From positions 1-61,258 of the forward strand of contig WALT01000026.1 of assembly GCA_015522695.1 (NCBI GenBank): a stretch of 61,258 nt of DNA. The letters are read 5' to 3'. Position numbers and translations under genes: made by a program. The stretch is from Nitrososphaerota archaeon (GTDB lineage Archaea; Thermoproteota; Nitrososphaeria; Conexivisphaerales; Conexivisphaeraceae). Below, in pieces: positions 1 to 61,258 of this stretch. The notes beneath the pieces were generated by a model. That model saw only the letters and a program-made list of their open reading frames with translations. It had not been told where the DNA came from and did not search any database. Each line of letters opens with the position of its first letter. The stretch's first letter is position 1.

Positions 1-110
1 AAGACGACCACCTCGACATCCTCCCACCTCGATAACCTCTCCACGAGCTCCTCCAATTTGGGTGCCGACTTGTATACGGGAAGGACCACGGTAACGATAG
101 GTCTGCCCAT
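1..110 (-). CDS. Glycosyltransferase-like protein, N-terminal end only (partial)
   Basis: Only the first 36 codons lie in the window; the gene runs off the left edge. The start is the ATG at 108-110. The peptide begins MGRPIVTVVLPVYKSAPKLE, whose TVVLPVYK...LEELVERL pattern is that of the first beta strand and nucleotide-binding loop of GT-A family 2 glycosyltransferases. A TATA-like box (CTTAAATAAT read on this strand, 131-140) sits 25 nt upstream of the ATG, so the mRNA is probably leaderless. Three tandem GTTAAG units lie at 140-157 in the short gap to the upstream gene. Family assignment rests on a short N-terminus and could be wrong. Confidence 0.55.
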   Translation of the reverse strand, partial: MGRPIVTVVLPVYKSAPKLEELVERLSRWEDVEVVV

Positions 111-162
111 ATCCGCCTCGATGGATCGATATTATTTAAGTTAAGGTTAAGGTTAAGAAAAG

Positions 163-960
163 TCATGCGGCATAGGGAGGTCTCCTGGTCGTCGCATCAT
201 AATCAGCCTCCATCCTGAAGATCTCGGCTGCAAGCCTAGGGTCTCCGCGGATCTTCTCATCCAAAGACCTCAGCTGCACCTCCATCTCGACCCTAGCTTG
301 CTCCATCGGTATCTGGACCTCAATGACCTTGGAGAGAACCGTGAGCACCTTGTACGCTGCACTCACTATCGGTGGATCTGCATAATACGGCGCATGTCCC
401 CAGAGGCTCAACGATAAAAGTCCTGCATCCTCGAGCCTTCGAAGAAGGAACGTATGGAAGCTACTCGGACCGGAGTAATTGTTGGCAATGGCGCCGGCCG
501 CCTCACATAGCGCCAGCCCCGTCTCGGATGGGGTTACGCAGCTCACGGGGGCCTCCCTGGTATGTGGCACCCCGTCCAAGACGCCGCCCAAGAGTATCGC
601 CATCCTACCCCTCGTCTTCGAAATCAAGTCGAGGAAGGCATCTGCATAGCCGTGCCAGTTCACCTGAGGCTCCATGCCCAATAATAGGATGAGGGCTTTA
701 TCGTTCGGTCTGGCCAGGAGTATGCGGTTCTCCACAGGTCTATAGTCTTCTATCAATCCCTTCCTGATCGATACAACGGGCCTCAACTGCGTCAAGTTAT
801 AGTAGCCCCAAGGTTCTATCTCACCGATATCCTTGGCATCTAAAACCCTCCTCAAGTAGGAAACGCTATACGTCGCCACCGCTCCAGCGTCTGGCCAACC
901 GGCGAATGCAGCTATGATTATGGACTTCTCGGCGCTCGGCTCGTATTGCAGCCTCAGCAT
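163..960 (-). CDS. PAC2 family protein (proteasome-assembly-chaperone-2-like)
   Basis: 265 residues. The N-terminal AFAGWPDAGAVAT segment, the later ALILLLGMEPQ strand and the VLDGVPHTREAPVSCVTP stretch are typical of the archaeal PAC2/COG1938 family, related to eukaryotic proteasome assembly chaperone 2. The archaeal proteins are thought to help assemble the 20S proteasome, but direct functional proof is limited. Length fits the family (about 240-270). The start is ATG at 958-960; a TATA-like element on this strand lies about 30 nt upstream. No proteasome gene is in the window, so context does not test the role. Product family is secure, function is not. Confidence 0.85.
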   Translation of the reverse strand: MLRLQYEPSAEKSIIIAAFAGWPDAGAVATYSVSYLRRVLDAKDIGEIEPWGYYNLTQLRPVVSIRKGLIEDYRPVENRILLARPNDKALILLLGMEPQVNWHGYADAFLDLISKTRGRMAILLGGVLDGVPHTREAPVSCVTPSETGLALCEAAGAIANNYSGPSSFHTFLLRRLEDAGLLSLSLWGHAPYYADPPIVSAAYKVLTVLSKVIEVQIPMEQARVEMEVQLRSLDEKIRGDPRLAAEIFRMEADYDATTRRPPYAA

Positions 961-1162
961 GGATGGCCTTTGGACGATGCGGGCTCCGATAAAAGTTTCT
1001 CCGACGAAATCCCCTCTCCTAAAACGCTCGGATGTCTATTTGATTGACGGCTTTTTGTCCGACCCGACCGGCTTTAGGTCGTTATAGGCGTGCTTTGGTC
1101 TATGTCTGCCTTCAAATGTTGGTGGACTTGGTAAGGGGAAGGCCTTACGCCCACTTCGGAGG

Positions 1163-1758
1163 AATAAGGGCCCCTTGAGGAGAAGGTTCTTGCCGTTGTT
1201 CTCCGTTTCGCATGCCTATCGTACAGGAAGACTTCTCAGCTCGTTTGTAGGCTGTCCTATGTCTCGTTCGTGACGCCTTCATTAATGAAGGCATCGCCGA
1301 GGCCTGAGAGGAAGAATCGGAGATGCATAGCTGTGGATGAAACCAAGGCCGAGCTCGTAAGGAACAGCTCTTCATATGGGCCGCAAGAGACGTTGAGATA
1401 AGGATGTTTTGGCTATAAGGGTTAGCTTCAGGAGAAGCGGCCTCGATGCCGAATAATCCTTGAGGAAGGCGTTGGAGTGCCGTGAGAGTAAGCCCATCTT
1501 CTTATTAGTCGATAAGGGGCCTTAGTATAAGGATGCATTCGAATTCGAAAGGCTTGGTTTAGAGCATAGGCACGGCACGAGACCCGATGGGGCGTGATAC
1601 CTTTGGGATTATGAATGGAATGGATGGATAGGGAGGTGGTTCGGAATGCTCAGGGCCAAGCTCAAGACGTTCTACAACCGCTTCCCAGCGAACGCGACCA
1701 TCAAATCGACGGCGTAGCGAAGTCCCTCGCATCTTTCATCGCTGCTCCATACAACTAG
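1163..1758 (+). pseudogene. Degenerate DDE transposase (IS remnant)
   Basis: No intact ORF, but translation in three shifting frames gives a recognisable transposase. Frame starting at 1174 reads LEEKVLAVVL...LSYRKTSQLV and then RRCIAVDETK (first catalytic Asp at 1336-1338). A frameshift near 1375 gives IWAARDVE. A second shift near 1400 gives DVLAIRVS, then a TAA, then LRKALECRESKP and VDKGP-stop-Y (second Asp at 1511-1513). It continues as RLGLEHRHGT, another stop, RWF, and FYNRFPANATIKSTA before a TAG, with SFIAAPYN in a further frame up to 1758. I count four or more in-frame stops and at least three shifts; two stops replace Trp codons expected in the family. The third acidic residue, normally just before RWF, is not preserved. 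Layout matches archaeal DDE integrase-core transposases (IS6/IS240-like); exact IS family uncertain. Terminal inverted repeats were not found by eye. Confidence 0.75.
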
Positions 1759-1806
1759 GTGCTCGTCCATGGTTTATCCTAGCATCATCCAGGGATGCGA
1801 CGTAAG

Positions 1807-1846
1807 GTTTATATTTCCGAGCGGATTGCGCTGACCGACTGGTCAG
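1807..1846 (+). promoter_or_regulatory. TATA box and palindromic operator for the permease gene
   Basis: A TATA-like element (GTTTATATTT, 1807-1816) is followed by a perfect 6+6 palindrome with a 4-nt centre, CTGACC-GACT-GGTCAG, at 1831-1846. Transcription should start about 25 nt after the TATA box, that is inside the palindrome, so a bound protein would block initiation. A related dyad (3437-3452) lies upstream of the TetR-type gene at 3607, so that regulator is the natural candidate to bind both. Binding is inferred, not shown. Confidence 0.65.
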
Positions 1847-1876
1847 TTAGTCAAGAGGTGAGCAAACCTGGACTAC

Positions 1877-3019
1877 GTGAAGCTCAGAAACCACTTGGAC
1901 AAGTACCTTCCTCTCTACGTCGCCCTAGCGATGGCGTTGGGGCTCTACGTGGGCAGCACGGTCAACGTGGGGGCCTACAAGGGCGTCCTACACTGGCTTA
2001 ACCTGGTCGTGGTCATAGCGATGATCTACCCCATGATGATCAACCTCAGGGTGAGCGAGCTCAAGAACGCCGTGAAGCAGGGCAAGGCGCTGGCGATAGG
2101 CCTCGTGATGGGGTTGGTCGTGGCCCCCCTGATGATGTGGGGGCTCATATACCCGGTCTCCCTCCTCCACCCGTTGCCGGCGCAGTTAAGCCTAGGCCTG
2201 ATGCTCGCGATAGTCGTTCCCTGCTCGTCCATGAGCATAGCCTACACGGGCCTGTCGAGGGGCAACATAGAGCTCGCCACGATAATCGTCGCGATAAGCT
2301 TCATCCTTGCGATAGTAGCCGTCCCCGGGTGGCTGGCCCTTTACGCGGCCTCCACGCATGTATCCGTGCCGCTGGCGACGCTCATCGAGACCATAATAGA
2401 GGTCGTTATCGTTCCCATGGTGCTCGGCATAGCCACCAGGAGCTACCTGCTGAGGAGGCTGGGGGCGGAGGGCTTCAGGAGGATAAGGCCGCTCTTCCCC
2501 TCGATCTCCCTTATAGGGATGTATTCAATAGTCTTCCTGATATTCATGGAGAAAGCCAGGCTGATAATGGCCAAGCCGGTAGCGGTCGCGGTAACGATGT
2601 TGCCCCTCGCCTTGTACTACGCGATAGCTCTGGGACTGCTGACGGTCGCCGACAAGAACATGGTCCCCTACAGAGACCACATGGCGATAGTCTTCCCCTC
2701 TGTAGGGAAGAACGAAGGGACAGCAATGGCGATAGCGCTAACCGCTGGGATGGGGCTAACAGCAATAGCCCCAGCGATAACGCCCCTCCTTCAAATACCG
2801 TTCCTGGTTGGCTACATGAAGTCTTGGAGGAGGATAGCAACTCTGTGGGGCTGCAGAAGAACGGAGGAAGCCGAAGAGGAGCAAGCGCAGCCTATAAGTG
2901 TCGTCACTTCTCCTCGGCAAGCGGTGGATGCGCTGAGTCGGAGAGAACCAGCGCAGACCCCTCCACCCCCTTTAAGGGGCCGTAACGAGCCGATCATCGA
3001 TTCATCCACAGGATCCTGA
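1877..3019 (+). CDS. Bile acid:Na+ symporter / ACR3-like permease
   Basis: 380 residues with about nine to ten hydrophobic segments over residues 10-320. The segment LAIVVPCSSMSIAYTGLSRG and the following long helix match the conserved Pro-Cys loop of the BASS/ACR3 superfamily, which includes arsenite exporters and organic anion:sodium symporters. ACR3 usually sits with ArsR; here the likely regulator is TetR-type, so an organic anion or drug-like substrate is as plausible as arsenite. The start is GTG at 1877; a GAGGTGA sequence 16 nt before it is a weak SD. The C-terminal 60 residues are hydrophilic and Pro/Glu-rich, beyond the normal family end. The operator overlaps the predicted transcription start. 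Confidence 0.8.
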   Translation: MKLRNHLDKYLPLYVALAMALGLYVGSTVNVGAYKGVLHWLNLVVVIAMIYPMMINLRVSELKNAVKQGKALAIGLVMGLVVAPLMMWGLIYPVSLLHPLPAQLSLGLMLAIVVPCSSMSIAYTGLSRGNIELATIIVAISFILAIVAVPGWLALYAASTHVSVPLATLIETIIEVVIVPMVLGIATRSYLLRRLGAEGFRRIRPLFPSISLIGMYSIVFLIFMEKARLIMAKPVAVAVTMLPLALYYAIALGLLTVADKNMVPYRDHMAIVFPSVGKNEGTAMAIALTAGMGLTAIAPAITPLLQIPFLVGYMKSWRRIATLWGCRRTEEAEEEQAQPISVVTSPRQAVDALSRREPAQTPPPPLRGRNEPIIDSSTGS

Positions 3020-3081
3020 TCCCCTTTTTCTGCAATGCTTTTGCGTGGTGCTCATTGCGAATCAGGAGGGACCCATCCGGA

Positions 3082-3104
3082 TTTAGACCGATCAGTCGGC
3101 TAAA
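3082..3104. repeat. Imperfect dyad downstream of the permease gene
   Basis: TTTAG...CTAAA with internal ACCGA...TCGG forms an imperfect dyad 60 nt after the permease stop. It resembles the operator-like palindromes at 1831 and 3437 in its ACCGA/TCGG halves and could be a weak binding site of the same regulator or the stem of a terminator. The 587-nt gap 3020-3606 otherwise contains the small gene at 3211-3375 and AT-rich promoter DNA. Confidence 0.35.
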
Positions 3105-3210
3105 GTTGATGGAGCCATCGCGATCGCTTTCAAATTTTTAAGCGAGCCGGCCACCCTTTGTCCTGAGTTGGATCATCGAGGGATATAGGTCAAAATGGTG
3201 AACGTAAGTA

Positions 3211-3375
3211 TTAAATTTTCAACAAAATCCCATTTTTAACTACAATATTGCGCATAGGATAGCCGATCAGAGTGCCCAATATCAGTACAATTATCGTATA
3301 AAGTAACAGATATTTACGTATATTCGCGAAGAGCTTCAACGGGAAACCTCGATCGACACCTCCTGGGCGTGACAT
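3211..3375 (-). CDS. 54-residue truncated permease N-terminus (small membrane ORF)
   Basis: ATG at 3373-3375, stop at 3211-3213. The product has one strong hydrophobic segment. Its ANIRKYLLLYTIIVLILG stretch lines up with the N-terminus of the nearby permease (NHLDKYLPLYVALAMALG), which suggests a truncated paralogue of that transporter rather than a random ORF. It is divergent from the TetR-type gene; an operator-like dyad (3437-3452) lies between them. A TATA-like AACTATACGG lies upstream on this strand. It could be a decayed gene 3'-truncated by AT-rich sequence, or a genuine single-span peptide. Similarity was judged by eye over about 25 residues. Confidence 0.45.
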   Translation of the reverse strand: MSRPGGVDRGFPLKLFANIRKYLLLYTIIVLILGTLIGYPMRNIVVKNGILLKI

Positions 3376-3436
3376 CCCGATCGAGGATCGGGGAGATTGA
3401 CCGTATAGTTAATAAATATAAAATATATTGTGTTTA

Positions 3437-3452
3437 TTGACCAATCGGTTAA
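3437..3452. promoter_or_regulatory. Operator-like dyad between small permease ORF and tetR-type gene
   Basis: TTGACCAATCGGTTAA is a dyad with 12 of 16 symmetric positions. It shares TGACC-N4-GGT with the perfect palindrome at 1831-1846 in front of the permease gene. Half-sites of the ATCGGTT type recur at 3571-3577 just before the TetR-type gene. The placement between divergent promoters fits autoregulation by the TetR-family protein. Confidence 0.55.
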
Positions 3453-3606
3453 AAGCTGACACCGTTTAAATCGACATAAGAGTTTATGAGAATTTAAATG
3501 AAAACTGGTATTTTTCTATCAATAGTGGTCGATAATGGAGATTTAATTTATGTTATTGAAAGACCTTTAAATCGGTTGGTTATAACTCTAGGGAGGAGGT
3601 GGATGG

Positions 3607-4155
3607 ATGATGGGTTCAGCCTATCATGGCGAGGTCAGGGAGAGGATAATAGAGGCCGCCATGAAGGTATTCTCTGCATATGGGTTTTTTAAAGCACCAG
3701 TCCATCTAATAGCCAGGGAAGCTGATATCTCAAAGGGCCTCATATTTTGGTACTTCGATTCCAAGGATAAGTTGATCAAGGAGGTTATAAAGAGGTCGTT
3801 ACCCATGGATTTAGTCAGAAGGATCCTCGAAACAGAATCGAGTGGAAAGGATCTCCTGAAGTTGATAGCTGAGAGATATATAGAATACTATAGCAATAAT
3901 CCATTTATGAGAAATCTTCTGTTAAATTCCCTCGCGACGGAGAACGTATATCCCACAATTAAAGGGGAGATAGACGACCTCTGTGGACGGATCTCCAGGG
4001 AGGTGGCTAAAAGGGCGTTTGGGAATGACGATACGGATAACTTCATCAAGATCAGGATATTTTTCGGTGGGTTACTGTGTTATGTATTGAGGCCATTAAA
4101 TGAATTAGAAAGAAAGGAGTATATAGACGTTTTAATAGAAACATTGACCAAGTGA
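3607..4155 (+). CDS. TetR/AcrR-family transcriptional regulator
   Basis: 182 residues. The N-terminal 50 residues follow the TetR pattern: REKIIEAA-type helix 1 (RERIIEAAMKVFSAYGF), then HLIAREADISKGLIFWYFDSK with the conserved YF before the recognition-helix end. The ligand/dimer domain is not assignable. The start was chosen because GGAGGAGGT (3592-3600) lies 6 nt before the ATG at 3607; another in-frame ATG follows immediately at 3610. This is one of the few genes here with a clear Shine-Dalgarno. Shared palindromes in front of this gene and of the permease at 1877 suggest it represses both. Confidence 0.88.
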   Translation: MMGSAYHGEVRERIIEAAMKVFSAYGFFKAPVHLIAREADISKGLIFWYFDSKDKLIKEVIKRSLPMDLVRRILETESSGKDLLKLIAERYIEYYSNNPFMRNLLLNSLATENVYPTIKGEIDDLCGRISREVAKRAFGNDDTDNFIKIRIFFGGLLCYVLRPLNELERKEYIDVLIETLTK

Positions 4156-4262
4156 TAACTAATAATAGGGGATCATCACTCCGTTTATTTTAGCTAAAAT
4201 GATCTTTTATGAGCCTTACTCGGTAGAGGATGGGACGGCCTCCACCGATCCCCATTCCCCTA

Positions 4263-5330
4263 TCAGATATCCTTTCCTCGTGGCCGACACCCCTCGGGTG
4301 AAGGTCCAGCTGGACCTCCACGATTCCTAATCCTCCAGAGCCTGTACAGCTCCTCCTCCACACATTCTCCGAGGAACTCATCTTCATCCTTTTTGTGCAT
4401 GAGGAGCCCCCTTCCATCTTCAACCTCCCCTATCACGGTTGCCTCTGAGCCCGCCTCCTTGATGCTCGCCAGAACTCCTTCGATGCGATCCCTGGGGACA
4501 GCCGCCAGAAGCGCGCCGCTGCTCATCAGCTTGAGCGGATCTATCTCAAATGCTTCACAGAGGATCCTCGTCTCCTCCGCCACTGGGACACGATCCTCCC
4601 ACACCTCTATCATCACATCGGATGAGTATGCGATCTCGGCCAGCCCTCCCGCGATGCCACCCTCCGTTGGATCGTGCATCGCTGTAACGCCTTCCCCGAT
4701 CGCAGCGAGGGCTTCGTGGACTACGCTCACCCTCCTGATGAACTCGGCTGCCCTTTTCAACAATCCCCCATCCACCCCCTCGTCCTCGGCGAGCTCCCTG
4801 AAGTCCGTTGCAAGTATAGCTGTACCCTCTATCCCCGCTGTCTTCGTCATCAGGATCACGTCGCCCGGCTTCGCGCCGGAAGTCCTGACATATCTCCCCC
4901 TCGCCACAGTACCAACCGCCGTCATGGAGATGAGCGGTCTGTCCAATCCTCGTGTGAATTCGCTATGTCCCCCCACGACCATCTCCTCCAGCTCCCTAGC
5001 AGCCTCATCGATCTGTCCAGTCAACCTATCTATGACATCTTCTCCGGTCCTCTCGTGGAGGTAGAGGACCGGAAGGAGCCACCTGGGCCTCGCTCCACTG
5101 ACGGCTATGTCATTGCTCACTATGTGGACGGCAAGCCATCCGAGCCACTCGATGGCCCCCGTTATAGGATCGGCATGGATCACGAGGCTCTCCTCGCCCA
5201 GATCTATCACCGCGGCATCCTCGCCATAGCCCGGACCCACGATCACCCGTGGATCGCTAATCCCGACCCTGGGATAGACGTACTTGCGCAGGAGGTCGGG
5301 GGACAGCTTACCGGCCATATCCCTGCTCAT
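4263..5330 (-). CDS. AIR synthase-related (PurM/HypE-fold) protein
   Basis: 355 residues. PurM-fold ATP-binding pattern: GYGEDAAVIDL, HADPITGAIEWLGWLAVHIVSNDIAVSGARP, GGHSEFT, TEGGIAGGLAEIAY and SSGALLAAVP. These match the archaeal AIR-synthase-like/HypE-like family (ATP-dependent small-molecule or hydrogenase-maturation type enzymes), not PurM itself. No hydrogenase genes are nearby, so a HypE role is doubtful. The stop lies near 4263 after a Pro/Arg-rich tail that may be non-conserved. The start overlaps the upstream mptE-like stop by 4 nt, so the two are translationally coupled and may act in the same pterin-related pathway; that link is inference. Confidence 0.78.
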   Translation of the reverse strand: MSRDMAGKLSPDLLRKYVYPRVGISDPRVIVGPGYGEDAAVIDLGEESLVIHADPITGAIEWLGWLAVHIVSNDIAVSGARPRWLLPVLYLHERTGEDVIDRLTGQIDEAARELEEMVVGGHSEFTRGLDRPLISMTAVGTVARGRYVRTSGAKPGDVILMTKTAGIEGTAILATDFRELAEDEGVDGGLLKRAAEFIRRVSVVHEALAAIGEGVTAMHDPTEGGIAGGLAEIAYSSDVMIEVWEDRVPVAEETRILCEAFEIDPLKLMSSGALLAAVPRDRIEGVLASIKEAGSEATVIGEVEDGRGLLMHKKDEDEFLGECVEEELYRLWRIRNRGGPAGPSPEGCRPRGKDI

Positions 5331-6166
5331 CTGTTCCCCACGGATAAGCTTTTGCTCCCCGGCCTGAGCCTTTCGAAGCCAGCAATCCCTCCACCGCGAT
5401 CAGTGACGTCCAGGAGGATAACCTCACGACCATCATCGGATGAAGCTAGGGATTCCAACAGAACCCTCGCGATCACGAGCTTGGCACGCTTTCTCCTCTC
5501 CCAATCCGTTCCCTTCTTCTTACGGGAGTATGCACCTATAGGTCCCTTCAGTCCCATCCCCGCCAATATGATGGTCCTCGCACCTCCATAGACCGCCAGG
5601 TACACGGCCCTATCACCATCCGTGAAACCGCCGTAGACGTCGACCCCGGGCAATGGAAGGACCTGTCCAGTGGGCAGGAGCGTCCGAACCCTCGGGACGA
5701 GCCTGATGACGCTCGCGACGTTATCCCCATGGGCCAGTACTACCAATAACGCTCCAGCCCTCGATGTGGTTAACAATACGTTAGGGTCCCCATCTAAGTC
5801 CGTCACCACAACATGTGGCATGAGCCCGAGACGCAGGACGGCTAACGCAGCATCATCGGCGGCCATCATCACGGAGGACTCGAGTATCCCCATATCATCG
5901 AGCACCTTGAGGTCATCCTCGACGGAGGGCCCAGCACCGACCACGACCACGACCCTCCCCCTGAGCATCCCTTCCAAGCCCTCATGCCTCACGCCCTTGA
6001 ACATGGAGAGGATCGCCAATATCATAGCTGCGACCAAGTCCGCGATCGGATTGAGCCCCAGCGCCCTAGCTATCCTCACATATGCCGACAGCCACCACCT
6101 GGGCTTCACGTGCGTTCCGAGGTGACCGGGTGGGATAACCCTTTTCATCGACTTCATCCAGACCAC
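5327..6166 (-). CDS. mptE: 6-hydroxymethyl-7,8-dihydropterin pyrophosphokinase, MptE-type
   Basis: 279 residues of the DUF115/MptE family, the archaeal non-FolK enzyme that pyrophosphorylates 6-hydroxymethyl-dihydropterin with ATP. Diagnostic stretches: VVVVGAGPSVEDDL, AADDAALAVLRLGLMPHVVV, VTDLDGD, and LAHGDN followed by the C-terminal ILAGMGLKG. Several ATGs occur near the start (6166, 6157, 6148); the one giving MKRVIPPG (6148) fits the family better, since the next gene starts about 10 nt away divergently. It is paired head-to-head with folP and lies close to mptD and mptA, giving four consecutive pterin steps in one 3.5-kb block. Confidence 0.86.
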   Translation of the reverse strand: MVWMKSMKRVIPPGHLGTHVKPRWWLSAYVRIARALGLNPIADLVAAMILAILSMFKGVRHEGLEGMLRGRVVVVVGAGPSVEDDLKVLDDMGILESSVMMAADDAALAVLRLGLMPHVVVTDLDGDPNVLLTTSRAGALLVVLAHGDNVASVIRLVPRVRTLLPTGQVLPLPGVDVYGGFTDGDRAVYLAVYGGARTIILAGMGLKGPIGAYSRKKKGTDWERRKRAKLVIARVLLESLASSDDGREVILLDVTDRGGGIAGFERLRPGSKSLSVGNR

Positions 6167-6175
6167 ATCATAACC

Positions 6176-7418
6176 TTGTTGCTCAGATCTAGGCTGGCAT
6201 CGTTAGAGGTCGGCGACGGACTGCCGGTGAGGGTGATGGGGGCAATAAACGTGAGCCCCGAGTCGTTCTACACGGGTTCGATCGCCAGGAGCGTCGATGA
6301 TGCCGTGGGGATTGCGAGGAGGATGGTGGAGGAAGGTGCTGACCTGATAGATGTAGGGGGGATGTCGACTGCTCCCTATAAGAGGGGGTTCGTCCCCGAG
6401 AGTATCGAGGCTGAGAGGGCGATACCGGTCGTGAGGACGATAAAGGAGGAGCTCGGCGTCCTCATATCCATAGATACCACGAGGGCCAGCGTTGCTGAGG
6501 AAGCGCTCGACTCCGGCGCAGATTTGATCAACGATGTGTCAGGTTGCATGGCGGATTCCATGATGCCCAAGGTCGCAGCCTCCACGAGCACCTCGATGAT
6601 ACTCGCGACGAGGGATGATGAGGCGGAGATCGTCGATGGTCCCTTGGAGACGGTGAGGCACAACCTGAGGCGAAGCCTCGAGATCTGTGCTGAAGCCGGT
6701 GTGAGGATGGAGGACATCGTCATCGATCCCGGTATAGGCTTCTACAGGGATGTAGATGTACCTTGGTATGAATGGGATACGACGGTTCTCGCTGGGCTTT
6801 GGAGGCTTCTGGTGCTCCTGAGGCCCATATGCGTCGGCGTCTCGAGGAAGTCGTTCATCGGCGAGATATTGGGGTTGGAGAGACCAGAAGATAGGCTCAT
6901 CGGCTCGAGGGTGGCTGAGGCCGTAGCGGTCGTGAACGGTGCCCACATCGTTAGGACACACGACGTGGCCGAGACCATTCAAGCTGTGAGGATGGCCGAG
7001 AGGATGAGGAGACGATCCATCGTCGTGAACCACGGCGGCATCGATGTGGTGGATTTCTCCGGTGGCCTGGAGATGAGCGATGTGGAGCTGCTGGCTGAAC
7101 TCTTGGGAAGCGAGCCGGAGGGTGTTAGGGCGATGTCCCCCAAAGGGCGATTTCCGGATATTGCTCATCAGGGGGCTTCCCAGGGTTCTCGCCCTGATAT
7201 TGAAGCAGGAGATGCTCGCCTCCGGAGGGGAGTTAGCCACGCCTCGTGAAACCCTTCTCGGAGGATTGGAGCCCGTCGACGTGTTGCTCATGGGCACCGT
7301 GAGGCAGTGTCGAGGGGTCTCTCGAAGGCTTTCCAAGATGAGGATCCCTACGCTGGAGGCGAAAGATCTCCCCACACCGACGATCATGGCGGAACTCCTG
7401 CGATCTATATGCGGCTAG
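6176..7418 (+). CDS. folP: Dihydropteroate synthase with C-terminal DHPS-associated domain, frameshifted
   Basis: Residues from the TTG at 6176 (alternatives TTG 6179, ATG near 6236) carry the full TIM-barrel DHPS set: GAINVSPESFYTG, DVGGMSTAP, SIDTTRASVAEEAL, LINDVSG, VIDPGIGF and VGVSRKSFIG. This frame stops at 7249 in a non-family tail. In the +1 frame from about 7146 the sequence continues as GDFRILL, then LILKQEMLASGGELATPRE and VDVLLMGTVRQ, ending at 7418. That segment resembles the domain found at the N-terminus of some bacterial DHPS proteins. Deleting one C from the CCCCC run at 7137-7141 joins the frames through AMSPKGDF. Either a sequencing or assembly indel, a real frameshift, or programmed slippage at CCCCCAAAGGG. 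Joins pteridine pyrophosphate to p-aminobenzoate or a related arylamine. Confidence 0.8.
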
Positions 7419-7765
7419 TTCTCCATCCCCATGAGCTTCATCTCCGGATACATCATCTCCTCATCATACTTGAGGATGGCCCTGGCCCTGATGCCGGCGT
7501 ACTCGACCTCGACCTCGGCTTCCAACATATCCCCTGAGAGCTCGCAGTAGCCGAACGCGTTTATCCTCCTCCTGATCTCCTCTCGTGATATCTTGACCTC
7601 GATGTGTACAACGTGAGGTTGAAGACCCACGGCCTCCTCGATCGCCCTCTCAAGTCCTCCAGCCGTCTCAACAGTCACCGGAGTTCCCACGAACTGGTGA
7701 TAGAGAGCCCCCAACTTTATCCCGACCTCGAACGCGGCCATCTCCCCTTCAGTAGGCTCCCTCAA
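7415..7765 (-). CDS. mptD: Dihydroneopterin aldolase, MptD-type (DUF372)
   Basis: About 116 residues, the usual size of archaeal MptD. AAFEVGIKLGALYHQFVGTP is the family hallmark, followed by ERAIEEAVGLQPHVVHIEV and a C-terminal YPEMKLMG. MptD cleaves 7,8-dihydroneopterin to 6-hydroxymethyl-dihydropterin and glycolaldehyde, supplying MptE. Start is either the TTG at 7765 or the ATG at 7742, the latter directly before AAFE. The stop overlaps the end of the frameshifted folP reading by 4 nt, tail to tail. Divergent from mptA with a 31-nt gap containing AT-rich DNA. Confidence 0.88.
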   Translation of the reverse strand: MREPTEGEMAAFEVGIKLGALYHQFVGTPVTVETAGGLERAIEEAVGLQPHVVHIEVKISREEIRRRINAFGYCELSGDMLEAEVEVEYAGIRARAILKYDEEMMYPEMKLMGMEN

Positions 7766-7796
7766 CCTCGAGAACCCTTAATTCCCATGCTGATTA

Positions 7797-8660
7797 ATGC
7801 ATCGGGTCATGTCCGATATAAACGACGAACGTCCCATGGTACCTCTACATGTGGACTGGGCTGGATTTACGAGGCTTAACCTACCTGTGACCGTGAACAT
7901 GGGAGATGAGGAGGTCAAACTTCTTGCTTCATTCAGGGCCCTCGTGGACCTCCCTCGGGCGATGAGGGGGATACATGCATCGAGAACTTATCAAGCCATG
8001 ATGGAGGCCTCACGCCTCCCCGGGGGCCTACACGAGATATGTTGCCGGGCCTGTAGACTCCTCCTCGAAAAACACGACTATTCCAATCGTTCCATGGTAC
8101 TAGCGAAGGCGAGCATACCGGTGAAGTCGACGAGTCCAATTACGGGGCAGGAGTCCTACTCCACCGTCGTGCTCCTGGGCGGTGCCAGGCTCGACAGGGA
8201 GACGTGCGAGGCGCGCCTCGGCGTCGAGGTGATAGGGCTCACGACATGTCCGAGCGCCCAGCGGAGCATCAGGGAGGCGCTCCGGGGCGATTCCAGGAGC
8301 CCAGCCCCGACCCATACGCAGAGGGCCAGGGTGAGGATAACCGTGCAGGTCCCTGAAGGCATGATGGTGGATCCACTCGAGCTGGCCAGAATTGCTTGGA
8401 ACGTGACAAGTTCACCCGTCTATGGAGGTCTGAAGAAGTCGGATGAGCTGAGGCTGTTGCTCGATGCCCTATCGAGGCCGAGGTTAGCCGAGGACGTCGT
8501 CAGGGAAGCGGCCAGGAACGTTGCGGAGGATCTCGGATTACCTGGATGGGCGAGGATAAAGGTGAGGTACGAGAGCCTCGAGTCGGTGCACGAGCAGGAC
8601 TTCATCGCGGAGATGAATGTCACGGCTGAAGAGGCCAGAGGAAATTTGGATAACAGTTAG
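7797..8660 (+). CDS. mptA: GTP cyclohydrolase, MptA / GCYH-IB type
   Basis: 287 residues. LPRAMRGIHASRTYQ and the GLTTCPSAQ loop identify the metal-dependent type IB GTP cyclohydrolase family (MptA/FolE2), which opens GTP to the dihydroneopterin 2',3'-cyclic phosphate in archaea. The metal-binding His (RGIH) and Cys (TTCPS) are present. Start ATG 7797; a second in-frame ATG at 7809 is possible. First step of the pathway continued by the mptD, mptE and folP genes immediately upstream. An enzyme opening the cyclic phosphate (MptB) is not seen in the window. Confidence 0.88.
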   Translation: MHRVMSDINDERPMVPLHVDWAGFTRLNLPVTVNMGDEEVKLLASFRALVDLPRAMRGIHASRTYQAMMEASRLPGGLHEICCRACRLLLEKHDYSNRSMVLAKASIPVKSTSPITGQESYSTVVLLGGARLDRETCEARLGVEVIGLTTCPSAQRSIREALRGDSRSPAPTHTQRARVRITVQVPEGMMVDPLELARIAWNVTSSPVYGGLKKSDELRLLLDALSRPRLAEDVVREAARNVAEDLGLPGWARIKVRYESLESVHEQDFIAEMNVTAEEARGNLDNS

Positions 8661-8685
8661 GTGCCCCCATGATACTCATCATAGT

Positions 8686-9984
8686 GTGGGCTGGGACGCG
8701 GAGAGCCTGATCACGAATGTCGGTGAAATCGAGGCGAGGTACTACGATATCGTGACGTTCAGATACTCGGGAAAGGAGTCGGCCGTCAGGGGAGGGGAGA
8801 TGGAGGAGCACAGATGGAGCTCGGAGGCCCTGGCGGCCAGGGTGCTCTCGAAGGGCTATGGCGTGGCCTCCATCGACAGGATAGGACCAGCAGAGGCTAG
8901 ATCTGTGATCGAGAGGGCGGCCAAGCTCGCGGAGATGTCGTCCACATCCTCGCTGGCTCCAGCGGAGATCGAGAAGGGGAGCAGGGAGATGAGGGCCGAC
9001 GTGAATCTCGAGGCCCTGGCGGGGCTCGCCAATGAGCTATACGAGGCCGCGAAGGGGAGGCTCTCGACCATGGCGGAACACATCGAGAGCGTCGTCGACA
9101 TGGAGTCCAGGGAGAAGACGATAGCATCCTCGGAGGGTTCCTCGATAATCGAGCGCATCGACTCCCTCACAGCCATAATATACGCTCTGGGCCCTGCCGG
9201 TACGGTGAGGGCAGCGATCTCGTTCGGTGGCTCATGTCCTCAGAGGATCGACGTGGAGGAAGCCATCGACAGGCTTGTGGAGATAGCCTCCTATCAGAGG
9301 AATTTCAGACAGCTCTCCCCCTTCTATGATGGGCACAGGTTCAAGGTGGTTCTGGACTGGGAATGCTCGGGTGCCTTGGCCCATGAAGTGGCGCACGCCC
9401 TAGAGGCCACGAGCTACAGATACGGGCTCGTGAAGGTCTCTCAAAGATCCTTCGTCGATCATCCAGGTCTTCCAGGCGGTTATGGCCTCCAATTCTGGGA
9501 TGATGAAGCCGTCCGTGCTCCGAAGAAGAGGATACTCTCTCCGGGTGGGAAGGAGCTCCTGCACACGAGGGCCACCGCTCTGAGCGGTGGGAAGCCAGGG
9601 AATGCTCGAGGTCTATCGTATAAGCCGAGGCCCTTGATGAGCAACGTGTACATGGAACCCGAGGATTGGGACGAATCGGAGATCGTGGAGGATACATCGA
9701 GAGGTATGATGTTCATCGGGCTGGAGGAGGCCAGACTCGACACATCGACGGGGGTGATTGTCATGAAGCCTCAGGTCGCCGTGTATTTCGAGAGGAAGGG
9801 CGAGGTGATGATACCCATCGCCGATGCGGTGCTCGTCGATAGGCTGAGCGAGATCCTCGCCGTCGCGGACGCAGCCTCCAGGAGGGTGAGGATGAGGCCA
9901 AATATGGAGAGGGGATATCCGGTCTCCGAAGGAGGCCCAACGTCCAGGCTCTCGGGTGCCAGGATAGAGAAGAGATCGATCTAG
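8686..9984 (+). CDS. TldD/PmbA-like metallopeptidase, divergent
   Basis: About 432 residues from the GTG at 8686; the frame is open further upstream (ATG at 8617), but that would overlap mptA by 44 nt. Middle and C-terminal parts follow TldD: ALAHEVAHALEA, GGYGLQFWDDEAVRAPKKRIL, a PRPLMSNVYMEP block and IPIADAVLVDRLSEIL. TldD usually has HExxxH; here the motif is HExxH (residues about 233-237), one residue shorter. The conserved Cys near the C-terminus, a metal ligand in E. coli TldD, is absent: the matching stretch reads MERGYPVSEGGPTSRLSG. TldD/TldE process peptides such as microcin precursors in bacteria; the archaeal substrate is unknown. No TldE-like partner gene is adjacent. Confidence 0.72.
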   Translation: MGWDAESLITNVGEIEARYYDIVTFRYSGKESAVRGGEMEEHRWSSEALAARVLSKGYGVASIDRIGPAEARSVIERAAKLAEMSSTSSLAPAEIEKGSREMRADVNLEALAGLANELYEAAKGRLSTMAEHIESVVDMESREKTIASSEGSSIIERIDSLTAIIYALGPAGTVRAAISFGGSCPQRIDVEEAIDRLVEIASYQRNFRQLSPFYDGHRFKVVLDWECSGALAHEVAHALEATSYRYGLVKVSQRSFVDHPGLPGGYGLQFWDDEAVRAPKKRILSPGGKELLHTRATALSGGKPGNARGLSYKPRPLMSNVYMEPEDWDESEIVEDTSRGMMFIGLEEARLDTSTGVIVMKPQVAVYFERKGEVMIPIADAVLVDRLSEILAVADAASRRVRMRPNMERGYPVSEGGPTSRLSGARIEKRSI

Positions 9985-10009
9985 TCAGATGATCCAAAAG
10001 GTATATCGA

Positions 10010-10110
10010 GCTAGCCTCCGGTGGAGCCTATAGGCGGCTGCATTCACGATCAGGAACCCCACTTCCAGCCACGGCTCCAGCGGAGACCTGCACGATCCCT
10101 CGATGACCAC
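10010..10110 (-). pseudogene. Fragment of an APC permease gene, inverted relative to its neighbour
   Basis: Read on the minus strand, 10013-10047 is identical over 35 nt to 11252-11286 of the permease gene downstream (coding NAAAYRLHRRL). The similarity extends to about 10060 through GGTTCCTGAT with a 12-nt in-frame deletion, then more weakly to about 10110 (GTGGCTGGAAG). It is best explained as a remnant of a second permease copy in opposite orientation, or of a local inverted duplication. The rest of the gap 9985-10198 shows only the promoter of the next gene. Confidence 0.6.
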
Positions 10111-10157
10111 GGAGGCCTTCTACACTTGATCTTTCACATCACATCGCTGAACGCTCC

Positions 10158-10170
10158 CTAAATATTTTTG
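10158..10170 (+). promoter_or_regulatory. TATA-like promoter element
   Basis: CTAAATATTTTTG lies about 30 nt before the TTG start at 10199, the spacing expected for leaderless archaeal transcription. Confidence 0.5.
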
Positions 10171-10198
10171 GGGATCACACATCAACCCCGATCTCGGG

Positions 10199-11803
10199 TT
10201 GGGGAAAATAGGGTTCTGGGAGGCCCTCTCGATAGGGATTGGAGGAATGGTGGGCGGCGGGATATTCGCCGTGCTTGGACTCACCATCCTCCTTGCACGC
10301 GGTGCTGCCCCGTTGGCCTTCCTCATAGCTGGGATTGTCGCACTGCTGACGGCGTATTCGTATGCTAAACTCTCGGTCAGGTACCCGAGTGAAGGGGGGA
10401 CCATAGAATATCTCGTCAGGGCGTTCGGTGGAGGGATAACGTCGGGCTGGTTGAACGTGCTATTGCTCGCCAGCTACGTGATAATGCTCTCGCTATACTC
10501 TTACACTTTCGGGAGCTACCTGTCCAGCATATTCCCCGGAGGGGAATCCTATCTTGCCAGGAGCACACTAGCCCTCGTGGTGATCGCCGCCTTCACCGGC
10601 CTGAACATGCTCGGTGCTAGAGCGGTGGGAAGGTCTGAGGATGCACTCGTGGCCTTCAAGGTGAGCGTGCTCCTCCTGTTCTCAGCCCTCGGCGCTCTGG
10701 TGGCCAGCGTGGCCAGGCTCTCACCAAATAGATGGACCCCACCTCTGGAGATAATGGCCGGCGGCCTCGTGATCTTCCTCGCATATGAGGGCTTCGAGCT
10801 CATAGCCAATACAGCCCATGACGTGAGGGAGCCGGAGAGAACGCTCCCGAAAGCCTTCTATGCCTCCGTTTCGTTCGTCATGGCCCTCTATGTGGTCGTC
10901 GCGATCGTGGCTGTAGGGAACTTGACGTTGAATCAGGTCATCCAGGCTAGGGACTATGCACTCGCCGTGGCTGCGATGCCGTTCATGGGCGAGGCCGGCT
11001 TCATATTGATAGGCATCGCAGCAGCAGTCTCGACCGCTTCGGCGATAAATGCCACCCTCTATGGAAGCGCTAGGGTCAGCTACATCGTCGCTAGATACGG
11101 TGAGCTGCCTAGATCTATGGGAAGGATCTGGCACGGGGCCTACGAGGGACTTCTCGTCATCGCCGTCCTCACAGCCGCGTCGGTGCTCTCGCTGGACCTC
11201 GAGGAGATATCGGTGGCTGGAAGCTTGGGGTTCCTGATGGTGTTCGCGAGCGTGAATGCAGCCGCCTATAGGCTCCACCGGAGGCTGGGTTCATCGAAGT
11301 TCATGCATGTCGCTGGCCTAGTCGCTTGCATAGCTTCCGCCGTCGTCTTGGCGGTGCGCTCATATGAGACCAGCCCCGTCCAGCTCCTCATCGCCTTCGC
11401 CCTCATCATCGGTTCAGGGTTCGTGGAGGTGATATACAGGACCATCACGGGTAGGAGCATAAGCGAATATGTGGACTGGAGGCTCAAGGAGAAGCTGGAG
11501 CTGGTGAGGTCATGGGGAAGCTGGGTCGACGATTTCGCCAAGGTCGTGAAGGAGGAGCTCGAGGCCCTGGAAGTACATCTCGTCGGAAGCGTCGCCCGTG
11601 GTGAGACCCATAGAGCCCATGATGTGGACCTGCTCGTGATATCTGAGAGGCCGCTGAGCTCTTCGGAGGCTGCCAGCAAGGCGGATGAGTTAGCCTCGAG
11701 GATGGGCCTGCCGAAGCATCACCCTGTGCATCTACACTTCTCCAGACCGGAGGAGAAAGGGATATGGTTGAGGAAGAGCGTCAAGAGCAAGAGGATAGCC
11801 TAG
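10199..11803 (+). CDS. APC-family amino acid permease fused to a C-terminal nucleotidyltransferase (MNT) domain
   Basis: 534 residues. Residues 1-420 form an APC-superfamily permease with about twelve hydrophobic segments, opening with ALSIGIGGMVGGGIFAVLG (the conserved substrate-binding helix 1). After a short charged linker the C-terminus carries GSVARGE (from residue 463) followed by HDVDLL with D475 and D477. This is the GSxxxG...D-x-D signature of minimal pol-beta-type nucleotidyltransferases. The start is TTG at 10199. The two parts are in one uninterrupted frame. APC permeases often have C-terminal USP or TrkA-type domains, but I do not know this combination. The domain may nucleotidylate the transporter or a partner, or simply bind nucleotide. 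A fragment of a related permease lies inverted just upstream. Convergent with the next gene, overlapping by 4 nt. Confidence 0.8.
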   Translation: MGKIGFWEALSIGIGGMVGGGIFAVLGLTILLARGAAPLAFLIAGIVALLTAYSYAKLSVRYPSEGGTIEYLVRAFGGGITSGWLNVLLLASYVIMLSLYSYTFGSYLSSIFPGGESYLARSTLALVVIAAFTGLNMLGARAVGRSEDALVAFKVSVLLLFSALGALVASVARLSPNRWTPPLEIMAGGLVIFLAYEGFELIANTAHDVREPERTLPKAFYASVSFVMALYVVVAIVAVGNLTLNQVIQARDYALAVAAMPFMGEAGFILIGIAAAVSTASAINATLYGSARVSYIVARYGELPRSMGRIWHGAYEGLLVIAVLTAASVLSLDLEEISVAGSLGFLMVFASVNAAAYRLHRRLGSSKFMHVAGLVACIASAVVLAVRSYETSPVQLLIAFALIIGSGFVEVIYRTITGRSISEYVDWRLKEKLELVRSWGSWVDDFAKVVKEELEALEVHLVGSVARGETHRAHDVDLLVISERPLSSSEAASKADELASRMGLPKHHPVHLHFSRPEEKGIWLRKSVKSKRIA

Positions 11804-12327
11804 CCCTTCAGAATCCCCTTCTCCTTCAGATATCCCTCTAGCTTTGGCCAGAACTTCGGGAAGTCCCTGTAGGTCCTCGTGGAGACCACACCTCCATCCT
11901 CCACGAACGGTTCATCCACAACTATACCTCCAGCATTCCTCACATCGTCCCATACACCCCTGGATCCCGTGAGCTTACGGCCCTGGGCGAGCCCTGCGCT
12001 GACGATTATCCATGCAGCATGGCATATCGAGACCACGACCCCTCCTCCTCTAAGTGTATCCCTGGCTAGCTCCAGGACCTCCCCATATCTCCTCAATTTA
12101 TCCGGAGCATAGCCTCCCGGGAAGACCACGAGGTCCCATCTCTCGTCCAATGCATCCGATACCAGGATCTCCGGCTCTACGCTCATACATCCACCCTTGC
12201 TCTTCATGGACCTCATCTCCACGCTCGCTATCCGCGTCTCAAAGCCCATCTCCCTAAGCCTATAGTAGCTGTAGTAGACCTCTATCTCGTCAAAGAAATC
12301 ATATGTCACCAGGAGGGCTTTCCCCAT
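11800..12327 (-). CDS. DJ-1/PfpI family protein
   Basis: 175 residues. DLVVFPGGYAPDKLR and VVSICHAAWIIVSAG place the nucleophile Cys in the typical PfpI/DJ-1 nucleophile elbow, followed by the LTGSRGVWDDVRNAGG stretch. Members act as glyoxalases/deglycases, chaperones or amidases; the short SICHAA motif matches the archaeal PfpI-like group. TATA-like CGTTTTTAATAG on this strand lies about 28 nt before the ATG. Reaction cannot be settled from sequence. Confidence 0.88.
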   Translation of the reverse strand: MGKALLVTYDFFDEIEVYYSYYRLREMGFETRIASVEMRSMKSKGGCMSVEPEILVSDALDERWDLVVFPGGYAPDKLRRYGEVLELARDTLRGGGVVVSICHAAWIIVSAGLAQGRKLTGSRGVWDDVRNAGGIVVDEPFVEDGGVVSTRTYRDFPKFWPKLEGYLKEKGILKG

Positions 12328-12377
12328 GTCATCTCATTTCATGCTTGAAGGCTATTAAAAACGATTGTCCTGGTCAG

Positions 12378-12395
12378 GGTCTGGTCATACAGACC
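12378..12395. repeat. Inverted repeat in the DJ-1/aconitase intergenic region
   Basis: GGTCTG-GTCATA-CAGACC, a perfect 6+6 dyad. It lies about 18-25 nt upstream of the TATA element of the DJ-1 gene. It could be an operator; no other copy was seen. Confidence 0.3.
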
Positions 12396-12545
12396 TTCCA
12401 TGAAAACGTGGCTCTACCTTCAGTCGCTGAGAGGGCTCCATCCGATAGGGCGGGGAGGAGGTCGCACATGTACGGATGAAGGTCGAATATAGAACTGTGC
12501 TAACATTGGAGGCTCTTCAACTATCGACGATATCGATCTAGCTAA

Positions 12546-12555
12546 CTTTTATATC
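12546..12555 (+). promoter_or_regulatory. TATA-like promoter of the aconitase gene
   Basis: CTTTTATATC, centred about 31 nt before the ATG at 12582; predicts an almost leaderless transcript. Confidence 0.55.
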
Positions 12556-12581
12556 TGATTCCGACATCCCTCAGCCCAGAG

Positions 12582-15290
12582 ATGTCCATAGATCTATCTA
12601 AGACGAAGGAGTACATCGACACGTATAAGGGCAGGGCAGCCATCTGGAACATAAAGAAGCTCGAGGAGCAGGGGATCGAGGTTTCCAGGCTCCCCTATTC
12701 CATCAGGTACCTGTTGGAGAACATGCTCAGGAACTACGATGACGAGGTGGTGACGCAGGGCGATGTAGAGGCGGTGGCCAAGTGGAAGGAGAAAATCGGC
12801 AGGGAGATACCCTATATGCCATCCCGCGTGATACTCCAGGACTTCACAGGAGTTCCGGCCGTCGTGGATTTAGCCGCCATGAGGGATGCGATGAATGAGA
12901 TGGGTGGAGACCCTCTTCTAGTCAATCCCGTGGTCCCAGCCGACCTCGTGATAGATCATTCAGTACAGGTTGACTACTTCGGCACGAACTATGCCCTCAA
13001 GTTGAACATGAAGAAGGAGATGGAGAGGAATAGAGAGAGGTATGCATTGCTCAAGTGGGCCCAGAAGGCCTTCAAGAACTTCAAGGTGGTACCGCCAGGC
13101 AAGGGGATAATACATCAGGTCAACGTCGAGTATCTGGCTCAAGTAGTACATCTGAGGGAGTTCGGGGAAGGGCTCGCTGCATTTCCAGATACAGTGATAG
13201 GTACGGACTCCCACACCACGATGGTCGCAGGCGTGGGCGTTCTCGGTTGGGGAGTGGGAGGGATAGAGGCAGAGGCCGTCATGTTGGGCCAACCTTATTA
13301 CATCCCGATACCGGAGGTCGTCGGGGTTAGGCTCCTGGGCGAGCTACCAGAGGGAGCCACGGCCACGGACCTCGTCCTGACCGTCACCGAGATCTTGAGG
13401 AAGAAGGGCGTTGTGGGCAAGATAGTCGAGTACTTTGGACCAGGAGTGAGGAAGCTCAGCGTTCCTGATAGGGCTACCGTGTCTAACATGGCACCGGAAT
13501 ACGGTGCCACAACCGGCTTCTTTCCGATCGATGAGGCCACCCTCGATTATCTGAGGCTGACGGGCAGGGATGAAAGGCACGTGAGGCTCGTCGAGGAATA
13601 CGCCCGTAATGTCGGCTTGTTCGCCGAGCCTGGAGCGCCCGAGCCCGAGTACAGCGAGGTGGTCGAGATCGACATGAGCAAGGTCGAACCTTCGATAGCT
13701 GGACCGAGCCATCCAGAGGATAGGATATCGCTCAAGGACGTGAGGAAGAGGACACGCGAGATGATCGAGAGATATCTCGAGGACGCCAAGAAGAGAGGTC
13801 TGTCCGTCGATCCCAACGTCAGCGTACCTGTGATCATCGATGGGGTTAAAGGAGAAGTGGGACATGGAAGCGTGATACTTGCAGCGATAACGAGCTGCAC
13901 CAATACATCAAATCCAAGCCTCCTGATAGGTGCTGGGCTCTTGGCGAAGAAGGCGGTCGAACGTGGGTTGATGGTCAAGCCATGGGTCAAGACCAGCTTG
14001 GCCCCAGGCAGCAGGGTCGTGGTCGAATATCTGAAGAAGGCAGGTCTACTCCCATATTTGGAGGCCTTGAAGTACCATGTAACGGGCTTCGGTTGCACCG
14101 TGTGTATAGGCAACAGCGGACCCCTACCCAAACCGGTCGAGGATGCCATCAGGGACAATAACCTCTATACCACCAGCGTATTGAGCGGCAACAGGAACTT
14201 CGAGGGCAGGATACATCCGCTCTCCAGGGGGAATTTCCTCGCCTCCCCGATACTCGTCGTGGCCTATGCATTGGCCGGGAGGATAGATATGGACTTCTAT
14301 AACGAGCCCATAGATCATGATCCCAATGGACAACCCGTTTACCTAAAGGACATATGGCCCAGCATGGGTGAGATCGAGGAGGCGATGGAGAAGGCCCTCT
14401 CCCCCGAGATGTTCGAGGAGAAGTATTCCGACATCTTCAAGGGCGAGGAGGAATGGGAAGGTCTAGAGGCCCCTGATACACCTCTATATCGGTGGGATCC
14501 GAAGTCCACATACATCAGAAGGCCTTCATTTCTCGAGAATATAACCCCCGAGCCCCCAAGGATGAGGGATATCGAGGGCGCCAGGATATTGGTCCTGCTC
14601 GGGGACAGGATAACCACCGACCACATATCGCCGGCAAGTGCAATACCTTCGGACAGCCCGGCCGGCAAGTATCTGATGGAGCACGGAATAAAGCCGGAGG
14701 AGTTCAATACATATGGATCTAGAAGGGGGAACCATGAGGTCATGATGAGGGGGACGTTCGCCAACATCAGGCTGAGGAACCTTTTGGCTCGAGACAAGGA
14801 GGGCGATTGGACGGTGCACATGCCGGATGGCCATTTCATGACGGTGTTCGATGCTGCGATGAAGTACATGGAGGAAGGGGTACCGGCCATAGTCATGGGC
14901 GGCAAGCAATACGGCATGGGCAGCTCGAGAGACTGGGCCGCTAAGGGGCCATACTTGTTGGGGGTGAAGGCCGTGATCGCTGAGAGTTTCGAAAGGATAC
15001 ACAGGAGCAACTTGGTGGATATGGGGGTGCTGCCGCTTCAATTTGAGGAAGGTCAGAATTGGAGGACCCTTGGGCTTACCGGTAAGGAGACGATCGATAT
15101 AGAGGGGATAGAGGAAGGACTCTACCCGAGGAGGAAGCTAAGGGTCAGGGCTAGAAGGGATGATGGAACCGAGGTCACCTTCGATGTCACGGCTAGGCTC
15201 GATACACAGATCGAGGTCGAATACTACACAAATGGCGGCATATTGCCTACCGTGCTCAGGAAACTCTACAGGAAGAGCAAGAAAGACTAG
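12582..15290 (+). CDS. acnA: Aconitate hydratase (AcnA type)
   Basis: 902 residues, full length for the AcnA/IRP-type monomeric aconitase. [4Fe-4S] ligands are visible: Cys439 in TSCTNTSNP and Cys505 plus Cys508 in FGCTVCIGNSGP. The N-terminal SIRYLLENMLRN, the middle IGTDSHTTMVAGVGVLGWGVGG and the C-terminal swivel-domain GMGSSRDWAAKGPYLLGV are all intact. Interconverts citrate and isocitrate. No other TCA-cycle gene except a homocitrate-synthase-like gene about 2 kb downstream is in the window. AcnA-type enzymes in archaea occur mostly in aerobic or respiring lineages. Downstream gene follows after 40 nt and has its own TATA box. Confidence 0.96.
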   Translation: MSIDLSKTKEYIDTYKGRAAIWNIKKLEEQGIEVSRLPYSIRYLLENMLRNYDDEVVTQGDVEAVAKWKEKIGREIPYMPSRVILQDFTGVPAVVDLAAMRDAMNEMGGDPLLVNPVVPADLVIDHSVQVDYFGTNYALKLNMKKEMERNRERYALLKWAQKAFKNFKVVPPGKGIIHQVNVEYLAQVVHLREFGEGLAAFPDTVIGTDSHTTMVAGVGVLGWGVGGIEAEAVMLGQPYYIPIPEVVGVRLLGELPEGATATDLVLTVTEILRKKGVVGKIVEYFGPGVRKLSVPDRATVSNMAPEYGATTGFFPIDEATLDYLRLTGRDERHVRLVEEYARNVGLFAEPGAPEPEYSEVVEIDMSKVEPSIAGPSHPEDRISLKDVRKRTREMIERYLEDAKKRGLSVDPNVSVPVIIDGVKGEVGHGSVILAAITSCTNTSNPSLLIGAGLLAKKAVERGLMVKPWVKTSLAPGSRVVVEYLKKAGLLPYLEALKYHVTGFGCTVCIGNSGPLPKPVEDAIRDNNLYTTSVLSGNRNFEGRIHPLSRGNFLASPILVVAYALAGRIDMDFYNEPIDHDPNGQPVYLKDIWPSMGEIEEAMEKALSPEMFEEKYSDIFKGEEEWEGLEAPDTPLYRWDPKSTYIRRPSFLENITPEPPRMRDIEGARILVLLGDRITTDHISPASAIPSDSPAGKYLMEHGIKPEEFNTYGSRRGNHEVMMRGTFANIRLRNLLARDKEGDWTVHMPDGHFMTVFDAAMKYMEEGVPAIVMGGKQYGMGSSRDWAAKGPYLLGVKAVIAESFERIHRSNLVDMGVLPLQFEEGQNWRTLGLTGKETIDIEGIEEGLYPRRKLRVRARRDDGTEVTFDVTARLDTQIEVEYYTNGGILPTVLRKLYRKSKKD

Positions 15291-15329
15291 GAGCAACATC
15301 CTTATTTATCCACAGCTTCGATTCACATC

Positions 15330-15827
15330 GTGTCGAGATATCCGAACGCGATACTCGAAGTACTCGGGACGACGGTCAGCTTCCGCATAAGCCAGGGCAA
15401 GGTCAAGCAGGTTCCCAGCGCTGGTGAGACGGAGGGCTTGGCCTTGGCCGAGGCCCTTGAGAGGACGATAGAGTCCAGGAAGAGGCTCGTGATACTCGAG
15501 GCGATGGGACTCAAACCAGAGGATAGGTTGAGGGCCAGGGTGCTCTTGGATGCGCTCAAGGAAGCCGTGGAGTCGACCGTCGGCGAGAAACCGATCTGCA
15601 TGCCGCCCTCTTCCGCCTCCGGCCTCGTGTCCTGCAGCTTTGAGGCCTATTATGAGGACTTCGGGGAGTTCAAGAGGAGGCTTGTAGCCAGTATAGAGAG
15701 GAGCGTGTATACGAGGCTCGACAACCTGACGGTCACCGAGAGGATAATCGCCTCCACAAAGCTCAAGCTGCTAATCCTGGCGGCCGTCGCGATCGTCGCG
15801 GCCGCCCTACTCCTGGTTAGCCTTTAA
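15330..15827 (+). CDS. Tail-anchored protein of unknown function
   Basis: 165 residues, starting with GTG 25 nt after a TATA-like CTTATTTATC (15301-15310), hence leaderless. The cytosolic part (1-140) is mixed alpha/beta with no family I recognise. It ends in one hydrophobic helix (LLILAAVAIVAAALLLVSL) right at the C-terminus with a Lys just before it, giving a tail-anchor topology with the N-terminus in the cytoplasm. It lies between aconitase and a VTT-domain protein, 14 nt upstream of the latter. Codon use is like its neighbours, so a real gene is likely. Confidence 0.65.
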   Translation: MSRYPNAILEVLGTTVSFRISQGKVKQVPSAGETEGLALAEALERTIESRKRLVILEAMGLKPEDRLRARVLLDALKEAVESTVGEKPICMPPSSASGLVSCSFEAYYEDFGEFKRRLVASIERSVYTRLDNLTVTERIIASTKLKLLILAAVAIVAAALLLVSL

Positions 15828-15841
15828 TCGAGGTCTGTGCG

Positions 15842-16597
15842 TTGGTCGATGTGCGGGAGTGGGCGAAGCCAGCGGGCATCCTAGGCCTCGTCACGGCGGC
15901 ATCTCTATTGATATATATCTACTATCCTCTGGTCGTCGATTTTCTGAACGAAGCCCCAGCATCCCTCAGGGATGCCTCCCTGTTCCTCCTCGGTTTTTTC
16001 GGGGCTGCAAGCGTCATCGTACCGGTGCCCTACACGGCCTTCATCTTCACGCTCTCATCCGTCTACCAGGGCCTGAACGCTGTAGAGACGGCGGTGTTCG
16101 TAGGGGTGGGCTCGGGGCTCGGCGAGGTCACCGGTTGGATCGTCGGCAGGAGCGTGGAGAGCGTGCTCAAGACCTACAGGAGTCCAGGATACTCCGCAGC
16201 CCTCACGGTGATAGAGGATAGGGCTAGGAGATCCAAGCTCCTGGTACCCTTGCTCGTGTTCATCTTCGCCCTAACCCCACTTCCGGATGACCTCATATTC
16301 ATAGCCCTGGGTACGCTCAGGTATCCTCTGAGGATAGCTCTACCCTCCTCTATGGCTGGGAAGATAATCATGATCTATCTGCTCGTGGAGATGGGGAAGA
16401 TCCTGGGATGGGCAACGGGCGGGATAGGTCCAGGGATGAGCATCACGGTCGCACTTGTAGTTATAGCGGCGTTCTACATCCTCCTCGAGCTCGTAGCTAA
16501 TAAGATGGGGAGCTTCGGAGGAAGGGTTAATATCCCCCTTGAACGAAACAGAATCCATGACCGACGGTCCCATAAGGCTGACGGTCCTCGTCGATAA
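15842..16597 (+). CDS. VTT-domain (DedA/SNARE-associated-like) membrane protein
   Basis: 251 residues from a TTG start. Hydrophobic segments at about 15-32, 44-66, 80-100, 135-155, 165-185 and 195-218. The re-entrant-loop region GSGLGEVTGWIVGRS and FALTPLPDDLIFIALG with the conserved Pro/Asp match the VTT/DedA family, proposed to move lipids or support proton-dependent transport. The last 30 residues are hydrophilic and overlap the start of the next gene by 41 nt, so that gene's promoter lies inside this coding region. Confidence 0.78.
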   Translation: MVDVREWAKPAGILGLVTAASLLIYIYYPLVVDFLNEAPASLRDASLFLLGFFGAASVIVPVPYTAFIFTLSSVYQGLNAVETAVFVGVGSGLGEVTGWIVGRSVESVLKTYRSPGYSAALTVIEDRARRSKLLVPLLVFIFALTPLPDDLIFIALGTLRYPLRIALPSSMAGKIIMIYLLVEMGKILGWATGGIGPGMSITVALVVIAAFYILLELVANKMGSFGGRVNIPLERNRIHDRRSHKADGPRR

Positions 16598-17258
16598 CAC
16601 TCCAGGTCCAGGTCTGAGGAACGATTGGGGTTTGAGCATCCTCGTCGAGACCTCAGGTTGGAGATCCCTATTCGATGCCGATACGGATCCAGCCGTCTTG
16701 GAATTCAACGTGGAAAAGCTCGGGGTGGACCTGGCATCGCTGGATTATGCCGTCCTGAGCCATTATCACTTCGATCACACCGGGGGCTTCTCGTATGTAG
16801 CGGCCAAGAGACCTGGGCTCACCATCTACGTCCCTCCAGGTCCCGTCGATTCGTTGAAGGCCCTAGGACTACGACCCGTGATCACCGAGAGGACGACGCG
16901 CGTCGCTGCAGGCGCACACGTCATAGGGCCTTTGGAGGCTTGGAGGGGCTTCTATGAGCAGGCCTTCGCCGTCGAGCTTCCGAACGATAAGATACTGGTC
17001 CTAGTCGGGTGTAGCCATCCAGGGGCAGATAAGCTGGCAAAGAGGGCGGCTGAGGATACCGGTATGGGGATACATGCAGTCCTCGGCGGCTATCATTCCC
17101 CACCGTCCTCGGTCATCGACAGGGTGGCCGAGATGGCGGATAAGGTATGTCCTGGCCATTGTAGCGGCGAGGCCGCGAAGAACTATGCTGCATCACGATA
17201 TCCGGATAAGTACTGTGAGATCAGGACGGGGCTCAGGATGGAGTTCGGGAACCCTTAA
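16557..17258 (+). CDS. MBL-fold metallohydrolase of the COG1237 (RFA-P-synthase-annotated) type
   Basis: About 233 residues. Metal site LSHYHFDHTGG (HxHxDH), then VLVGCSHPGADK and GGYHSP. This is the group often annotated as 7,8-dihydropterin-6-yl-methyl-4-(beta-D-ribofuranosyl)aminobenzene 5'-phosphate synthase. That annotation links it to methanopterin, but family members are diverse. The pterin cluster of this genome lies only 8-10 kb away, though not adjacent. I prefer the ATG at 16557 to the one at 16539, because a TATA-like GTTAATATC (16526-16534) lies about 27 nt before it. Confidence 0.78.
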   Translation: MTDGPIRLTVLVDNTPGPGLRNDWGLSILVETSGWRSLFDADTDPAVLEFNVEKLGVDLASLDYAVLSHYHFDHTGGFSYVAAKRPGLTIYVPPGPVDSLKALGLRPVITERTTRVAAGAHVIGPLEAWRGFYEQAFAVELPNDKILVLVGCSHPGADKLAKRAAEDTGMGIHAVLGGYHSPPSSVIDRVAEMADKVCPGHCSGEAAKNYAASRYPDKYCEIRTGLRMEFGNP

Positions 17259-17288
17259 ATCTGGCTGGAATCGAGCCCCACGTAGCAA

Positions 17289-18518
17289 TTGAGCACCGAC
17301 TACAGTTACCTTGAGAAGGGACCTTGGCGTGGAGACAAGTGGTGGGTCAGCCATTACGACTATGCTGACGATGTCCTCGAGCAGTTGGAATTCCCCGATG
17401 AGATATCCTTCCATGATGTGACGCTCAGGGATGGAGAGCAGACGCCCGGCATAGTCTTCAGGAGGGAAGATAAGATAAGGATAGCCGAGGCGCTCGACGA
17501 TGTCGGGGTACATAGGATAGAGGCAGGGATGCCTGTCGTCTCGGAGGAGGAGTTCCAGGCGGTGAGGGATATAGCCCATCTAGGGTTGAACGCCGGCGTG
17601 TTCGCCTTCGCCAGGCTCAGAAAGGAGGATATAGATGCAGCCCTAAAAGCCGACGTATACGGCGTGATAACGGAAGGTCCAACCGGATATCCCAAGCTGA
17701 TCAAACAGTTCCAATGGGAGGAGAGCCAGGTCGTCGACGATGCCCTCGAAGCTGTGGAATATGCGAAGGGCCATGGACTGTACACGTTGTTCTTCGCCGT
17801 GGACAGCACGAGGGCTGACTTCGGATTTCTATCGGGCCTGCTCAAGAAGCTCGAGAAGGAGACCGAGGTCGATGGTTTCGTATTAGCCGACACCTTCGGC
17901 AGCCTATCTCCAGAGGGCGCGAAGTACTTCATCAAGAGCTTGAGGAGGGAGGTCACTAAGCCCCTCGAGATCCACGGTCATAACGACTTCGGGATGGCCA
18001 CCGCCGTGAGCATAGCGGCACTTTCAGCGGGGGCGAAGGTCGTCCACGTGAGCGTTAACGGTATAGGTGAGAGGGCTGGAAATGCCTCATTCGAGGAGGT
18101 AGCTTTAGCCCTTAAACTGCTCTATGGAATGGACTTGCCCTTCAAGTTCGAGAAGTTCTATCAGCTGTCCAAGCTCGTCCAGGAGCTGAGCCGTGTACCG
18201 CTAGCTCCAAACAAACCGGTAGTCGGGGAACGCGTGTTCACAAGGGAGGCTGGGATAAGTATAGCAGGCTGGGTCAAGTATAACCTGGGTAGTGAGGCCT
18301 ATCTGCCGGAGCTCGTGGGCAATAAACATGGAGTAGTGCTCGGCAAGAAGAGCGGGAGACACACGATAGAGTGGAAGCTGGAGCAGATGAACATCAAGGC
18401 CACCGAGGATCAGGTCGCCAGGATATTGGATTTAGTCAAGAAGAGAAGTGAAGAGAAGAAAGGATCGCTGACGGAGGAGGAGTTCCGCCACATCGTTGGG
18501 ACGGTCTTAGAGGCTTAA
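17289..18518 (+). CDS. Homocitrate synthase / isopropylmalate synthase family protein
   Basis: 409 residues. The HMGL-like TIM barrel carries HDVTLRDGEQTPGI near the N-terminus, HGHNDFGMA, and the second signature VNGIGERAGNASFEE. GKKSGRHTI near the C-terminus matches homocitrate-synthase/NifV/AksA-type proteins. The length excludes the LeuA regulatory domain, so leucine feedback of the classical type is not expected. Condenses acetyl-CoA with a 2-oxoacid; choice between 2-oxoglutarate, pyruvate and 2-oxoisovalerate is not decidable here. The unusual 35-residue N-terminal extension contains KGPWRGDKWWVSHYDYAD. TTG start, 27 nt after TATA-like CTTAAATC (leaderless). Confidence 0.82.
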   Translation: MSTDYSYLEKGPWRGDKWWVSHYDYADDVLEQLEFPDEISFHDVTLRDGEQTPGIVFRREDKIRIAEALDDVGVHRIEAGMPVVSEEEFQAVRDIAHLGLNAGVFAFARLRKEDIDAALKADVYGVITEGPTGYPKLIKQFQWEESQVVDDALEAVEYAKGHGLYTLFFAVDSTRADFGFLSGLLKKLEKETEVDGFVLADTFGSLSPEGAKYFIKSLRREVTKPLEIHGHNDFGMATAVSIAALSAGAKVVHVSVNGIGERAGNASFEEVALALKLLYGMDLPFKFEKFYQLSKLVQELSRVPLAPNKPVVGERVFTREAGISIAGWVKYNLGSEAYLPELVGNKHGVVLGKKSGRHTIEWKLEQMNIKATEDQVARILDLVKKRSEEKKGSLTEEEFRHIVGTVLEA

Positions 18519-18885
18519 ACCGAACCCGAACCCGAAATTGAACAGGATACCTTCTTGTCCCATCTCGACGATAACACTCCAGGGACCCCTCCGACCTCGA
18601 TCGATGGAGGATCGAGCTCATGTTTCACTGAAATACGTATGTGGAGGGACGACGGTTCAGGGACTCCATCTGAACGATCGACACCCGATCATATCCCGTC
18701 ATCGTTTCGCTCGAACGATCGTGATCAGCTCCATTCCATGACTAGTGATGCCATCATCTCCAGGACTTCTTCGCCTTCATGGAGCGTATCAACATCATCG
18801 CAGATATCGAGGGGATCAGATCCAGATGGCCTCGAACTCGAACCCGAACCCGAAGATCGAGTATGGATGATGTCTGAAAATACTA
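18519..18885. other. Intergenic region with two copies of a GAACCC-type repeat
   Basis: This 395-nt gap before trmO has no convincing gene. CGAACCCGAACCCGAA occurs at 18521-18536 and again, exactly, at 18839-18854, so 16-nt direct repeats bracket about 300 nt. An ORF in between (18555-18899) is Ser/Asp/Pro-rich with no family features and looks like chance. The repeat could be a mobile-element footprint or regulatory DNA; I see no terminal inverted repeats. Confidence 0.4.
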
Positions 18886-18915
18886 ATACCGATGGATGAG
18901 CTCATCCATCGGTAT
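18886..18915. repeat. 30-bp perfect palindrome over the trmO start
   Basis: The left half is ATACCGATGGATGAG and the right half is its exact reverse complement, with no spacer. It begins directly after a TATA-like AAATACTAAT (18878-18887) and ends at the ATG 18914-18916. It therefore covers the predicted transcription start and the translation start. A strong operator or an RNA hairpin sequestering the start codon are both possible. Confidence 0.8.
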
Positions 18916-19402
18916 GGGCTGGTGGATAAGGCCAATAGGTCATGTGATCCACGTGGGTCCTGGAGATAGATGGTCCAGGAGATCCATGATAAGCATCGAG
19001 CCGGATCTTAGGGAGGGATTGAGGGGGCTCTCGGAATATAGCCATGCATTCATCATATACATCCTTCACGACAGAAGGGGTTGGGATGGTAGACTTCTGG
19101 TGAGGCCTCATGGACTTGAGGATCATGAGCCGGTGGGGATCTTCGCCACGAGAAACCCGAACAGGCCCAACCCCATAGGCCTCTCCGTCGTCGAGATCGT
19201 CGACGTCGATGAGGAGGAAGGGGTGCTCGAGGTGATGGGCCTGGACGCCCTTTCAGGCTCGCCCGTGATGGACATCAAGCCCTACGATTACTGGGATATC
19301 GTATGGGAGCCTCGCGTGCCGGATTGGTGGTGTAGTAGCATCAACAGCTGGCCTAGCTGGTCTCCTCGACCAGGACGACCGTCTTCTCGGCAGCGCCGCT
19401 AG
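18914..19402 (+). CDS. trmO: tRNA (N6-threonylcarbamoyladenosine-37-N6)-methyltransferase, TrmO/TsaA family
   Basis: About 162 residues. IRPIGHVIHV at the N-terminus, ATRNPNRPNPIGLSVVEIV and DIKPYDYWD are the UPF0066/TrmO signature; the family methylates t6A37 of tRNA-Thr using S-adenosylmethionine. An upstream in-frame ATG at 18896 lies inside the palindrome; the ATG at 18914 fits the family start and the TATA spacing. After the conserved PDWW the C-terminus becomes a low-complexity SPRPGRPSSRQRR tail, produced by read-through into the 3' end of the convergent gene (50-nt overlap). Confidence 0.85.
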   Translation: MGWWIRPIGHVIHVGPGDRWSRRSMISIEPDLREGLRGLSEYSHAFIIYILHDRRGWDGRLLVRPHGLEDHEPVGIFATRNPNRPNPIGLSVVEIVDVDEEEGVLEVMGLDALSGSPVMDIKPYDYWDIVWEPRVPDWWCSSINSWPSWSPRPGRPSSRQRR

Positions 19403-20114
19403 AGTACATAGTCATCGTCCCTCCCCCCTCCGCGACTATCTTGAACGTCATGTCGGAGTCGACGACTCTCGTGCCAGCCAGGACCTTGATGCCCCTTTTG
19501 GCGAACACCCTCGGCACCTGAGGGGTGCTCGGGCCCACCAGTGCCCTCACCTTGGCCCTTGATGAGAGCTCCAAGAGCCTGTCGAGGGTCTTATTGACCA
19601 GGGTTGCCCCGCTTATTATGGCCGCATCACATCTATCCATGAGGACCTCCGAGGCCCACCATGGCTTGTAACCCGGGTCCTCGATATACCTCCGCTCGAA
19701 CACAATCACCTCTGCCCCGATTTTCCTCGCCCTGTTCGCTATCGCGGGTATATAGCCGACCATACACACTCGATCTCCCTCCTTCAAGTCCAAGTAGTCC
19801 ATGAGATCGCCCTTCTCGTACCTCAAATTGAGCCTTGAGGCCAGGGCGTTTATGGTGGCAAGGCCCACCGCGGATAGTATTGGGTGGACCTCGAGGGCTG
19901 ACTTGACGGCCTCCTCCCAGCTCACCCCGACCAACCTTCCAGCCAGCGGGTTATTCTCACATTCATGTCGTATATCCTCGACGGGCGTATATGAAAGCCC
20001 TGCACTCCCGTCATCCAGCACGACTATCGTGTAGCCAAGACCAACTGCGACCCTGGACACCTTCCCCCAACCGACATCCCTGATCTCCTCCAGTATCTCC
20101 TCCAGTATCATCAT
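19353..20114 (-). CDS. DUF4213/DUF364 putative heavy-metal chelation protein
   Basis: 253 residues. An N-terminal DUF4213-like part (VAVGLGYTIVVLDDGSAGLSYTP) is followed by a DUF364 Rossmann-like part with VCMVGYIPAIANRARKIGAEVIVFER, AAIISGATLVNKTLDRLL and LVGPSTPQVPRVF. The family is annotated as heavy-metal chelation on structural grounds and is often near metal or cofactor genes; no such neighbour is present here. ATG start; TATA-like ATAAATAC about 28 nt upstream on this strand. Confidence 0.82.
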   Translation of the reverse strand: MMILEEILEEIRDVGWGKVSRVAVGLGYTIVVLDDGSAGLSYTPVEDIRHECENNPLAGRLVGVSWEEAVKSALEVHPILSAVGLATINALASRLNLRYEKGDLMDYLDLKEGDRVCMVGYIPAIANRARKIGAEVIVFERRYIEDPGYKPWWASEVLMDRCDAAIISGATLVNKTLDRLLELSSRAKVRALVGPSTPQVPRVFAKRGIKVLAGTRVVDSDMTFKIVAEGGGTMTMYSSGAAEKTVVLVEETS

Positions 20115-20223
20115 CGACCGTCCTATCGGGAGAAAGCAGTGTATTTATGGCTTGAGCCATTCGATTCGATGGATGCGGTGCGATCTCACATCCGATCCTT
20201 TCGATTCTATTTCGATCATGGCC

Positions 20224-21438
20224 TTAGCTTTCTTTCTGGTCAAACGATCTTCCCAGTACCCCGCTGGCCTCGAGCTCCTCCATCTTCCCATCCCTCAGAC
20301 CCAGCCATTCCCTGAGGACCTCCCGGTTGTGCTGACCTAGAAGTGGGGCTGGACCTCTGACGCCGGCATTCGCTGGGGAGATCTTTATCGGGTTCTCGAC
20401 GATCGTCATCTTGCCGATGCCCGGTTGTTCTATCTCAGCCAGCATCCTCCTCGCTATATGTGGATCCTTGCATGCTTCATCTATATCATAGACGGGTCCA
20501 GCTGGGACTCCTGCCGTCCTCAAGGCTTCAAGGGCCTCCCGTGTGCTCTTGCTCCTAGTCCATCCCTCGATTATCCCCTTCAGCTCCCCATGTCTCTCAA
20601 GCCTGTCCTCGTTCGTACGAAAGCGGGGGTCATCGATGAGGTCTGGCATCCTCATTGCCCCGCACAGCCTACCCCATAACTTGTCGTTCCCCGCCCCGAT
20701 TGCGATCCAACCATCCTCAGTCCTGAAGGTATCATATGGGTAGACGAACTCGTATCTGTTCCCGGTCCTCTTGGGGACCCTCCCCTTCGCGAGATACATC
20801 ATATTGTATGCCTCATCAGCCGAGAACACGGAGTCCACGAGGGATATATCTACCCTCTGACCTTCCCCTGTGGAATCTCGAGCCCTCAACGCAGCGAGCA
20901 CAGCTACAGCACAATTAAGGCCAGCCAATATATCGGCCACAGCCGTACCCACTCTAGTAGGCGGCGTGTTCGGCCATCCCGTGATGCTCATTATCCCGCC
21001 CATCGCCTGGCCTATGAGGTCATAGCCCCCGAGGTCCCTATAGGGTCCCGATTGCCCTGCCAACGAGATGGAGGCGTATATTATCCTGGAGTTCATCCTT
21101 TTCACATGATCATAGCCCAAGCCGAGTCTGTCCATCACACCCGGTCTGAAGTTCTCGACGAGGACGTCCGCTTTACCCGCCAATTCCAACACCAGTTCCC
21201 TTCCCTTGGGGTTGGAGAGATCGATAGCCACGCTCCTCTTTCCCCTGTTCACGTTGATGAAGTATGCGCTGTGATCGTCCACGAATGGTGGGAAGAACCT
21301 GGAGTCATCGCCCATCCCAGGCCTCTCGACCTTGACAACATCGGCCCCAAGATCTGCCAGCATCATCGTACAGTAGGGGCCAGCCAGAACCCTGGAGAAG
21401 TCGAGCACCTTTACTTCCTCTAAAGGGACGAAGCCCAT
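20224..21438 (-). CDS. CaiB/BaiF family (type III) CoA-transferase
   Basis: 404 residues, full family length. VLDFSRVLAGPYCTMMLADLGADVVKVERP is in effect a family signature, here split as VLDFSRVLAGPYCT and ADLGADVVKVE. The catalytic Asp is in the expected ENFRPGVMDRLG...GQAMGGIMSITG context. Moves CoA between carboxylic acids (formyl-, succinyl-, carnitinyl- or aromatic-type acids). No acyl-CoA dehydrogenase or other substrate clue is adjacent. Leaderless promoter (TATA-like TTTATCTT at 21462-21470). Confidence 0.92.
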   Translation of the reverse strand: MGFVPLEEVKVLDFSRVLAGPYCTMMLADLGADVVKVERPGMGDDSRFFPPFVDDHSAYFINVNRGKRSVAIDLSNPKGRELVLELAGKADVLVENFRPGVMDRLGLGYDHVKRMNSRIIYASISLAGQSGPYRDLGGYDLIGQAMGGIMSITGWPNTPPTRVGTAVADILAGLNCAVAVLAALRARDSTGEGQRVDISLVDSVFSADEAYNMMYLAKGRVPKRTGNRYEFVYPYDTFRTEDGWIAIGAGNDKLWGRLCGAMRMPDLIDDPRFRTNEDRLERHGELKGIIEGWTRSKSTREALEALRTAGVPAGPVYDIDEACKDPHIARRMLAEIEQPGIGKMTIVENPIKISPANAGVRGPAPLLGQHNREVLREWLGLRDGKMEELEASGVLGRSFDQKES

Positions 21439-21638
21439 GTCGATCGACGACCTGCACTACACAAGATAAAGATGACGCTGGAGATCGACATTTCAAAATA
21501 AAATAAAATGGAATGGAATGAATGGAGCATGGAGGGCTTAAGGCCGATGAACGATCAGAGCCGTATAGCCTTTGATGGACATACATTGCTCTGAACTCGA
21601 TAATGCTAAAACGGTTTAAATCTAGGTCCAATCAATAT

Positions 21639-22532
21639 ATGTTTATGTCTAGGCCGAGGAGGCTTGTGAAGCTGGGCTCCAGCCTATTCGTCTCACTGCC
21701 GCGTGCTTGGGCTAGATCTAGGGAGCTGGACAAGGGATCGGAGGTCCTCGTGATGGAGGATGAGGCGAGCGGCGGACTGCTATTGCTCCCCGAGGTCCCT
21801 TCACCTAAGTCGAGGTCGACCATAGGTGGCCGAGCGACGTCCAGCAAGCTCTTGGCCGCATATCTGGACGGATGTAGAGAGATAGAGGTGACCTTAGAAG
21901 GCCTTAAGGCCGAGGATGTCAAGCTGTTGAACGATCTGGCCTCGAGCCTCGTCGGCGTCGAGAGGACGTACGAGGATTCCACGAGGATCATCTACTCGTG
22001 TTTCGTGGACGACGATCAGGACCCAGACGATATAATCGGCAGGATGATCGATACGCTATCGGGCATGATAGTGGATGCCGCTGTGGCACTAGACTGTTCG
22101 GACAAGGAGGGCTTGGAGAAGGCGGCTGCCAGGGATGAAACTGTGAATAAATTGTATTTCCTCCTCGTCCGCATCCTCAGGTCCTCGAGCAAGCTCCCCA
22201 AGACCAGGCTCATGGACTTCCGCCTGCTGGCCAAGATACTTGAGAGGATCGGGGACGAGATCTCGCTATTGGCCAGGAAGGCCCCTCCGAGGTGGAGGCG
22301 TACCAGCCTCACCGCTCCATCGACCGAGATATCAAGGATGTTAGGTGAGTCCTATGGGCTTTTCCTCGATGAGAGGCTCGAGGAAGCAGAGGATCTGGGC
22401 TCCAGGGCTTGGAGCCTTTCATGTGAGTTCTATGGGAAGGCGATCAAGTTTAGAGGGTTTCGATCCCAGGCATACATGGCCTATTCCGCGATCTCGGGGC
22501 TGATAAAGGATATAGCGGACTTAACAGTGTAG
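21639..22532 (+). CDS. AbrB/PhoU-domain phosphate-uptake-type regulator
   Basis: About 297 residues. The N-terminus RRLVKLGSSLFVSLPRAWARSREL is a swapped-hairpin AbrB/SpoVT-like DNA-binding motif. The remainder is helical with two PhoU-like repeats (LKAEDVKLLNDLASSLVG...; LMDFRLLAKILERIGDEISLLAR). Archaeal proteins of this design are annotated PhoU and sit by Pst transporters, but no phosphate transporter is here. TATA-like GGTTTAAATC at 21613-21622 places the transcription start at about 21640. The ATG at 21639 (or 21645) is therefore preferred to the more distal 21603. Confidence 0.8.
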   Translation: MFMSRPRRLVKLGSSLFVSLPRAWARSRELDKGSEVLVMEDEASGGLLLLPEVPSPKSRSTIGGRATSSKLLAAYLDGCREIEVTLEGLKAEDVKLLNDLASSLVGVERTYEDSTRIIYSCFVDDDQDPDDIIGRMIDTLSGMIVDAAVALDCSDKEGLEKAAARDETVNKLYFLLVRILRSSSKLPKTRLMDFRLLAKILERIGDEISLLARKAPPRWRRTSLTAPSTEISRMLGESYGLFLDERLEEAEDLGSRAWSLSCEFYGKAIKFRGFRSQAYMAYSAISGLIKDIADLTV

Positions 22533-22540
22533 AATCGCCC

Positions 22541-23167
22541 CTATCCTCCCCTTCCATAGACCCCCACGAGTTCAGCCGCCCCTATGACCTTTCCCTGCGT
22601 CGCCGCAAGGAATCGTGCTTTGCCAGCAGCCTCCTTCAACTGTAAGGATTCTCCCAGTGCATATAACACGAACCTGTATCTATGCTTCGAGCCGGAAGGA
22701 GGACATGGACCATCGTAGCCCACCCGGCCGAAGTCGTTGACCCCCTGCATGCCTATCCCCATCACTATCCCGAGCCTGGGAATCCCAGCCGGGAGCCTGT
22801 TAAACCAGCCCGGTATATCGTATATCAGCCAGTGTGTGAAGACGCCATGAGGAGCATCGAGATCCTCCATTATCAAAGCGTAGGCGGCTGTGCCGTTGGG
22901 CTGTCCCTCCCACTTCAGAGGGGGGGAATAGTCAGCTCCATTACACGTATAGTTAGCCGGTATTTCACCTCCATTCCTGAACGCTATGCTGTACAATTTG
23001 AACCTGGGGACCCCCTCGGGGATGGGGGCCTCCCCCTTTCCCCCACCTCCACCTCCACCGACAAGCATGTACATCAGGCTCGGGGCGACGAATCCTACCA
23101 CGACGACTATCGTGAATACTAGGACGACCATCCTCGTCTTGTTCGACCTTCTCTTCCTCTTGGACAT
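22541..23167 (-). CDS. YbhB/YbcL (PEBP/Raf kinase inhibitor-like) protein, membrane-anchored
   Basis: About 208 residues. One N-terminal hydrophobic segment (VVLVFTIVVVVGFVAPSLMYMLV), a Gly7 linker, then the PEBP fold. CNGADYSPPLKWEG, ALIMEDLDAPHGVFTHWLIYDIP and GPCPPSGSKHRYRFVLYAL are canonical ligand-pocket motifs. It is probably exposed outside the cell. Archaeal PEBP roles are unknown. Start MSKRKRR at 23167 preferred to an upstream ATG at 23209, because the TATA-like TTAAATTTAATAC box would otherwise be inside the gene. Confidence 0.88.
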   Translation of the reverse strand: MSKRKRRSNKTRMVVLVFTIVVVVGFVAPSLMYMLVGGGGGGGKGEAPIPEGVPRFKLYSIAFRNGGEIPANYTCNGADYSPPLKWEGQPNGTAAYALIMEDLDAPHGVFTHWLIYDIPGWFNRLPAGIPRLGIVMGIGMQGVNDFGRVGYDGPCPPSGSKHRYRFVLYALGESLQLKEAAGKARFLAATQGKVIGAAELVGVYGRGG

Positions 23168-23229
23168 GCCATCGGGCGCTAGGGCGAGGCTAAGTATTAA
23201 ATTTAACATCGTGGGGTTGGAACGCTTGA

Positions 23230-24294
23230 ATGCGACCTAACATCGAAATAATATGGTTCGACTCCATGGGAGCCAAGAGTTCATCGGTTCTCGTCCATGG
23301 ACCATCCGGTAGCCTTCTGATCGACGCCGGCGTGGCGATCATGCATAGGGGCTTTCCAGCTCCGCTGGCCGCTAAGGGGAGGTGGCTTGAGGAGGGGAGG
23401 AACGCGTTGCTCGACGCCGCCGGCCGAGCCGAGGCGGTCACGATAACGCACTATCACTATGACCACTTCACGGACTTCGATCCCCGCGTCTACGCCGACA
23501 GGACGGTATTGGCCAAGAGTCCAAATCGATACATCAACGATTCCCAAAGGAGGAGGGCTGAGAAGTTCTATGGACATTTGAAGGAGGCCTTCTGTAGCGA
23601 TTGTAGGTTGTTCGGGGAGCCAAGTGGTCTGGGCCCAGACGACTATCCAGATCCTGTCGATAACCTTGGGAGGATCGATAGATGGGTTATCGGGGAGTCT
23701 GCGAGGAGACTCGAGACGGGTAAGGCATGGTTCAGGGAAAGGGCCAAGGCATGGGCTAGGAGGCCCGAGATGTTCGAGCTGAAATCCGATAGGGTCAGGG
23801 TCGAGTGGGCGGATGGACGTGAGTTCAGCGTTGGAGGGATGAGGGTCAGGTTCACGCAGCCTCTCTTCCACGGTGAGGAGTACTCCAGGGTAGGTTGGGT
23901 CCTGATGGTCATCGTGGAATGTTGTGGATGGAAGCTCGTGCATTCCTCTGATGTCGACGGTCCTGTGATAGAAGACTACGCCAATGTAATAGCTGAGGAG
24001 AAGCCGAACGTGTTGATACTCGACGGACCTCCGACATACATGCTGGGCTATAGGTTCGGCCTGGACTCCCTCGAGAGGGCGATCGACAGCGCGGTCAGGA
24101 TACTTGAGGAGACCAGGGATAGCCTCGAGCTCATGATATACGATCATCACCTGCCGCGGGAGCCGAACTACAGGAGGAGAACGGAGCGCGTATGGAAGTT
24201 GGCCTCCAAGCTCGGGGTGAGGTTGTCCACGGCAGCGGAGGTGCTGGGCCAGACCCCTGCCGTGTTGAGATATCCTGGGAGGAAGCTTAAATAG
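23230..24294 (+). CDS. UPF0282-type MBL-fold hydrolase
   Basis: 354 residues. ITHYHYDHFTDF (HxHxDH) sits near residue 78, followed by HSSDVDGPV, LDGPPTYMLG and IYDHHLPREPNY. This is the archaeal UPF0282 group of the metallo-beta-lactamase fold, substrate unknown; some members are related to nucleic-acid or phosphodiester processing MBLs. Divergent from the PEBP gene; starts are about 60 nt apart. Confidence 0.85.
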   Translation: MRPNIEIIWFDSMGAKSSSVLVHGPSGSLLIDAGVAIMHRGFPAPLAAKGRWLEEGRNALLDAAGRAEAVTITHYHYDHFTDFDPRVYADRTVLAKSPNRYINDSQRRRAEKFYGHLKEAFCSDCRLFGEPSGLGPDDYPDPVDNLGRIDRWVIGESARRLETGKAWFRERAKAWARRPEMFELKSDRVRVEWADGREFSVGGMRVRFTQPLFHGEEYSRVGWVLMVIVECCGWKLVHSSDVDGPVIEDYANVIAEEKPNVLILDGPPTYMLGYRFGLDSLERAIDSAVRILEETRDSLELMIYDHHLPREPNYRRRTERVWKLASKLGVRLSTAAEVLGQTPAVLRYPGRKLK

Positions 24295-24329
24295 TGGAGC
24301 CTTCAACGAACCGATAGAGGCAGGACTCG

Positions 24330-24785
24330 TTGGGTTCACTTGTGGATTCCGGGAGGATGTGGAGGGTGGCCGTCCTTGGGGAGAAGGGCGAGGAACAGGT
24401 TGAGCTTTACGAGGCGAGGGAAGGGATAAGGTTCAGGAAAAATATGTTGGATAAGCTCGTGGAGCACCTCAGGACGCGTGAGAACTATGTAGCTCTGGAG
24501 GCGATAACCGGTGTGCTCTCACCTGAGGGTGAGGATTATTCGAAATATGCCGTGTTCCTGTTGGCATTGAAGCTCTCCGAGGATCTGGCGAAGGCCTTAG
24601 GCGAAGTTCATACATATCTATTCGGCGTAGGCGAGGATGGAGGACCGATATTATTGGCATCATCCGGCTGGAACGACGACAGAAACCATTTTCTGAACTG
24701 CATGGGGGTTCTCTTGGAGAATCCGGACGCCGTAGAGATGGTCGTGGTGGCCCTTCCCCTTTCCAAGGAAAAACAAGCCAGCTAA
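24330..24785 (+). CDS. Uncharacterised protein
   Basis: 151 residues from the TTG at 24330; a downstream ATG at 24357 is also possible. Preceded by a TATA-like CTTAAATAG (24287-24295). No family recognised. Mixed alpha/beta composition, no membrane segment, no signal; acidic N-terminal half and a central segment SPEGEDYSKYAVFLLALKLSED. Codon usage matches neighbours. The 128-nt gap after it contains an imperfect tandem ACTAA/GACTAA-type repeat and the promoter of the next operon. Confidence 0.6.
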   Translation: MGSLVDSGRMWRVAVLGEKGEEQVELYEAREGIRFRKNMLDKLVEHLRTRENYVALEAITGVLSPEGEDYSKYAVFLLALKLSEDLAKALGEVHTYLFGVGEDGGPILLASSGWNDDRNHFLNCMGVLLENPDAVEMVVVALPLSKEKQAS

Positions 24786-24913
24786 TCAACTAATTGACCG
24801 ACTAACTAAACAGCATCCATCGTGTTCTCCCAGTCCGTTCAGGGACATCGCTGGATGGATTCCACTTCCGATCGGTCTCAGCAAAGCTTAAGAAATCGGT
24901 GTAAGATCCTATA

Positions 24914-26113
24914 ATGGACATGAGCAAGTTAGCGCTATTATCACTCGTGGTCCTCTCAGCTCTTCTGCTCCTGATCACGTATTCTCCAGCGGTCTCCAGC
25001 AACCACGGTGGCCTTGAGTTGACGACGTATTTCACCGGAGTCTATATGAAACCCGGCGAGTCGATCTCCGAAACCCTTCAGGTGACGAGCAACCTCTCCT
25101 ATCCTGTCGATGTGCAGCTGAGCTATGAGGCCCCACCTGGGTGGAACGTCGAGTTCAAGAGCATGGGATATACGATCTCCACGCTTTTCGCACCGCCGGG
25201 TCAGACGAGAAGCGTCGATATGACCATCAAACCCCCTGCCCATGTGGCCCCTGGCACATACCTCGTCAAGTTGCTGGCGCGATCGCGATCCGGTTCGGTT
25301 TCGGCGTCCTCCAACGAACTCGACATCAAGGTGAACGTTCTGCCCAGATCTAACGTTAAGCCAATAGAGGTGACGGTCTCGTATCCTAGCTTAACCGGTA
25401 GCCCGGGCTCGACCCTCGATTTTACGTTCGACGTCAAGAACAACCTCGATAGAGATGTGACGGTGACGCTAGGTGCCGTGAAGGTCCCACCTGGGTGGAA
25501 CGTCGTGTTCAGACCGTATACTTACAGCACCACGGTGATATCCGGTTTAACGATAAAGGCCTCATCCACACAATATGGTGCGGTCGCCGAGGTGACGATC
25601 CCCAACTCCGCAACCCCAGGCACGTACAAACTCGTGATCTCGATATCCATGGAGGGATACTCCGTGACGGTCCCCTTGACCGCCACGGTCTCAGGGATAA
25701 CATCGTATAGGCTCTTCACGCCCAGCGGTCTCCTGAGCCTCCACGTGATGGCTGGATCGATGGAGAACGCGACGCTGATCGTCAGCAATACGGGCACCGA
25801 GCTTCTGAACAAGATAACGTTATCCTCGGTCGAGCCAGCTGGATGGACCGTCCAGTTCATACCGAGCAACGTAAGCGTCCTGCAGCCAGGGCAGAGCATG
25901 AGCGTCACGATGATGGTGAAGCCGCCGGCCGGCTCCATAGCCGGCGACTACATGTTGACGGTCAGCGCGTTCAACTCGAAGGCTGGGTCACATAGCCTCG
26001 ATTTCAGGGTGACCGTCGTCAAGCAGACGTACTGGGGTATAATCGGCGTGGTGGTCGTGGTCGTCGCCGTGGTTGCGCTTCTGGCCGTCTTCTGGAGGTT
26101 CGGCAGGCCTTGA
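24914..26113 (+). CDS. NEW3-repeat surface protein, first gene of an ABC export operon
   Basis: 399 residues: Sec-type signal (residues 4-28), three NEW3-like Ig-fold repeats of about 110 residues (each with PPGWNV/PAGWTV and PxxxxPGTY), and a C-terminal membrane anchor (374-395) followed by WRFGRP. The bulk therefore lies outside the membrane. The stop overlaps the TTG of the ABC ATPase gene (TTGA), so the three genes form one unit. In archaea, NEW3 proteins accompany ABC transporters of unknown cargo. Leaderless promoter: TATA-like GCTTAAGAAA at 24885-24894. Confidence 0.85.
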   Translation: MDMSKLALLSLVVLSALLLLITYSPAVSSNHGGLELTTYFTGVYMKPGESISETLQVTSNLSYPVDVQLSYEAPPGWNVEFKSMGYTISTLFAPPGQTRSVDMTIKPPAHVAPGTYLVKLLARSRSGSVSASSNELDIKVNVLPRSNVKPIEVTVSYPSLTGSPGSTLDFTFDVKNNLDRDVTVTLGAVKVPPGWNVVFRPYTYSTTVISGLTIKASSTQYGAVAEVTIPNSATPGTYKLVISISMEGYSVTVPLTATVSGITSYRLFTPSGLLSLHVMAGSMENATLIVSNTGTELLNKITLSSVEPAGWTVQFIPSNVSVLQPGQSMSVTMMVKPPAGSIAGDYMLTVSAFNSKAGSHSLDFRVTVVKQTYWGIIGVVVVVVAVVALLAVFWRFGRP

Positions 26114-27021
26114 CCGCCGCCATCAAGGCGGTTGGACTCAGGAAGGTATATGGTAGCTTCATAGCCGTCGACGACACCAGCTTCGACGTCGAGAGGGGCG
26201 AGATATTCGGTCTACTGGGTCCGAACGGTGCAGGGAAGACGACCACGATATCGATGCTCGTGGGGCTTATACCGCCCACCTCCGGCGATGCATATGTAGA
26301 TGGACATAGCGTTAAGAGGGAGCCCACGGAGGTAAGGAGGAGGGTGGGGCTATTGCCGGAGAACCCCGGCTTCTACGAGAACTTGACCGCCAGGGAGAAC
26401 CTCATGTTGACCGCCAAGTTGAATGATGTGCCAAACCCTGAGGAGAGGATAGAGGAACTCATCGGAAGGGTTGGCCTATCCGGTTGGCTTGACGTCGAGG
26501 TCGGGAAGTTCTCGAGGGGTATGAAGCAGAGATTGGGGATAGCTGACGCCTTGATAAAGGGACCGAGCGTGCTCATATTCGACGAGCCGACGGCCGGTGT
26601 CGATCCGAAGGGAGCTGAAGAGATGCTCGAGATAATATCCTCATTGGCTAAAGAGGAGAAGATTACTGTCCTCATGAGCAGCCATCTATTACATCAAGTC
26701 GAAAGGATATGCGACAGGATAGCTGTGATGAACAAGGGTAGGATAATAGCTGAGGGACCTCTCGAGAGGCTGACCGGCGGTAGATATATACTCGAGCTCG
26801 AGGTGGATGGAGACTTGAATACTATAGCCAAGAAGTTACAACTCCTGGGGCGCGTGAGGCTTGAGGGACGCAGGATAGTGGTCGAGGCCATGAGGGATAT
26901 GAGGAAAGATGCAGCACAGATCGTCCTAGAGGCCGGCGGTATACCGCTCGGTATGAGGTTTAGGAGGCCGAGCCTGGCCGAGATATATAGGAGTATATTG
27001 GAGGCGGAGGTCGGGACGTGA
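26110..27021 (+). CDS. ABC transporter ATP-binding protein
   Basis: 303 residues from TTG 26110. Walker A GPNGAGKTTT, Q-loop LLPENPG, signature SRGMKQRLGIADAL, Walker B LIFDEPTAGVDP, H-loop SSHLLHQ. The CcmA/NatA-type subfamily is typical of drug, antibiotic and copper exporters. A C-terminal accessory domain of about 80 residues follows. Overlaps both neighbours by 4 nt. Confidence 0.95.
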   Translation: MTAAIKAVGLRKVYGSFIAVDDTSFDVERGEIFGLLGPNGAGKTTTISMLVGLIPPTSGDAYVDGHSVKREPTEVRRRVGLLPENPGFYENLTARENLMLTAKLNDVPNPEERIEELIGRVGLSGWLDVEVGKFSRGMKQRLGIADALIKGPSVLIFDEPTAGVDPKGAEEMLEIISSLAKEEKITVLMSSHLLHQVERICDRIAVMNKGRIIAEGPLERLTGGRYILELEVDGDLNTIAKKLQLLGRVRLEGRRIVVEAMRDMRKDAAQIVLEAGGIPLGMRFRRPSLAEIYRSILEAEVGT

Positions 27022-27974
27022 GGGGTAGCAATGCTGTGCTGGAGAAGGAGCTTGCGGAGCACTTCGCCAGCAAAAGGTTCCTGTTGATGTTCGCCCTGAT
27101 CCTCCTGAGCGGAGCTGGAGCGGCATTCGCGAGCGCCCAGTCTCTGACAGCACAGGGACTGACGAAGTTCGCGAGCCAATATCTGTTCCTCGTGCTATTC
27201 AGCGGAGCGGCATCCAGCCTCCCCAGCTACGTCTATTTCCTTAGCATCCTGGCTCCGATATTGGGTATAGCCCTGGGCTTCGACTCGATCAACCGGGAGC
27301 TGGCATCCGGGAGCATGGTCAGGCTCCTATCCAACCCTATACATAGGGATAGCGTGATAGTGGGGAAGCTGGCTGCTGGCCTCATCGTGATCTCGGTGGT
27401 CGTGGGTGGCGTCAATGCCGTGATAGTGGGGGCCGATATCCTGCTGGCAGGCTATGGACCGGGCCTCGACACGGCCCTGAGGATATTCTATTTCACGGTG
27501 GTGACCATACTTTATTCTGCGGTCTGGTTTTCCCTCGCGATGTTCCTCTCCACGGTGTTCAGGAGGGCCGCGACCTCCGCCCTGGTCTCACTCGCCCTAT
27601 GGATATTTCTATCCTTCTTCATATATCCACTGGCGACAGGTCTCGCCGCCGTGATGGCACCTCTCCCTACTTATCCAGCTCCCACAATCGGACAGATGTT
27701 GGCGAATATGGAGATCACCAGGACTATAGCCAGGATCAGTCCGGCCGTGATCTATGGGGAGCTATCGAGCGTCCTGTTGAACCCACAGGTAAGGAGCTTG
27801 GCAGCCGTCTACGTTTATAGTCCAGAGCTACCGATTCCAGCTTCCCTGACCGTGGACGAGAGCCTCGCCCTCTCGCTGCCCCATATATCTGCCCTCGTGG
27901 CTGCGTTCTCGCTGTTCTCGATCCTCGCTTATCTGGCGTTCATGAGGATGGAGATCAGGGCCAGATGGGAGTAG
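27018..27974 (+). CDS. ABC-2-type transporter permease
   Basis: 318 residues, GTG start overlapping the ATPase stop (GTGA). Helices at about 16-38, 62-88, 115-140, 152-178, 180-205 and 285-308, with a long extracytoplasmic loop before the last. The GFDSINRELASGSMVRLLSNPI loop is characteristic of the ABC-2 permease family. Together with the NEW3 protein and ATPase it makes a complete exporter, substrate unknown. Confidence 0.9.
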   Translation: MRGSNAVLEKELAEHFASKRFLLMFALILLSGAGAAFASAQSLTAQGLTKFASQYLFLVLFSGAASSLPSYVYFLSILAPILGIALGFDSINRELASGSMVRLLSNPIHRDSVIVGKLAAGLIVISVVVGGVNAVIVGADILLAGYGPGLDTALRIFYFTVVTILYSAVWFSLAMFLSTVFRRAATSALVSLALWIFLSFFIYPLATGLAAVMAPLPTYPAPTIGQMLANMEITRTIARISPAVIYGELSSVLLNPQVRSLAAVYVYSPELPIPASLTVDESLALSLPHISALVAAFSLFSILAYLAFMRMEIRARWE

Positions 27975-28063
27975 GACCGCTGAACCGTCACGGGATCCGG
28001 ATTTCCATCCCCTCGAAGGGCTTTTCCCACCGACGTCACATAATGTACCGTGAAAGCGCCGAG

Positions 28064-28074
28064 CTACTTATAGC
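28064..28074 (+). promoter_or_regulatory. TATA-like promoter of the sirtuin gene
   Basis: CTACTTATAGC, about 28 nt before the GTG start at 28097. Confidence 0.45.
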
Positions 28075-28096
28075 GGGTGAACGTCTATCGTGATCT

Positions 28097-28846
28097 GTGA
28101 GCGGAATCGAGAAGATAGCCTCATGGATCTCGAAGGCTAGATGCACGGTCGCATTGACTGGTGCAGGCATCTCGACTCCAAGTGGACTCCCCGACTTCAG
28201 GGGTCCCAAAGGTCTTTGGAGACGGGTCGATCCTTCCAAGTTCGAGCTCGACTACTTCCTCGACAGGCCAGACGAGATATGGATGCTCTTTGTGGAACAC
28301 TTCCTCCCCCATGAGGAGCTAGAACCCAACCCGGCCCATTTGGCCCTGGCGAGGTTGGAGGAGATTGGTAAGCTCTGTGCGGTAGTAACACAGAACGTCG
28401 ATGGCCTACATCAAAGGGCTGGGAACAGGAGGGTCGTGGAGATCCACGGCAACCTCAGATACGCAGTCTGCATGTCCTGCGGTGCTAGGCACGAGCTCAG
28501 CATGGCCGTCTCGGAGGTGAGGAGGACTAAGAGGGCTCCGAGATGCCCATCATGTGGCGGTCTATTGAGGCCAGACGTCGTTTTCTTCGGTGAACCTCTA
28601 CCGAAGGATGCGTTGATGGAATCTTTCTCCCTGGCATCATCCTCCGACCTCTTCCTGGCGATAGGCACATCCCTGGCCGTCTCCCCGGCAAATCAGCTAC
28701 CGCTCGAGGCGAAGAGGAGGGGCGCGAGGTTGGTGATAATCAACGAGGGCCCGACCGAGATCGATGACATGGCGGATATCGTCATCAGGGGTCGCTTGGA
28801 GATGCTCATGCCGGAGATCGTGGAGCTCGTCTCCTCTTCACGTTGA
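28097..28846 (+). CDS. cobB: NAD-dependent protein deacylase (Sir2 family)
   Basis: 249 residues. NAD-binding TGAGISTPSGLPDFRG, TQNVDGLHQRAG, the catalytic His in VVEIHGN, a Cys4 zinc site (CMSC ... CPSC), GTSLAVSPANQ and INEGPTEID. Class III sirtuin of the archaeal Sir2 type, removing acetyl or acyl groups from lysines, including Alba in some archaea. Gene starts with GTG. It lies tail-to-tail with the molybdopterin oxidoreductase, with only 2 nt between stops. Confidence 0.94.
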   Translation: MSGIEKIASWISKARCTVALTGAGISTPSGLPDFRGPKGLWRRVDPSKFELDYFLDRPDEIWMLFVEHFLPHEELEPNPAHLALARLEEIGKLCAVVTQNVDGLHQRAGNRRVVEIHGNLRYAVCMSCGARHELSMAVSEVRRTKRAPRCPSCGGLLRPDVVFFGEPLPKDALMESFSLASSSDLFLAIGTSLAVSPANQLPLEAKRRGARLVIINEGPTEIDDMADIVIRGRLEMLMPEIVELVSSSR

Positions 28847-28848
28847 AT

Positions 28849-30894
28849 CTATAGCACGTCCAGCCTCCTCACATCGCACAGGAACTCGTCGGCAGGTGGC
28901 GATCCCGTCGCTGGGTCCCTCGGCGATCCCGGCGTTATCCTGTTCACGTTGGCCCTTCCGCTCCACCCGAAGTCGGCGATGGCGACCCCCTTCATGACCG
29001 ATCCCACAATTGCTTTCATCTCCACATGCCCCCTCGCAGTCTCGATGATCACCAGATCACCGCTCGATATCCCTCTCCATGTAGCATCCTCATGTGAGAT
29101 GAGGACCTCTGGCCCGTCGTGAAGCACCCGCAAACTGGCCACATCCCTGAACCTCGTGTTCACATAGGCCAGTTGCTTCCTCGTAGTGCAAACGAGTGGA
29201 AACCTCCTGTAAAGCCAGGGTGTGGAGAGAGGGCTCTCTGCCGGTTCTACATGTCCAGGAAGAGGGTCGAGGCCGAGCTCCTCCAGCCTTCTTGAGTATA
29301 TCTCGACCTTATGAGACGACGTCGGAAATCCCATCCTCCTGAACTTCCCATAATCCGGTGGGGATTTCACATACAGATAGCTATCATCCCCGAAGTCCTC
29401 TATGTCAACGTTAGACGCCTTCAACTTGTACTCAACCCACTCCCTTTGGGTCCTCCAAGGATACTTCTCCGCCAGCCCGAGCATCTCGGCGAGCTTGTAC
29501 TCGAAATCCATCACCGGCATGCTCTCGCCTCGGGGCGATAGAACAGGTCTCCTGAGCAATATCATGCCGCCCCTAGGGCTGCCCATGGCACTGACCCCCC
29601 ACCTCTCCATGTCGCTGGCATCTGGGAGCACTAGATGTGCCAGCTTCGCGGTCTCGTTCAACTCTATGTCATAGACCAGGATGAACTCCAGCTTCTTCAA
29701 TGCCCTCTCGACCCTATCCTCACCCGGCATGGCCAGTATGGGGTTCCCGTGATATATGAGCAAGGCCCTCGGTGAGCCCCGTTCTCCTGACAGTATCTTA
29801 TCGACGATCGTGCCGAACGGGACGAAGCGTAACAGGGGATACTCAGGGACCCCGAATCCCCTGAATCCAGGGACGTGAGGTGCTCTGAACAGCCTCGGCA
29901 CGGGATAATATGCATCCCCTCCCTTCGTGCAAACGTTCCCCGTTATGGCTGAGAGTATTGCAATGGCCCTAGCTATGTTGAAGGAGTTGGAGTGGGGCTC
30001 CACACCGTTCCCAAGCCTTATCGTGGCCGGCTTCGTGGTTGCATACTCCTCGGCGAACCTTGTTATGATGCTCCTTCGAGCCCATGTCACCCTCTCAGCC
30101 CATTCTATCGTATATCCGGATATCCGTTTCCTCAGCTCCTCGAACCCGACCGTGTACTCCTCGACGAAATCCCTGTCGTAAATATCGTGCTCTATTATGT
30201 AATTGATGAGCGCCAGGGCGAGGGCGGCATCCGTCCCAGGCCTCACCGGGATCCAGAGATCCGAGCTCCTCGCCAGCGCGGACTTCCTGGGATCCACGAC
30301 CATCAACTTGATCCCCCTCCTCTTGATGTAACTGGCTAGCGACGTCGGTGGTATCCCATAGGAGACGCCTTCGCCTATCCTCAATGAGCAATCTGTTATG
30401 CTGGAGCCCCAGACGACCAAGAGCCTCGTGTTCGGTATGTCGGGCGCTGGCTTGAAGCCTAGCGTGTACAGATAGCCCAGCGTGTGGGGCCAGAAACACA
30501 TGTCGCCCGGCTCTGATGAATAGGGAGATCCTATCGCCGCCAGAAACTGTCTGAAGGCTTCACCGGCCTCTCCACATATCGGCGCACCCAAATAACCCGC
30601 TATTGCTGTCGGCCCATGTTCCCTCAGGATCCTCCCTATCTCAGAGGCAGCATATTTGAAGGCCTCATCCCACGTGATCCTGTGAAGTTCCCCCCTTCTC
30701 CTCATCATCGGATATAGTAGCCTTCTCCTGCCGTACACGATCTCCGGTAACGCCCTTCCCTTGGGACATATGAACCCGCCAGTGGTCGGGTGCCCAGGAT
30801 CCCCCTCCACGGAGATCAGCCTTCCACCCTCCGATCGTGCTATGATCCCGCACCATGCATAGCATATGTTACATATCGTGCTTATCCCTTTCAC
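28849..30894 (-). CDS. Molybdopterin oxidoreductase, DMSO-reductase family catalytic subunit
   Basis: 681 residues. N-terminal [4Fe-4S] site C8-x2-C11-x3-C15-x27-C43; the presumed Mo/W ligand is Cys133 in GDMCFWP. C-terminal molydopterin-dinucleotide domain with RDVASLRVLHDGPEVLISHEDA. Family members reduce polysulfide, thiosulfate or arsenate, or oxidise formate; the substrate is not set by sequence alone. No ferredoxin-type or membrane subunit gene flanks it and there is no Tat signal at the N-terminus, so a soluble cytoplasmic enzyme that uses a separate electron carrier is likely. TATA-like box at about 30914-30922. Confidence 0.88.
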   Translation of the reverse strand: MKGISTICNICYAWCGIIARSEGGRLISVEGDPGHPTTGGFICPKGRALPEIVYGRRRLLYPMMRRRGELHRITWDEAFKYAASEIGRILREHGPTAIAGYLGAPICGEAGEAFRQFLAAIGSPYSSEPGDMCFWPHTLGYLYTLGFKPAPDIPNTRLLVVWGSSITDCSLRIGEGVSYGIPPTSLASYIKRRGIKLMVVDPRKSALARSSDLWIPVRPGTDAALALALINYIIEHDIYDRDFVEEYTVGFEELRKRISGYTIEWAERVTWARRSIITRFAEEYATTKPATIRLGNGVEPHSNSFNIARAIAILSAITGNVCTKGGDAYYPVPRLFRAPHVPGFRGFGVPEYPLLRFVPFGTIVDKILSGERGSPRALLIYHGNPILAMPGEDRVERALKKLEFILVYDIELNETAKLAHLVLPDASDMERWGVSAMGSPRGGMILLRRPVLSPRGESMPVMDFEYKLAEMLGLAEKYPWRTQREWVEYKLKASNVDIEDFGDDSYLYVKSPPDYGKFRRMGFPTSSHKVEIYSRRLEELGLDPLPGHVEPAESPLSTPWLYRRFPLVCTTRKQLAYVNTRFRDVASLRVLHDGPEVLISHEDATWRGISSGDLVIIETARGHVEMKAIVGSVMKGVAIADFGWSGRANVNRITPGSPRDPATGSPPADEFLCDVRRLDVL

Positions 30895-31022
30895 GATCGG
30901 AGGTCGAGTTCGAGGCTAAATAACCTCAACGTGGATCCGAGGGACATTATCAAAACGATATCATTTGATTTGGCTCAGCATTTAGGAGCTTGGCGAGCAC
31001 CTCCACCGTGCGCTCCTTCCTT

Positions 31023-31391
31023 TCATATATTTTCGCCCCTTTGGCCCTTATCAACAGGTTGATCAGCATGGCTGACTGAAGGCTTCATAATCCCGCCACT
31101 GATATAATCATTTAGGAACTCGTGCCTTAAGGTTTCCAGGTCCTCCTCATCCAACTCGTAGACGGGTATCCTGGAGCCCTCGACCTCCCCGGCCAGCCCC
31201 GAGCCTGGATCCGGAGCGTACATCACTTCAAGCTCATGACCGGTTTTGAGAAGCCTCTTCAGCCGCTCGAGCTCCCTTCAGCTAGACTTTTTCTTCAGCA
31301 GGGCTGTGTGCTCCTGGATGCTCCTCCGAGCTGTCCGGGAATATGCGCCACCCCTCGTTCTGAATAATTCATCCAAGCTTATACTGCTCAT
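31023..31391 (-). pseudogene. Small protein gene interrupted by one in-frame TGA
   Basis: From ATG 31391 the frame reads MSSISLDELFRTRGG ... LLKKKSS, then TGA at 31278-31280. It then continues in the same frame as RELERLKRLLKTGHELEVMYAPD ... YELDEEDLETLRHEFLNDYI to a stop at 31023. Both halves are polar and helix-rich, use the same codons, and together give about 120 residues of an uncharacterised protein. The simplest reading is a recent nonsense mutation (CGA to TGA would do it). Start may be a GTG about 10 codons earlier. Family not recognised. Confidence 0.5.
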
Positions 31392-31762
31392 CGTCGTCGA
31401 AATGGAGCTTACCGGTCCTTCGGCCTCCACTCCATCAAGGGAACTGGAGAGCTGAGCGTCTCCACAGCTCCTCTCCTATCATATGTAGATTTGATGTGGA
31501 GGGTCCTTTTACTGTACAATTCCCTATCTCTCTAAAAATTGGATCTAGCTGAAGATCAAGGAAGATGATAAATGGCGTTCCTGAATTCCATATATCAGAT
31601 CTATTGAGAATCCTTTAATATTATATGATGACGATCGATGAAGTCGTGGCCATTACAGCTCATGTGAGCATGAGGGAAATCCCTGGGAATTATTTCAAGT
31701 GTATGGTGGCTGTATGTGATCGGATAGAACATGGTCCCCTTCCAATATGAGATGCCGGCAAG
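31392..31762. other. AT-rich intergenic stretch with a possible 41-codon ORF
   Basis: Mostly non-coding upstream DNA of the MFS gene. An ORF 31625-31750 on the plus strand (MMTIDEVVAITAHVSM...) has no recognisable features and a poor promoter spacing, so I do not call it as a gene. TATA-like sequence CTTTAATATTATAT at 31612-31625. Confidence 0.35.
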
Positions 31763-32908
31763 TTGGTGACCAGGACTAAAGCGGCAGGACTGCTTGCAGC
31801 AGGGTGGGCTGCATGGTTCTGGACATGGACATCCAGGGTGATGTTGTCCTCCTTGATCCCTGGAATAATAGGGGATTTAAGTTTAGGACCAGCTGAGGGC
31901 AGCGCCATCGCTGCGGCCATCAACGCCGGCTGGGCTACCGGTACTTTCACGCTCGGGATCGCCGGTTCGGTCGTCGGGGCGGCGATGACGGCTATTGGTT
32001 CTCTAGCCCTGAGCAGCCTCATCCTGACTTCGCTCTCATCTCAGCATTCATACTTAGCGGTCATCGTCCTCTTCGCGGCCGCTGGGATCTTCCTTGGAGG
32101 TTTCTCGCCCAACGGTATCGTCGTCGTGGCCTCTACGTTCAAGAGAAGGAGAAGAGGTGGCGCAATAGGGATCTTCGACACGGCGGTACCGCTCGGCCTC
32201 TCGGCCGGTGGAATAATAGTGGCCCTATCGTACTTGGCCCTCGGTTGGAGAGGCCTAGCCCTATACTGGGGCTTCATCGGACTTATCGCAGCTGTAGCGT
32301 TCGCTTCACTTAAACCTCCAGCCATCAGAAGGCACAGGAACATCGGTGTACCGTTGCGTGCCCTGATGCCGTTCGTAGTGGCATATGTCGGTGCGGTGGC
32401 CAGCGGCGTCGGCTTGGTCGTTTACATGCCACTCTTCCTCACGACGTTCGTCGGCACAACGCTAGAGGAGGCAGCCTGGATCGTCGGGTTCTCGAGGATG
32501 TTCGGGATCGTGGGACAGGTACTGAGCGGCTGGCTCAGCGACCGATATGGTAGATGGAGGATCCTAGCGATAATAAATGCGATAATGATCGGCACGGGAT
32601 CCGTGGTCGCGTTGACGGCGACGACGCAGTGGATCACATACGCCCTGATCCTGAACTTCCTCTTCACGACCCCCTTCTATCCTGTGGTCTACGCCACGAT
32701 GTATGAGGTGTTCGGGGATGCAACGAGCGCTGCCCTGGGATCGGCGATGTCCGTCGGCAACCTCGTGGGCTCCTCCCTAATAATACCTGTGATGATGTAC
32801 CTCGACATGAGCGTGGCACCATCCGCTGGCCTTTGGCTCGTTCCAGCGCTCGTGGCCTCAGGCCTCGCCTCCCTCATCGTATCACGTGGAGCGTTAAGCC
32901 TGAAGTAG
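31763..32908 (+). CDS. MFS transporter
   Basis: 381 residues, twelve hydrophobic segments expected for the fold. The GxLSDRYGR loop between TM domains (SGWLSDRYGRWRIL) and the cytoplasmic FKRRRRGGAIGIFDTAVPLG after helix 4 identify the family. Substrate unknown. Start TTG at 31763 or GTG at 31766; a short CCAATATG element lies about 22 nt upstream. Flanked on both sides by decaying genes. Confidence 0.88.
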   Translation: MVTRTKAAGLLAAGWAAWFWTWTSRVMLSSLIPGIIGDLSLGPAEGSAIAAAINAGWATGTFTLGIAGSVVGAAMTAIGSLALSSLILTSLSSQHSYLAVIVLFAAAGIFLGGFSPNGIVVVASTFKRRRRGGAIGIFDTAVPLGLSAGGIIVALSYLALGWRGLALYWGFIGLIAAVAFASLKPPAIRRHRNIGVPLRALMPFVVAYVGAVASGVGLVVYMPLFLTTFVGTTLEEAAWIVGFSRMFGIVGQVLSGWLSDRYGRWRILAIINAIMIGTGSVVALTATTQWITYALILNFLFTTPFYPVVYATMYEVFGDATSAALGSAMSVGNLVGSSLIIPVMMYLDMSVAPSAGLWLVPALVASGLASLIVSRGALSLK

Positions 32909-33093
32909 ATAACGATCCCGAGCTTGGAATGGCGGCTAGACGACCAGCCGAACGGCAACTCATCATCTTGGTTGGACATGCCCTTCCCAAGATGTGGAAT
33001 CCGATGAGATGACATCGTCATATACCACTATTTCTCCATAGCAGATCACGAGTCGTACTGATGGCCGATCCGATTCGTCGATCCACGACGGTG

Positions 33094-33440
33094 CTAGAGC
33101 ATCCTCCCATGTTCTCTAAGCTTTTCATATACATCATCCAGGTCGAGCTTCGACAGCGTCTCCTTCTTCGGCCCTTCCCACGATCGCTATATTGGCGATG
33201 CCGGCCTTGCGCAGTGCTGAACAGAACTCCGTACCGACGTTCGCAGAACATATCCCTCCGATGAACGCGTTCTTGGAATCTAGACTGGTCCTATACACCC
33301 CCCCGTTTCACAGGGGAGTCCAGCCCATATCGCCAGAGGTGTGGATGGATGATAGGCTGATAGCCCAAGGGTTATCTCATGGAACGATATATTGGTTGAC
33401 GCCCCTCTGCCATCTAGGAAGTTCCTACACTATCTGGGGT
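33094..33440 (-). pseudogene. Frameshifted remnant of an unidentified gene
   Basis: Minus-strand translation gives coherent protein in three pieces. RNFLDGRGASTN...LAIWAGLPCETGG ends at a G7 run (about 33299-33305 on the plus strand as C7). Then VYRTSLDSKNAFIGGICSAN and GTEFCSALRKAGIANIAI follow in the next frame, then WEGPKKETLSKLDLDDVYEK in a third, ending with a stop at 33094. The GGICSAN stretch looks like part of a nucleotide- or thiol-containing enzyme. I could not name the family. The rest of 32909-33609 has no gene; a TATA-like TATTTAATAACT at 33577-33588 serves the next gene. Confidence 0.4.
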
Positions 33441-33609
33441 TGAAATCCTCGAACGATGACTTTTGTTTGAGAGGTTAACCTTCAGTATTCGGGCATCGAA
33501 TACCTTCATGGGCAGCATATTCTTTACATGATAGCTCCATAAAAAGTTACTGGTTAGATGCCCTAATTCGAAACATTATTTAATAACTAACCTCTATTTT
33601 TGACGGCAT

Positions 33610-34755
33610 TTGCTGGCTGATAGAATACCCAGGGAGGAGAGCGTAATGCAGGGGTTCTATGAACAGATCCTCGGAACTCCTGGAGTTCTCAGACTTGACG
33701 TTGGAGAGCCAGACTTCGGAACCCCCAGCCATATCGTGGAGGCCGCCGCTGAAGCTGCTAGAAGTGGTTGGACCCATTACACAAGCACCTGGGGGATCCC
33801 AGAGCTTAGAAGGAAGATATCCGAGAAGCTCGAGAGGGACAATAGATTCTATGCGGATCCCAAGAGCGAACTCGTGGTCGTAGATGGCGGGAGCGCCGGC
33901 ATACTCTTCGTGATCTTGTCCCTGGTGGATCCCGGGGGCAACGTGCTCATACCCGATCCCGGGTGGCTCATGTACGAACCCTACGTCAAGTTCGCCGGAG
34001 GCAAACCGATACGTTACCCCCTTCTGGAGGAGGAGGGCTTCAAGATCGACATCGACAGCATCAAGAGGAGCTCCGTGGGCGCCAAGCTGATAATAGTGAA
34101 TTCCCCATCGAACCCGACCGGTGCGGTTCACTCACGGAAGGAGCTCGAAGAAATAGCGGACATTGCCGTCGAGTCGGGGGCATTGATATTGAGCGATGAG
34201 GCATATGAGAAGTTCGTGTTCGCCGACTCGAGACATGTGAGCCCGGCCTCACTCAACGGCATGAAGGAGAGGGTTGTGTCGGTCTATAGCTTCTCAAAGA
34301 CATATGCGATGACGGGGTGGAGGATAGGCTACGTTTCTGCACGATCGACCATAGCGAAAGCGGTGTCCCTGATGAACCTCTATTTCAACGCATGCCCCAG
34401 CTCCGTCTCTCAGGCCGCTGCGCTGGCAGCCCTCGACGGCCCGCAGGACTTCGTGGAGGAAACTAAAGTGGAATACGAGAGGAGGAGGGATGCCGTCATC
34501 GGCTTGCTTAAGGGCTCTGGTGGAGTGAGGTTCGTCGAACCCAAGGGTACTTTCTACATATTCGCTGGGCTGGATGGCGTCGATGACGCGGTGGATTTCG
34601 CCATGAAGTTGCTCGAGGACAAAGGAGTCAGCGTTATGCCGGGCGACGTGTTCGGGCCTTCGGCGAGGGATCATGTCAGGATATCCTTGACCTTGCCTAT
34701 ACCGAGGCTCTCCGAGGCCATCAGAAGGCTCTCCGAGTTCGTGGAGGGACGCTAG
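33610..34755 (+). CDS. PLP-dependent aminotransferase, class I/II (AspC/aromatic type)
   Basis: 381 residues. LDVGEPDFGTPSHIVEA, WTHYTSTWGIPELRRKI, NSPSNPTGAV, DEAYEKFVF, and the PLP-lysine loop SFSKTYAMTGWRIGY, then the C-terminal Arg in DHVRISLT. Archaeal members transaminate aromatic amino acids, aspartate or alanine with 2-oxoglutarate. Starts with TTG 33610, leaderless. The IOR-like genes 0.8 kb downstream oxidise the kind of 2-oxoacid this enzyme would produce. Confidence 0.93.
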   Translation: MLADRIPREESVMQGFYEQILGTPGVLRLDVGEPDFGTPSHIVEAAAEAARSGWTHYTSTWGIPELRRKISEKLERDNRFYADPKSELVVVDGGSAGILFVILSLVDPGGNVLIPDPGWLMYEPYVKFAGGKPIRYPLLEEEGFKIDIDSIKRSSVGAKLIIVNSPSNPTGAVHSRKELEEIADIAVESGALILSDEAYEKFVFADSRHVSPASLNGMKERVVSVYSFSKTYAMTGWRIGYVSARSTIAKAVSLMNLYFNACPSSVSQAAALAALDGPQDFVEETKVEYERRRDAVIGLLKGSGGVRFVEPKGTFYIFAGLDGVDDAVDFAMKLLEDKGVSVMPGDVFGPSARDHVRISLTLPIPRLSEAIRRLSEFVEGR

Positions 34756-34783
34756 AGTTGGAGAGGGATCTGTTCCCTATCGA

Positions 34784-35442
34784 TTATGGACTCAAGTATT
34801 TCGCCACATGTTCTCGTGCATCACCGATGAAGCACGCGTGCGATGCGTTCGACGAGTACTCTGCCGCCGCGGACTGGAAGGCATCGCTGGAAACGACCCT
34901 GAATATGTAATCTCCTTCTATCTCGGATATCTTGACTGCCGTCGCAGACATCGAGATCGTCGGGACCCCTGGTTCAGGTAGTCGGCCACCGTGAGGACCT
35001 CAGGGCTCGTCGCTGGTCCTATCATCACCTGGACTCCACTGACCTCCACGAGCTTCTTTGCAGCATCGGATGCCTTCTCGGATTGAGCCACTGCATCCTC
35101 GGGGATCAGCCTGACCGGCCTTCCAGCTATCCCTCCTCTGTCGTTGATCTGCCCCGCAGCTAGCTTGGCACCATTCAACATCTTAGCCCCTATGGGACCT
35201 ATATCCCCACTCAGGGGGAGCAACACACCGATCTTAATCTCGCTCGGTAGTGCAGCGGCCGTCACGGTCTTGGTGAATTCCTTCGTGATCGTGGACGTCG
35301 GCGGTACCGATACGGGCTTGCTGGACCATCCAGTGTAGAAGCCTCCAACTCCGCCCACAATGAGTCCAGCTATCCCGGCACTCAGGATCTTGAGGAAATC
35401 CCTTCGGGTGGTTTGGGACTTCCCACCTTCGTCAGAAGTCAT
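34784..35442 (-). pseudogene. Truncated, frameshifted LivK-type ABC substrate-binding protein
   Basis: ATG at 35442 begins a Tat-type signal (TRRDFLKILSAGIAGLI). The type I periplasmic-binding-protein fold follows: EIKIGVLLPLSGDIGPIG, GGIAGRPVRLIPED, VQVMIGPATSPEVL. Near 34978 the frame breaks at a GGGG run. Inserting one G restores VPTISMSATAVKISEIEGDY and IFRVVSSDAFQSAAAEYSS, but that frame stops at 34784, so the C-terminal half (about 200 residues) is missing. It is a pseudogene or, if the G run is misread, a truncated gene. Branched-chain or aromatic amino acid binding would fit the neighbouring aminotransferase and IOR. Confidence 0.7.
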
Positions 35443-35517
35443 CTCCTAGTTTCGATATATTGTCACTTTAATAGATTTTTCCTTACGATATCCGTACAAT
35501 AATAATTGATATTATAA

Positions 35518-35528
35518 AGCTTTATATC
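35518..35528 (+). promoter_or_regulatory. TATA-like promoter of the IOR genes
   Basis: GCTTTATATCA. Predicted transcription start is about 35549, closer to the ATG at 35555 than to the GTG at 35543. Confidence 0.45.
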
Positions 35529-35542
35529 ATATCCGAGGGTAC

Positions 35543-37723
35543 GTGAAGATAGTTATGAGCGTCATCTCCTCCATCGATCCTCTTCTGGCCCCTAGAGGTT
35601 CGAAGGTACTCGTCGGCGCATCGATAGCCGTGCTCAGGGCCAGCATGGAGTCAGAGCTCGGTTACGTAGCCGGCTATCCAGGTGCCCCGACGGCCAGCGT
35701 ATTGGATGTACTCAGGAGCTATTCTAAGATCCTCGATGACTATGGGGTGTACTTCGAGTCCTCTACGAACGAATCGGCTGCCGCGGCGAAGCTCGTGGTG
35801 TCCTCGTACTCCGATGTGAGGGGCATGGTGAATTGGAAGGTCGTGGGTAATCACGTCGCAGCTGACGTCCTATCACATGTGGCTGCCATGGGCGTCAGAG
35901 GGGGTGCTGTGATCCTAGTAGGCGAGGACGTGGGGACGGATTCCACCACGATAGAGGTCAGAACAGAATACTTCGCCCATGGACTAGGGCTACCAGTTCT
36001 CGATCCCCCGGCTCATCTGGAGAGCCTCTATCGAATCACGAAGCATGCATACGAGCTATCGGAGCATGCCAGCTCTCCCGTCTATCTGCTCTTCAGGACG
36101 ATGATCGCCAATAGCATAGGCTCGGTCATCTATGATGGAGAGCTCAGAAGACCGCCGTTCAACGTCAAGGAGAGGATCAGCGAGTTCAGGCCTGATGTGG
36201 ACAAGGTCGCCGTGCCGCCCAGGAGCAGGGTGATGAACGCCGAGAAATACTCCAGGAGGCTCGTCAGGGCGGCGGAGTATGCACGGAGGGAGAAGCTGAA
36301 TATCCTCCTCAAGGGTTCTAGGACCAGCGAAGTGGGCTTCATAACGCATGGCAGCGTATTCAACTCCCTGCTCACCGTGCTACAGGAGTACGGTCATGCT
36401 TCATCCGCCTCCGAATCCGATTTCGACATATTATCCCTCATCCTCTCATATCCACCGAGCCCCGAAGACGTGATCGAGTTCGCGAGGGATAAAAGGACGA
36501 TCTATATTGTGGAGCAGGGCGCCCCACCAGTGATAGAGGACAGCATCAGGAGGATCCTATCAGAGAGGTTCGGCTCCGATATCAGGATCATGGGGAAACA
36601 TGATCCATCCCTGGGCCAGGAGGGCTTCGTGCCGGTGACAGGGGAGCTCACCGTGGACGTGCTCGATGAGGTCGTAGGCAGGATATTGCTCGATGGGGAC
36701 ATGGCCGATTACGTCGATAGGGACGGTATCGAAGAGGTCATGTCGAGGACGAGGAAGCTCAGGGGGAGAGCCGCTGAGGCAGCTAGGCTTTCCGTTCCGA
36801 GGACGCCGACGTTCTGCCCCGGATGTCCGGAACGCTCCTTCTTCACATTGGCGAAGAGGATAGATGAAGTTATGGGGAGGAGCATCTACGCCGGAGATAT
36901 AGGGTGTTATTCCCTCTCCTACTTCGATCCATTCGGGATGTACGACTCTGTGACCGGGATGGGCTCTTCACTCGACGTTGCAGCTGGGATGTCACGCTTC
37001 TACGACAGGATGGTCATAGCGACCATGGGGGATGGCACCTTCTATCACAAAGGTGTGGCCAACGTGGACAACTTCGTGCATAACTACGGAGATGAGGACG
37101 ATATCCACGTATTGTACGTGCTCTTCGAGAACTATTGGACGGCCATGACAGGTCATCAAGAGAACCCGGCGACGATCGCAGGAAAGGATAAGGCCTTGAA
37201 TATGGCTGGCAAGCTCGTCAGAAGGCCGAATGCCGTGGATGTCATCGATGCGCATGCAATGGCGAAGCCTACAGCCGTAAATCCCTACGATCTCAGGAGG
37301 ATGACCGATCTCATATGGCGAGCCTATAGGAGGAAGGGAGTCTCGGCACTCGTAGTGAGGGGGGAGTGCTCCCTGGCGAGGTCGAGGAGGGAAGCCCATA
37401 GGCTTAGGAGCGCATTATCTGAAGGGAAGAGGGTCGTGAGGAGCTTCTTCCAGGTCCATCCCGACCTGTGTAATGGATGCTTCGCCTGCGAGAGATATAT
37501 AGGCTGTCCAAGCACGGGGATGGCAAGAAGCCCGTCGAGAGGCGGGATGGTCAGGACCATAGATCCAAATGTATGTACCAGTTGTGGTATATGCGGAATA
37601 ACGGCGCTTTACGCCCTCTGCCCAGCCACCTATGAGGTCAAGGAGGTCCTGAACCCTAACCTGAAGGATAAGTTCACTAGGGCTTTGAACGACATGCTGA
37701 TAGGCCTGCTCAGGAGGCTTTGA
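35543..37723 (+). CDS. iorA: Indolepyruvate ferredoxin oxidoreductase alpha subunit-like (IorA)
   Basis: 726 residues, longer than usual IorA (about 600-650). Pyrimidine-type domain first (GYPGAPTASVLDVLR; ESSTNESAAAAKLVVSS), domain II, then the thiamine-diphosphate domain with FCPGCPERSFF and MGDGTFYHKGVANVDNFVHN. The C-terminal ferredoxin-like part has two clusters: CNGCFACERYIGC and CTSCGICGITALYALC, spacing slightly unusual. Oxidative decarboxylation of aryl-pyruvates to acyl-CoA with ferredoxin as acceptor. Start GTG 35543 or ATG 35555. Followed by the beta subunit with a TTGA overlap. Confidence 0.9.
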   Translation: MKIVMSVISSIDPLLAPRGSKVLVGASIAVLRASMESELGYVAGYPGAPTASVLDVLRSYSKILDDYGVYFESSTNESAAAAKLVVSSYSDVRGMVNWKVVGNHVAADVLSHVAAMGVRGGAVILVGEDVGTDSTTIEVRTEYFAHGLGLPVLDPPAHLESLYRITKHAYELSEHASSPVYLLFRTMIANSIGSVIYDGELRRPPFNVKERISEFRPDVDKVAVPPRSRVMNAEKYSRRLVRAAEYARREKLNILLKGSRTSEVGFITHGSVFNSLLTVLQEYGHASSASESDFDILSLILSYPPSPEDVIEFARDKRTIYIVEQGAPPVIEDSIRRILSERFGSDIRIMGKHDPSLGQEGFVPVTGELTVDVLDEVVGRILLDGDMADYVDRDGIEEVMSRTRKLRGRAAEAARLSVPRTPTFCPGCPERSFFTLAKRIDEVMGRSIYAGDIGCYSLSYFDPFGMYDSVTGMGSSLDVAAGMSRFYDRMVIATMGDGTFYHKGVANVDNFVHNYGDEDDIHVLYVLFENYWTAMTGHQENPATIAGKDKALNMAGKLVRRPNAVDVIDAHAMAKPTAVNPYDLRRMTDLIWRAYRRKGVSALVVRGECSLARSRREAHRLRSALSEGKRVVRSFFQVHPDLCNGCFACERYIGCPSTGMARSPSRGGMVRTIDPNVCTSCGICGITALYALCPATYEVKEVLNPNLKDKFTRALNDMLIGLLRRL

Positions 37724-39303
37724 AGATGGGTCCAAGGGTGTTCAGGGTTCTAGTGGCGTCGATAGGTGGACAGGGAGGGGCCACGATATCCGAGATCTTA
37801 CACAAGGCAGTCGTTGTTGAAAGGGATAGATATGCTGAAGAGAATGGCTTCTACGATGAGGTGAAGGATAGATGTGATCTAGAGGTCAGGTACATGCTCC
37901 CCGGCCTTGCCCAGAGATCCGGGTCTGTGTTCAGCACCCTCACATTCGTCGACCCTCATACCAGCCAATTGCCGAAGGCGACCATGTACTTCTCAGACAA
38001 GGTGTACTCGGGGAGCCTAGATCTGTTGCTCGCGACCGAGCTCAACGAGGCCATCAGATATGCTGGACGGGGGCTCCTTTCTGCGGATTCCACCGTGATA
38101 GTGAATGAGCACAGGCTCTATACCGCTAGGGAGAAGATACCGGATAATAAGTACGTGCCATATCCGATCGCTCAAGTAAAGGTCCTCAAGAAGCTGGCCG
38201 CGAGATATATAGGGATCGATGGGACGGAGATCGCCGCAAGCAACGGTCTACCATCGGTGACTGTGAATACTATACTGCTTGGCGTTCTATCGGCCAGCGG
38301 TGCCCTGCCGATAACCAGGAGCTCTTATATGAATGCACTTGAATCCATGTTCAAGGACGAGGTCCTAGAGGAGAACCTCAAGGCGTTTACGCTCGGGGAG
38401 CAGGCCTATACCTCACGACAAGCTGGGAGGAAAGAACATGAGCACCTGAACATCCCATCTGGGGCTGTGACTAAGCAATACCAGCAGCCCCTATCGACGA
38501 TGCTCGCTGAGAGGACCGAGAGGCTTGCGGAGCGCCATGGCACGTATCGTGCCATGGAATACCTCAAACTCGTCGACAAGATCTTGGCCGTCGATGGAGG
38601 AGGTAGGCTCTCATATGAACTTTCGAAGAACATCGCAGATAGGCTGCTGATGTGGGACGATCCGTACGTCGTGGCACGGAAGTATATCGAGCTGGCAGAT
38701 TTGTATAGGAAGAGGGGGTATTACAGCATCAAGGCCTACGTGGTCATCCTTCCAGGTTGGATCTCCAAGTCCCTTCCAGGACGCCTTGGCACGTTGGCGG
38801 CCAGGATCCTCTCTAGGATGAAGTTCGTCTATCCTGTGGAGGTAAACGTGAGCTCCGCCGCCGGTTATGCATTGTTCTGGTTTCTCGCCAAGTTGTCGAT
38901 GTTCGAGAGGAGGAGTTTCGGTTACATCGAGCGTATGCTCGAGGCCGCCAGGATCTCCAGGGAGATAATCGAGATCTCCATGTCCAACTATGATGTAGCG
39001 GTGGAGGCTGCCCGTAGCCTGGGCTATGTTAGGGGCTATGGACTCACTAGAAGACGCAACATGCTCGCGTATCGTTGGCTCCTCAAGAGCGCCAGGCTCC
39101 TGGCCTCCAAGACGCAGAAGCTGGGAGGAGACTGCGCGGCCACGACGCTCAGAGCATTGAGCGACGTCATAACACTGGACGGTCATGGACTGGAGATGGC
39201 CAGAAAGTTGTTCGATGCATTCATGGAGAAGGCCGAGGAGGGACGTGAGTCGATATGTGTCAGCATCCCTGCCATGGCTGGGAAGAACTTCATCTGCAAG
39301 TAG
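37720..39303 (+). CDS. iorB: Indolepyruvate oxidoreductase beta subunit-like (IorB) with large C-terminal extension
   Basis: 527 residues; typical IorB is about 200. The first 200 residues are the gamma-type domain of 2-oxoacid oxidoreductases (VASIGGQGGATISEILHKA; VRYMLPGLAQRSGSV; LLATELNEAIRYAG). The remaining 300 or so residues are mostly helical and resemble the DUF6537-like extension known on some IorB or fused IOR proteins. Start TTG overlapping the iorA stop, or ATG 37726. Forms the catalytic pair with iorA. No ferredoxin gene is adjacent. Confidence 0.86.
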   Translation: MKMGPRVFRVLVASIGGQGGATISEILHKAVVVERDRYAEENGFYDEVKDRCDLEVRYMLPGLAQRSGSVFSTLTFVDPHTSQLPKATMYFSDKVYSGSLDLLLATELNEAIRYAGRGLLSADSTVIVNEHRLYTAREKIPDNKYVPYPIAQVKVLKKLAARYIGIDGTEIAASNGLPSVTVNTILLGVLSASGALPITRSSYMNALESMFKDEVLEENLKAFTLGEQAYTSRQAGRKEHEHLNIPSGAVTKQYQQPLSTMLAERTERLAERHGTYRAMEYLKLVDKILAVDGGGRLSYELSKNIADRLLMWDDPYVVARKYIELADLYRKRGYYSIKAYVVILPGWISKSLPGRLGTLAARILSRMKFVYPVEVNVSSAAGYALFWFLAKLSMFERRSFGYIERMLEAARISREIIEISMSNYDVAVEAARSLGYVRGYGLTRRRNMLAYRWLLKSARLLASKTQKLGGDCAATTLRALSDVITLDGHGLEMARKLFDAFMEKAEEGRESICVSIPAMAGKNFICK

Positions 39304-39460
39304 CCCCAGTCATCATATGAGGGAATCGTCGTTCGATCACATGTCCAATCGATATTCGAGGGATATCCATGTATCTGGATCGTCCAGGAGAAGGTTGAGG
39401 TCGGCACGAGGAGATGCTGCGCTAGGCTCCTTTCCTTTCCCTTCCCTGTTCAGATATCTG

Positions 39461-39838
39461 TTAATCCCCCTGGCTACTGTTGAGCCCGTGAACCTTCCTC
39501 TTGATGGCCTCATCCTCAAATCCCTTTTTGACAAGCCATATGAAGACATCCCAGCCCATAGCGGCCTCAGCCCATCCATCCTTCACGGATATCACGATCC
39601 CCCTTCTCACGATCTTAGCCAGATCCTCGGGAACGCGTACTCTACCCAGTCCAGAGCACCTGCAATATCTACTTTTGAGATCCCTATAGCGCGCTCTAGT
39701 CAAAGCTATACAGAAAATACCATCCCCACCCCTCCAGTATTTCCCTCCGACAACGGCGTTGACCAGGTCCTCCAGCGCCCTCCTACTGATCCTCGGGTAC
39801 ATCTTGGAGAAGCCATCCATGAGGATCCTTCTGTTCAT
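39461..39838 (-). CDS. Small uncharacterised Cys-containing protein coupled to an MFS gene
   Basis: 125 residues from the ATG at 39838, which overlaps the stop of the upstream MFS gene (ATGA). Basic N-terminus (MNRRILMDGFSKMYPRISRR), a central RYCRCSGLGRVRVPEDLAK, then GRGIVISVKDGWAEAAMGWD-like beta/alpha sequence and a VFIWLVKKGFEDEAIKR helix. No family recognised. Translational coupling and conserved codon use suggest a real partner of the transporter. Confidence 0.6.
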   Translation of the reverse strand: MNRRILMDGFSKMYPRISRRALEDLVNAVVGGKYWRGGDGIFCIALTRARYRDLKSRYCRCSGLGRVRVPEDLAKIVRRGIVISVKDGWAEAAMGWDVFIWLVKKGFEDEAIKRKVHGLNSSQGD

Positions 39839-41136
39839 GAGATCATCTCCTCCACGGTGCTTGGCCTGTAATATGCAGCTATAAGTGCTATCCCAGCATA
39901 GCCGAGAAGGCCGGCGATCACAAAGACGAACTGAGGGCCCCTGAGGCCAGCGGCCAGCTCCACGGAATACAGATATTTGTAGAGGGCGGCACCGACCAAG
40001 GGACCTGCTATCATCCCAGCGTTGAAGAACGCCTGTTGCAATCCGAACACCCTCCCCCTCAGCTCCTGGGGCACGAGCCAGGCTTGGATGGACCTCAATA
40101 GGGGCATGAATACGTTGAACGCTATACTGGTCACAGCATATACTAGGAGAAATCCCAGGTAGCTGGTGGCGAACGCTATACCTATTATCGCAGTTCTGGA
40201 CACAAGGCCAGTCGTTACCAGCATCCACTTCCTAGCATTCTGACCCATCCTATCAGCCATATGCGCAAAGGGATATGAGACCACGAGACCCACCACGCCC
40301 CCGATGCTCATGGCCGCTGCCACGAGGCTCGGCTCCTTGACTATGAACTCTATTATATAAGCCATCATTATGCTCGAAACGATCCCCATGGCGAACCCGT
40401 TGAGCAGGCCGTTCGAGTAGAACGAGTACAGGGCGACCTTCACCGGCTCGGGCAGGGCGCTGAGCATGGGCCTAGGCTTGCCCTTGATCCTGCCTTTCCC
40501 AATTGGAACCGTCTCCCTCAACAGCAATGCAGCCATGAGCCCAGGTAGGAGCACGAGAGCCGCTATGGCATATGGTGCCCTGAGCACGGCCTCAATCCCC
40601 AAGCTGTAGAACCACGATTTGCTGGCCTCGTAGGCGGCCGCCCCGACAAGTGGACCGACTACGTTCCCGACGTTGAACGATATCACATATAGGCTCAACG
40701 CCCTCGTCCTGAGATCTCCTGGGACGCTGTCGACAATCATGGCCTCGGCCACAGGCCAGACCATGGCCGACGCGACCCCCTGTACAGCTCTCAAGGCTAT
40801 AAGTTGCCATATGCAGGTAACGAGGGAGTAGGCGAACGCCAATATCGAATACATCGCCATCCCTGTGACGATCATCCTCTTCCTGCCCACGATATCGCTC
40901 ATCCAACCTGAAGCGGCTGCCAAGAAAGCCCTCGTCACCATGAACGCCGATGTCATCACCCCGTACTCGACGACCGCCCTCACGGCCGGCACGACCTCCA
41001 TGCGCTCAGGGAGCTTCGTCAAGACGCCCTTGAGCGCCAATATATAGTAGGGTAGGAGCAGGTTGACGGCCCCGAATCCTACGGATACGAGAAATGATAT
41101 GGCGATCAGCCCCGCTAGGTTCCTCCCACCCAGCAC
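39835..41136 (-). CDS. MFS transporter
   Basis: 433 residues, twelve hydrophobic segments. The GWMSDIVGRKRMIVTG loop between helices 2 and 3, VWPVAEAMIVDSVPGDLRTRALSL in helix 5-6 and the FAHMADRMGQNARKW loop between the halves are MFS landmarks; drug-exporter-like subfamily by overall pattern. The TATA-like CTTTTAACC box is about 28 nt upstream on this strand, and the start is ATG 41136. Coupled to a small gene downstream. Confidence 0.9.
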   Translation of the reverse strand: MLGGRNLAGLIAISFLVSVGFGAVNLLLPYYILALKGVLTKLPERMEVVPAVRAVVEYGVMTSAFMVTRAFLAAASGWMSDIVGRKRMIVTGMAMYSILAFAYSLVTCIWQLIALRAVQGVASAMVWPVAEAMIVDSVPGDLRTRALSLYVISFNVGNVVGPLVGAAAYEASKSWFYSLGIEAVLRAPYAIAALVLLPGLMAALLLRETVPIGKGRIKGKPRPMLSALPEPVKVALYSFYSNGLLNGFAMGIVSSIMMAYIIEFIVKEPSLVAAAMSIGGVVGLVVSYPFAHMADRMGQNARKWMLVTTGLVSRTAIIGIAFATSYLGFLLVYAVTSIAFNVFMPLLRSIQAWLVPQELRGRVFGLQQAFFNAGMIAGPLVGAALYKYLYSVELAAGLRGPQFVFVIAGLLGYAGIALIAAYYRPSTVEEMIS

Positions 41137-41216
41137 GGACTTGGGGGCGTTAAGGTATGGTTAAAAGGTTATCTAATCATCATATAAAAAGCAAATTTCC
41201 CAGCAATAGATGGACG

Positions 41217-41240
41217 TATCTGGACAATTTTTCCCAGATA
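41217..41240. repeat. Inverted repeat between MFS and trans-sulfuration genes
   Basis: TATCTGG at 41217-41223 and CCAGATA at 41234-41240, a perfect 7+7 dyad around a T-rich centre. Lies 80 nt upstream of the MFS start and downstream of the trans-sulfuration gene. On the minus strand it would also form a hairpin after the latter's stop (41342), about 100 nt beyond it. Confidence 0.35.
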
Positions 41241-41341
41241 AGGATTTCGCCTTGGTTTGGATAATGTCAGTTCATGGAGTTCAAGCCCGACGCTGCTCCA
41301 TCGGCTAACGATGCCCTATGGGCACATTGATGGTGAAATCG

Positions 41342-42523
41342 CTACTTCAAAGCCTCATCCAAGTCCTCTATGAGATCCTGCTCGTCCTCCAAGCCGACCG
41401 AGAGCCTTAGAAGTCCATCCGTTATCCCCAACTTCTCCCTGATCTCCCTGGAAATCGATGCAGCACTGCTCATGGCTGGATACGTCAATAAACTCTCCGT
41501 ACCTCCGAGGCTCGGGGATGGTTTGATTATCTTAATCCTCCTGAGCATGTCCACGGCCTCCTCCTTTCCATCCTTGACTTCAAAGCTTACAACCGCCCCA
41601 TACAACTTCTTCTCAAGTATTTTATCTGCCAAGACCTTGTACGGGTTTCCATTCAGACCTGGATAGTAGACGTTGGAGATCTTCGGATGATCATCCAAGA
41701 ATTCAGCTATCGCCAAGGCGGTCCTGCTCTCCCTCTCAACCCTCACCTCGAGCGTCTTGAGCCCTCTGAGGACCATGTACGCGCTGTGAGCAGAGAGCGT
41801 CGAGCCCAGCCTTCGCCTCCATTCCCACGCCTTGATGATGCTCTTCGTGTCGCTGAACGCCGTGACGCCGGCGAGGACATCGTTATGGCCCGCGATGTAT
41901 TTGGTCGCGCTATGCACGACCGCGAATGCTCCATCCCTCAAGGGCTTATATAGATAGGGCGTCACGAATGTATTGTCCACCAAGAGCTTCGCCCCGCTTT
42001 CCTTGCTCGCCTTCGCTATCTCCCTGACGTCGAACATCTTCAACGTCGGGTTCGTCATCGTCTCCAGGAACACGATATCGGCCGGTTTGGAGAGGGCTTC
42101 GAGGATGTCCCGTGTATCTGGCCAGACTTCAGATACGTCGACCCCGAACTTCGTCAAGTCCTCCACGAGCCTCACCGTCGTGGCATATCCCTCCATCGGT
42201 ATCACTATCCTCGAGCCGCTCCTCAACATGGAGAACAGGAGGCTGCTTATAGCTCCCATACCCGATGCATAAGCTAGGGCGTCCGCAGCCTCCTCTATGC
42301 CTGCGATGGCGTTCTCCAAGGCCTCCACCGTTATGTTCTCCTCCCTGGCATACTTGAGCTCAGTACCCCTTCCAGTCTTCCTGGGTTGTCCTGTCTCCCT
42401 GTCCGGATGCTCGCAGATTATCCCCATGAATATCGGCGGTATGAAGTGGCCGAGTTCCTCATCGTAATATCCATGTCCATGGACGAGCTTCGTGGAGAAG
42501 TGGTCGGTCATGAACACTAGCAC
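41342..42523 (-). CDS. Cystathionine gamma-synthase/lyase-type PLP enzyme
   Basis: 393 residues (the ATG giving MTDHFSTKLVHG, 42508, is a likelier start). Cys/Met-metabolism PLP-family landmarks: the REENITVEALENAIAGIEEA and YASGMGAIS blocks, MEGYATTVRLVE, NPTLKMFDV, LVDNTFVTPYL and the PLP lysine in HSATKYIAGHNDVLAG, then SLGGTESL. Cystathionine synthase, lyase or O-acetylhomoserine sulfhydrylase activity cannot be separated by eye. The gene stands alone. Confidence 0.9.
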   Translation of the reverse strand: MLVFMTDHFSTKLVHGHGYYDEELGHFIPPIFMGIICEHPDRETGQPRKTGRGTELKYAREENITVEALENAIAGIEEAADALAYASGMGAISSLLFSMLRSGSRIVIPMEGYATTVRLVEDLTKFGVDVSEVWPDTRDILEALSKPADIVFLETMTNPTLKMFDVREIAKASKESGAKLLVDNTFVTPYLYKPLRDGAFAVVHSATKYIAGHNDVLAGVTAFSDTKSIIKAWEWRRRLGSTLSAHSAYMVLRGLKTLEVRVERESRTALAIAEFLDDHPKISNVYYPGLNGNPYKVLADKILEKKLYGAVVSFEVKDGKEEAVDMLRRIKIIKPSPSLGGTESLLTYPAMSSAASISREIREKLGITDGLLRLSVGLEDEQDLIEDLDEALK

Positions 42524-42822
42524 GATGCCCCTCTGATTTAACCGTTATACACGTTCCCCACTGTTGTTCTTCGGTTCTACTCCCATGATGGTTGATAATA
42601 TGACGAAAACTATCGCCATGCGATCGCAAAAAGTTATTATAATTTACCTCCATATCGTTATGTTTAAGCTCGAAATCCCGGAGAAGTCGGCCTGATATCG
42701 TTCATCATCGTCGGGTTTTGAGGATCGTCGGGATATTGGGATGGATGAAGGATGAGGTCGTCAGCTCCACGACATGACATGACCGAACACTTAAAACTTC
42801 CACCGATGAAGGAGGCCATGGA
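42524..42822. other. Intergenic region, no gene seen
   Basis: 299 nt. Contains the upstream TATA-like sequences of the trans-sulfuration gene (GGTTAAATC and GTATAACGG on the minus strand, 42536-42550) and of the CBS gene (CTTAAAACTT, 42790-42799). A 31-codon ORF at about 42601 has nothing to support it. Confidence 0.4.
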
Positions 42823-43320
42823 ATGGCCTCGGAGCTCATGCGCGCACCCATAAAGGGTTTCCTAGATACGAGCATCATCGTGGTGAAGGGGAAAACGAGC
42901 GTGTTCGAGGTATCTATGATGCTCGCGAGGCAAAATGTGAGGTATGCCCTCGCCAAAGCCAAGGGGGGTTCCTGGAGCATATTGACCGAGAGGGATATCG
43001 TGAGGAGGGTTGTGGCACATGGAAATGACCCTGCAGATGTTCATGTGGATGACGTCGCGACGCCATGCAAGGCAGTAGTCGACGAGGAGACGAGCCTCGA
43101 GACCACGCTCGCGTTGATGAGGGACGAGGAATCGAAGCTCGCCGTCGTGACCGATGGTGAGGATAAGCCCCTCGGGATCGTGAACAGGCTCTCCGTGCTC
43201 TTCGGCGTGTTGAGGATGATAATGCCGCTAGCCTACCATGAGGTCGAGGAGGAGAGGAGGACTTGGCTCGATATGCTCCTGAGGGAGGTGGCGGAGGACT
43301 ATGTCGGCAGGACGTGGTAG
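42823..43320 (+). CDS. CBS-domain pair protein
   Basis: 165 residues made of two CBS motifs (residues about 8-66 and 74-135). The first has TSVFEVSMMLARQNVRYALA ... ILTERDIVRRVV, the second ETSLETTLALMRDEESKLAV ... GIVNRLSVL; then a short helical tail LREVAEDYVGRTW. Stand-alone CBS pairs bind adenine nucleotides or regulate partner enzymes. GAAGGAGG SD at 42808-42815 before ATG 42823. The last 13 codons are duplicated 1376 nt downstream at 44656 (see the direct repeats). Confidence 0.9.
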   Translation: MASELMRAPIKGFLDTSIIVVKGKTSVFEVSMMLARQNVRYALAKAKGGSWSILTERDIVRRVVAHGNDPADVHVDDVATPCKAVVDEETSLETTLALMRDEESKLAVVTDGEDKPLGIVNRLSVLFGVLRMIMPLAYHEVEEERRTWLDMLLREVAEDYVGRTW

Positions 43321-43386
43321 TGCTCGATCATAACTCCAGACATATCCCAGCTCTGCCCTTCCATCCTCATCGATCACGTGCACGGC
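43280..43386. repeat. Direct repeat, left copy flanking the VapBC island
   Basis: Matches 44656-44780. 43280-43345 is identical to 44656-44721 over 66 nt. After a 7-nt gap (GCCACCT absent here) the next 28 nt are identical; then 9 nt (CATCATCGA) are missing here, and the match fades at about 43386. It contains the CBS 3' end and a decayed copy of the phosphoribosyltransferase 3' end (VIDEDGRAELG with frame lost). Confidence 0.9.
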
Positions 43387-43550
43387 CTCATCGCCCCCGG
43401 CCCGATCTGGATCGGGAAACGTGGTGTGGAAGAGTCGAGCATGATGAACGCGGGAGGAATTATGATCGTCCTGTTGAGGAGGGAGATGTTCACCATCAGA
43501 CCAAGGCGGCCCTCGAGGAATATGTGAGGATGCTCCCCGACGTTTTCTAG
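43375..43550 (+). pseudogene. Possible gene fragment left of vapC
   Basis: One frame reads HRPRPDLDRETWCGRVEHDE ... VEEGDVHHQTKAALEEYVRM and ends at LPDVF-stop near 43550. It has protein-like composition but no start codon or family; it may be the 3' end of a gene carried in with the island. Confidence 0.3.
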
Positions 43551-43570
43551 CGTGTTCGTGGTTCGACCGT

Positions 43571-44032
43571 CTATCCACCATATATTTTTATGAATTCCCT
43601 TTCGTGAAGGATGTTGTCGGTTTCTTCCTTGCTTTCCCTCAGGAACTTTATGAGGTTGTAGTCCCTTGTCAGGAGCTTTATGTTGCTGGTTAGCGATGTT
43701 GTGTAGAGTAGGAGGTCTATCAAGTCCTTGTAGCCCATGCTTTTGAGGTTGAGGGCCTTTATTAGAGCTTGGGTTGTTGGATTGATCAGCTGGAACTCCT
43801 CATCTATGGATTTCAGCCCTGTGATGACCCTTTCGCCATCATATTCTACTTTACTCATCTTTCCGATGATCTCTAGGAGGTTGAATGGCGTGTAGTAGCA
43901 CTCGATCCTGGCCTCATCGTGAAGCTTCTCGAGCACCATCAGCGCTTTGTCCACACCTTTAACATCGATACCGACTATCGGCAGGAGATACGTTGAGTCT
44001 AGCAGCAGCCTGACTCTATTCGAAGAGCTCAT
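43571..44032 (-). CDS. vapC: VapC-type PIN-domain toxin (ribonuclease)
   Basis: 153 residues. Acidic PIN site: D12 (LLLDSTYLLP), E54 (NLLEIIG), D103/D106 (GYKDLIDLLLY) and D124 (LLTRD). VapC toxins cleave RNA, often tRNA or rRNA, when released from VapB. The start overlaps the end of vapB by 17 nt. Base composition is clearly more AT-rich than neighbouring genes. Lies between direct repeats within a young insertion. Confidence 0.85.
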   Translation of the reverse strand: MSSSNRVRLLLDSTYLLPIVGIDVKGVDKALMVLEKLHDEARIECYYTPFNLLEIIGKMSKVEYDGERVITGLKSIDEEFQLINPTTQALIKALNLKSMGYKDLIDLLLYTTSLTSNIKLLTRDYNLIKFLRESKEETDNILHEREFIKIYGG

Positions 44033-44261
44033 CCTGCAGCTCCTCGGACTCCTTCTCGAATTCCTCGAACGTCGTCTTGGCGAATTTCGTTCCCTTTAGG
44101 GCTAGCTCGAACGGGTTCGGGGCGGGCTCCAGGACTATCTTCGACCCCTCGACGCGAATCCTTAGGGCGCTTCCCTCCTTGATGCCTAGGGCTCTGGTGA
44201 TGCTTTGAGGGATATACAAAGTGTTCTTCTTACTCAGTCTAACCCTAACTTCTGAGGTCAA
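44016..44261 (-). CDS. vapB: VapB-type AbrB-family antitoxin
   Basis: 81 residues. VRVRLSKKNTLYIPQSITRALGIKEGSAL is an AbrB swapped-hairpin (shown here in part: VRLSKKNTLYIPQSITRAL), followed by an acidic C-terminal helix (FEEFEKESEELQDELFE) that would neutralise VapC. Starts with TTG 44261; TATA-like elements at about 44276-44300 on this strand. Cotranscribed with vapC by overlap. Confidence 0.82.
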   Translation of the reverse strand: MTSEVRVRLSKKNTLYIPQSITRALGIKEGSALRIRVEGSKIVLEPAPNPFELALKGTKFAKTTFEEFEKESEELQDELFE

Positions 44262-44655
44262 GAGTTACACCCAGACAATATCATGAATCCCAGAAAATAA
44301 GGATTTCTGAGGAAAGGGATGTCATGCTGTACGCCTCCCCTCTAGGATATGTTCGTGAAGGGCTGCTGTTGTCATGGCTCTCGTTGACTTGGGGATCATC
44401 TGCTCGTTGATGCTGGGGCTGCTCCATCTTCCCTGATACCGCCGTTAGCATCCATATCTATTTCCTGGAATGTGCCGCCGAGTCCTTCGGGTTTCTTCCC
44501 TTGGCTTGTTCGTGTGCGCCTTCATGCCAGCATGGTATTCGCTGTGATGGTGGTAGGTGTGCTCCTCCTTTTCTCGTCGTCAGCTACGTTCATAGCCTGT
44601 GGCTGGGAAATTCCTCCTTGATGGCGTCGCCGTCCTGGCAGGATTGCTGAGCGGT
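44262..44655. other. Non-coding part of the VapBC island, with weak coding remnants
   Basis: No intact gene. On the minus strand, pieces such as EYHAGMKAHTNKPREE and SINEQMIPKSTRAMTTAALH followed by EHILEGRRTA-stop look like degraded protein sequence (about 44320-44560), with stops between them. Family unknown. The base composition differs from the flanking genes. No terminal inverted repeats of an IS were seen. Confidence 0.35.
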
Positions 44656-44780
44656 TGAGGGAGGTGGCGGAGGACTATGTCGGCAGGACGTGGTAGTGCT
44701 CGATCATAACTCCAGACATATGCCACCTCCCAGCTCTGCCCTTCCATCCTCATCGACATCATCGATCACGTACAGCGGCC
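44656..44780. repeat. Direct repeat, right copy flanking the VapBC island
   Basis: Counterpart of 43280-43386. Begins with the 13 C-terminal codons and stop of the CBS gene and continues into the intact 3' end of the phosphoribosyltransferase gene on the other strand (stop at 44704). The match ends abruptly on the left at the TGAGGGAGG boundary. Confidence 0.9.
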
Positions 44781-45348
44781 TGTAATGGACGTGCTGAGGT
44801 GGCGGATGGCCAGCGAACGCCAGATCGAGGACCACATAGCAAGCTTCGACTACACACATGCTCTTCTCTAGCAACTCGACGGCCGTGTTTATGGTCCTCG
44901 AGCTCCTCCTGATATCGTCCACGAGGATTATCCTCCTGAACCTGGTGGCGACCGACCTATCGACATAGAGCCTGGTGGGGGTGCTCTCTGTCACCGAGTA
45001 GCTCTCCGCTGAGATGGGATTTTCGAACACTATCTTCTCCACCTTATGGAGCGAGAAATAGGGCTTGCTGGATAGAAGTGCTAGCGCTACGCCATATTTT
45101 GCACCTGAGGTCTCTATCGAGACCACCGCATCGTAGTTCAACCCGAGCCTCTCCGAGTCCCAGAGTATACAGCCAGCTATCGCATAGAGGATGCTCGGTT
45201 CGTTGTACAGGTTCAGCCACTCCACCCTGAGCACCCTCTCTCCACCTCTCTCCAGCACGCTGACATCTTCACCCTCCTCCAGCCTTCTCGCCAGGGCTCT
45301 GGCTCCAGCCCTCATGACGTCGAGGTTCAGGTCCATGGCTATTCCCAC
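44704..45348 (-). CDS. Phosphoribosyltransferase (purine type, PyrE-related fold)
   Basis: 214 residues. PRPP-binding loop IILVDDIRRSSRTINTAVEL; upstream VVSIETSGAKYGVALALLSS positions a flexible-loop region. Immediately downstream of guaA with the start overlapping its end by 10 nt, so a hypoxanthine/guanine salvage role is likely, although archaeal purine PRTs resemble orotate PRTs and specificity is uncertain. An internal ATG (45336) could also start. The 3' end is repeated next to the CBS gene. Confidence 0.82.
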   Translation of the reverse strand: MGIAMDLNLDVMRAGARALARRLEEGEDVSVLERGGERVLRVEWLNLYNEPSILYAIAGCILWDSERLGLNYDAVVSIETSGAKYGVALALLSSKPYFSLHKVEKIVFENPISAESYSVTESTPTRLYVDRSVATRFRRIILVDDIRRSSRTINTAVELLEKSMCVVEACYVVLDLAFAGHPPPQHVHYRPLYVIDDVDEDGRAELGGGICLEL

Positions 45349-46874
45349 TCTATAGTAGCTGGGGGCTTACTCGTGACATCGTACACGACCCTCACGATTC
45401 CAGGCACCTCCGACGTTATCCTGGCAGCTATCCTCTCCAAGAGCTCGACGCTGAGCCTAGCAGGCCTTGCTGTCATGGCATCGACGCTTTCGACAGCCCT
45501 GAGCGCTACGACTTGTCCATAGGACCTCCTGTCGCCCTTGACGCCCGTGCTCTTCACAGGGAGGAGGACGGCGAAGTATTGCCATAAGCCCTCCACCTCC
45601 TTCGTGGACCTCAACTCCTCCTCGACTATCCTGTCGGCCCTTCTCAATAACTCGACCTTCTCCATGGTGACCTCACCCATCACCCTGACAGCCAGCCCCG
45701 GACCGGGGAAGGGCTGTCTCTCGGTTATGCTTTCGGGTATGTCGAGTTGTTTGGCGAGACTTCTGACCTCGTCTTTATATAACCATCTGAGGGGCTCGAC
45801 CAATGCCAGCTTGAAGTCGACCGGAAGGGCAGCCACGTTATGATGAGTCTTTATCCTATCCGCTCCAGCCCTCCCTCCGCTCTCTATCACGTCCGGATAT
45901 ATCGTACCCTGGACTATGCAGCATGCACCCACCTTCAAGGCGTATGACTCGAGGGCCCTGAAATACTCCTCCCCTATGATCCTCCTCTTCTCCTCTGGAT
46001 CGATTACCCCCTTGAGCCTCCTGAATATCTCCTTGGAGATATCGAACACCTCGACATCAAGCCCTATAGCGGAAAGGCTTCCCTCGACATCCTTCACCTC
46101 TCCCTCCCTGAGGAGCCCCGTATCTATCACGAGGGGTTTGAGCCTTTCACCTATCGCCTTCGTGGCTATCGACGCGGCCACCGTAGAGTCCACGCCCCCG
46201 CTCACGGCGGCCACGGCCACGCCATCCCCGACGATCCTCCTGACCTCCTTCACGGCGAGATCCATCATGCTCTCCGGCCTCCATCCACCGCAGTTACACA
46301 CCTTCTCGGCGAAGGACATGAGGAGCTCCTTCCCCCTCATACTGTGCACGACCTCCGGATGCCATTGGACGCCGTATATCCTTCCATCTCCGCTCCTCAT
46401 GGCCGCCACCGAGCAGCTCGACCTAGCTATGACCTCGAATCCAGATGGCTCCACGATCACGGAGTCCGAATGGCTCATCCACACCTCTATTTCACCTTCA
46501 TCTCCGATCACAGGGTCATCCTTCAGGACCCTGACCGTGGTCGGTCCGTATTCGCTACATCCTCCCTCAACATCACCCCCGAGCACGGACGCTATCAGTT
46601 GATGTCCATAACATATTCCCATCACAGGTAACCCATATCCCAGGATCTTAGAGGCGAGCTCCAGGTCACGCCTTCCATCATCGACCGAGGATGGACTCCC
46701 TGATAATATGTAGCCGCTCACCTGAAGGCCACCGTCCTCAGCCTCCTCGATGATCTGTTCGAGTCGGACAGGCTCAGCCAGTAGAGAACATATCCTTGAT
46801 TCCCTGAGCCTCCTGGATATCAGATGTGAATACTGACCTCCAAAGTCCACGACGACCACGCAACAGTTCCCCAT
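45339..46874 (-). CDS. guaA: GMP synthase (glutamine-hydrolysing)
   Basis: 511 residues. Class I glutamine amidotransferase domain first, with nucleophile Cys in MGICYGHQ and the His/Glu pair in WHPEV; then the ATP-pyrophosphatase domain with SGGVDSTVAAS and the C-terminal dimerisation domain (TARPARLS ... KPPATIEWE). Converts XMP to GMP. Both halves are fused in one chain, in contrast to the two-subunit GMP synthases of many euryarchaea. TATA-like GTTTTATCC about 27 nt before the start. Confidence 0.97.
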   Translation of the reverse strand: MGNCCVVVVDFGGQYSHLISRRLRESRICSLLAEPVRLEQIIEEAEDGGLQVSGYILSGSPSSVDDGRRDLELASKILGYGLPVMGICYGHQLIASVLGGDVEGGCSEYGPTTVRVLKDDPVIGDEGEIEVWMSHSDSVIVEPSGFEVIARSSCSVAAMRSGDGRIYGVQWHPEVVHSMRGKELLMSFAEKVCNCGGWRPESMMDLAVKEVRRIVGDGVAVAAVSGGVDSTVAASIATKAIGERLKPLVIDTGLLREGEVKDVEGSLSAIGLDVEVFDISKEIFRRLKGVIDPEEKRRIIGEEYFRALESYALKVGACCIVQGTIYPDVIESGGRAGADRIKTHHNVAALPVDFKLALVEPLRWLYKDEVRSLAKQLDIPESITERQPFPGPGLAVRVMGEVTMEKVELLRRADRIVEEELRSTKEVEGLWQYFAVLLPVKSTGVKGDRRSYGQVVALRAVESVDAMTARPARLSVELLERIAARITSEVPGIVRVVYDVTSKPPATIEWE

Positions 46875-46937
46875 GACCGATGAATGTATGCCGAGTGGAT
46901 AAAACTATTTTTTATTTGATCATGTAAAGTAAAGGGA

Positions 46938-47540
46938 TCAGTGTTCATCGAAGAAATCCAAGACCTTCTCGGCAAGTAGGTCCTTCATATCGCGCCAGAA
47001 ATGGTCTGCCTCCTCTATGACCGTTATCTCCGCACCGGTGCCCTTCAGGAGGCTGACATCGGAGAAGTCATCCCTTCCTCCGATTATGAGGGCGACAGGT
47101 ATCCTGAGCATCGAGATGAAGTTGAAGTCGAATGCGACAGTGGGCGGCGCTATACCCACGGCCGCCCTAGTCCCAACCCTCGATGCTGCCCTGAGACCTA
47201 CATAGGAACCGAACGAGTAACCAGCGATGTATATCCTCTCCACAACTCGCGAGAGCAAAGCAGCGGCTGCTATACAGTCCTCGATCTCCCCCTCTCCATC
47301 GCTATAGCTCCCGGTGCTAGCCCCAACCCCGCGATAGTTGAACCTCAACGTGGAATAGCCCCTTCCCCCAGCTTCCTCGACGATCCTCTCGATGACCTCG
47401 TTATGCATGTCACCCCCGTACAGCGGATGTGGATGGCAAGCTAGGAGCCCACTCCTACCCCGCTCCGCTAGGAGCCCTTCCAGCCTCTCCAGGCCGGACT
47501 CGATCGTTATCCCTTTCTCTTCTCCATCCAAAGGTCCCAT
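46938..47540 (-). CDS. Alpha/beta hydrolase of the small dienelactone-like/COG2945 type
   Basis: 200 residues. CHPHPLYGGDMHNEV near the N-terminus, nucleophile elbow GYSFGSYVG (Ser), Asp in IGGRDDFSDV and His in EEADHFWRD complete the triad. FNYRGVGASTGSY is typical of the COG2945 hydrolases. Substrate unknown. Start overlaps the HAD gene by about 34 nt. Confidence 0.82.
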   Translation of the reverse strand: MGPLDGEEKGITIESGLERLEGLLAERGRSGLLACHPHPLYGGDMHNEVIERIVEEAGGRGYSTLRFNYRGVGASTGSYSDGEGEIEDCIAAAALLSRVVERIYIAGYSFGSYVGLRAASRVGTRAAVGIAPPTVAFDFNFISMLRIPVALIIGGRDDFSDVSLLKGTGAEITVIEEADHFWRDMKDLLAEKVLDFFDEH

Positions 47541-48274
47541 CCTCCTGGCGGGTTAGCATCCCTTTCCTCCAACCAGCCCTCCAAGCTTCTGCCCTCGTTA
47601 CCGCTCCCGAGCTCATCGGCCAGCTCCTCCAGGCTCCCCACGATATACTCGGTCGCTATCCCCTCCTCCGGCTCTGGCTCTCCATATCTATTGACCCAGG
47701 CGGTCTTCAGCCCCAGGACCATCGCCGGCCTGATATCGTGGTCTATGCTGCTCGAGACGTGCAGACCCCTCCAGATGGGGATCCCGAATCTCTTGTAGGC
47801 CCCGAACAAGACCCTCGGGTTGGGCTTGTAGACCTTGGCCATCTCTGCCGCATAGTAACCGTCGACATCGAGGCCGGAGTTCTCGATCGTCTTCTCCAAT
47901 ATCCTGCTCTCCATGTTCGATATTATGAAGAGCTTGTAACCGATTTCCTTAAGCCTCTCCAAACTTCCCTTCGTATCGGGGAACAACGGCCAAGTCGGTA
48001 TGGATTCCGTGATGCCGTCCCCGTATTCCCTCCTGTACTCGATCCCAAGCCTCTTCATCGCCTCCTCCAAGTTCTCGGCTGCTATCTGGCTGTAGGGCTT
48101 ATAGCCGGAGGAAACCCTCGTTATATCCTCTTTAATCCACTCCTCCGTTACTGCGTAGGCCATCGCGTGATCGCTCACCATCCCATACACATACTCCGCT
48201 ATTCCATGTCTCCAATCGACGAGCGTTCCATAACAATCGAAGGTTATGGCATCTATCCCTGAGATCTTAACCAA
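47507..48274 (-). CDS. HAD-superfamily hydrolase (haloacid-dehalogenase-like)
   Basis: 255 residues. Motif I TFDCYGTLVDW, motif II FIISNMES, motif III region AEMAKVYKPNPRVLFGAYKR and motif IV HVSSSIDHDIRPA. Probable phosphatase or dehalogenase, subfamily II cap type. Overlaps both neighbours; operon with a metallophosphoesterase and an alpha/beta hydrolase. Confidence 0.88.
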   Translation of the reverse strand: MVKISGIDAITFDCYGTLVDWRHGIAEYVYGMVSDHAMAYAVTEEWIKEDITRVSSGYKPYSQIAAENLEEAMKRLGIEYRREYGDGITESIPTWPLFPDTKGSLERLKEIGYKLFIISNMESRILEKTIENSGLDVDGYYAAEMAKVYKPNPRVLFGAYKRFGIPIWRGLHVSSSIDHDIRPAMVLGLKTAWVNRYGEPEPEEGIATEYIVGSLEELADELGSGNEGRSLEGWLEERDANPPGGWDLWMEKRKG

Positions 48275-48998
48275 CTCCGGCCGTCGTTAGCTTCATCGAG
48301 GTCTTTAAGGGTGTCGTGGGCTTCCTATTTATCCTGAGCTCCTTGAGCGTTCCTCCATCGAAAACACCTACAGCGTACTCGAAGGCCGGCGGCTGGCTGT
48401 CCACGTGCAAGAACGTCGTGTCCTTGTATTTGACACATTGTGTCGGGTAATCGACATGACCGCTGAAATGCAGCCTCGGCCTCACCTTTACAGCTGCCTC
48501 CAGGATTATCCTCTTTCCATGGGGATTCGATGGATAGAAAGGGACATTGGCCGGAGCTTCATGGGTCACCAGGACTTCCACGCCCGATTCTGCGAGCTCC
48601 TCAGCATATCCCTTGAACTCCTCCATCGTCTTGTGATGCCATCTCCTGCCGCTTCCGAGGTTCCCCGAGATCCCAGCTATCCTTAACCCTTCGAACTCCA
48701 CTGGCTCGGCATCGGGAAGGAGTACAGGTCTGCCATCCTTGTTCCTGGCGCTGGCTATCCCCTCTCTGTTCTCATGGTTTCCATATATGGTCAATAGATA
48801 GACCATCGACGCTATCTTCTCGAATGATTCCCTGTCGAAGCCCAAGTCCCAGTCGCCGGCAGAGATCAAGAGATCTGGCTTCTCCGAGTTTATGATCCCC
48901 TCTACTGCAGCGAGCCCGAGACCTTTGAGCGGACATCTGTCCGCCAGGTCAGGCCTATAATGTAGATCGCTTACGAATAGCACCTTGAGCCTCGCCAT
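48267..48998 (-). CDS. Metallophosphoesterase
   Basis: About 243 residues from ATG 48998 (MARLKVLFVSDLHY), preferred to an extended start at 49040. Calcineurin-like motifs: SDLHYRP, AGDWDLG, YGNHENREG, THEAPANVP and SGHVDYP. Two-metal phosphoesterase of unknown substrate. First gene of a three-gene overlapping cluster; TATA-like GTTTAAC about 32 nt upstream. Confidence 0.88.
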   Translation of the reverse strand: MARLKVLFVSDLHYRPDLADRCPLKGLGLAAVEGIINSEKPDLLISAGDWDLGFDRESFEKIASMVYLLTIYGNHENREGIASARNKDGRPVLLPDAEPVEFEGLRIAGISGNLGSGRRWHHKTMEEFKGYAEELAESGVEVLVTHEAPANVPFYPSNPHGKRIILEAAVKVRPRLHFSGHVDYPTQCVKYKDTTFLHVDSQPPAFEYAVGVFDGGTLKELRINRKPTTPLKTSMKLTTAGVG

Positions 48999-49140
48999 GG
49001 TCCAGGGGATGTTTGATGGATGGACGAGGGGGTTAAACATGTTTTCGCTCTCCTTTCATAGCTTACAACAATTGTTGAGCCCCATATCCCTCGATTTAGA
49101 CAAGCCGTCATAATAGAGTTGGTGCGGGAGATATCTCGAC

Positions 49141-49692
49141 ATGCGAGGCTCCTCCAGTATAGGTGATGTGATAGCGGGAGCGATAACACCCAAGCCCCTG
49201 AGGAAGAAGCTGGTGGATGCCAGGAAGTCTATAGAGAAGGAGGCCAGGAGGATCTCGAGGATATCGTCGAAGGTCGAGGCCAGGGAGAAGAAGCTGTTCG
49301 AGAGGATAGTTAAGCTGAAGGAATCGGGGAATGATGAAGCCGCGAGGAGGATGTCAGCAGAGCTCTCCGAGGTTAAGAAGCTCGAGGACACGCTAAGGAA
49401 GAGCCAAGCCCTCTTGGAGGCCCTGGCCCTCAAGCTCGAGGGGACGGTCGGCTTGGGTGACTCCATCGCCGCCCTCGTTGAGGCTGGTAAGCTGCTCAAC
49501 GGCCTCTCCTCGACGATATCTAAGCTCATGCCCACAGCCGAGAGGAGTATAGAGGAGGTCGGAGCGACCCTGAACGCAGCCCTCGATACGCTATCCTCCA
49601 TAACTCCACCTGCCTTGGAGGACACGACCGGCATAATAGAGGAGGCCGCTAGGGTCGCTGAGAAGAGGGAGAAGCAGTTGAGTTCGGCGTGA
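49141..49692 (+). CDS. ESCRT-III (CdvB/Snf7-like) protein
   Basis: 183 residues. PKPLRKKLVDARKSIEKEAR, then a long charged helical hairpin with KVEAREKKLFERIVKLKESG and DEAARRMSAELSEVKKLEDT, matching the alpha1-alpha3 core of archaeal ESCRT-III. No wing or MIT-interacting motif at the C-terminus is evident, and no cdvA or cdvC (Vps4) is nearby, so it is a paralogue rather than the canonical division operon. These polymers remodel membranes in TACK archaea. Leaderless: TATA-like TCATAATAG at 49108-49116. Confidence 0.8.
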   Translation: MRGSSSIGDVIAGAITPKPLRKKLVDARKSIEKEARRISRISSKVEAREKKLFERIVKLKESGNDEAARRMSAELSEVKKLEDTLRKSQALLEALALKLEGTVGLGDSIAALVEAGKLLNGLSSTISKLMPTAERSIEEVGATLNAALDTLSSITPPALEDTTGIIEEAARVAEKREKQLSSA

Positions 49693-49752
49693 GGGTATCC
49701 ACCCCCAGCGTTCTTCGCGAGCATAGTCCATCGGCTGATTCCATACTCGATC

Positions 49753-50418
49753 CTAGGTGGGAGGTAGGATCGCGAGGTAGACACGGATCCTCTCCCACGG
49801 CATCTTGGCCTCAGCCGCGACCCTCCACATGAACCCTCTGCTTGACAGGATGTCGGCGACCCTCCATCCATCGGATAAGCTCGATGCGGATATTATCAAC
49901 CTACCTCGAGGCTTGAGCTTCCGTGTCGCCTCGGCCACGAAGCTGGTCACGACCTCGAGCTCCCTGCCTCCACACCACATCCGATCCTCATCGTCTCGAG
50001 GATCGAGCGGAAGATAGGGTGGATTTGCCACAACAGCATCAACCTGGGGAAGGTCGTCGATGTCGTTCGCGACGATGACCTTTTCCTCTACGCCGTTGAG
50101 CTTGGCGTTGAGCACTGTAGCCGCGATCGCGCGAGGGCTCACGTCATAGGCATACACTCTATCCACATCGGGAAGTCTGGCCAGACCTATCGCCAATACA
50201 CCGGTACCGCTACCTAGATCCAGCAATACCCCTCGTGCTGTAGCCTTAACAGCCACATCGAGCACGAGCCTCGGCGATATCGTGTAGACGGGATTGAATA
50301 CGCCTTTAGGTATCGCCAGGATAATATCATCGAACATCAACACCTGTAGCCGAGGTGACAGCCCGTGGGAAATCCTGAGGACAAGTCTGGACATCTCGAC
50401 CGCAACACCAGCAAACAT
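49753..50418 (-). CDS. HemK/Mtq2-type protein glutamine methyltransferase
   Basis: 221 residues. SAM motif VLLDLGSGTGVLAIGLAR, acidic Asp in AYDVSPRAIAAT, and the catalytic NPPY in VVANPPYLPLDP. The family methylates the GGQ glutamine of release factor aRF1 with a Trm112-type partner. The start (ATG 50418) lies just upstream of the divergent aldolase gene. Confidence 0.88.
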   Translation of the reverse strand: MFAGVAVEMSRLVLRISHGLSPRLQVLMFDDIILAIPKGVFNPVYTISPRLVLDVAVKATARGVLLDLGSGTGVLAIGLARLPDVDRVYAYDVSPRAIAATVLNAKLNGVEEKVIVANDIDDLPQVDAVVANPPYLPLDPRDDEDRMWCGGRELEVVTSFVAEATRKLKPRGRLIISASSLSDGWRVADILSSRGFMWRVAAEAKMPWERIRVYLAILPPT

Positions 50419-50446
50419 AATTAGCAGGCACCCCGCTAGCGAAACG

Positions 50447-51268
50447 ATGGATAGTTTCTCGAGCGTGGGGAAAAAGGTTAGGCTCTCCAGGATCCTGAGG
50501 AGAGGAAGGGCTGTGGCGTTCGCTTTCGACCATGGCGTCGAACATGGACCCGGGGACTTCCCACCTCAAAGCATCGATCCCAAGGGGCTCCTGGAGGAGG
50601 TCATCTCCGCCGGCGTCGATGCCGTCATGATGTTGCCCGGGATGGCTAGGCTCACCCACGATGTATGGGCTGGTAGGACTGGACTCATAGTAAAGCTCAC
50701 GTCCAAGAGCAACATGAGGCCAGATGACGGGAAGCTCCTTCAGAGCACATTCGGATATGTGGACGACGCGGTGGCCCTGAGCGCAGATGCCGTGGCGGCG
50801 ACCGTCTATTGGGGAAGTCCATACGAGGATGCTATGCTCGAAAGGTGGTTCGCCATTAGATCGATGGCGGATTCCTATGGACTTCCATGCATGCAATTGG
50901 CATATCCGAGAGGGCCCACGATAAAGGACAGATATAGCCTTGAGATAGTGAGATATGGGGCCAGGGCCGCTTCCGAGAGCGGCGCCGATATTATAAAGAC
51001 CTACTATACCGGGAGTAGGGAGACCTTCCGGGATGTTGTGAAGGCGGCCGGCGGCGTGCCGGTGATGATGAGCGGAGGCCCTAGACGTGCCGCCCTCCTG
51101 GACTTCTTACATGACGTCAGGAGCGTGTTGGATGCCGGTGGCAGTGGTGTAGTGGTCGGGAGGAACGTCTTCCAGCATCCCAGTCCTGGGAAGGCCATGA
51201 AGGCCGTGCTCGCCGTAGTCCATGAGAACGCTGAGCCGGAGGAGGCTGAGGAGCTGGCTGGACGATGA
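50447..51268 (+). CDS. Fructose-bisphosphate aldolase, archaeal class I (DhnA type)
   Basis: 273 residues from ATG 50447 (MDSFSSVG); an open frame continues upstream but into the divergent gene. AFDHGVEHGPGDF, VWAGRTGLIVKLTSKSN, and the Schiff-base lysine in ADIIKTYYTGSRETFRD, then PVMMSGG. Condenses dihydroxyacetone phosphate with an aldehyde. The 4-nt ATGA overlap couples it to a PfkB-type kinase. A TATA-like CATAATTAG lies about 28 nt upstream. Confidence 0.86.
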   Translation: MDSFSSVGKKVRLSRILRRGRAVAFAFDHGVEHGPGDFPPQSIDPKGLLEEVISAGVDAVMMLPGMARLTHDVWAGRTGLIVKLTSKSNMRPDDGKLLQSTFGYVDDAVALSADAVAATVYWGSPYEDAMLERWFAIRSMADSYGLPCMQLAYPRGPTIKDRYSLEIVRYGARAASESGADIIKTYYTGSRETFRDVVKAAGGVPVMMSGGPRRAALLDFLHDVRSVLDAGGSGVVVGRNVFQHPSPGKAMKAVLAVVHENAEPEEAEELAGR

Positions 51269-52185
51269 AGATCGACGTGGCGACAGTAGGCCATGTACTG
51301 ATGGACCTGAGGTTCACCGTGGATAGACTTGCGAGGCCGGACGAGGAGGCCGAGATCGAGGTCGAGTCGAGGGGCGTCGGAGGCTCGGCAGCCAACGTCG
51401 CGGTCGGCGTGAGGAGGCTCGGTGGGAGCTCGGCCGTTGTGGGTAAGGTCGGCTTCGACAGCTTCGGGCGTCATGCCATGGACGAGCTCATGCGTGAGAG
51501 GGTCGACGTCTCCGGGGTCAGGATAGGGATGGGGCCGACGGGTTTCACCGTGATAATAATAGACTCCTCCGGATCGATAAGCATGTACGGGTTTAGGGGG
51601 GTTGCCGACGAGTTGGAGGAGGACGAGGTCGATGAGAGGATCATCGGCGACTCGAAGATAATCCACATAGCAAGCCTTAGACAGGATACCTCACTCGCAG
51701 TCGCGGAGAGGGCGAAGAGGGGGGGAAGCTTGATCTCATGGGATCCAGGTCGCCTGCTATCCAGAAAAGGTCTGGGCGAACTTTCACATCTGGTCTCGAC
51801 TGTCGATATAGTCCTCCTGAGCGAGCTCGAATGTAGAGCGATGACCGGCAAGGAGGACTTCAGAGCAGGAGCAAGGGCTATATCCGCGCTGGGACCTAAG
51901 ACGATCGTGGTGAAGAGGGGTTCCAAGGGCGCCTATATCCTTCATGAAAGCTCGGAGTTCAAGATACCGGCCTTCAAACTCCCAAGGGTCGTCGATACTA
52001 CAGGTGCTGGCGATGCCTTCGCCGCAGGACTTCTCCTCTCGCTCTCGAGGGGCTATGGGATGAAGAAATCGTTGGTCTATGCGTCTGCTGCAGCGGCTTT
52101 AAAGGTGACGAAGCTCGGCTCCCACGAGGTGCCAAGCCATGAGGAGGTTGTCGAGCTGGCATGGGAGGAGCTCTCCCAATGTTGA
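51265..52185 (+). CDS. PfkB-family sugar kinase
   Basis: 306 residues. GGSAANVAVGVRRLGGSSAVVG near the N-terminus (two-glycine sugar site), then VVDTTGAGDAFAAGLLLS with the catalytic Asp in the GAGD anion hole. Could be a fructokinase/ADP-or ATP-type phosphofructokinase, ribokinase or 2-keto-3-deoxygluconate kinase. Coupled to a class I aldolase, which points to a sugar-phosphate path but does not identify the substrate. Confidence 0.85.
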   Translation: MKIDVATVGHVLMDLRFTVDRLARPDEEAEIEVESRGVGGSAANVAVGVRRLGGSSAVVGKVGFDSFGRHAMDELMRERVDVSGVRIGMGPTGFTVIIIDSSGSISMYGFRGVADELEEDEVDERIIGDSKIIHIASLRQDTSLAVAERAKRGGSLISWDPGRLLSRKGLGELSHLVSTVDIVLLSELECRAMTGKEDFRAGARAISALGPKTIVVKRGSKGAYILHESSEFKIPAFKLPRVVDTTGAGDAFAAGLLLSLSRGYGMKKSLVYASAAAALKVTKLGSHEVPSHEEVVELAWEELSQC

Positions 52186-52317
52186 GCGATCGTGCTCGGC
52201 TGGCCGAGAGCCGCTCACTCCGGATACCGGTGCAGGGATACGGCTTAGGAACTCGAGCCCCTTCTGCGGGTCGCTCAAGCGAATGGGCTACAACACGGGA
52301 TGAAACACGAACGTACG

Positions 52318-53142
52318 ATGGCTAGGATAGCGATCGTGTATTCGGTTGGAGATCCAGCTGGCTCAGGCTCAGCGATGAAGTTGTTGGAGTTGACCGATTG
52401 GTCCAACGTTAGGTGTCGGCGCTCCAGGACCTGTTGGTACAGCAGTGAGCTAGACGCATATCTTGCAGGATTTGAGGAGGACGTGTTGTACTTCGACTTC
52501 CTCGATGATGTACTCGATGTCGGTGCGTACATAGTGTTGTCGAGACACACGGCCAAGAGCGGGAAGTCCAGCTTGACCGTGCATACTACGGGGAATCCCG
52601 GACCTGCAGAGCACGGCGGCAGGCCCAGGGAGCTCGCGTGGAGCAACCCGAGGCTTGAGAAAGCCCTTCTCATGACCTATAAGAAGATGGCCGAGGAGAA
52701 TGGACTGGTGGAGAGGTATTGGATAGGGCTCGAGGCCACCCATCATGGTCCGACGAGCCTCTCCAGACCTATTACATTCATCGAGATAGGCAGCACGCCG
52801 ATCGAGTGGACAGACGAGAGAGCACACTGGACGATGGCCAGCACAGTGTTGGGTGTCCTGTCCTCATCGCTCCCGGAATGTACGCCAGTCGCTGGATTCG
52901 GAGGTACCCATTACCCGGAGAGGCACACGAAGCTCATGCTCGAGACGGACAGGTGCTATGGACACATATTGGCGAAGTACGCGTTATCCGATGTCGATCC
53001 CGACGTCATAGGGCAGGCCATGGACAGGAACCGCGATGGAATAAGGGCGGTCATCGTCGAGAGGAAAGCCTCGAGGAAGGAGGTCAGGGAGCTCATAACG
53101 ATGGAGGCTGTTCGGAGGGGCCTCCATATAGAAAGGATCTAG
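52318..53142 (+). CDS. dtdA: D-aminoacyl-tRNA deacylase, archaeal DTD2 (GEK1/DUF516) type
   Basis: About 274 residues; ATG 52318 (MARIAIVYSVGDPAG) fits the family start better than ATG 52300. Family motifs: VLSRHTAKSGKSSLTVHTTG, GLEATHHGPTSLSRPITFIE, GFGGTHYPERHTKL. It removes D-amino acids and aldehyde adducts from tRNA in archaea and plants. The 114-nt gap before it holds no gene I recognise. Confidence 0.9.
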   Translation: MARIAIVYSVGDPAGSGSAMKLLELTDWSNVRCRRSRTCWYSSELDAYLAGFEEDVLYFDFLDDVLDVGAYIVLSRHTAKSGKSSLTVHTTGNPGPAEHGGRPRELAWSNPRLEKALLMTYKKMAEENGLVERYWIGLEATHHGPTSLSRPITFIEIGSTPIEWTDERAHWTMASTVLGVLSSSLPECTPVAGFGGTHYPERHTKLMLETDRCYGHILAKYALSDVDPDVIGQAMDRNRDGIRAVIVERKASRKEVRELITMEAVRRGLHIERI

Positions 53143-53149
53143 CAGCTAT

Positions 53150-53908
53150 TTACCCTTTAGATGAAAGTGCCGTCAGAACGGAGTCCTTGAAGCTGTCGAG
53201 GCTGGCCCTGATCTGTTTTACCTCCTCCACCGATCCTTGAAGCCTGGAGGAGAGGAGCGAAACGTTCTCCGAGAGCTTTGAGACATTATCGGATATCGTA
53301 CTGATGGCATCCTCCAGCTTGGCTACCGCCTCCTCAACCCCCTCGAACTTCACGTCGTTGCTATCGAGCTTGGCCTCAGTTCTATGCATCCTCTCCTCCA
53401 CACCAGATAGCCTCGTCTCCAAGCTTCCGAGCCTTCCCTCAACTGCGGCCAGCTTCTCCGATGTTCTGGCGAGCTGATCCGATAAAACCCTCGAGGATTC
53501 CTCCACCTTCTTCAAGACCTCCGCCACGTTCACCTTGAAATCTTCACTCAACCCCTTGACCTTGTCGGCCATCCCCTCATCCAATTTATCGATCCTCACC
53601 GAGCTGGCCCTCGATCCCTCGTCCACGGCGATGAGGACCTTCTCCAAGGTCTCCGAGAGCGACTTGACGGCTGCATCCATGCTCTTCGCCTCGGTGCTCT
53701 CGATATCCTTGAGGGAGGATAGGTGCTCGTCAAGTTCCTTAGATGATCCCAGGAGGTCCGATACGGCCATGAGTATGCTCTCCTCCACCGATAAACTCTT
53801 ACCCTTACCGAACTTCTCCTCGACCTTCTCGATGGCCGCCGAGTATGGCTGCTCCTCTCCCAAGACGTTTGCTTTGAGGGCGCGTGATAAATAACCTTTC
53901 CTGTCCAT
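53150..53908 (-). CDS. Long coiled-coil protein, unknown function
   Basis: 252 residues. After a 60-residue N-terminal part (ANVLGEEQPYSAAIEKVEEK), heptad-like repeats run from about 75 to 245 with many Leu/Val/Ser and few prolines, giving a continuous coiled coil without a membrane segment. It is comparable to chromosome-associated or cytoskeletal coiled coils but has no domain I can name. Divergent from thi4; the starts are about 50 nt apart. Confidence 0.65.
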   Translation of the reverse strand: MDRKGYLSRALKANVLGEEQPYSAAIEKVEEKFGKGKSLSVEESILMAVSDLLGSSKELDEHLSSLKDIESTEAKSMDAAVKSLSETLEKVLIAVDEGSRASSVRIDKLDEGMADKVKGLSEDFKVNVAEVLKKVEESSRVLSDQLARTSEKLAAVEGRLGSLETRLSGVEERMHRTEAKLDSNDVKFEGVEEAVAKLEDAISTISDNVSKLSENVSLLSSRLQGSVEEVKQIRASLDSFKDSVLTALSSKG

Positions 53909-53956
53909 GGAACGTAGGGTTTATTATTCAGGACCGGCTCCCCGCAGTGCTAGGAT

Positions 53957-54772
53957 ATGGATGGAGAGGAGCAACCCTACGAGGGCTGGCTTCCAACTCG
54001 TTATGACGAGGCCAAGCTTGCACAACTCCTGGTCGAGGCGGCCTCGAGGAGGTTGTCGAGGGCGGTCGATGTCGATGTCGCCGTCGTCGGAGCTGGTCCG
54101 GCTGGCCTGACAGCTTCGTGGCTCCTATCGGAGAAGGACCTCAGGGTCGTCGTGGTCGAGAGGTCGCTCGGTACAGGTGGAGGGATGAGGGGCGGCAGCA
54201 TGCTCCTTCCGGCCGGACTCGTCGAAGAGGGACCGGCAGTACGGGTACTCAAGAGGGCTGGTGTGAAGCTCGACGAACTGGATGAGGGGATCTTCTCAGT
54301 CGATCCGACCGAGATGGCGATAAAGCTCGCGGCCAGGGCTGTGGAGGCTGGCACCGTCATCATACCCGGCTACCAAGCTGAGGATCTGATGGTCAAGGGT
54401 TCCGGAGAGGACATCAGGGTCTCCGGCGTCGTCGTGAACCTCGCGCCGATCCTTGAATCCGAATGGCATGTGGACCCTCTCTTCATAGGGTCGAGGGCGG
54501 TGATAGATGCGACCGGTCATGATGCACAGCTCGTCAGACTCCTGGAGAGGAGGATCCCGGGACTCGTGAAGGTTCCAGGGATGTCGAGCCTCGATGTGTG
54601 GCACGGTGAGGCGGAGGTCATCGAGAAGACGGGCGAACTCATTCCGGGCCTATTCCTAACTGGGATGAGCGTGGCGGAGGTCCATAACACGAGGAGGATG
54701 GGGCCGGTATTCGGCGGGATGGTCGTATCTGGCGCCAAGGTAGCTAGGCTCGTGATCGAGAAGCTCTCCTAG
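53957..54772 (+). CDS. thi4: Thiazole synthase Thi4, sulfide-using (His) type
   Basis: 271 residues. FAD/NAD GxGxxG at 45-50 (VVGAGPAGLTA), GTGGGMRGG at 72-80, MSVAEVHNTRRMGPVFGGM at the C-terminus. The position of the suicidal Cys in yeast Thi4 is His171 (SEWHVDPL), as in the archaeal enzymes that use free sulfide and turn over catalytically. It makes the adenylated thiazole of thiamine from NAD, glycine and sulfide. Some databases label such proteins ribose-1,5-bisphosphate isomerase, but the motifs here are Thi4. Convergent with the next gene, overlapping about 29 nt. Confidence 0.88.
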   Translation: MDGEEQPYEGWLPTRYDEAKLAQLLVEAASRRLSRAVDVDVAVVGAGPAGLTASWLLSEKDLRVVVVERSLGTGGGMRGGSMLLPAGLVEEGPAVRVLKRAGVKLDELDEGIFSVDPTEMAIKLAARAVEAGTVIIPGYQAEDLMVKGSGEDIRVSGVVVNLAPILESEWHVDPLFIGSRAVIDATGHDAQLVRLLERRIPGLVKVPGMSSLDVWHGEAEVIEKTGELIPGLFLTGMSVAEVHNTRRMGPVFGGMVVSGAKVARLVIEKLS

Positions 54773-55442
54773 CATATGCACATAACCGTGAGAGAGGGCA
54801 ATCCCGACATCTGGGCTTGCTCCTCTTACAATATACCTTGGCTATGGTCACGAGCCCAGCGTGCATGAGCTTGTAATCATATAGGCTCGGCGGCAGGCCC
54901 TCCTCGATCGTCCTCCTCCAGACTTCATAGCCACCATGTACCTCAACCCCAACCCTGGATAGCACCCTCACGCCCAACCTGCTCGCCGGGAACACGAGCC
55001 TATTACATGCGAACAAAAGTATAGTGTCAGCCGTCTCCCTGCCTATCCCCCTCACGCCGAGGAGCCTTTCCCTGGCGTCCTGGGATGAGCAGAGTCCATC
55101 GAGATCTCCTTTGGAGATCTCAGCGAGTTTCACGATCCTCCTGGCCTTCTCCACCGCGAAACCCACCCCCCTGATCTTCTCCGCAAGTCTGTCGATATCA
55201 TATTCCATCAGCCTGGACAGCTCCGTTAGGCCCTCACGCCTGAGCGAGGCCACCGTCCTATCGACGTTGTTCCACGTCGTGAGCTGGACCAACACGGCGG
55301 CTATGGCTATCTCCTCCTCGGTCTCGAACCCTCCCCACCATCTCGGCGAGCTCGGTTCCGATGGCATCCACCCATATGATGGCAGCAGATTTCCCTTGAT
55401 CCTCTCGATCTCCTTCAGAAGATATCCCACGATGCTCATCAC
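54744..55442 (-). CDS. HhH-GPD / endonuclease III-like DNA glycosylase with altered active site
   Basis: 232 residues. Helix-hairpin-helix LLGVRGIGRETADTILLFA (131-144 region) and the [4Fe-4S] cluster C205-x6-C212-x2-C215-x5-C221 place it in the EndoIII/MagIII group. At the catalytic Asp position (usually VDxxxxR), the sequence is FPASRLGVR: a Ser154 replaces Asp. The EndoIII catalytic Lys position holds Glu136, as in 3-methyladenine-type members. The lost Asp suggests a non-catalytic or altered DNA-binding role, if the sequence is right. Start ATG 55442. Confidence 0.8.
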   Translation of the reverse strand: MMSIVGYLLKEIERIKGNLLPSYGWMPSEPSSPRWWGGFETEEEIAIAAVLVQLTTWNNVDRTVASLRREGLTELSRLMEYDIDRLAEKIRGVGFAVEKARRIVKLAEISKGDLDGLCSSQDARERLLGVRGIGRETADTILLFACNRLVFPASRLGVRVLSRVGVEVHGGYEVWRRTIEEGLPPSLYDYKLMHAGLVTIAKVYCKRSKPRCRDCPLSRLCAYARRASRSRA

Positions 55443-55497
55443 CTCATCTGGCGGTCGGCATAAGGTTAAATCCTACCTTCATCGCTTGGACGTGAAG

Positions 55498-56769
55498 ATG
55501 GGCTGGAGGAATCGATCGTTGGAGGAATCGATACTACACGCCGTGGACGCTAAGGGTAAGGACAGGCTCCTCGACATGCTCTCCAGGCTCGTGGAGGTCC
55601 CGACCGTCAACCCGCCCGGTGAGGGATATGGAAGGATGGTGGAGGTGCTCCGCGAGCTCCTGAAGGACATTGGGTTCGATGTAAGGGTCATGGAGGTTCC
55701 TAGGAACATCCTGGAGGGGCATATCCGGGAATATGCTAACCATCCGCGCTACATAGTCGTCGCTAGGGCGGGTTCGGGAAGTCCAGTGCTTCACTTCAAC
55801 GGTCATTACGACGTCGTACCGGAGGGCCAGGGGTGGACCAGGCCGGCCTTCAAGCTGACGATCGATGGAGACACCGTGTACGGTCGAGGGGTAGTCGATA
55901 TGAAGGGTGGTCTAGCATCGATGATGATGGCTGCTGAGGCGGCCGTCGAGGTCGGATTACCCGGTAATGGATCGCTGGAGCTCTCGTTCACCCCGGACGA
56001 GGAGACTGGTGGGGAGACGGGCGTCGCATACATGGTGGAGTCGGGGATCGTGAACCCCGATCACGTCGTCGTGGCGGAGGCGAGTGGGAGCAAGAACGTG
56101 TGGATAGGGAACAAGGGAGCCCTCTGGGCTGACGTCGAGATAGTCGGTAGGCAAGCTCACGGTTCCACACCGTGGTTTGGCGCGAACGCCTTCGAGGGGA
56201 TGGTGAAGGTCGCAGGGGCGATATCAGACTACGTCGGGCATCTGCTTGGATCCAGAAGCAGCAACTATCCCTTCGCGGATCCCAGGGAGGCGAAGCCCAC
56301 GATGACGATCGGTGGGGAAGTGCATGGTGGCGCTAAGGTGAACATGGTCCCGGGCTACTATAGATTCTCGATCGACAGAAGGCTCCTGCCGGAGGAGAAG
56401 CCGGAACACGTGAAGGAAGAGCTGGAAAGGATGATCTCCAGGGCTTCTGAAGGGCTGTCGAGGATGGGTTTGGAAGCTAGATTGAGGATAGTCTCGAGCT
56501 TTGAGGCCACTGTAACGAGCTCGGACAGCGTCCTGGTCACCGAGCTCTCCCAGGCGATCATAAGGGCTGTGGGCGAAAGGCCGAGCCTGACTGTGTGCCC
56601 AGGCGGCTTGGATACTAGATACTTCCAGCTCCATGGGATGCAGGCCGTGACATATGGACCCGGTGATTCCAGCTATGCTCATGCAGCAGATGAGAGGAAC
56701 AACGTTCAGGAGATGCTCTCGGTCGCCAGGGCATACGGCGTTCTGATGGCCAGGTTGCTCTCATCATAG
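55498..56769 (+). CDS. M20-family metallopeptidase / ArgE-DapE-type deacylase
   Basis: About 423 residues from ATG 55498 (GTG 55492 also possible). Metal ligands: His in HFNGHYDVVPEG, the bridging Asp in GRGVVDMKGG, Glu-Glu in FTPDEETGGETG, then a C-terminal His in SYAHAADERN. The insert domain has GGEVHGGAKVNMVPGY. Cleaves N-acyl amino acids or dipeptides; exact substrate unknown. TATA-like GGTTAAAT at 55464-55471. Confidence 0.9.
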   Translation: MGWRNRSLEESILHAVDAKGKDRLLDMLSRLVEVPTVNPPGEGYGRMVEVLRELLKDIGFDVRVMEVPRNILEGHIREYANHPRYIVVARAGSGSPVLHFNGHYDVVPEGQGWTRPAFKLTIDGDTVYGRGVVDMKGGLASMMMAAEAAVEVGLPGNGSLELSFTPDEETGGETGVAYMVESGIVNPDHVVVAEASGSKNVWIGNKGALWADVEIVGRQAHGSTPWFGANAFEGMVKVAGAISDYVGHLLGSRSSNYPFADPREAKPTMTIGGEVHGGAKVNMVPGYYRFSIDRRLLPEEKPEHVKEELERMISRASEGLSRMGLEARLRIVSSFEATVTSSDSVLVTELSQAIIRAVGERPSLTVCPGGLDTRYFQLHGMQAVTYGPGDSSYAHAADERNNVQEMLSVARAYGVLMARLLSS

Positions 56770-57609
56770 CTAGATCCTCGAATACTCCTCCTTCAACAGG
56801 AGGGCATCGTCCTCCTGGGTGGGGGATTCATTTATCACAGCACCTCTGACGTTGAATTCCTTGAGCGCTTTCACGGCATCCCTCCATCTGAACTCGGATT
56901 CCTCCAGGGGGAGGTGCTTCTTCTCGCCCCTGGGCCCGTATTCCATCCCAGATATGTGTACGTGCATGTTGAGCAGTGCCTCCCTCCCGAGCCTACCCTC
57001 TATCCGTTCCAGTGCCCATCTGAACCTATCCAACCCGTTGAACTCGCCGAGGGACCTCGCATACAGGTGTGCGAAGTCCAAGCCTGGAAGAGCCATGTCA
57101 AGGCCCTCGACTACCTCCAAGACCTCATCCAAACTCCCGAACTCCGAGAGCCCGCCCATCGTTTCAGGCCTTATCCAAACCTCGACTCCTTCATCCCTCA
57201 GCGTGGACACGATCTCCTCCATGCTTTCCCTGATCCTCCTGACCGCCTCCTTTCCATCCAGCTTCCCGTAGTAGCCCGGGTGGAATATCACGGACCATGC
57301 CCCGGCCATCGATCCGACACGAGCCGAGTCGAGTATCCTTCCAACGGAAGCCTTAACCTTCATCCCATCCGCGGAGAGGAGGTTGATGTAATAGGGGGCA
57401 TGTACCGTTAGTAGCACGCCGTTCTCTTCAGAGGCCTTCCTCGTCTCGTCCGCTATCCCCTCGCTGAGCCTCACACCCCGAACGAACTCCATCTCCATGG
57501 CATCGAGTCCCAACTCCGCGACCCTCAGCACGCCATTCGGAGTTCCCTTCTTCTTCGTCGACCTGGGTATTCCAGCCGGTCCGAAACATAGCTTCCTGGG
57601 CTTGAACAT
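56770..57609 (-). CDS. nfo: Endonuclease IV (AP endonuclease family 2)
   Basis: About 279 residues from ATG 57609 (MFKPRKLCFGPAGIP), preferred over ATG 57624 by promoter spacing. Zinc-site motifs: HAPYYINLLS, IFHPGYYG, RPETMGG, GLDFAHLYAR and MHVHISGMEYGPRGE. It nicks DNA at abasic sites with three zinc ions in the TIM barrel. The stop abuts the M20 gene. Divergent from hemA. Confidence 0.92.
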   Translation of the reverse strand: MFKPRKLCFGPAGIPRSTKKKGTPNGVLRVAELGLDAMEMEFVRGVRLSEGIADETRKASEENGVLLTVHAPYYINLLSADGMKVKASVGRILDSARVGSMAGAWSVIFHPGYYGKLDGKEAVRRIRESMEEIVSTLRDEGVEVWIRPETMGGLSEFGSLDEVLEVVEGLDMALPGLDFAHLYARSLGEFNGLDRFRWALERIEGRLGREALLNMHVHISGMEYGPRGEKKHLPLEESEFRWRDAVKALKEFNVRGAVINESPTQEDDALLLKEEYSRI

Positions 57610-57683
57610 CGATCGTATTCCCATTATGCCCTTAATAAACGATTAACCCTTAAGTACCAGCATGTTTGAGCCGCTGATCGAAG

Positions 57684-58916
57684 GTGCCGAGCTTAGCGTT
57701 ATCGCCAGAGAGGTATACATGTGCCAGCGTCAGTTACAAGTTCGCCTCCGTTCCAGTCCTCTCGAAACTCCAGAAATCCGATCCATCCTCCGTCTCGCTG
57801 AGGTACATGCAGCTCTCATCGGCCAGGGAGGCCGTAGTGCTCCAGACGTGTAATAGGTTCGAGGTCTACACATACAGCGATGATCCTTCCCTCACGTCCA
57901 GGAAGTTAGGCGAACTTCTAGCCTCGGAGGCCGGCCTCGAGAGGGTTATGGTATGTACAGGCATGGACTCAGCTAGACATCTGTTCAGGGTCGCCTCAAG
58001 CCTGGATTCCATGATCGTCGGAGAGCAAGAGGTACTTGGCCAGGTCTCTGAAGCCCTCGATGCCGCCCTATCCTCCGGTGCAGCAGGTCCGATGTTGAAG
58101 TTGCTCTTCGAGAGGGCGGTGAGGACTGGTCGTCGCGTCAGGATGGAGACGGGGATATCCAGGGGATCTGTGAGCATAGCCAGGATCGCCGTCAGCGAGG
58201 CTCTACGTGACCTGGACCCGAGGAAAATCAGGGTTGTTGTAGTTGGAGCAGGCCGCGTCGGCACCATGCTCGCCAAATATCTGAGGGATGCCGGCATCTC
58301 AATGGCCACGATAGTCAACAGGACCGTGGAGAAGGCTGAAAGGCTCGCGCTGGAGCTCGGCTTCGAATACGCCGGCCTCGATAGGTTACCCGGATTGCTC
58401 AGGGCGGCCGACTTGGTGTTCATCGCTACATCAGCCTCCACGAGGCTGTTGACGAGGGGTATGCTCCCAGCGAGGCACATGATCATCTTCGATCTCTCGA
58501 CACACGGAAATGTAGACCCCGGGATAGCTCAGTCGGTTGGGATCACGCTCAAGACGATAGATGACCTCAGGGACGTGGCAGATGAGAATAGGAGAAGGCG
58601 GCTCGCTGAAACCGTCAAAGCCGGGAAGATAATAGAGGAGGAACTCGAGGCCCTCGAGAGGAGTTTAGCGGCACTTGCCGCCAACGAGGTTCTAGCCCCC
58701 GCCATGGAGAGGGCAGAGAGGATCAGGAGGACCGAGCTTTCGAGGGCCATCAGACTCCTGGATTGTGATGATAGGGGGGTCGAAGTCCTGGATGCCATGT
58801 CAAGAGCTATGATGAACAAGATAATGGCACCTTTGATAGAGACCGTTAAGAGGGCGGCAGCTGAGGGCGAGCTGAGTCTAGTTGAGGCTTTGAAGAGAAG
58901 CTTGGATGGGTCGTGA
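57684..58916 (+). CDS. hemA: Glutamyl-tRNA reductase
   Basis: 410 residues. Catalytic Cys56 in VVLQTCNRFEVY; GEQEVLGQVSEAL; the NADPH domain VVVVGAGRVGTMLAKYL; and a helical dimerisation tail. Reduces Glu-tRNA to glutamate-1-semialdehyde, the first step of the C5 path to haem, sirohaem and cobalamin. Start GTG 57684, leaderless (TATA-like CTTAAGTA at 57645-57652). No other tetrapyrrole gene follows in the window. Confidence 0.95.
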   Translation: MPSLALSPERYTCASVSYKFASVPVLSKLQKSDPSSVSLRYMQLSSAREAVVLQTCNRFEVYTYSDDPSLTSRKLGELLASEAGLERVMVCTGMDSARHLFRVASSLDSMIVGEQEVLGQVSEALDAALSSGAAGPMLKLLFERAVRTGRRVRMETGISRGSVSIARIAVSEALRDLDPRKIRVVVVGAGRVGTMLAKYLRDAGISMATIVNRTVEKAERLALELGFEYAGLDRLPGLLRAADLVFIATSASTRLLTRGMLPARHMIIFDLSTHGNVDPGIAQSVGITLKTIDDLRDVADENRRRRLAETVKAGKIIEEELEALERSLAALAANEVLAPAMERAERIRRTELSRAIRLLDCDDRGVEVLDAMSRAMMNKIMAPLIETVKRAAAEGELSLVEALKRSLDGS

Positions 58917-59021
58917 GGATGCACGCCGGACATTTAGGAAGGATTGCTGAAGCTCCCATGCGGTGGCGAAGGTCGACGATGAGATCGTCCTGGGCCCACA
59001 TCAAGATGGTCGTCTGGAACG

Positions 59022-60908
59022 TCATGGGAGGAGTCTCAATGCTATACCGGATACGAACAGACCTGTGAACAGGGATACCGCCTCTATGCTCAACGTTCTC
59101 CTCCAGCCCAGTTCCTTGACAAGGGCACCGAAGGCTATTATACATGGCACCTGGAACGTCGAGGCCAGGCCGAACACATATATCTGTTTGGCCGTCAGTG
59201 CTGTGGCGAAGTTGGCTGTGCCCAGCACCGAAGCTAGCATCGCTATCGTCAAGTCCTTCTGCAGAAATCCATAGAGGAGTGGGATCGCAGCCAGTGGAGG
59301 TAGTCCTAGCCATGATGCAACCAAGGCCTCAAAGGGCGCAGCCAGCATGTTCACCAATCCATAGTAGCTGATGACGGCGTAGGCTATGCCTCCGACGATC
59401 ACGAGGGGCGTCACCAGGATCAGGAAGTCCAGGAGCCTCCACCAAGACTTGGCAGCCACACCACCGGCCCTCGGGATCCTGTATGGTGGTAGATCCTCGA
59501 CCAGAAAGACCATCCCACGTGTGGAGGTGCCCCTCGAGATCGCGGCCAGGATGAAGGCGAGCCCGAAGCCAAGCACATATACGCTGAGTGCCCACCAGAC
59601 GCCGAGGCCATGTCCGATAAGCCCGAATATTATCGCGGCTCGTGAGGAGCAAGGGATCATGGATATCATCAATGTGGTCCTAGTCTTCTGTTCCCTGTCT
59701 GGAAGCAGTCTAGTCGACCTTATCGCTGGCACGCTGCAGCCAAGCCCTAACAGCACGGGGATCACCGCCTTCGCGCTCAGCCCCATCCTCGACATCATCG
59801 TGTTCAAGATGACGATAGCCCGTGAGAGTATGCCGCTGTCCTCCAGCGCAGCGAGTATCAGGTAAAAAATGAAGACGTAGGGAACTGCGACCGCGTACTG
59901 GCCTAGAAGACCCTCAAGGCTATCCGAGACGACCTCCCTGACGAGGCTCCCAAATGATCCAGATGCAGCGATCGCTGCATCGACCGGTGGCCCTGCAAGG
60001 GCCAATATAGCGTCCTGGATTATCCCGCCCGAGTATATTACGACCACCACTATGAGCAACAGGAGGCCGAGGATCATTGAGACCCCAGCTACGGTGTTCG
60101 AGAGCACAAGCCTGTCCATGACGTGCAGGGATCTTATCCTCTCACGGCCGGCGCTTATGCTCGTGACCTGTGATGCCATCCTGAGCGCATATCCAGCCCT
60201 CGTCGCCTCTATGTCGGCCTGGGGTTCGTGACCTTTGATCACAAGCCTTCTGCAAGCTTCCCCTATCCTCTCACACGGATATAGCCTGGTCACGACGGGA
60301 TCCTCCTCTAAAAGCCTCACCGTGACCCCTCTCTTGCTGAGAACGTGAGGTTGTGGAAGCGCCCTTTCTACATCCCTTATCGCCTCCTCTATGTCATCGT
60401 CGTATCGCACGATGATGCTCGGTTTCCTCGCCTCCCTCAACCTCTTGGCGAGCTCGCTCACCCCTCCCTTCCTGTAGGGGTTCACCGGCACCACTGGGGC
60501 GTCCACAAGTTCCTCGAGCTTTCCGTAGTCTATCCTGATCCCCCTTTCCTCTGCCTCCTCCCAGAAGTTGATCGCAAGAAGTAGGGGCACACCCAGCTCG
60601 GAGAGGGCCACCGTCAATAGGAGGCTCCTCTCAAGGGCCGTGGCGTCGAGTACCTGCACGATCGCATCATAATCCGCCTCCAAGACGGCGAGCTCCGATA
60701 CCTCTTCCTCCATCGTGCTCGGGTAGAGATTGTAGATGCCGGGCGTGTCTATGATCTCGTAGTCCTCGTCGCCCATCCTGGCTCTTCCATGGTATACATC
60801 CACAGTCGTCCCAGGATAGTTCGATATCGCCACATGTGCTCCGGTCAGGGCCCTAAGTATGCTGCTCTTACCCACGTTAGGCTGGCCCACGAGCAGTATC
60901 TTCTTCAT
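59022..60908 (-). CDS. feoB: Ferrous iron transporter FeoB
   Basis: 628 residues. N-terminal G domain: G1 GQPNVGKSS (8-16), G3 DTPG (54-57). The G4 site reads N114-F-W-E117 instead of NxxD, an Asp-to-Glu change that may alter guanine specificity. The membrane domain has the typical Gate motifs (VPYVFIFYLILAALEDSGIL; LGLGCSVPAIRSTRLL). Shorter than the common 650-700-residue FeoB. Takes up Fe(II). The start overlaps the upstream regulator gene by 4 nt (ATGA). Confidence 0.93.
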   Translation of the reverse strand: MKKILLVGQPNVGKSSILRALTGAHVAISNYPGTTVDVYHGRARMGDEDYEIIDTPGIYNLYPSTMEEEVSELAVLEADYDAIVQVLDATALERSLLLTVALSELGVPLLLAINFWEEAEERGIRIDYGKLEELVDAPVVPVNPYRKGGVSELAKRLREARKPSIIVRYDDDIEEAIRDVERALPQPHVLSKRGVTVRLLEEDPVVTRLYPCERIGEACRRLVIKGHEPQADIEATRAGYALRMASQVTSISAGRERIRSLHVMDRLVLSNTVAGVSMILGLLLLIVVVVIYSGGIIQDAILALAGPPVDAAIAASGSFGSLVREVVSDSLEGLLGQYAVAVPYVFIFYLILAALEDSGILSRAIVILNTMMSRMGLSAKAVIPVLLGLGCSVPAIRSTRLLPDREQKTRTTLMISMIPCSSRAAIIFGLIGHGLGVWWALSVYVLGFGLAFILAAISRGTSTRGMVFLVEDLPPYRIPRAGGVAAKSWWRLLDFLILVTPLVIVGGIAYAVISYYGLVNMLAAPFEALVASWLGLPPLAAIPLLYGFLQKDLTIAMLASVLGTANFATALTAKQIYVFGLASTFQVPCIIAFGALVKELGWRRTLSIEAVSLFTGLFVSGIALRLLP

Positions 60909-61258
60909 GCCTTGGCGACCATCACGAGCCCAGCCGTATCCCTGTCTACGGCAGCTAAGACGTTCCTGACTACGACTATCACGGAGCCCAGCTTCCTGCT
61001 CATGACGATGAGCCTGGCCCCTGGAACGAGGCCGACGCCGAACAGCCTAGCCAACATCCTCGGGTTGTTCGTCTTTGGAAAGACGACGACTGCCTCTTCC
61101 CCCTCCCTCAATTCGGAGAGCGGTGTAAGCCTCCCGATGGAGGCTATCCTCATTATCTGCTCTGGCTTCAGCTCCAGGTGCTCCAGTGCATGTGCCATGC
61201 TGTGTCCGCCCAGTATCTCCTCCAATTGCTCATGTCTCCTCAGCGCCTCCCTCCCCTC
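60905..61258 (-). CDS. DtxR-family iron-dependent regulator with C-terminal FeoA/SH3-like domain (partial, 5' end outside window)
   Basis: The frame is open to the right edge of the window. The visible 118 residues begin EGREALRRHEQLEEILGGHS and continue MAHALEHLELKPEQIMRIAS, which matches the DtxR dimerisation and metal-ligand helix region (RRHxxLE...A...LEH). They end in a FeoA/SH3-like domain (RLTPLSELREGEEAVVVFPK...LFGVGLVPGARLIVMSRKLG). The DNA-binding winged helix is outside the window. It overlaps feoB by 4 nt, so repressor and transporter are cotranscribed. Alternatively it could be a FeoA with a short N-terminal extension. Confidence 0.7.
   Translation of the reverse strand, partial: EGREALRRHEQLEEILGGHSMAHALEHLELKPEQIMRIASIGRLTPLSELREGEEAVVVFPKTNNPRMLARLFGVGLVPGARLIVMSRKLGSVIVVVRNVLAAVDRDTAGLVMVAKA

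Follow-up and report, generated by a model that had tools for sequence, protein, structure and literature searches.

Some transporters are known to carry cytosolic sensor domains as fusions. In archaea, APC permeases fused to a universal-stress-protein (USP) domain have been described (PMC12159084). MntA, the minimal nucleotidyltransferase (MNT) of a HEPN/MNT type VII toxin-antitoxin system, binds two Mg ions through three acids (D39, D41, and D71), and its GSx10DxD motif is essential (PMC7641770). Here, a window of 61,258 nucleotides (the whole stretch of DNA analyzed, contig WALT01000026.1 of assembly GCA_015522695.1, from a Nitrososphaerota archaeon) was found to carry a gene joining an APC permease to a minimal nucleotidyltransferase (NTase) domain. 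The initial annotation did not know this pairing as a described system, an impression that stood: no description of an APC–NTase fusion was found in the open-access literature, the words "permease" and "transporter" are both absent from a survey of the HEPN superfamily (PMC3710099), and no precedent for an NTase domain as the cytosolic sensor of a transporter was found in the literature searched.

Gene and domain architecture

The fusion gene occupies positions 10199..11803 of the plus strand (534 aa; TTG start at 10199, TAG stop ending at 11803) and, as first annotated, is uninterrupted, all 534 codons being open with no internal stop when the sequence is read. An AT-rich, TATA-like box (aaatattttt, 10160..10169, plus strand) was read directly ∼34 nt 5′ of the TTG codon; the position of this putative promoter element suggests that the gene may give rise to a near-leaderless archaeal transcript. 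On the plus strand, the fusion gene is preceded by a TldD/PmbA-type gene and by one for a FolE2-type GTP cyclohydrolase; on the minus strand, a DJ-1/PfpI gene (11800-12327) stands tail to tail with it. An aconitase gene follows in the neighborhood. Positions 7000-16000 of the window contain no Rfam matches.

Residues 4 to 415 (10208..11443, plus strand) form an APC permease of the LeuT-fold, ApcT-like type, the original assignment being upheld by agreement among PF13520, TIGR00909, and alignment to the ApcT structure (3gi9). In profile searches, PF13520 covered at least residues 4 to 359 (E 1.4e-30, 107 bits; cut-off 27), TIGR00909 matched with E 1.4e-49, yet under its curated cut-off, and residues 3 to 424 aligned with solved ApcT/MJ0609 (E 9e-65). 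Lys154 (10658..10660, plus strand) aligns with an ApcT position occupied by Lys in 3gi9 but by Ala in 3gi8, which we take to be the TM5 lysine linked to proton coupling in that transporter. Conservation of the permease core is very high, with both Lys154 and IFLAYEGFEL (residues 192–201) present in 88/88 aligned fusions. The end of TM12 and the linker helix (residues 406–440; 11414..11518, plus strand) contain E410, D426, and L429, which are kept in archaeal and bacterial fusions alike. An unfused APC permease paralogue, 34% identical, was also observed in the genome of the window (G000:C25:83127-84377, L002; 466-aa frame).

A minimal NTase domain follows at residues 441 to 534 (11519..11800, plus strand), as delimited by PF01909, AlphaFold2, and Foldseek. 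A pol-beta-type NTase had been proposed from GSVARGE together with D475-x-D477, and this identification is borne out by a Pfam scan in which PF01909 matched residues 445 to 514 above its curated cut-off (E 1.8e-9, 38.3 bits against 21), as well as by the spacing of G463-S464 (11585..11590, plus strand) and of the metal-binding Asp pair D475-V-D477 (11621..11629, plus strand), which reproduces exactly the GSx10DxD of MntA-type MNTs (PMC7641770). Fold prediction of the C-terminal region, which the initial annotation had suggested as a check, returned an NTase fold (AlphaFold2, mean pLDDT 87.7) whose best solved match in Foldseek is the MntA antitoxin (E 8e-4, probability 1.00); further top matches were 2rff, 1no5, and 1ylq, with moderate TM-scores of 0.42-0.51. 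The C-domain is thereby confirmed as a minimal NTase of the pol-beta type in which GSx10DxD is intact. The third metal-binding acid is missing from the window protein, its position, as assigned by alignment with other members and MNTs, being taken by H511 of H511-L-H513 (11729..11737, plus strand). Because MntA uses three acids, it cannot be taken for granted that the window protein is catalytic, although the residue at this position bears more on catalysis than on membership of the fold family.

Recurrence and ancestry of the fusion

When the C-domain was used as query against 398 genomes of the phylum, 13 other genomes were found to encode it as the tail of a ∼540-620 aa reading frame, and many encode it as a stand-alone protein of ∼115-125 aa. 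Aligned over their full length, the long frames all consist of an APC permease followed by the NTase. GTDB genomes were then scanned with the alignment, giving 466 relatives of which the best 80 were kept; the C-domain is present at 79 of these best 80 loci, a proportion that is no measure of how frequent fusion is among all relatives, since the ranking favors fused sequences. The loci derive from archaea and bacteria, nearly all of thermophilic lineages. Archaeal record titles include Desulfurococcales, Pyrodictiaceae, Acidilobaceae, Archaeoglobales, and Hydrothermarchaeota, and bacterial titles include Aquificota, Thermodesulfobacteriota, Thermotogota, WOR-3, and others; these organism names are the titles of records that are mostly metagenome bins (L141, L115, and L134 being likely mis-binned), and the sequence sets sample the proteins that best match that of the window.

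The search for the same architecture in relatives was thus productive, and recurrence of the two-domain frame in 13 phylum genomes and at 79 of the best 80 GTDB loci argues that the fusion is not due to chance. It also bears on an artifactual origin, by which a chimeric assembly or a missed stop would have joined two genes. With the architecture shared by all these loci, including that of an isolate (Thermodesulfatator autotrophicus), and with the frame free of internal stops, an artifact has negligible probability, and assembly chimerism in particular is ruled out by the recurrence. Phage MT836925.1 was considered as a full-length fusion and rejected, since its 408-aa permease ends ahead of the NTase region. 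Two other permease arrangements were observed. In a Ferroglobus MAG, the fused gene is immediately preceded by another APC permease-like frame (L130:1-1644). Genomes of the same class as the window encode ∼785-809 aa APC permeases (L004, L005, L006, L008, L009, L010, and L014) whose long C-terminal region is not the NTase domain but may be of USP type.

A maximum-likelihood tree was built from the permease part and rooted on unfused relatives, its root position depending on the choice of outgroup; in it, all fusions formed one clade (98/95). So did the bacterial sequences (100/95), whose clade is nested within the archaeal members, adjacent to the lineage of the window. A tree of the C-domain only, built on few columns, likewise contained one bacterial group (support 99). 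Unfused bacterial relatives have permeases 39-53% identical to that of the window. Within the fused clade, a Thermodesulfatator MAG (L109:4860-6287, L155) has a permease from which the C-domain is gone, the linker helix running into a stop (LDWKLKERELRKKASEI); as judged from its place in the tree, this is a secondary loss of the domain, so that the C-domain is dispensable at least in that MAG. The simplest history to be read from the sequences would begin with a single fusion that spread among archaea; bacteria would then have acquired it in one transfer, the active site being lost once, at or close to that event.

The bacterial C-domain is relaxed but maintained. Where permeases are 85-95% identical, median C-domain identity is 46% in bacteria versus 80% in archaea. 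C-domain dN/dS, taken pairwise, has a median of 0.32 among bacteria and 0.34 among archaea, with none >1 among usable pairs, which are not independent of one another; values below 1 indicate that the bacterial domain is maintained under purifying selection.

Archaeal and bacterial active sites

The alignment of 88 fusions provided an archaeal set of 54 members and a bacterial set of 33, the former including one sequence titled as a WOR-3 bacterium (L141) that groups with archaea by sequence. The contig of this sequence carries an archaeal-type fusion with the motif intact and is likely mis-binned. Strict GSx10DxD was found in 53/54 archaeal versus 0/33 bacterial members, so that conservation of the GS motif and Asp pair in homologues, on which the initial annotation had made its NTase claim depend, was observed in archaea and failed in bacteria. 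Residue by residue, archaeal members exhibit G463 in 54/54, S or G at position 464 in 54/54, D475 in 53/54, D477 in 54/54, and H513 in 53/54, whereas bacterial members retain D475 in 0/33, D477 in 4/33, and H513 in 0/33. H508 and P509 persist in most bacterial members (29/33 and 31/33). At position 511, an acid occurs in 29/54 archaeal members, and 24/54, the window protein among them, have His.

Despite loss of the motif, the bacterial domain is recognizably the same. Comparison of bacterial and archaeal C-domain profiles gave 100% probability (E 1e-39, 129 columns), and a bacterial C-domain model (pLDDT 85.7) had as its best match the Sulfolobus NTase 2rff (E 7.6e-3, probability 1.00). PF01909 matches 38/38 archaeal C-domains but reaches E 0.1 or better in only 7/24 bacterial ones, and the bacterial NTase domain is therefore easily overlooked by plain annotation.

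These patterns bear on what the domain does. A passive domain, contributing only folding, oligomerization, or heat stability, with enzymatic residues that have no present role in transport, would accord with the kept fold and missing active site of 33/33 bacterial members, with the faster evolution of the bacterial C-domain, and with its one loss. Such a domain is decidedly unlikely in view of the archaeal members, in which G463, D475, D477, and H513 are near-absolute across 54 sequences whose C-domains otherwise drop to ∼35% identity, a degree of conservation that is hard to explain other than by ligand binding or catalysis.

Conversely, the archaeal domain could be an active nucleotidylyltransferase that places AMP or UMP on a Tyr or other residue, either in the cytosolic loops of the permease or on a soluble partner, the modification turning transport on or off in the manner of MntA acting on HepT. 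This accords with the conservation of GSx10DxD, H513, and, in the 29 archaeal members that have it, the acid at 511, given that the motif is essential in MntA. We nevertheless consider an active transferase unlikely: the third acid is His in the window protein, as in 24/54 archaeal members overall, the flanks of 79 fused loci are devoid of HEPN and other MNT genes, and bacteria hold the domain without the active site. Tyr300, a candidate acceptor, was rejected as an auto-AMPylation site; the position is Tyr in 48/54 archaeal members but in 0/11 close unfused relatives, bacteria mostly having Phe there, and with 3 changes in archaea and 2 in bacteria counted on the tree, it ranks only 51 of 161 positions and is not distinctive. 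Retention of the domain in bacteria after loss of the whole active site further indicates that catalysis is not its sole role.

Genomic neighborhood

HEPN-type partner genes in relatives, which the initial annotation had suggested looking for, did not materialize: among 1009 genes flanking 79 fused loci, 0 HEPN-like ORFs or further MNT genes were detected. Nor does any gene family stand beside most fused loci, the best non-self family occurring at 16/79 in scattered positions. Stand-alone relatives of the C-domain directly adjoin HEPN-like genes and the fusions do not, so that the fused domain looks like an MNT removed from its HEPN pairing. The genome of the window has two HEPN genes, each near an MNT-type gene and neither near the fusion. 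G000:C11:2179-2798 (L145, L150) holds a stand-alone HEPN-MNT pair, the HEPN gene coming first and the MNT gene having a GSx11DxD-like motif; at G000:C17:7988-8818 (L146, L148), the second HEPN gene lies near an NTase gene (139- and 189-aa frames, minus strand). Elsewhere in this genome, a 538-aa frame (G000:C12:12746, L151) has an NTase-like start and an apparently kinase-like end.

A membrane-tethered antitoxin, for which the permease would be a mere anchor while the domain neutralized a HEPN toxin encoded elsewhere, might be suggested by the HEPN-adjoining stand-alone kin and by the presence of two HEPN genes in the window genome. It is very improbable, as both of those genes lie near MNT-type genes of their own and none is near any fused gene.

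Discussion

The gene product would be an ApcT-type, probably proton-coupled, amino-acid importer whose cytosolic C terminus is a captured minimal NTase domain, related to the MNT of HEPN-MNT pairs and serving as a permanently attached regulator of transport. Archaeal members, including that of the window, most likely bind Mg-NTP through GSx10DxD; the domain would then pass its nucleotide state to the permease and may also transfer NMP to the permease or a partner. After the single transfer into thermophilic bacteria, the active site would have been lost and the domain retained for control or scaffolding, as a non-catalytic (pseudo-NTase) module. Regulation of transport is favored by two observations taken together: strict archaeal conservation of the NTP-binding residues amid ∼35% identity speaks for a ligand or a reaction, and bacterial retention without those residues speaks for a non-catalytic role as well. 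The linker residues E410, D426, and L429, kept in both groups, also count in favor of a regulator, whereas H511 in place of the third acid, the fast evolution of the bacterial C-domain, and the loss in one MAG count against it. On balance, we judge an importer with a cytosolic NTase regulator, nucleotide-responsive in archaea and a pseudo-NTase in bacteria, to be slightly better than an even prospect. That the domain is a built-in NTase switch, a working transferase in archaea that became a pseudo-enzyme regulator after the single bacterial transfer, with nucleotidylylation or NTP sensing controlling uptake, is a tentative possibility. The initial annotation had proposed regulation by AMP/UMP transfer or by nucleotide binding; this is partly borne out, in that the NTase domain and its conserved fusion are upheld, whereas His511, flanks without HEPN or MNT genes, and bacterial domains without an active site weigh against AMP/UMP transfer.

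The family constitutes a natural experiment through which the function of the domain can be asked directly: on the same permease, the domain is intact in archaea, dead in bacteria, and lost from one bacterium, while the relatives outside the family are unfused. It also illustrates that plain annotation can miss such domains.

Among described systems, ApcT (MJ0609) shares with the window protein the 12-TM APC core and the lysine corresponding to K154 (mutated to Ala in 3gi8), but the solved 444-residue construct stops where the NTase domain of the window protein starts. Unfused bacterial APC permeases (∼430-460 aa, e.g., Rhodococcus WP_113684437.1) are up to 53% identical to the permease part, do not have the C-terminal domain, and fall outside the fused clade. 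APC-USP fusions are, like the window protein, archaeal APC permeases with a cytosolic C-terminal domain; the USP domain is unrelated, however, those proteins have no NTase, and the window protein has no USP match in a Pfam scan. MntA has in common with the C-domain the exact GSx10DxD and the NTase fold, and is its best Foldseek match; it differs in being a separate protein beside its own HEPN toxin, whereas the window domain is transporter-fused with no HEPN neighbor, and His occupies what is likely its third-acid position. Among stand-alone archaeal MNTs, AF0614 (1ylq) is the solved structure with the best profile match (E 6e-7). These proteins group apart from the fused domains (SH-aLRT 100) and have Glu at the third-acid position (PFEIH/PFEFH), unlike the His of the window protein, but the H-P-x-x-x-H stretch is common to the fused domain and its stand-alone kin.
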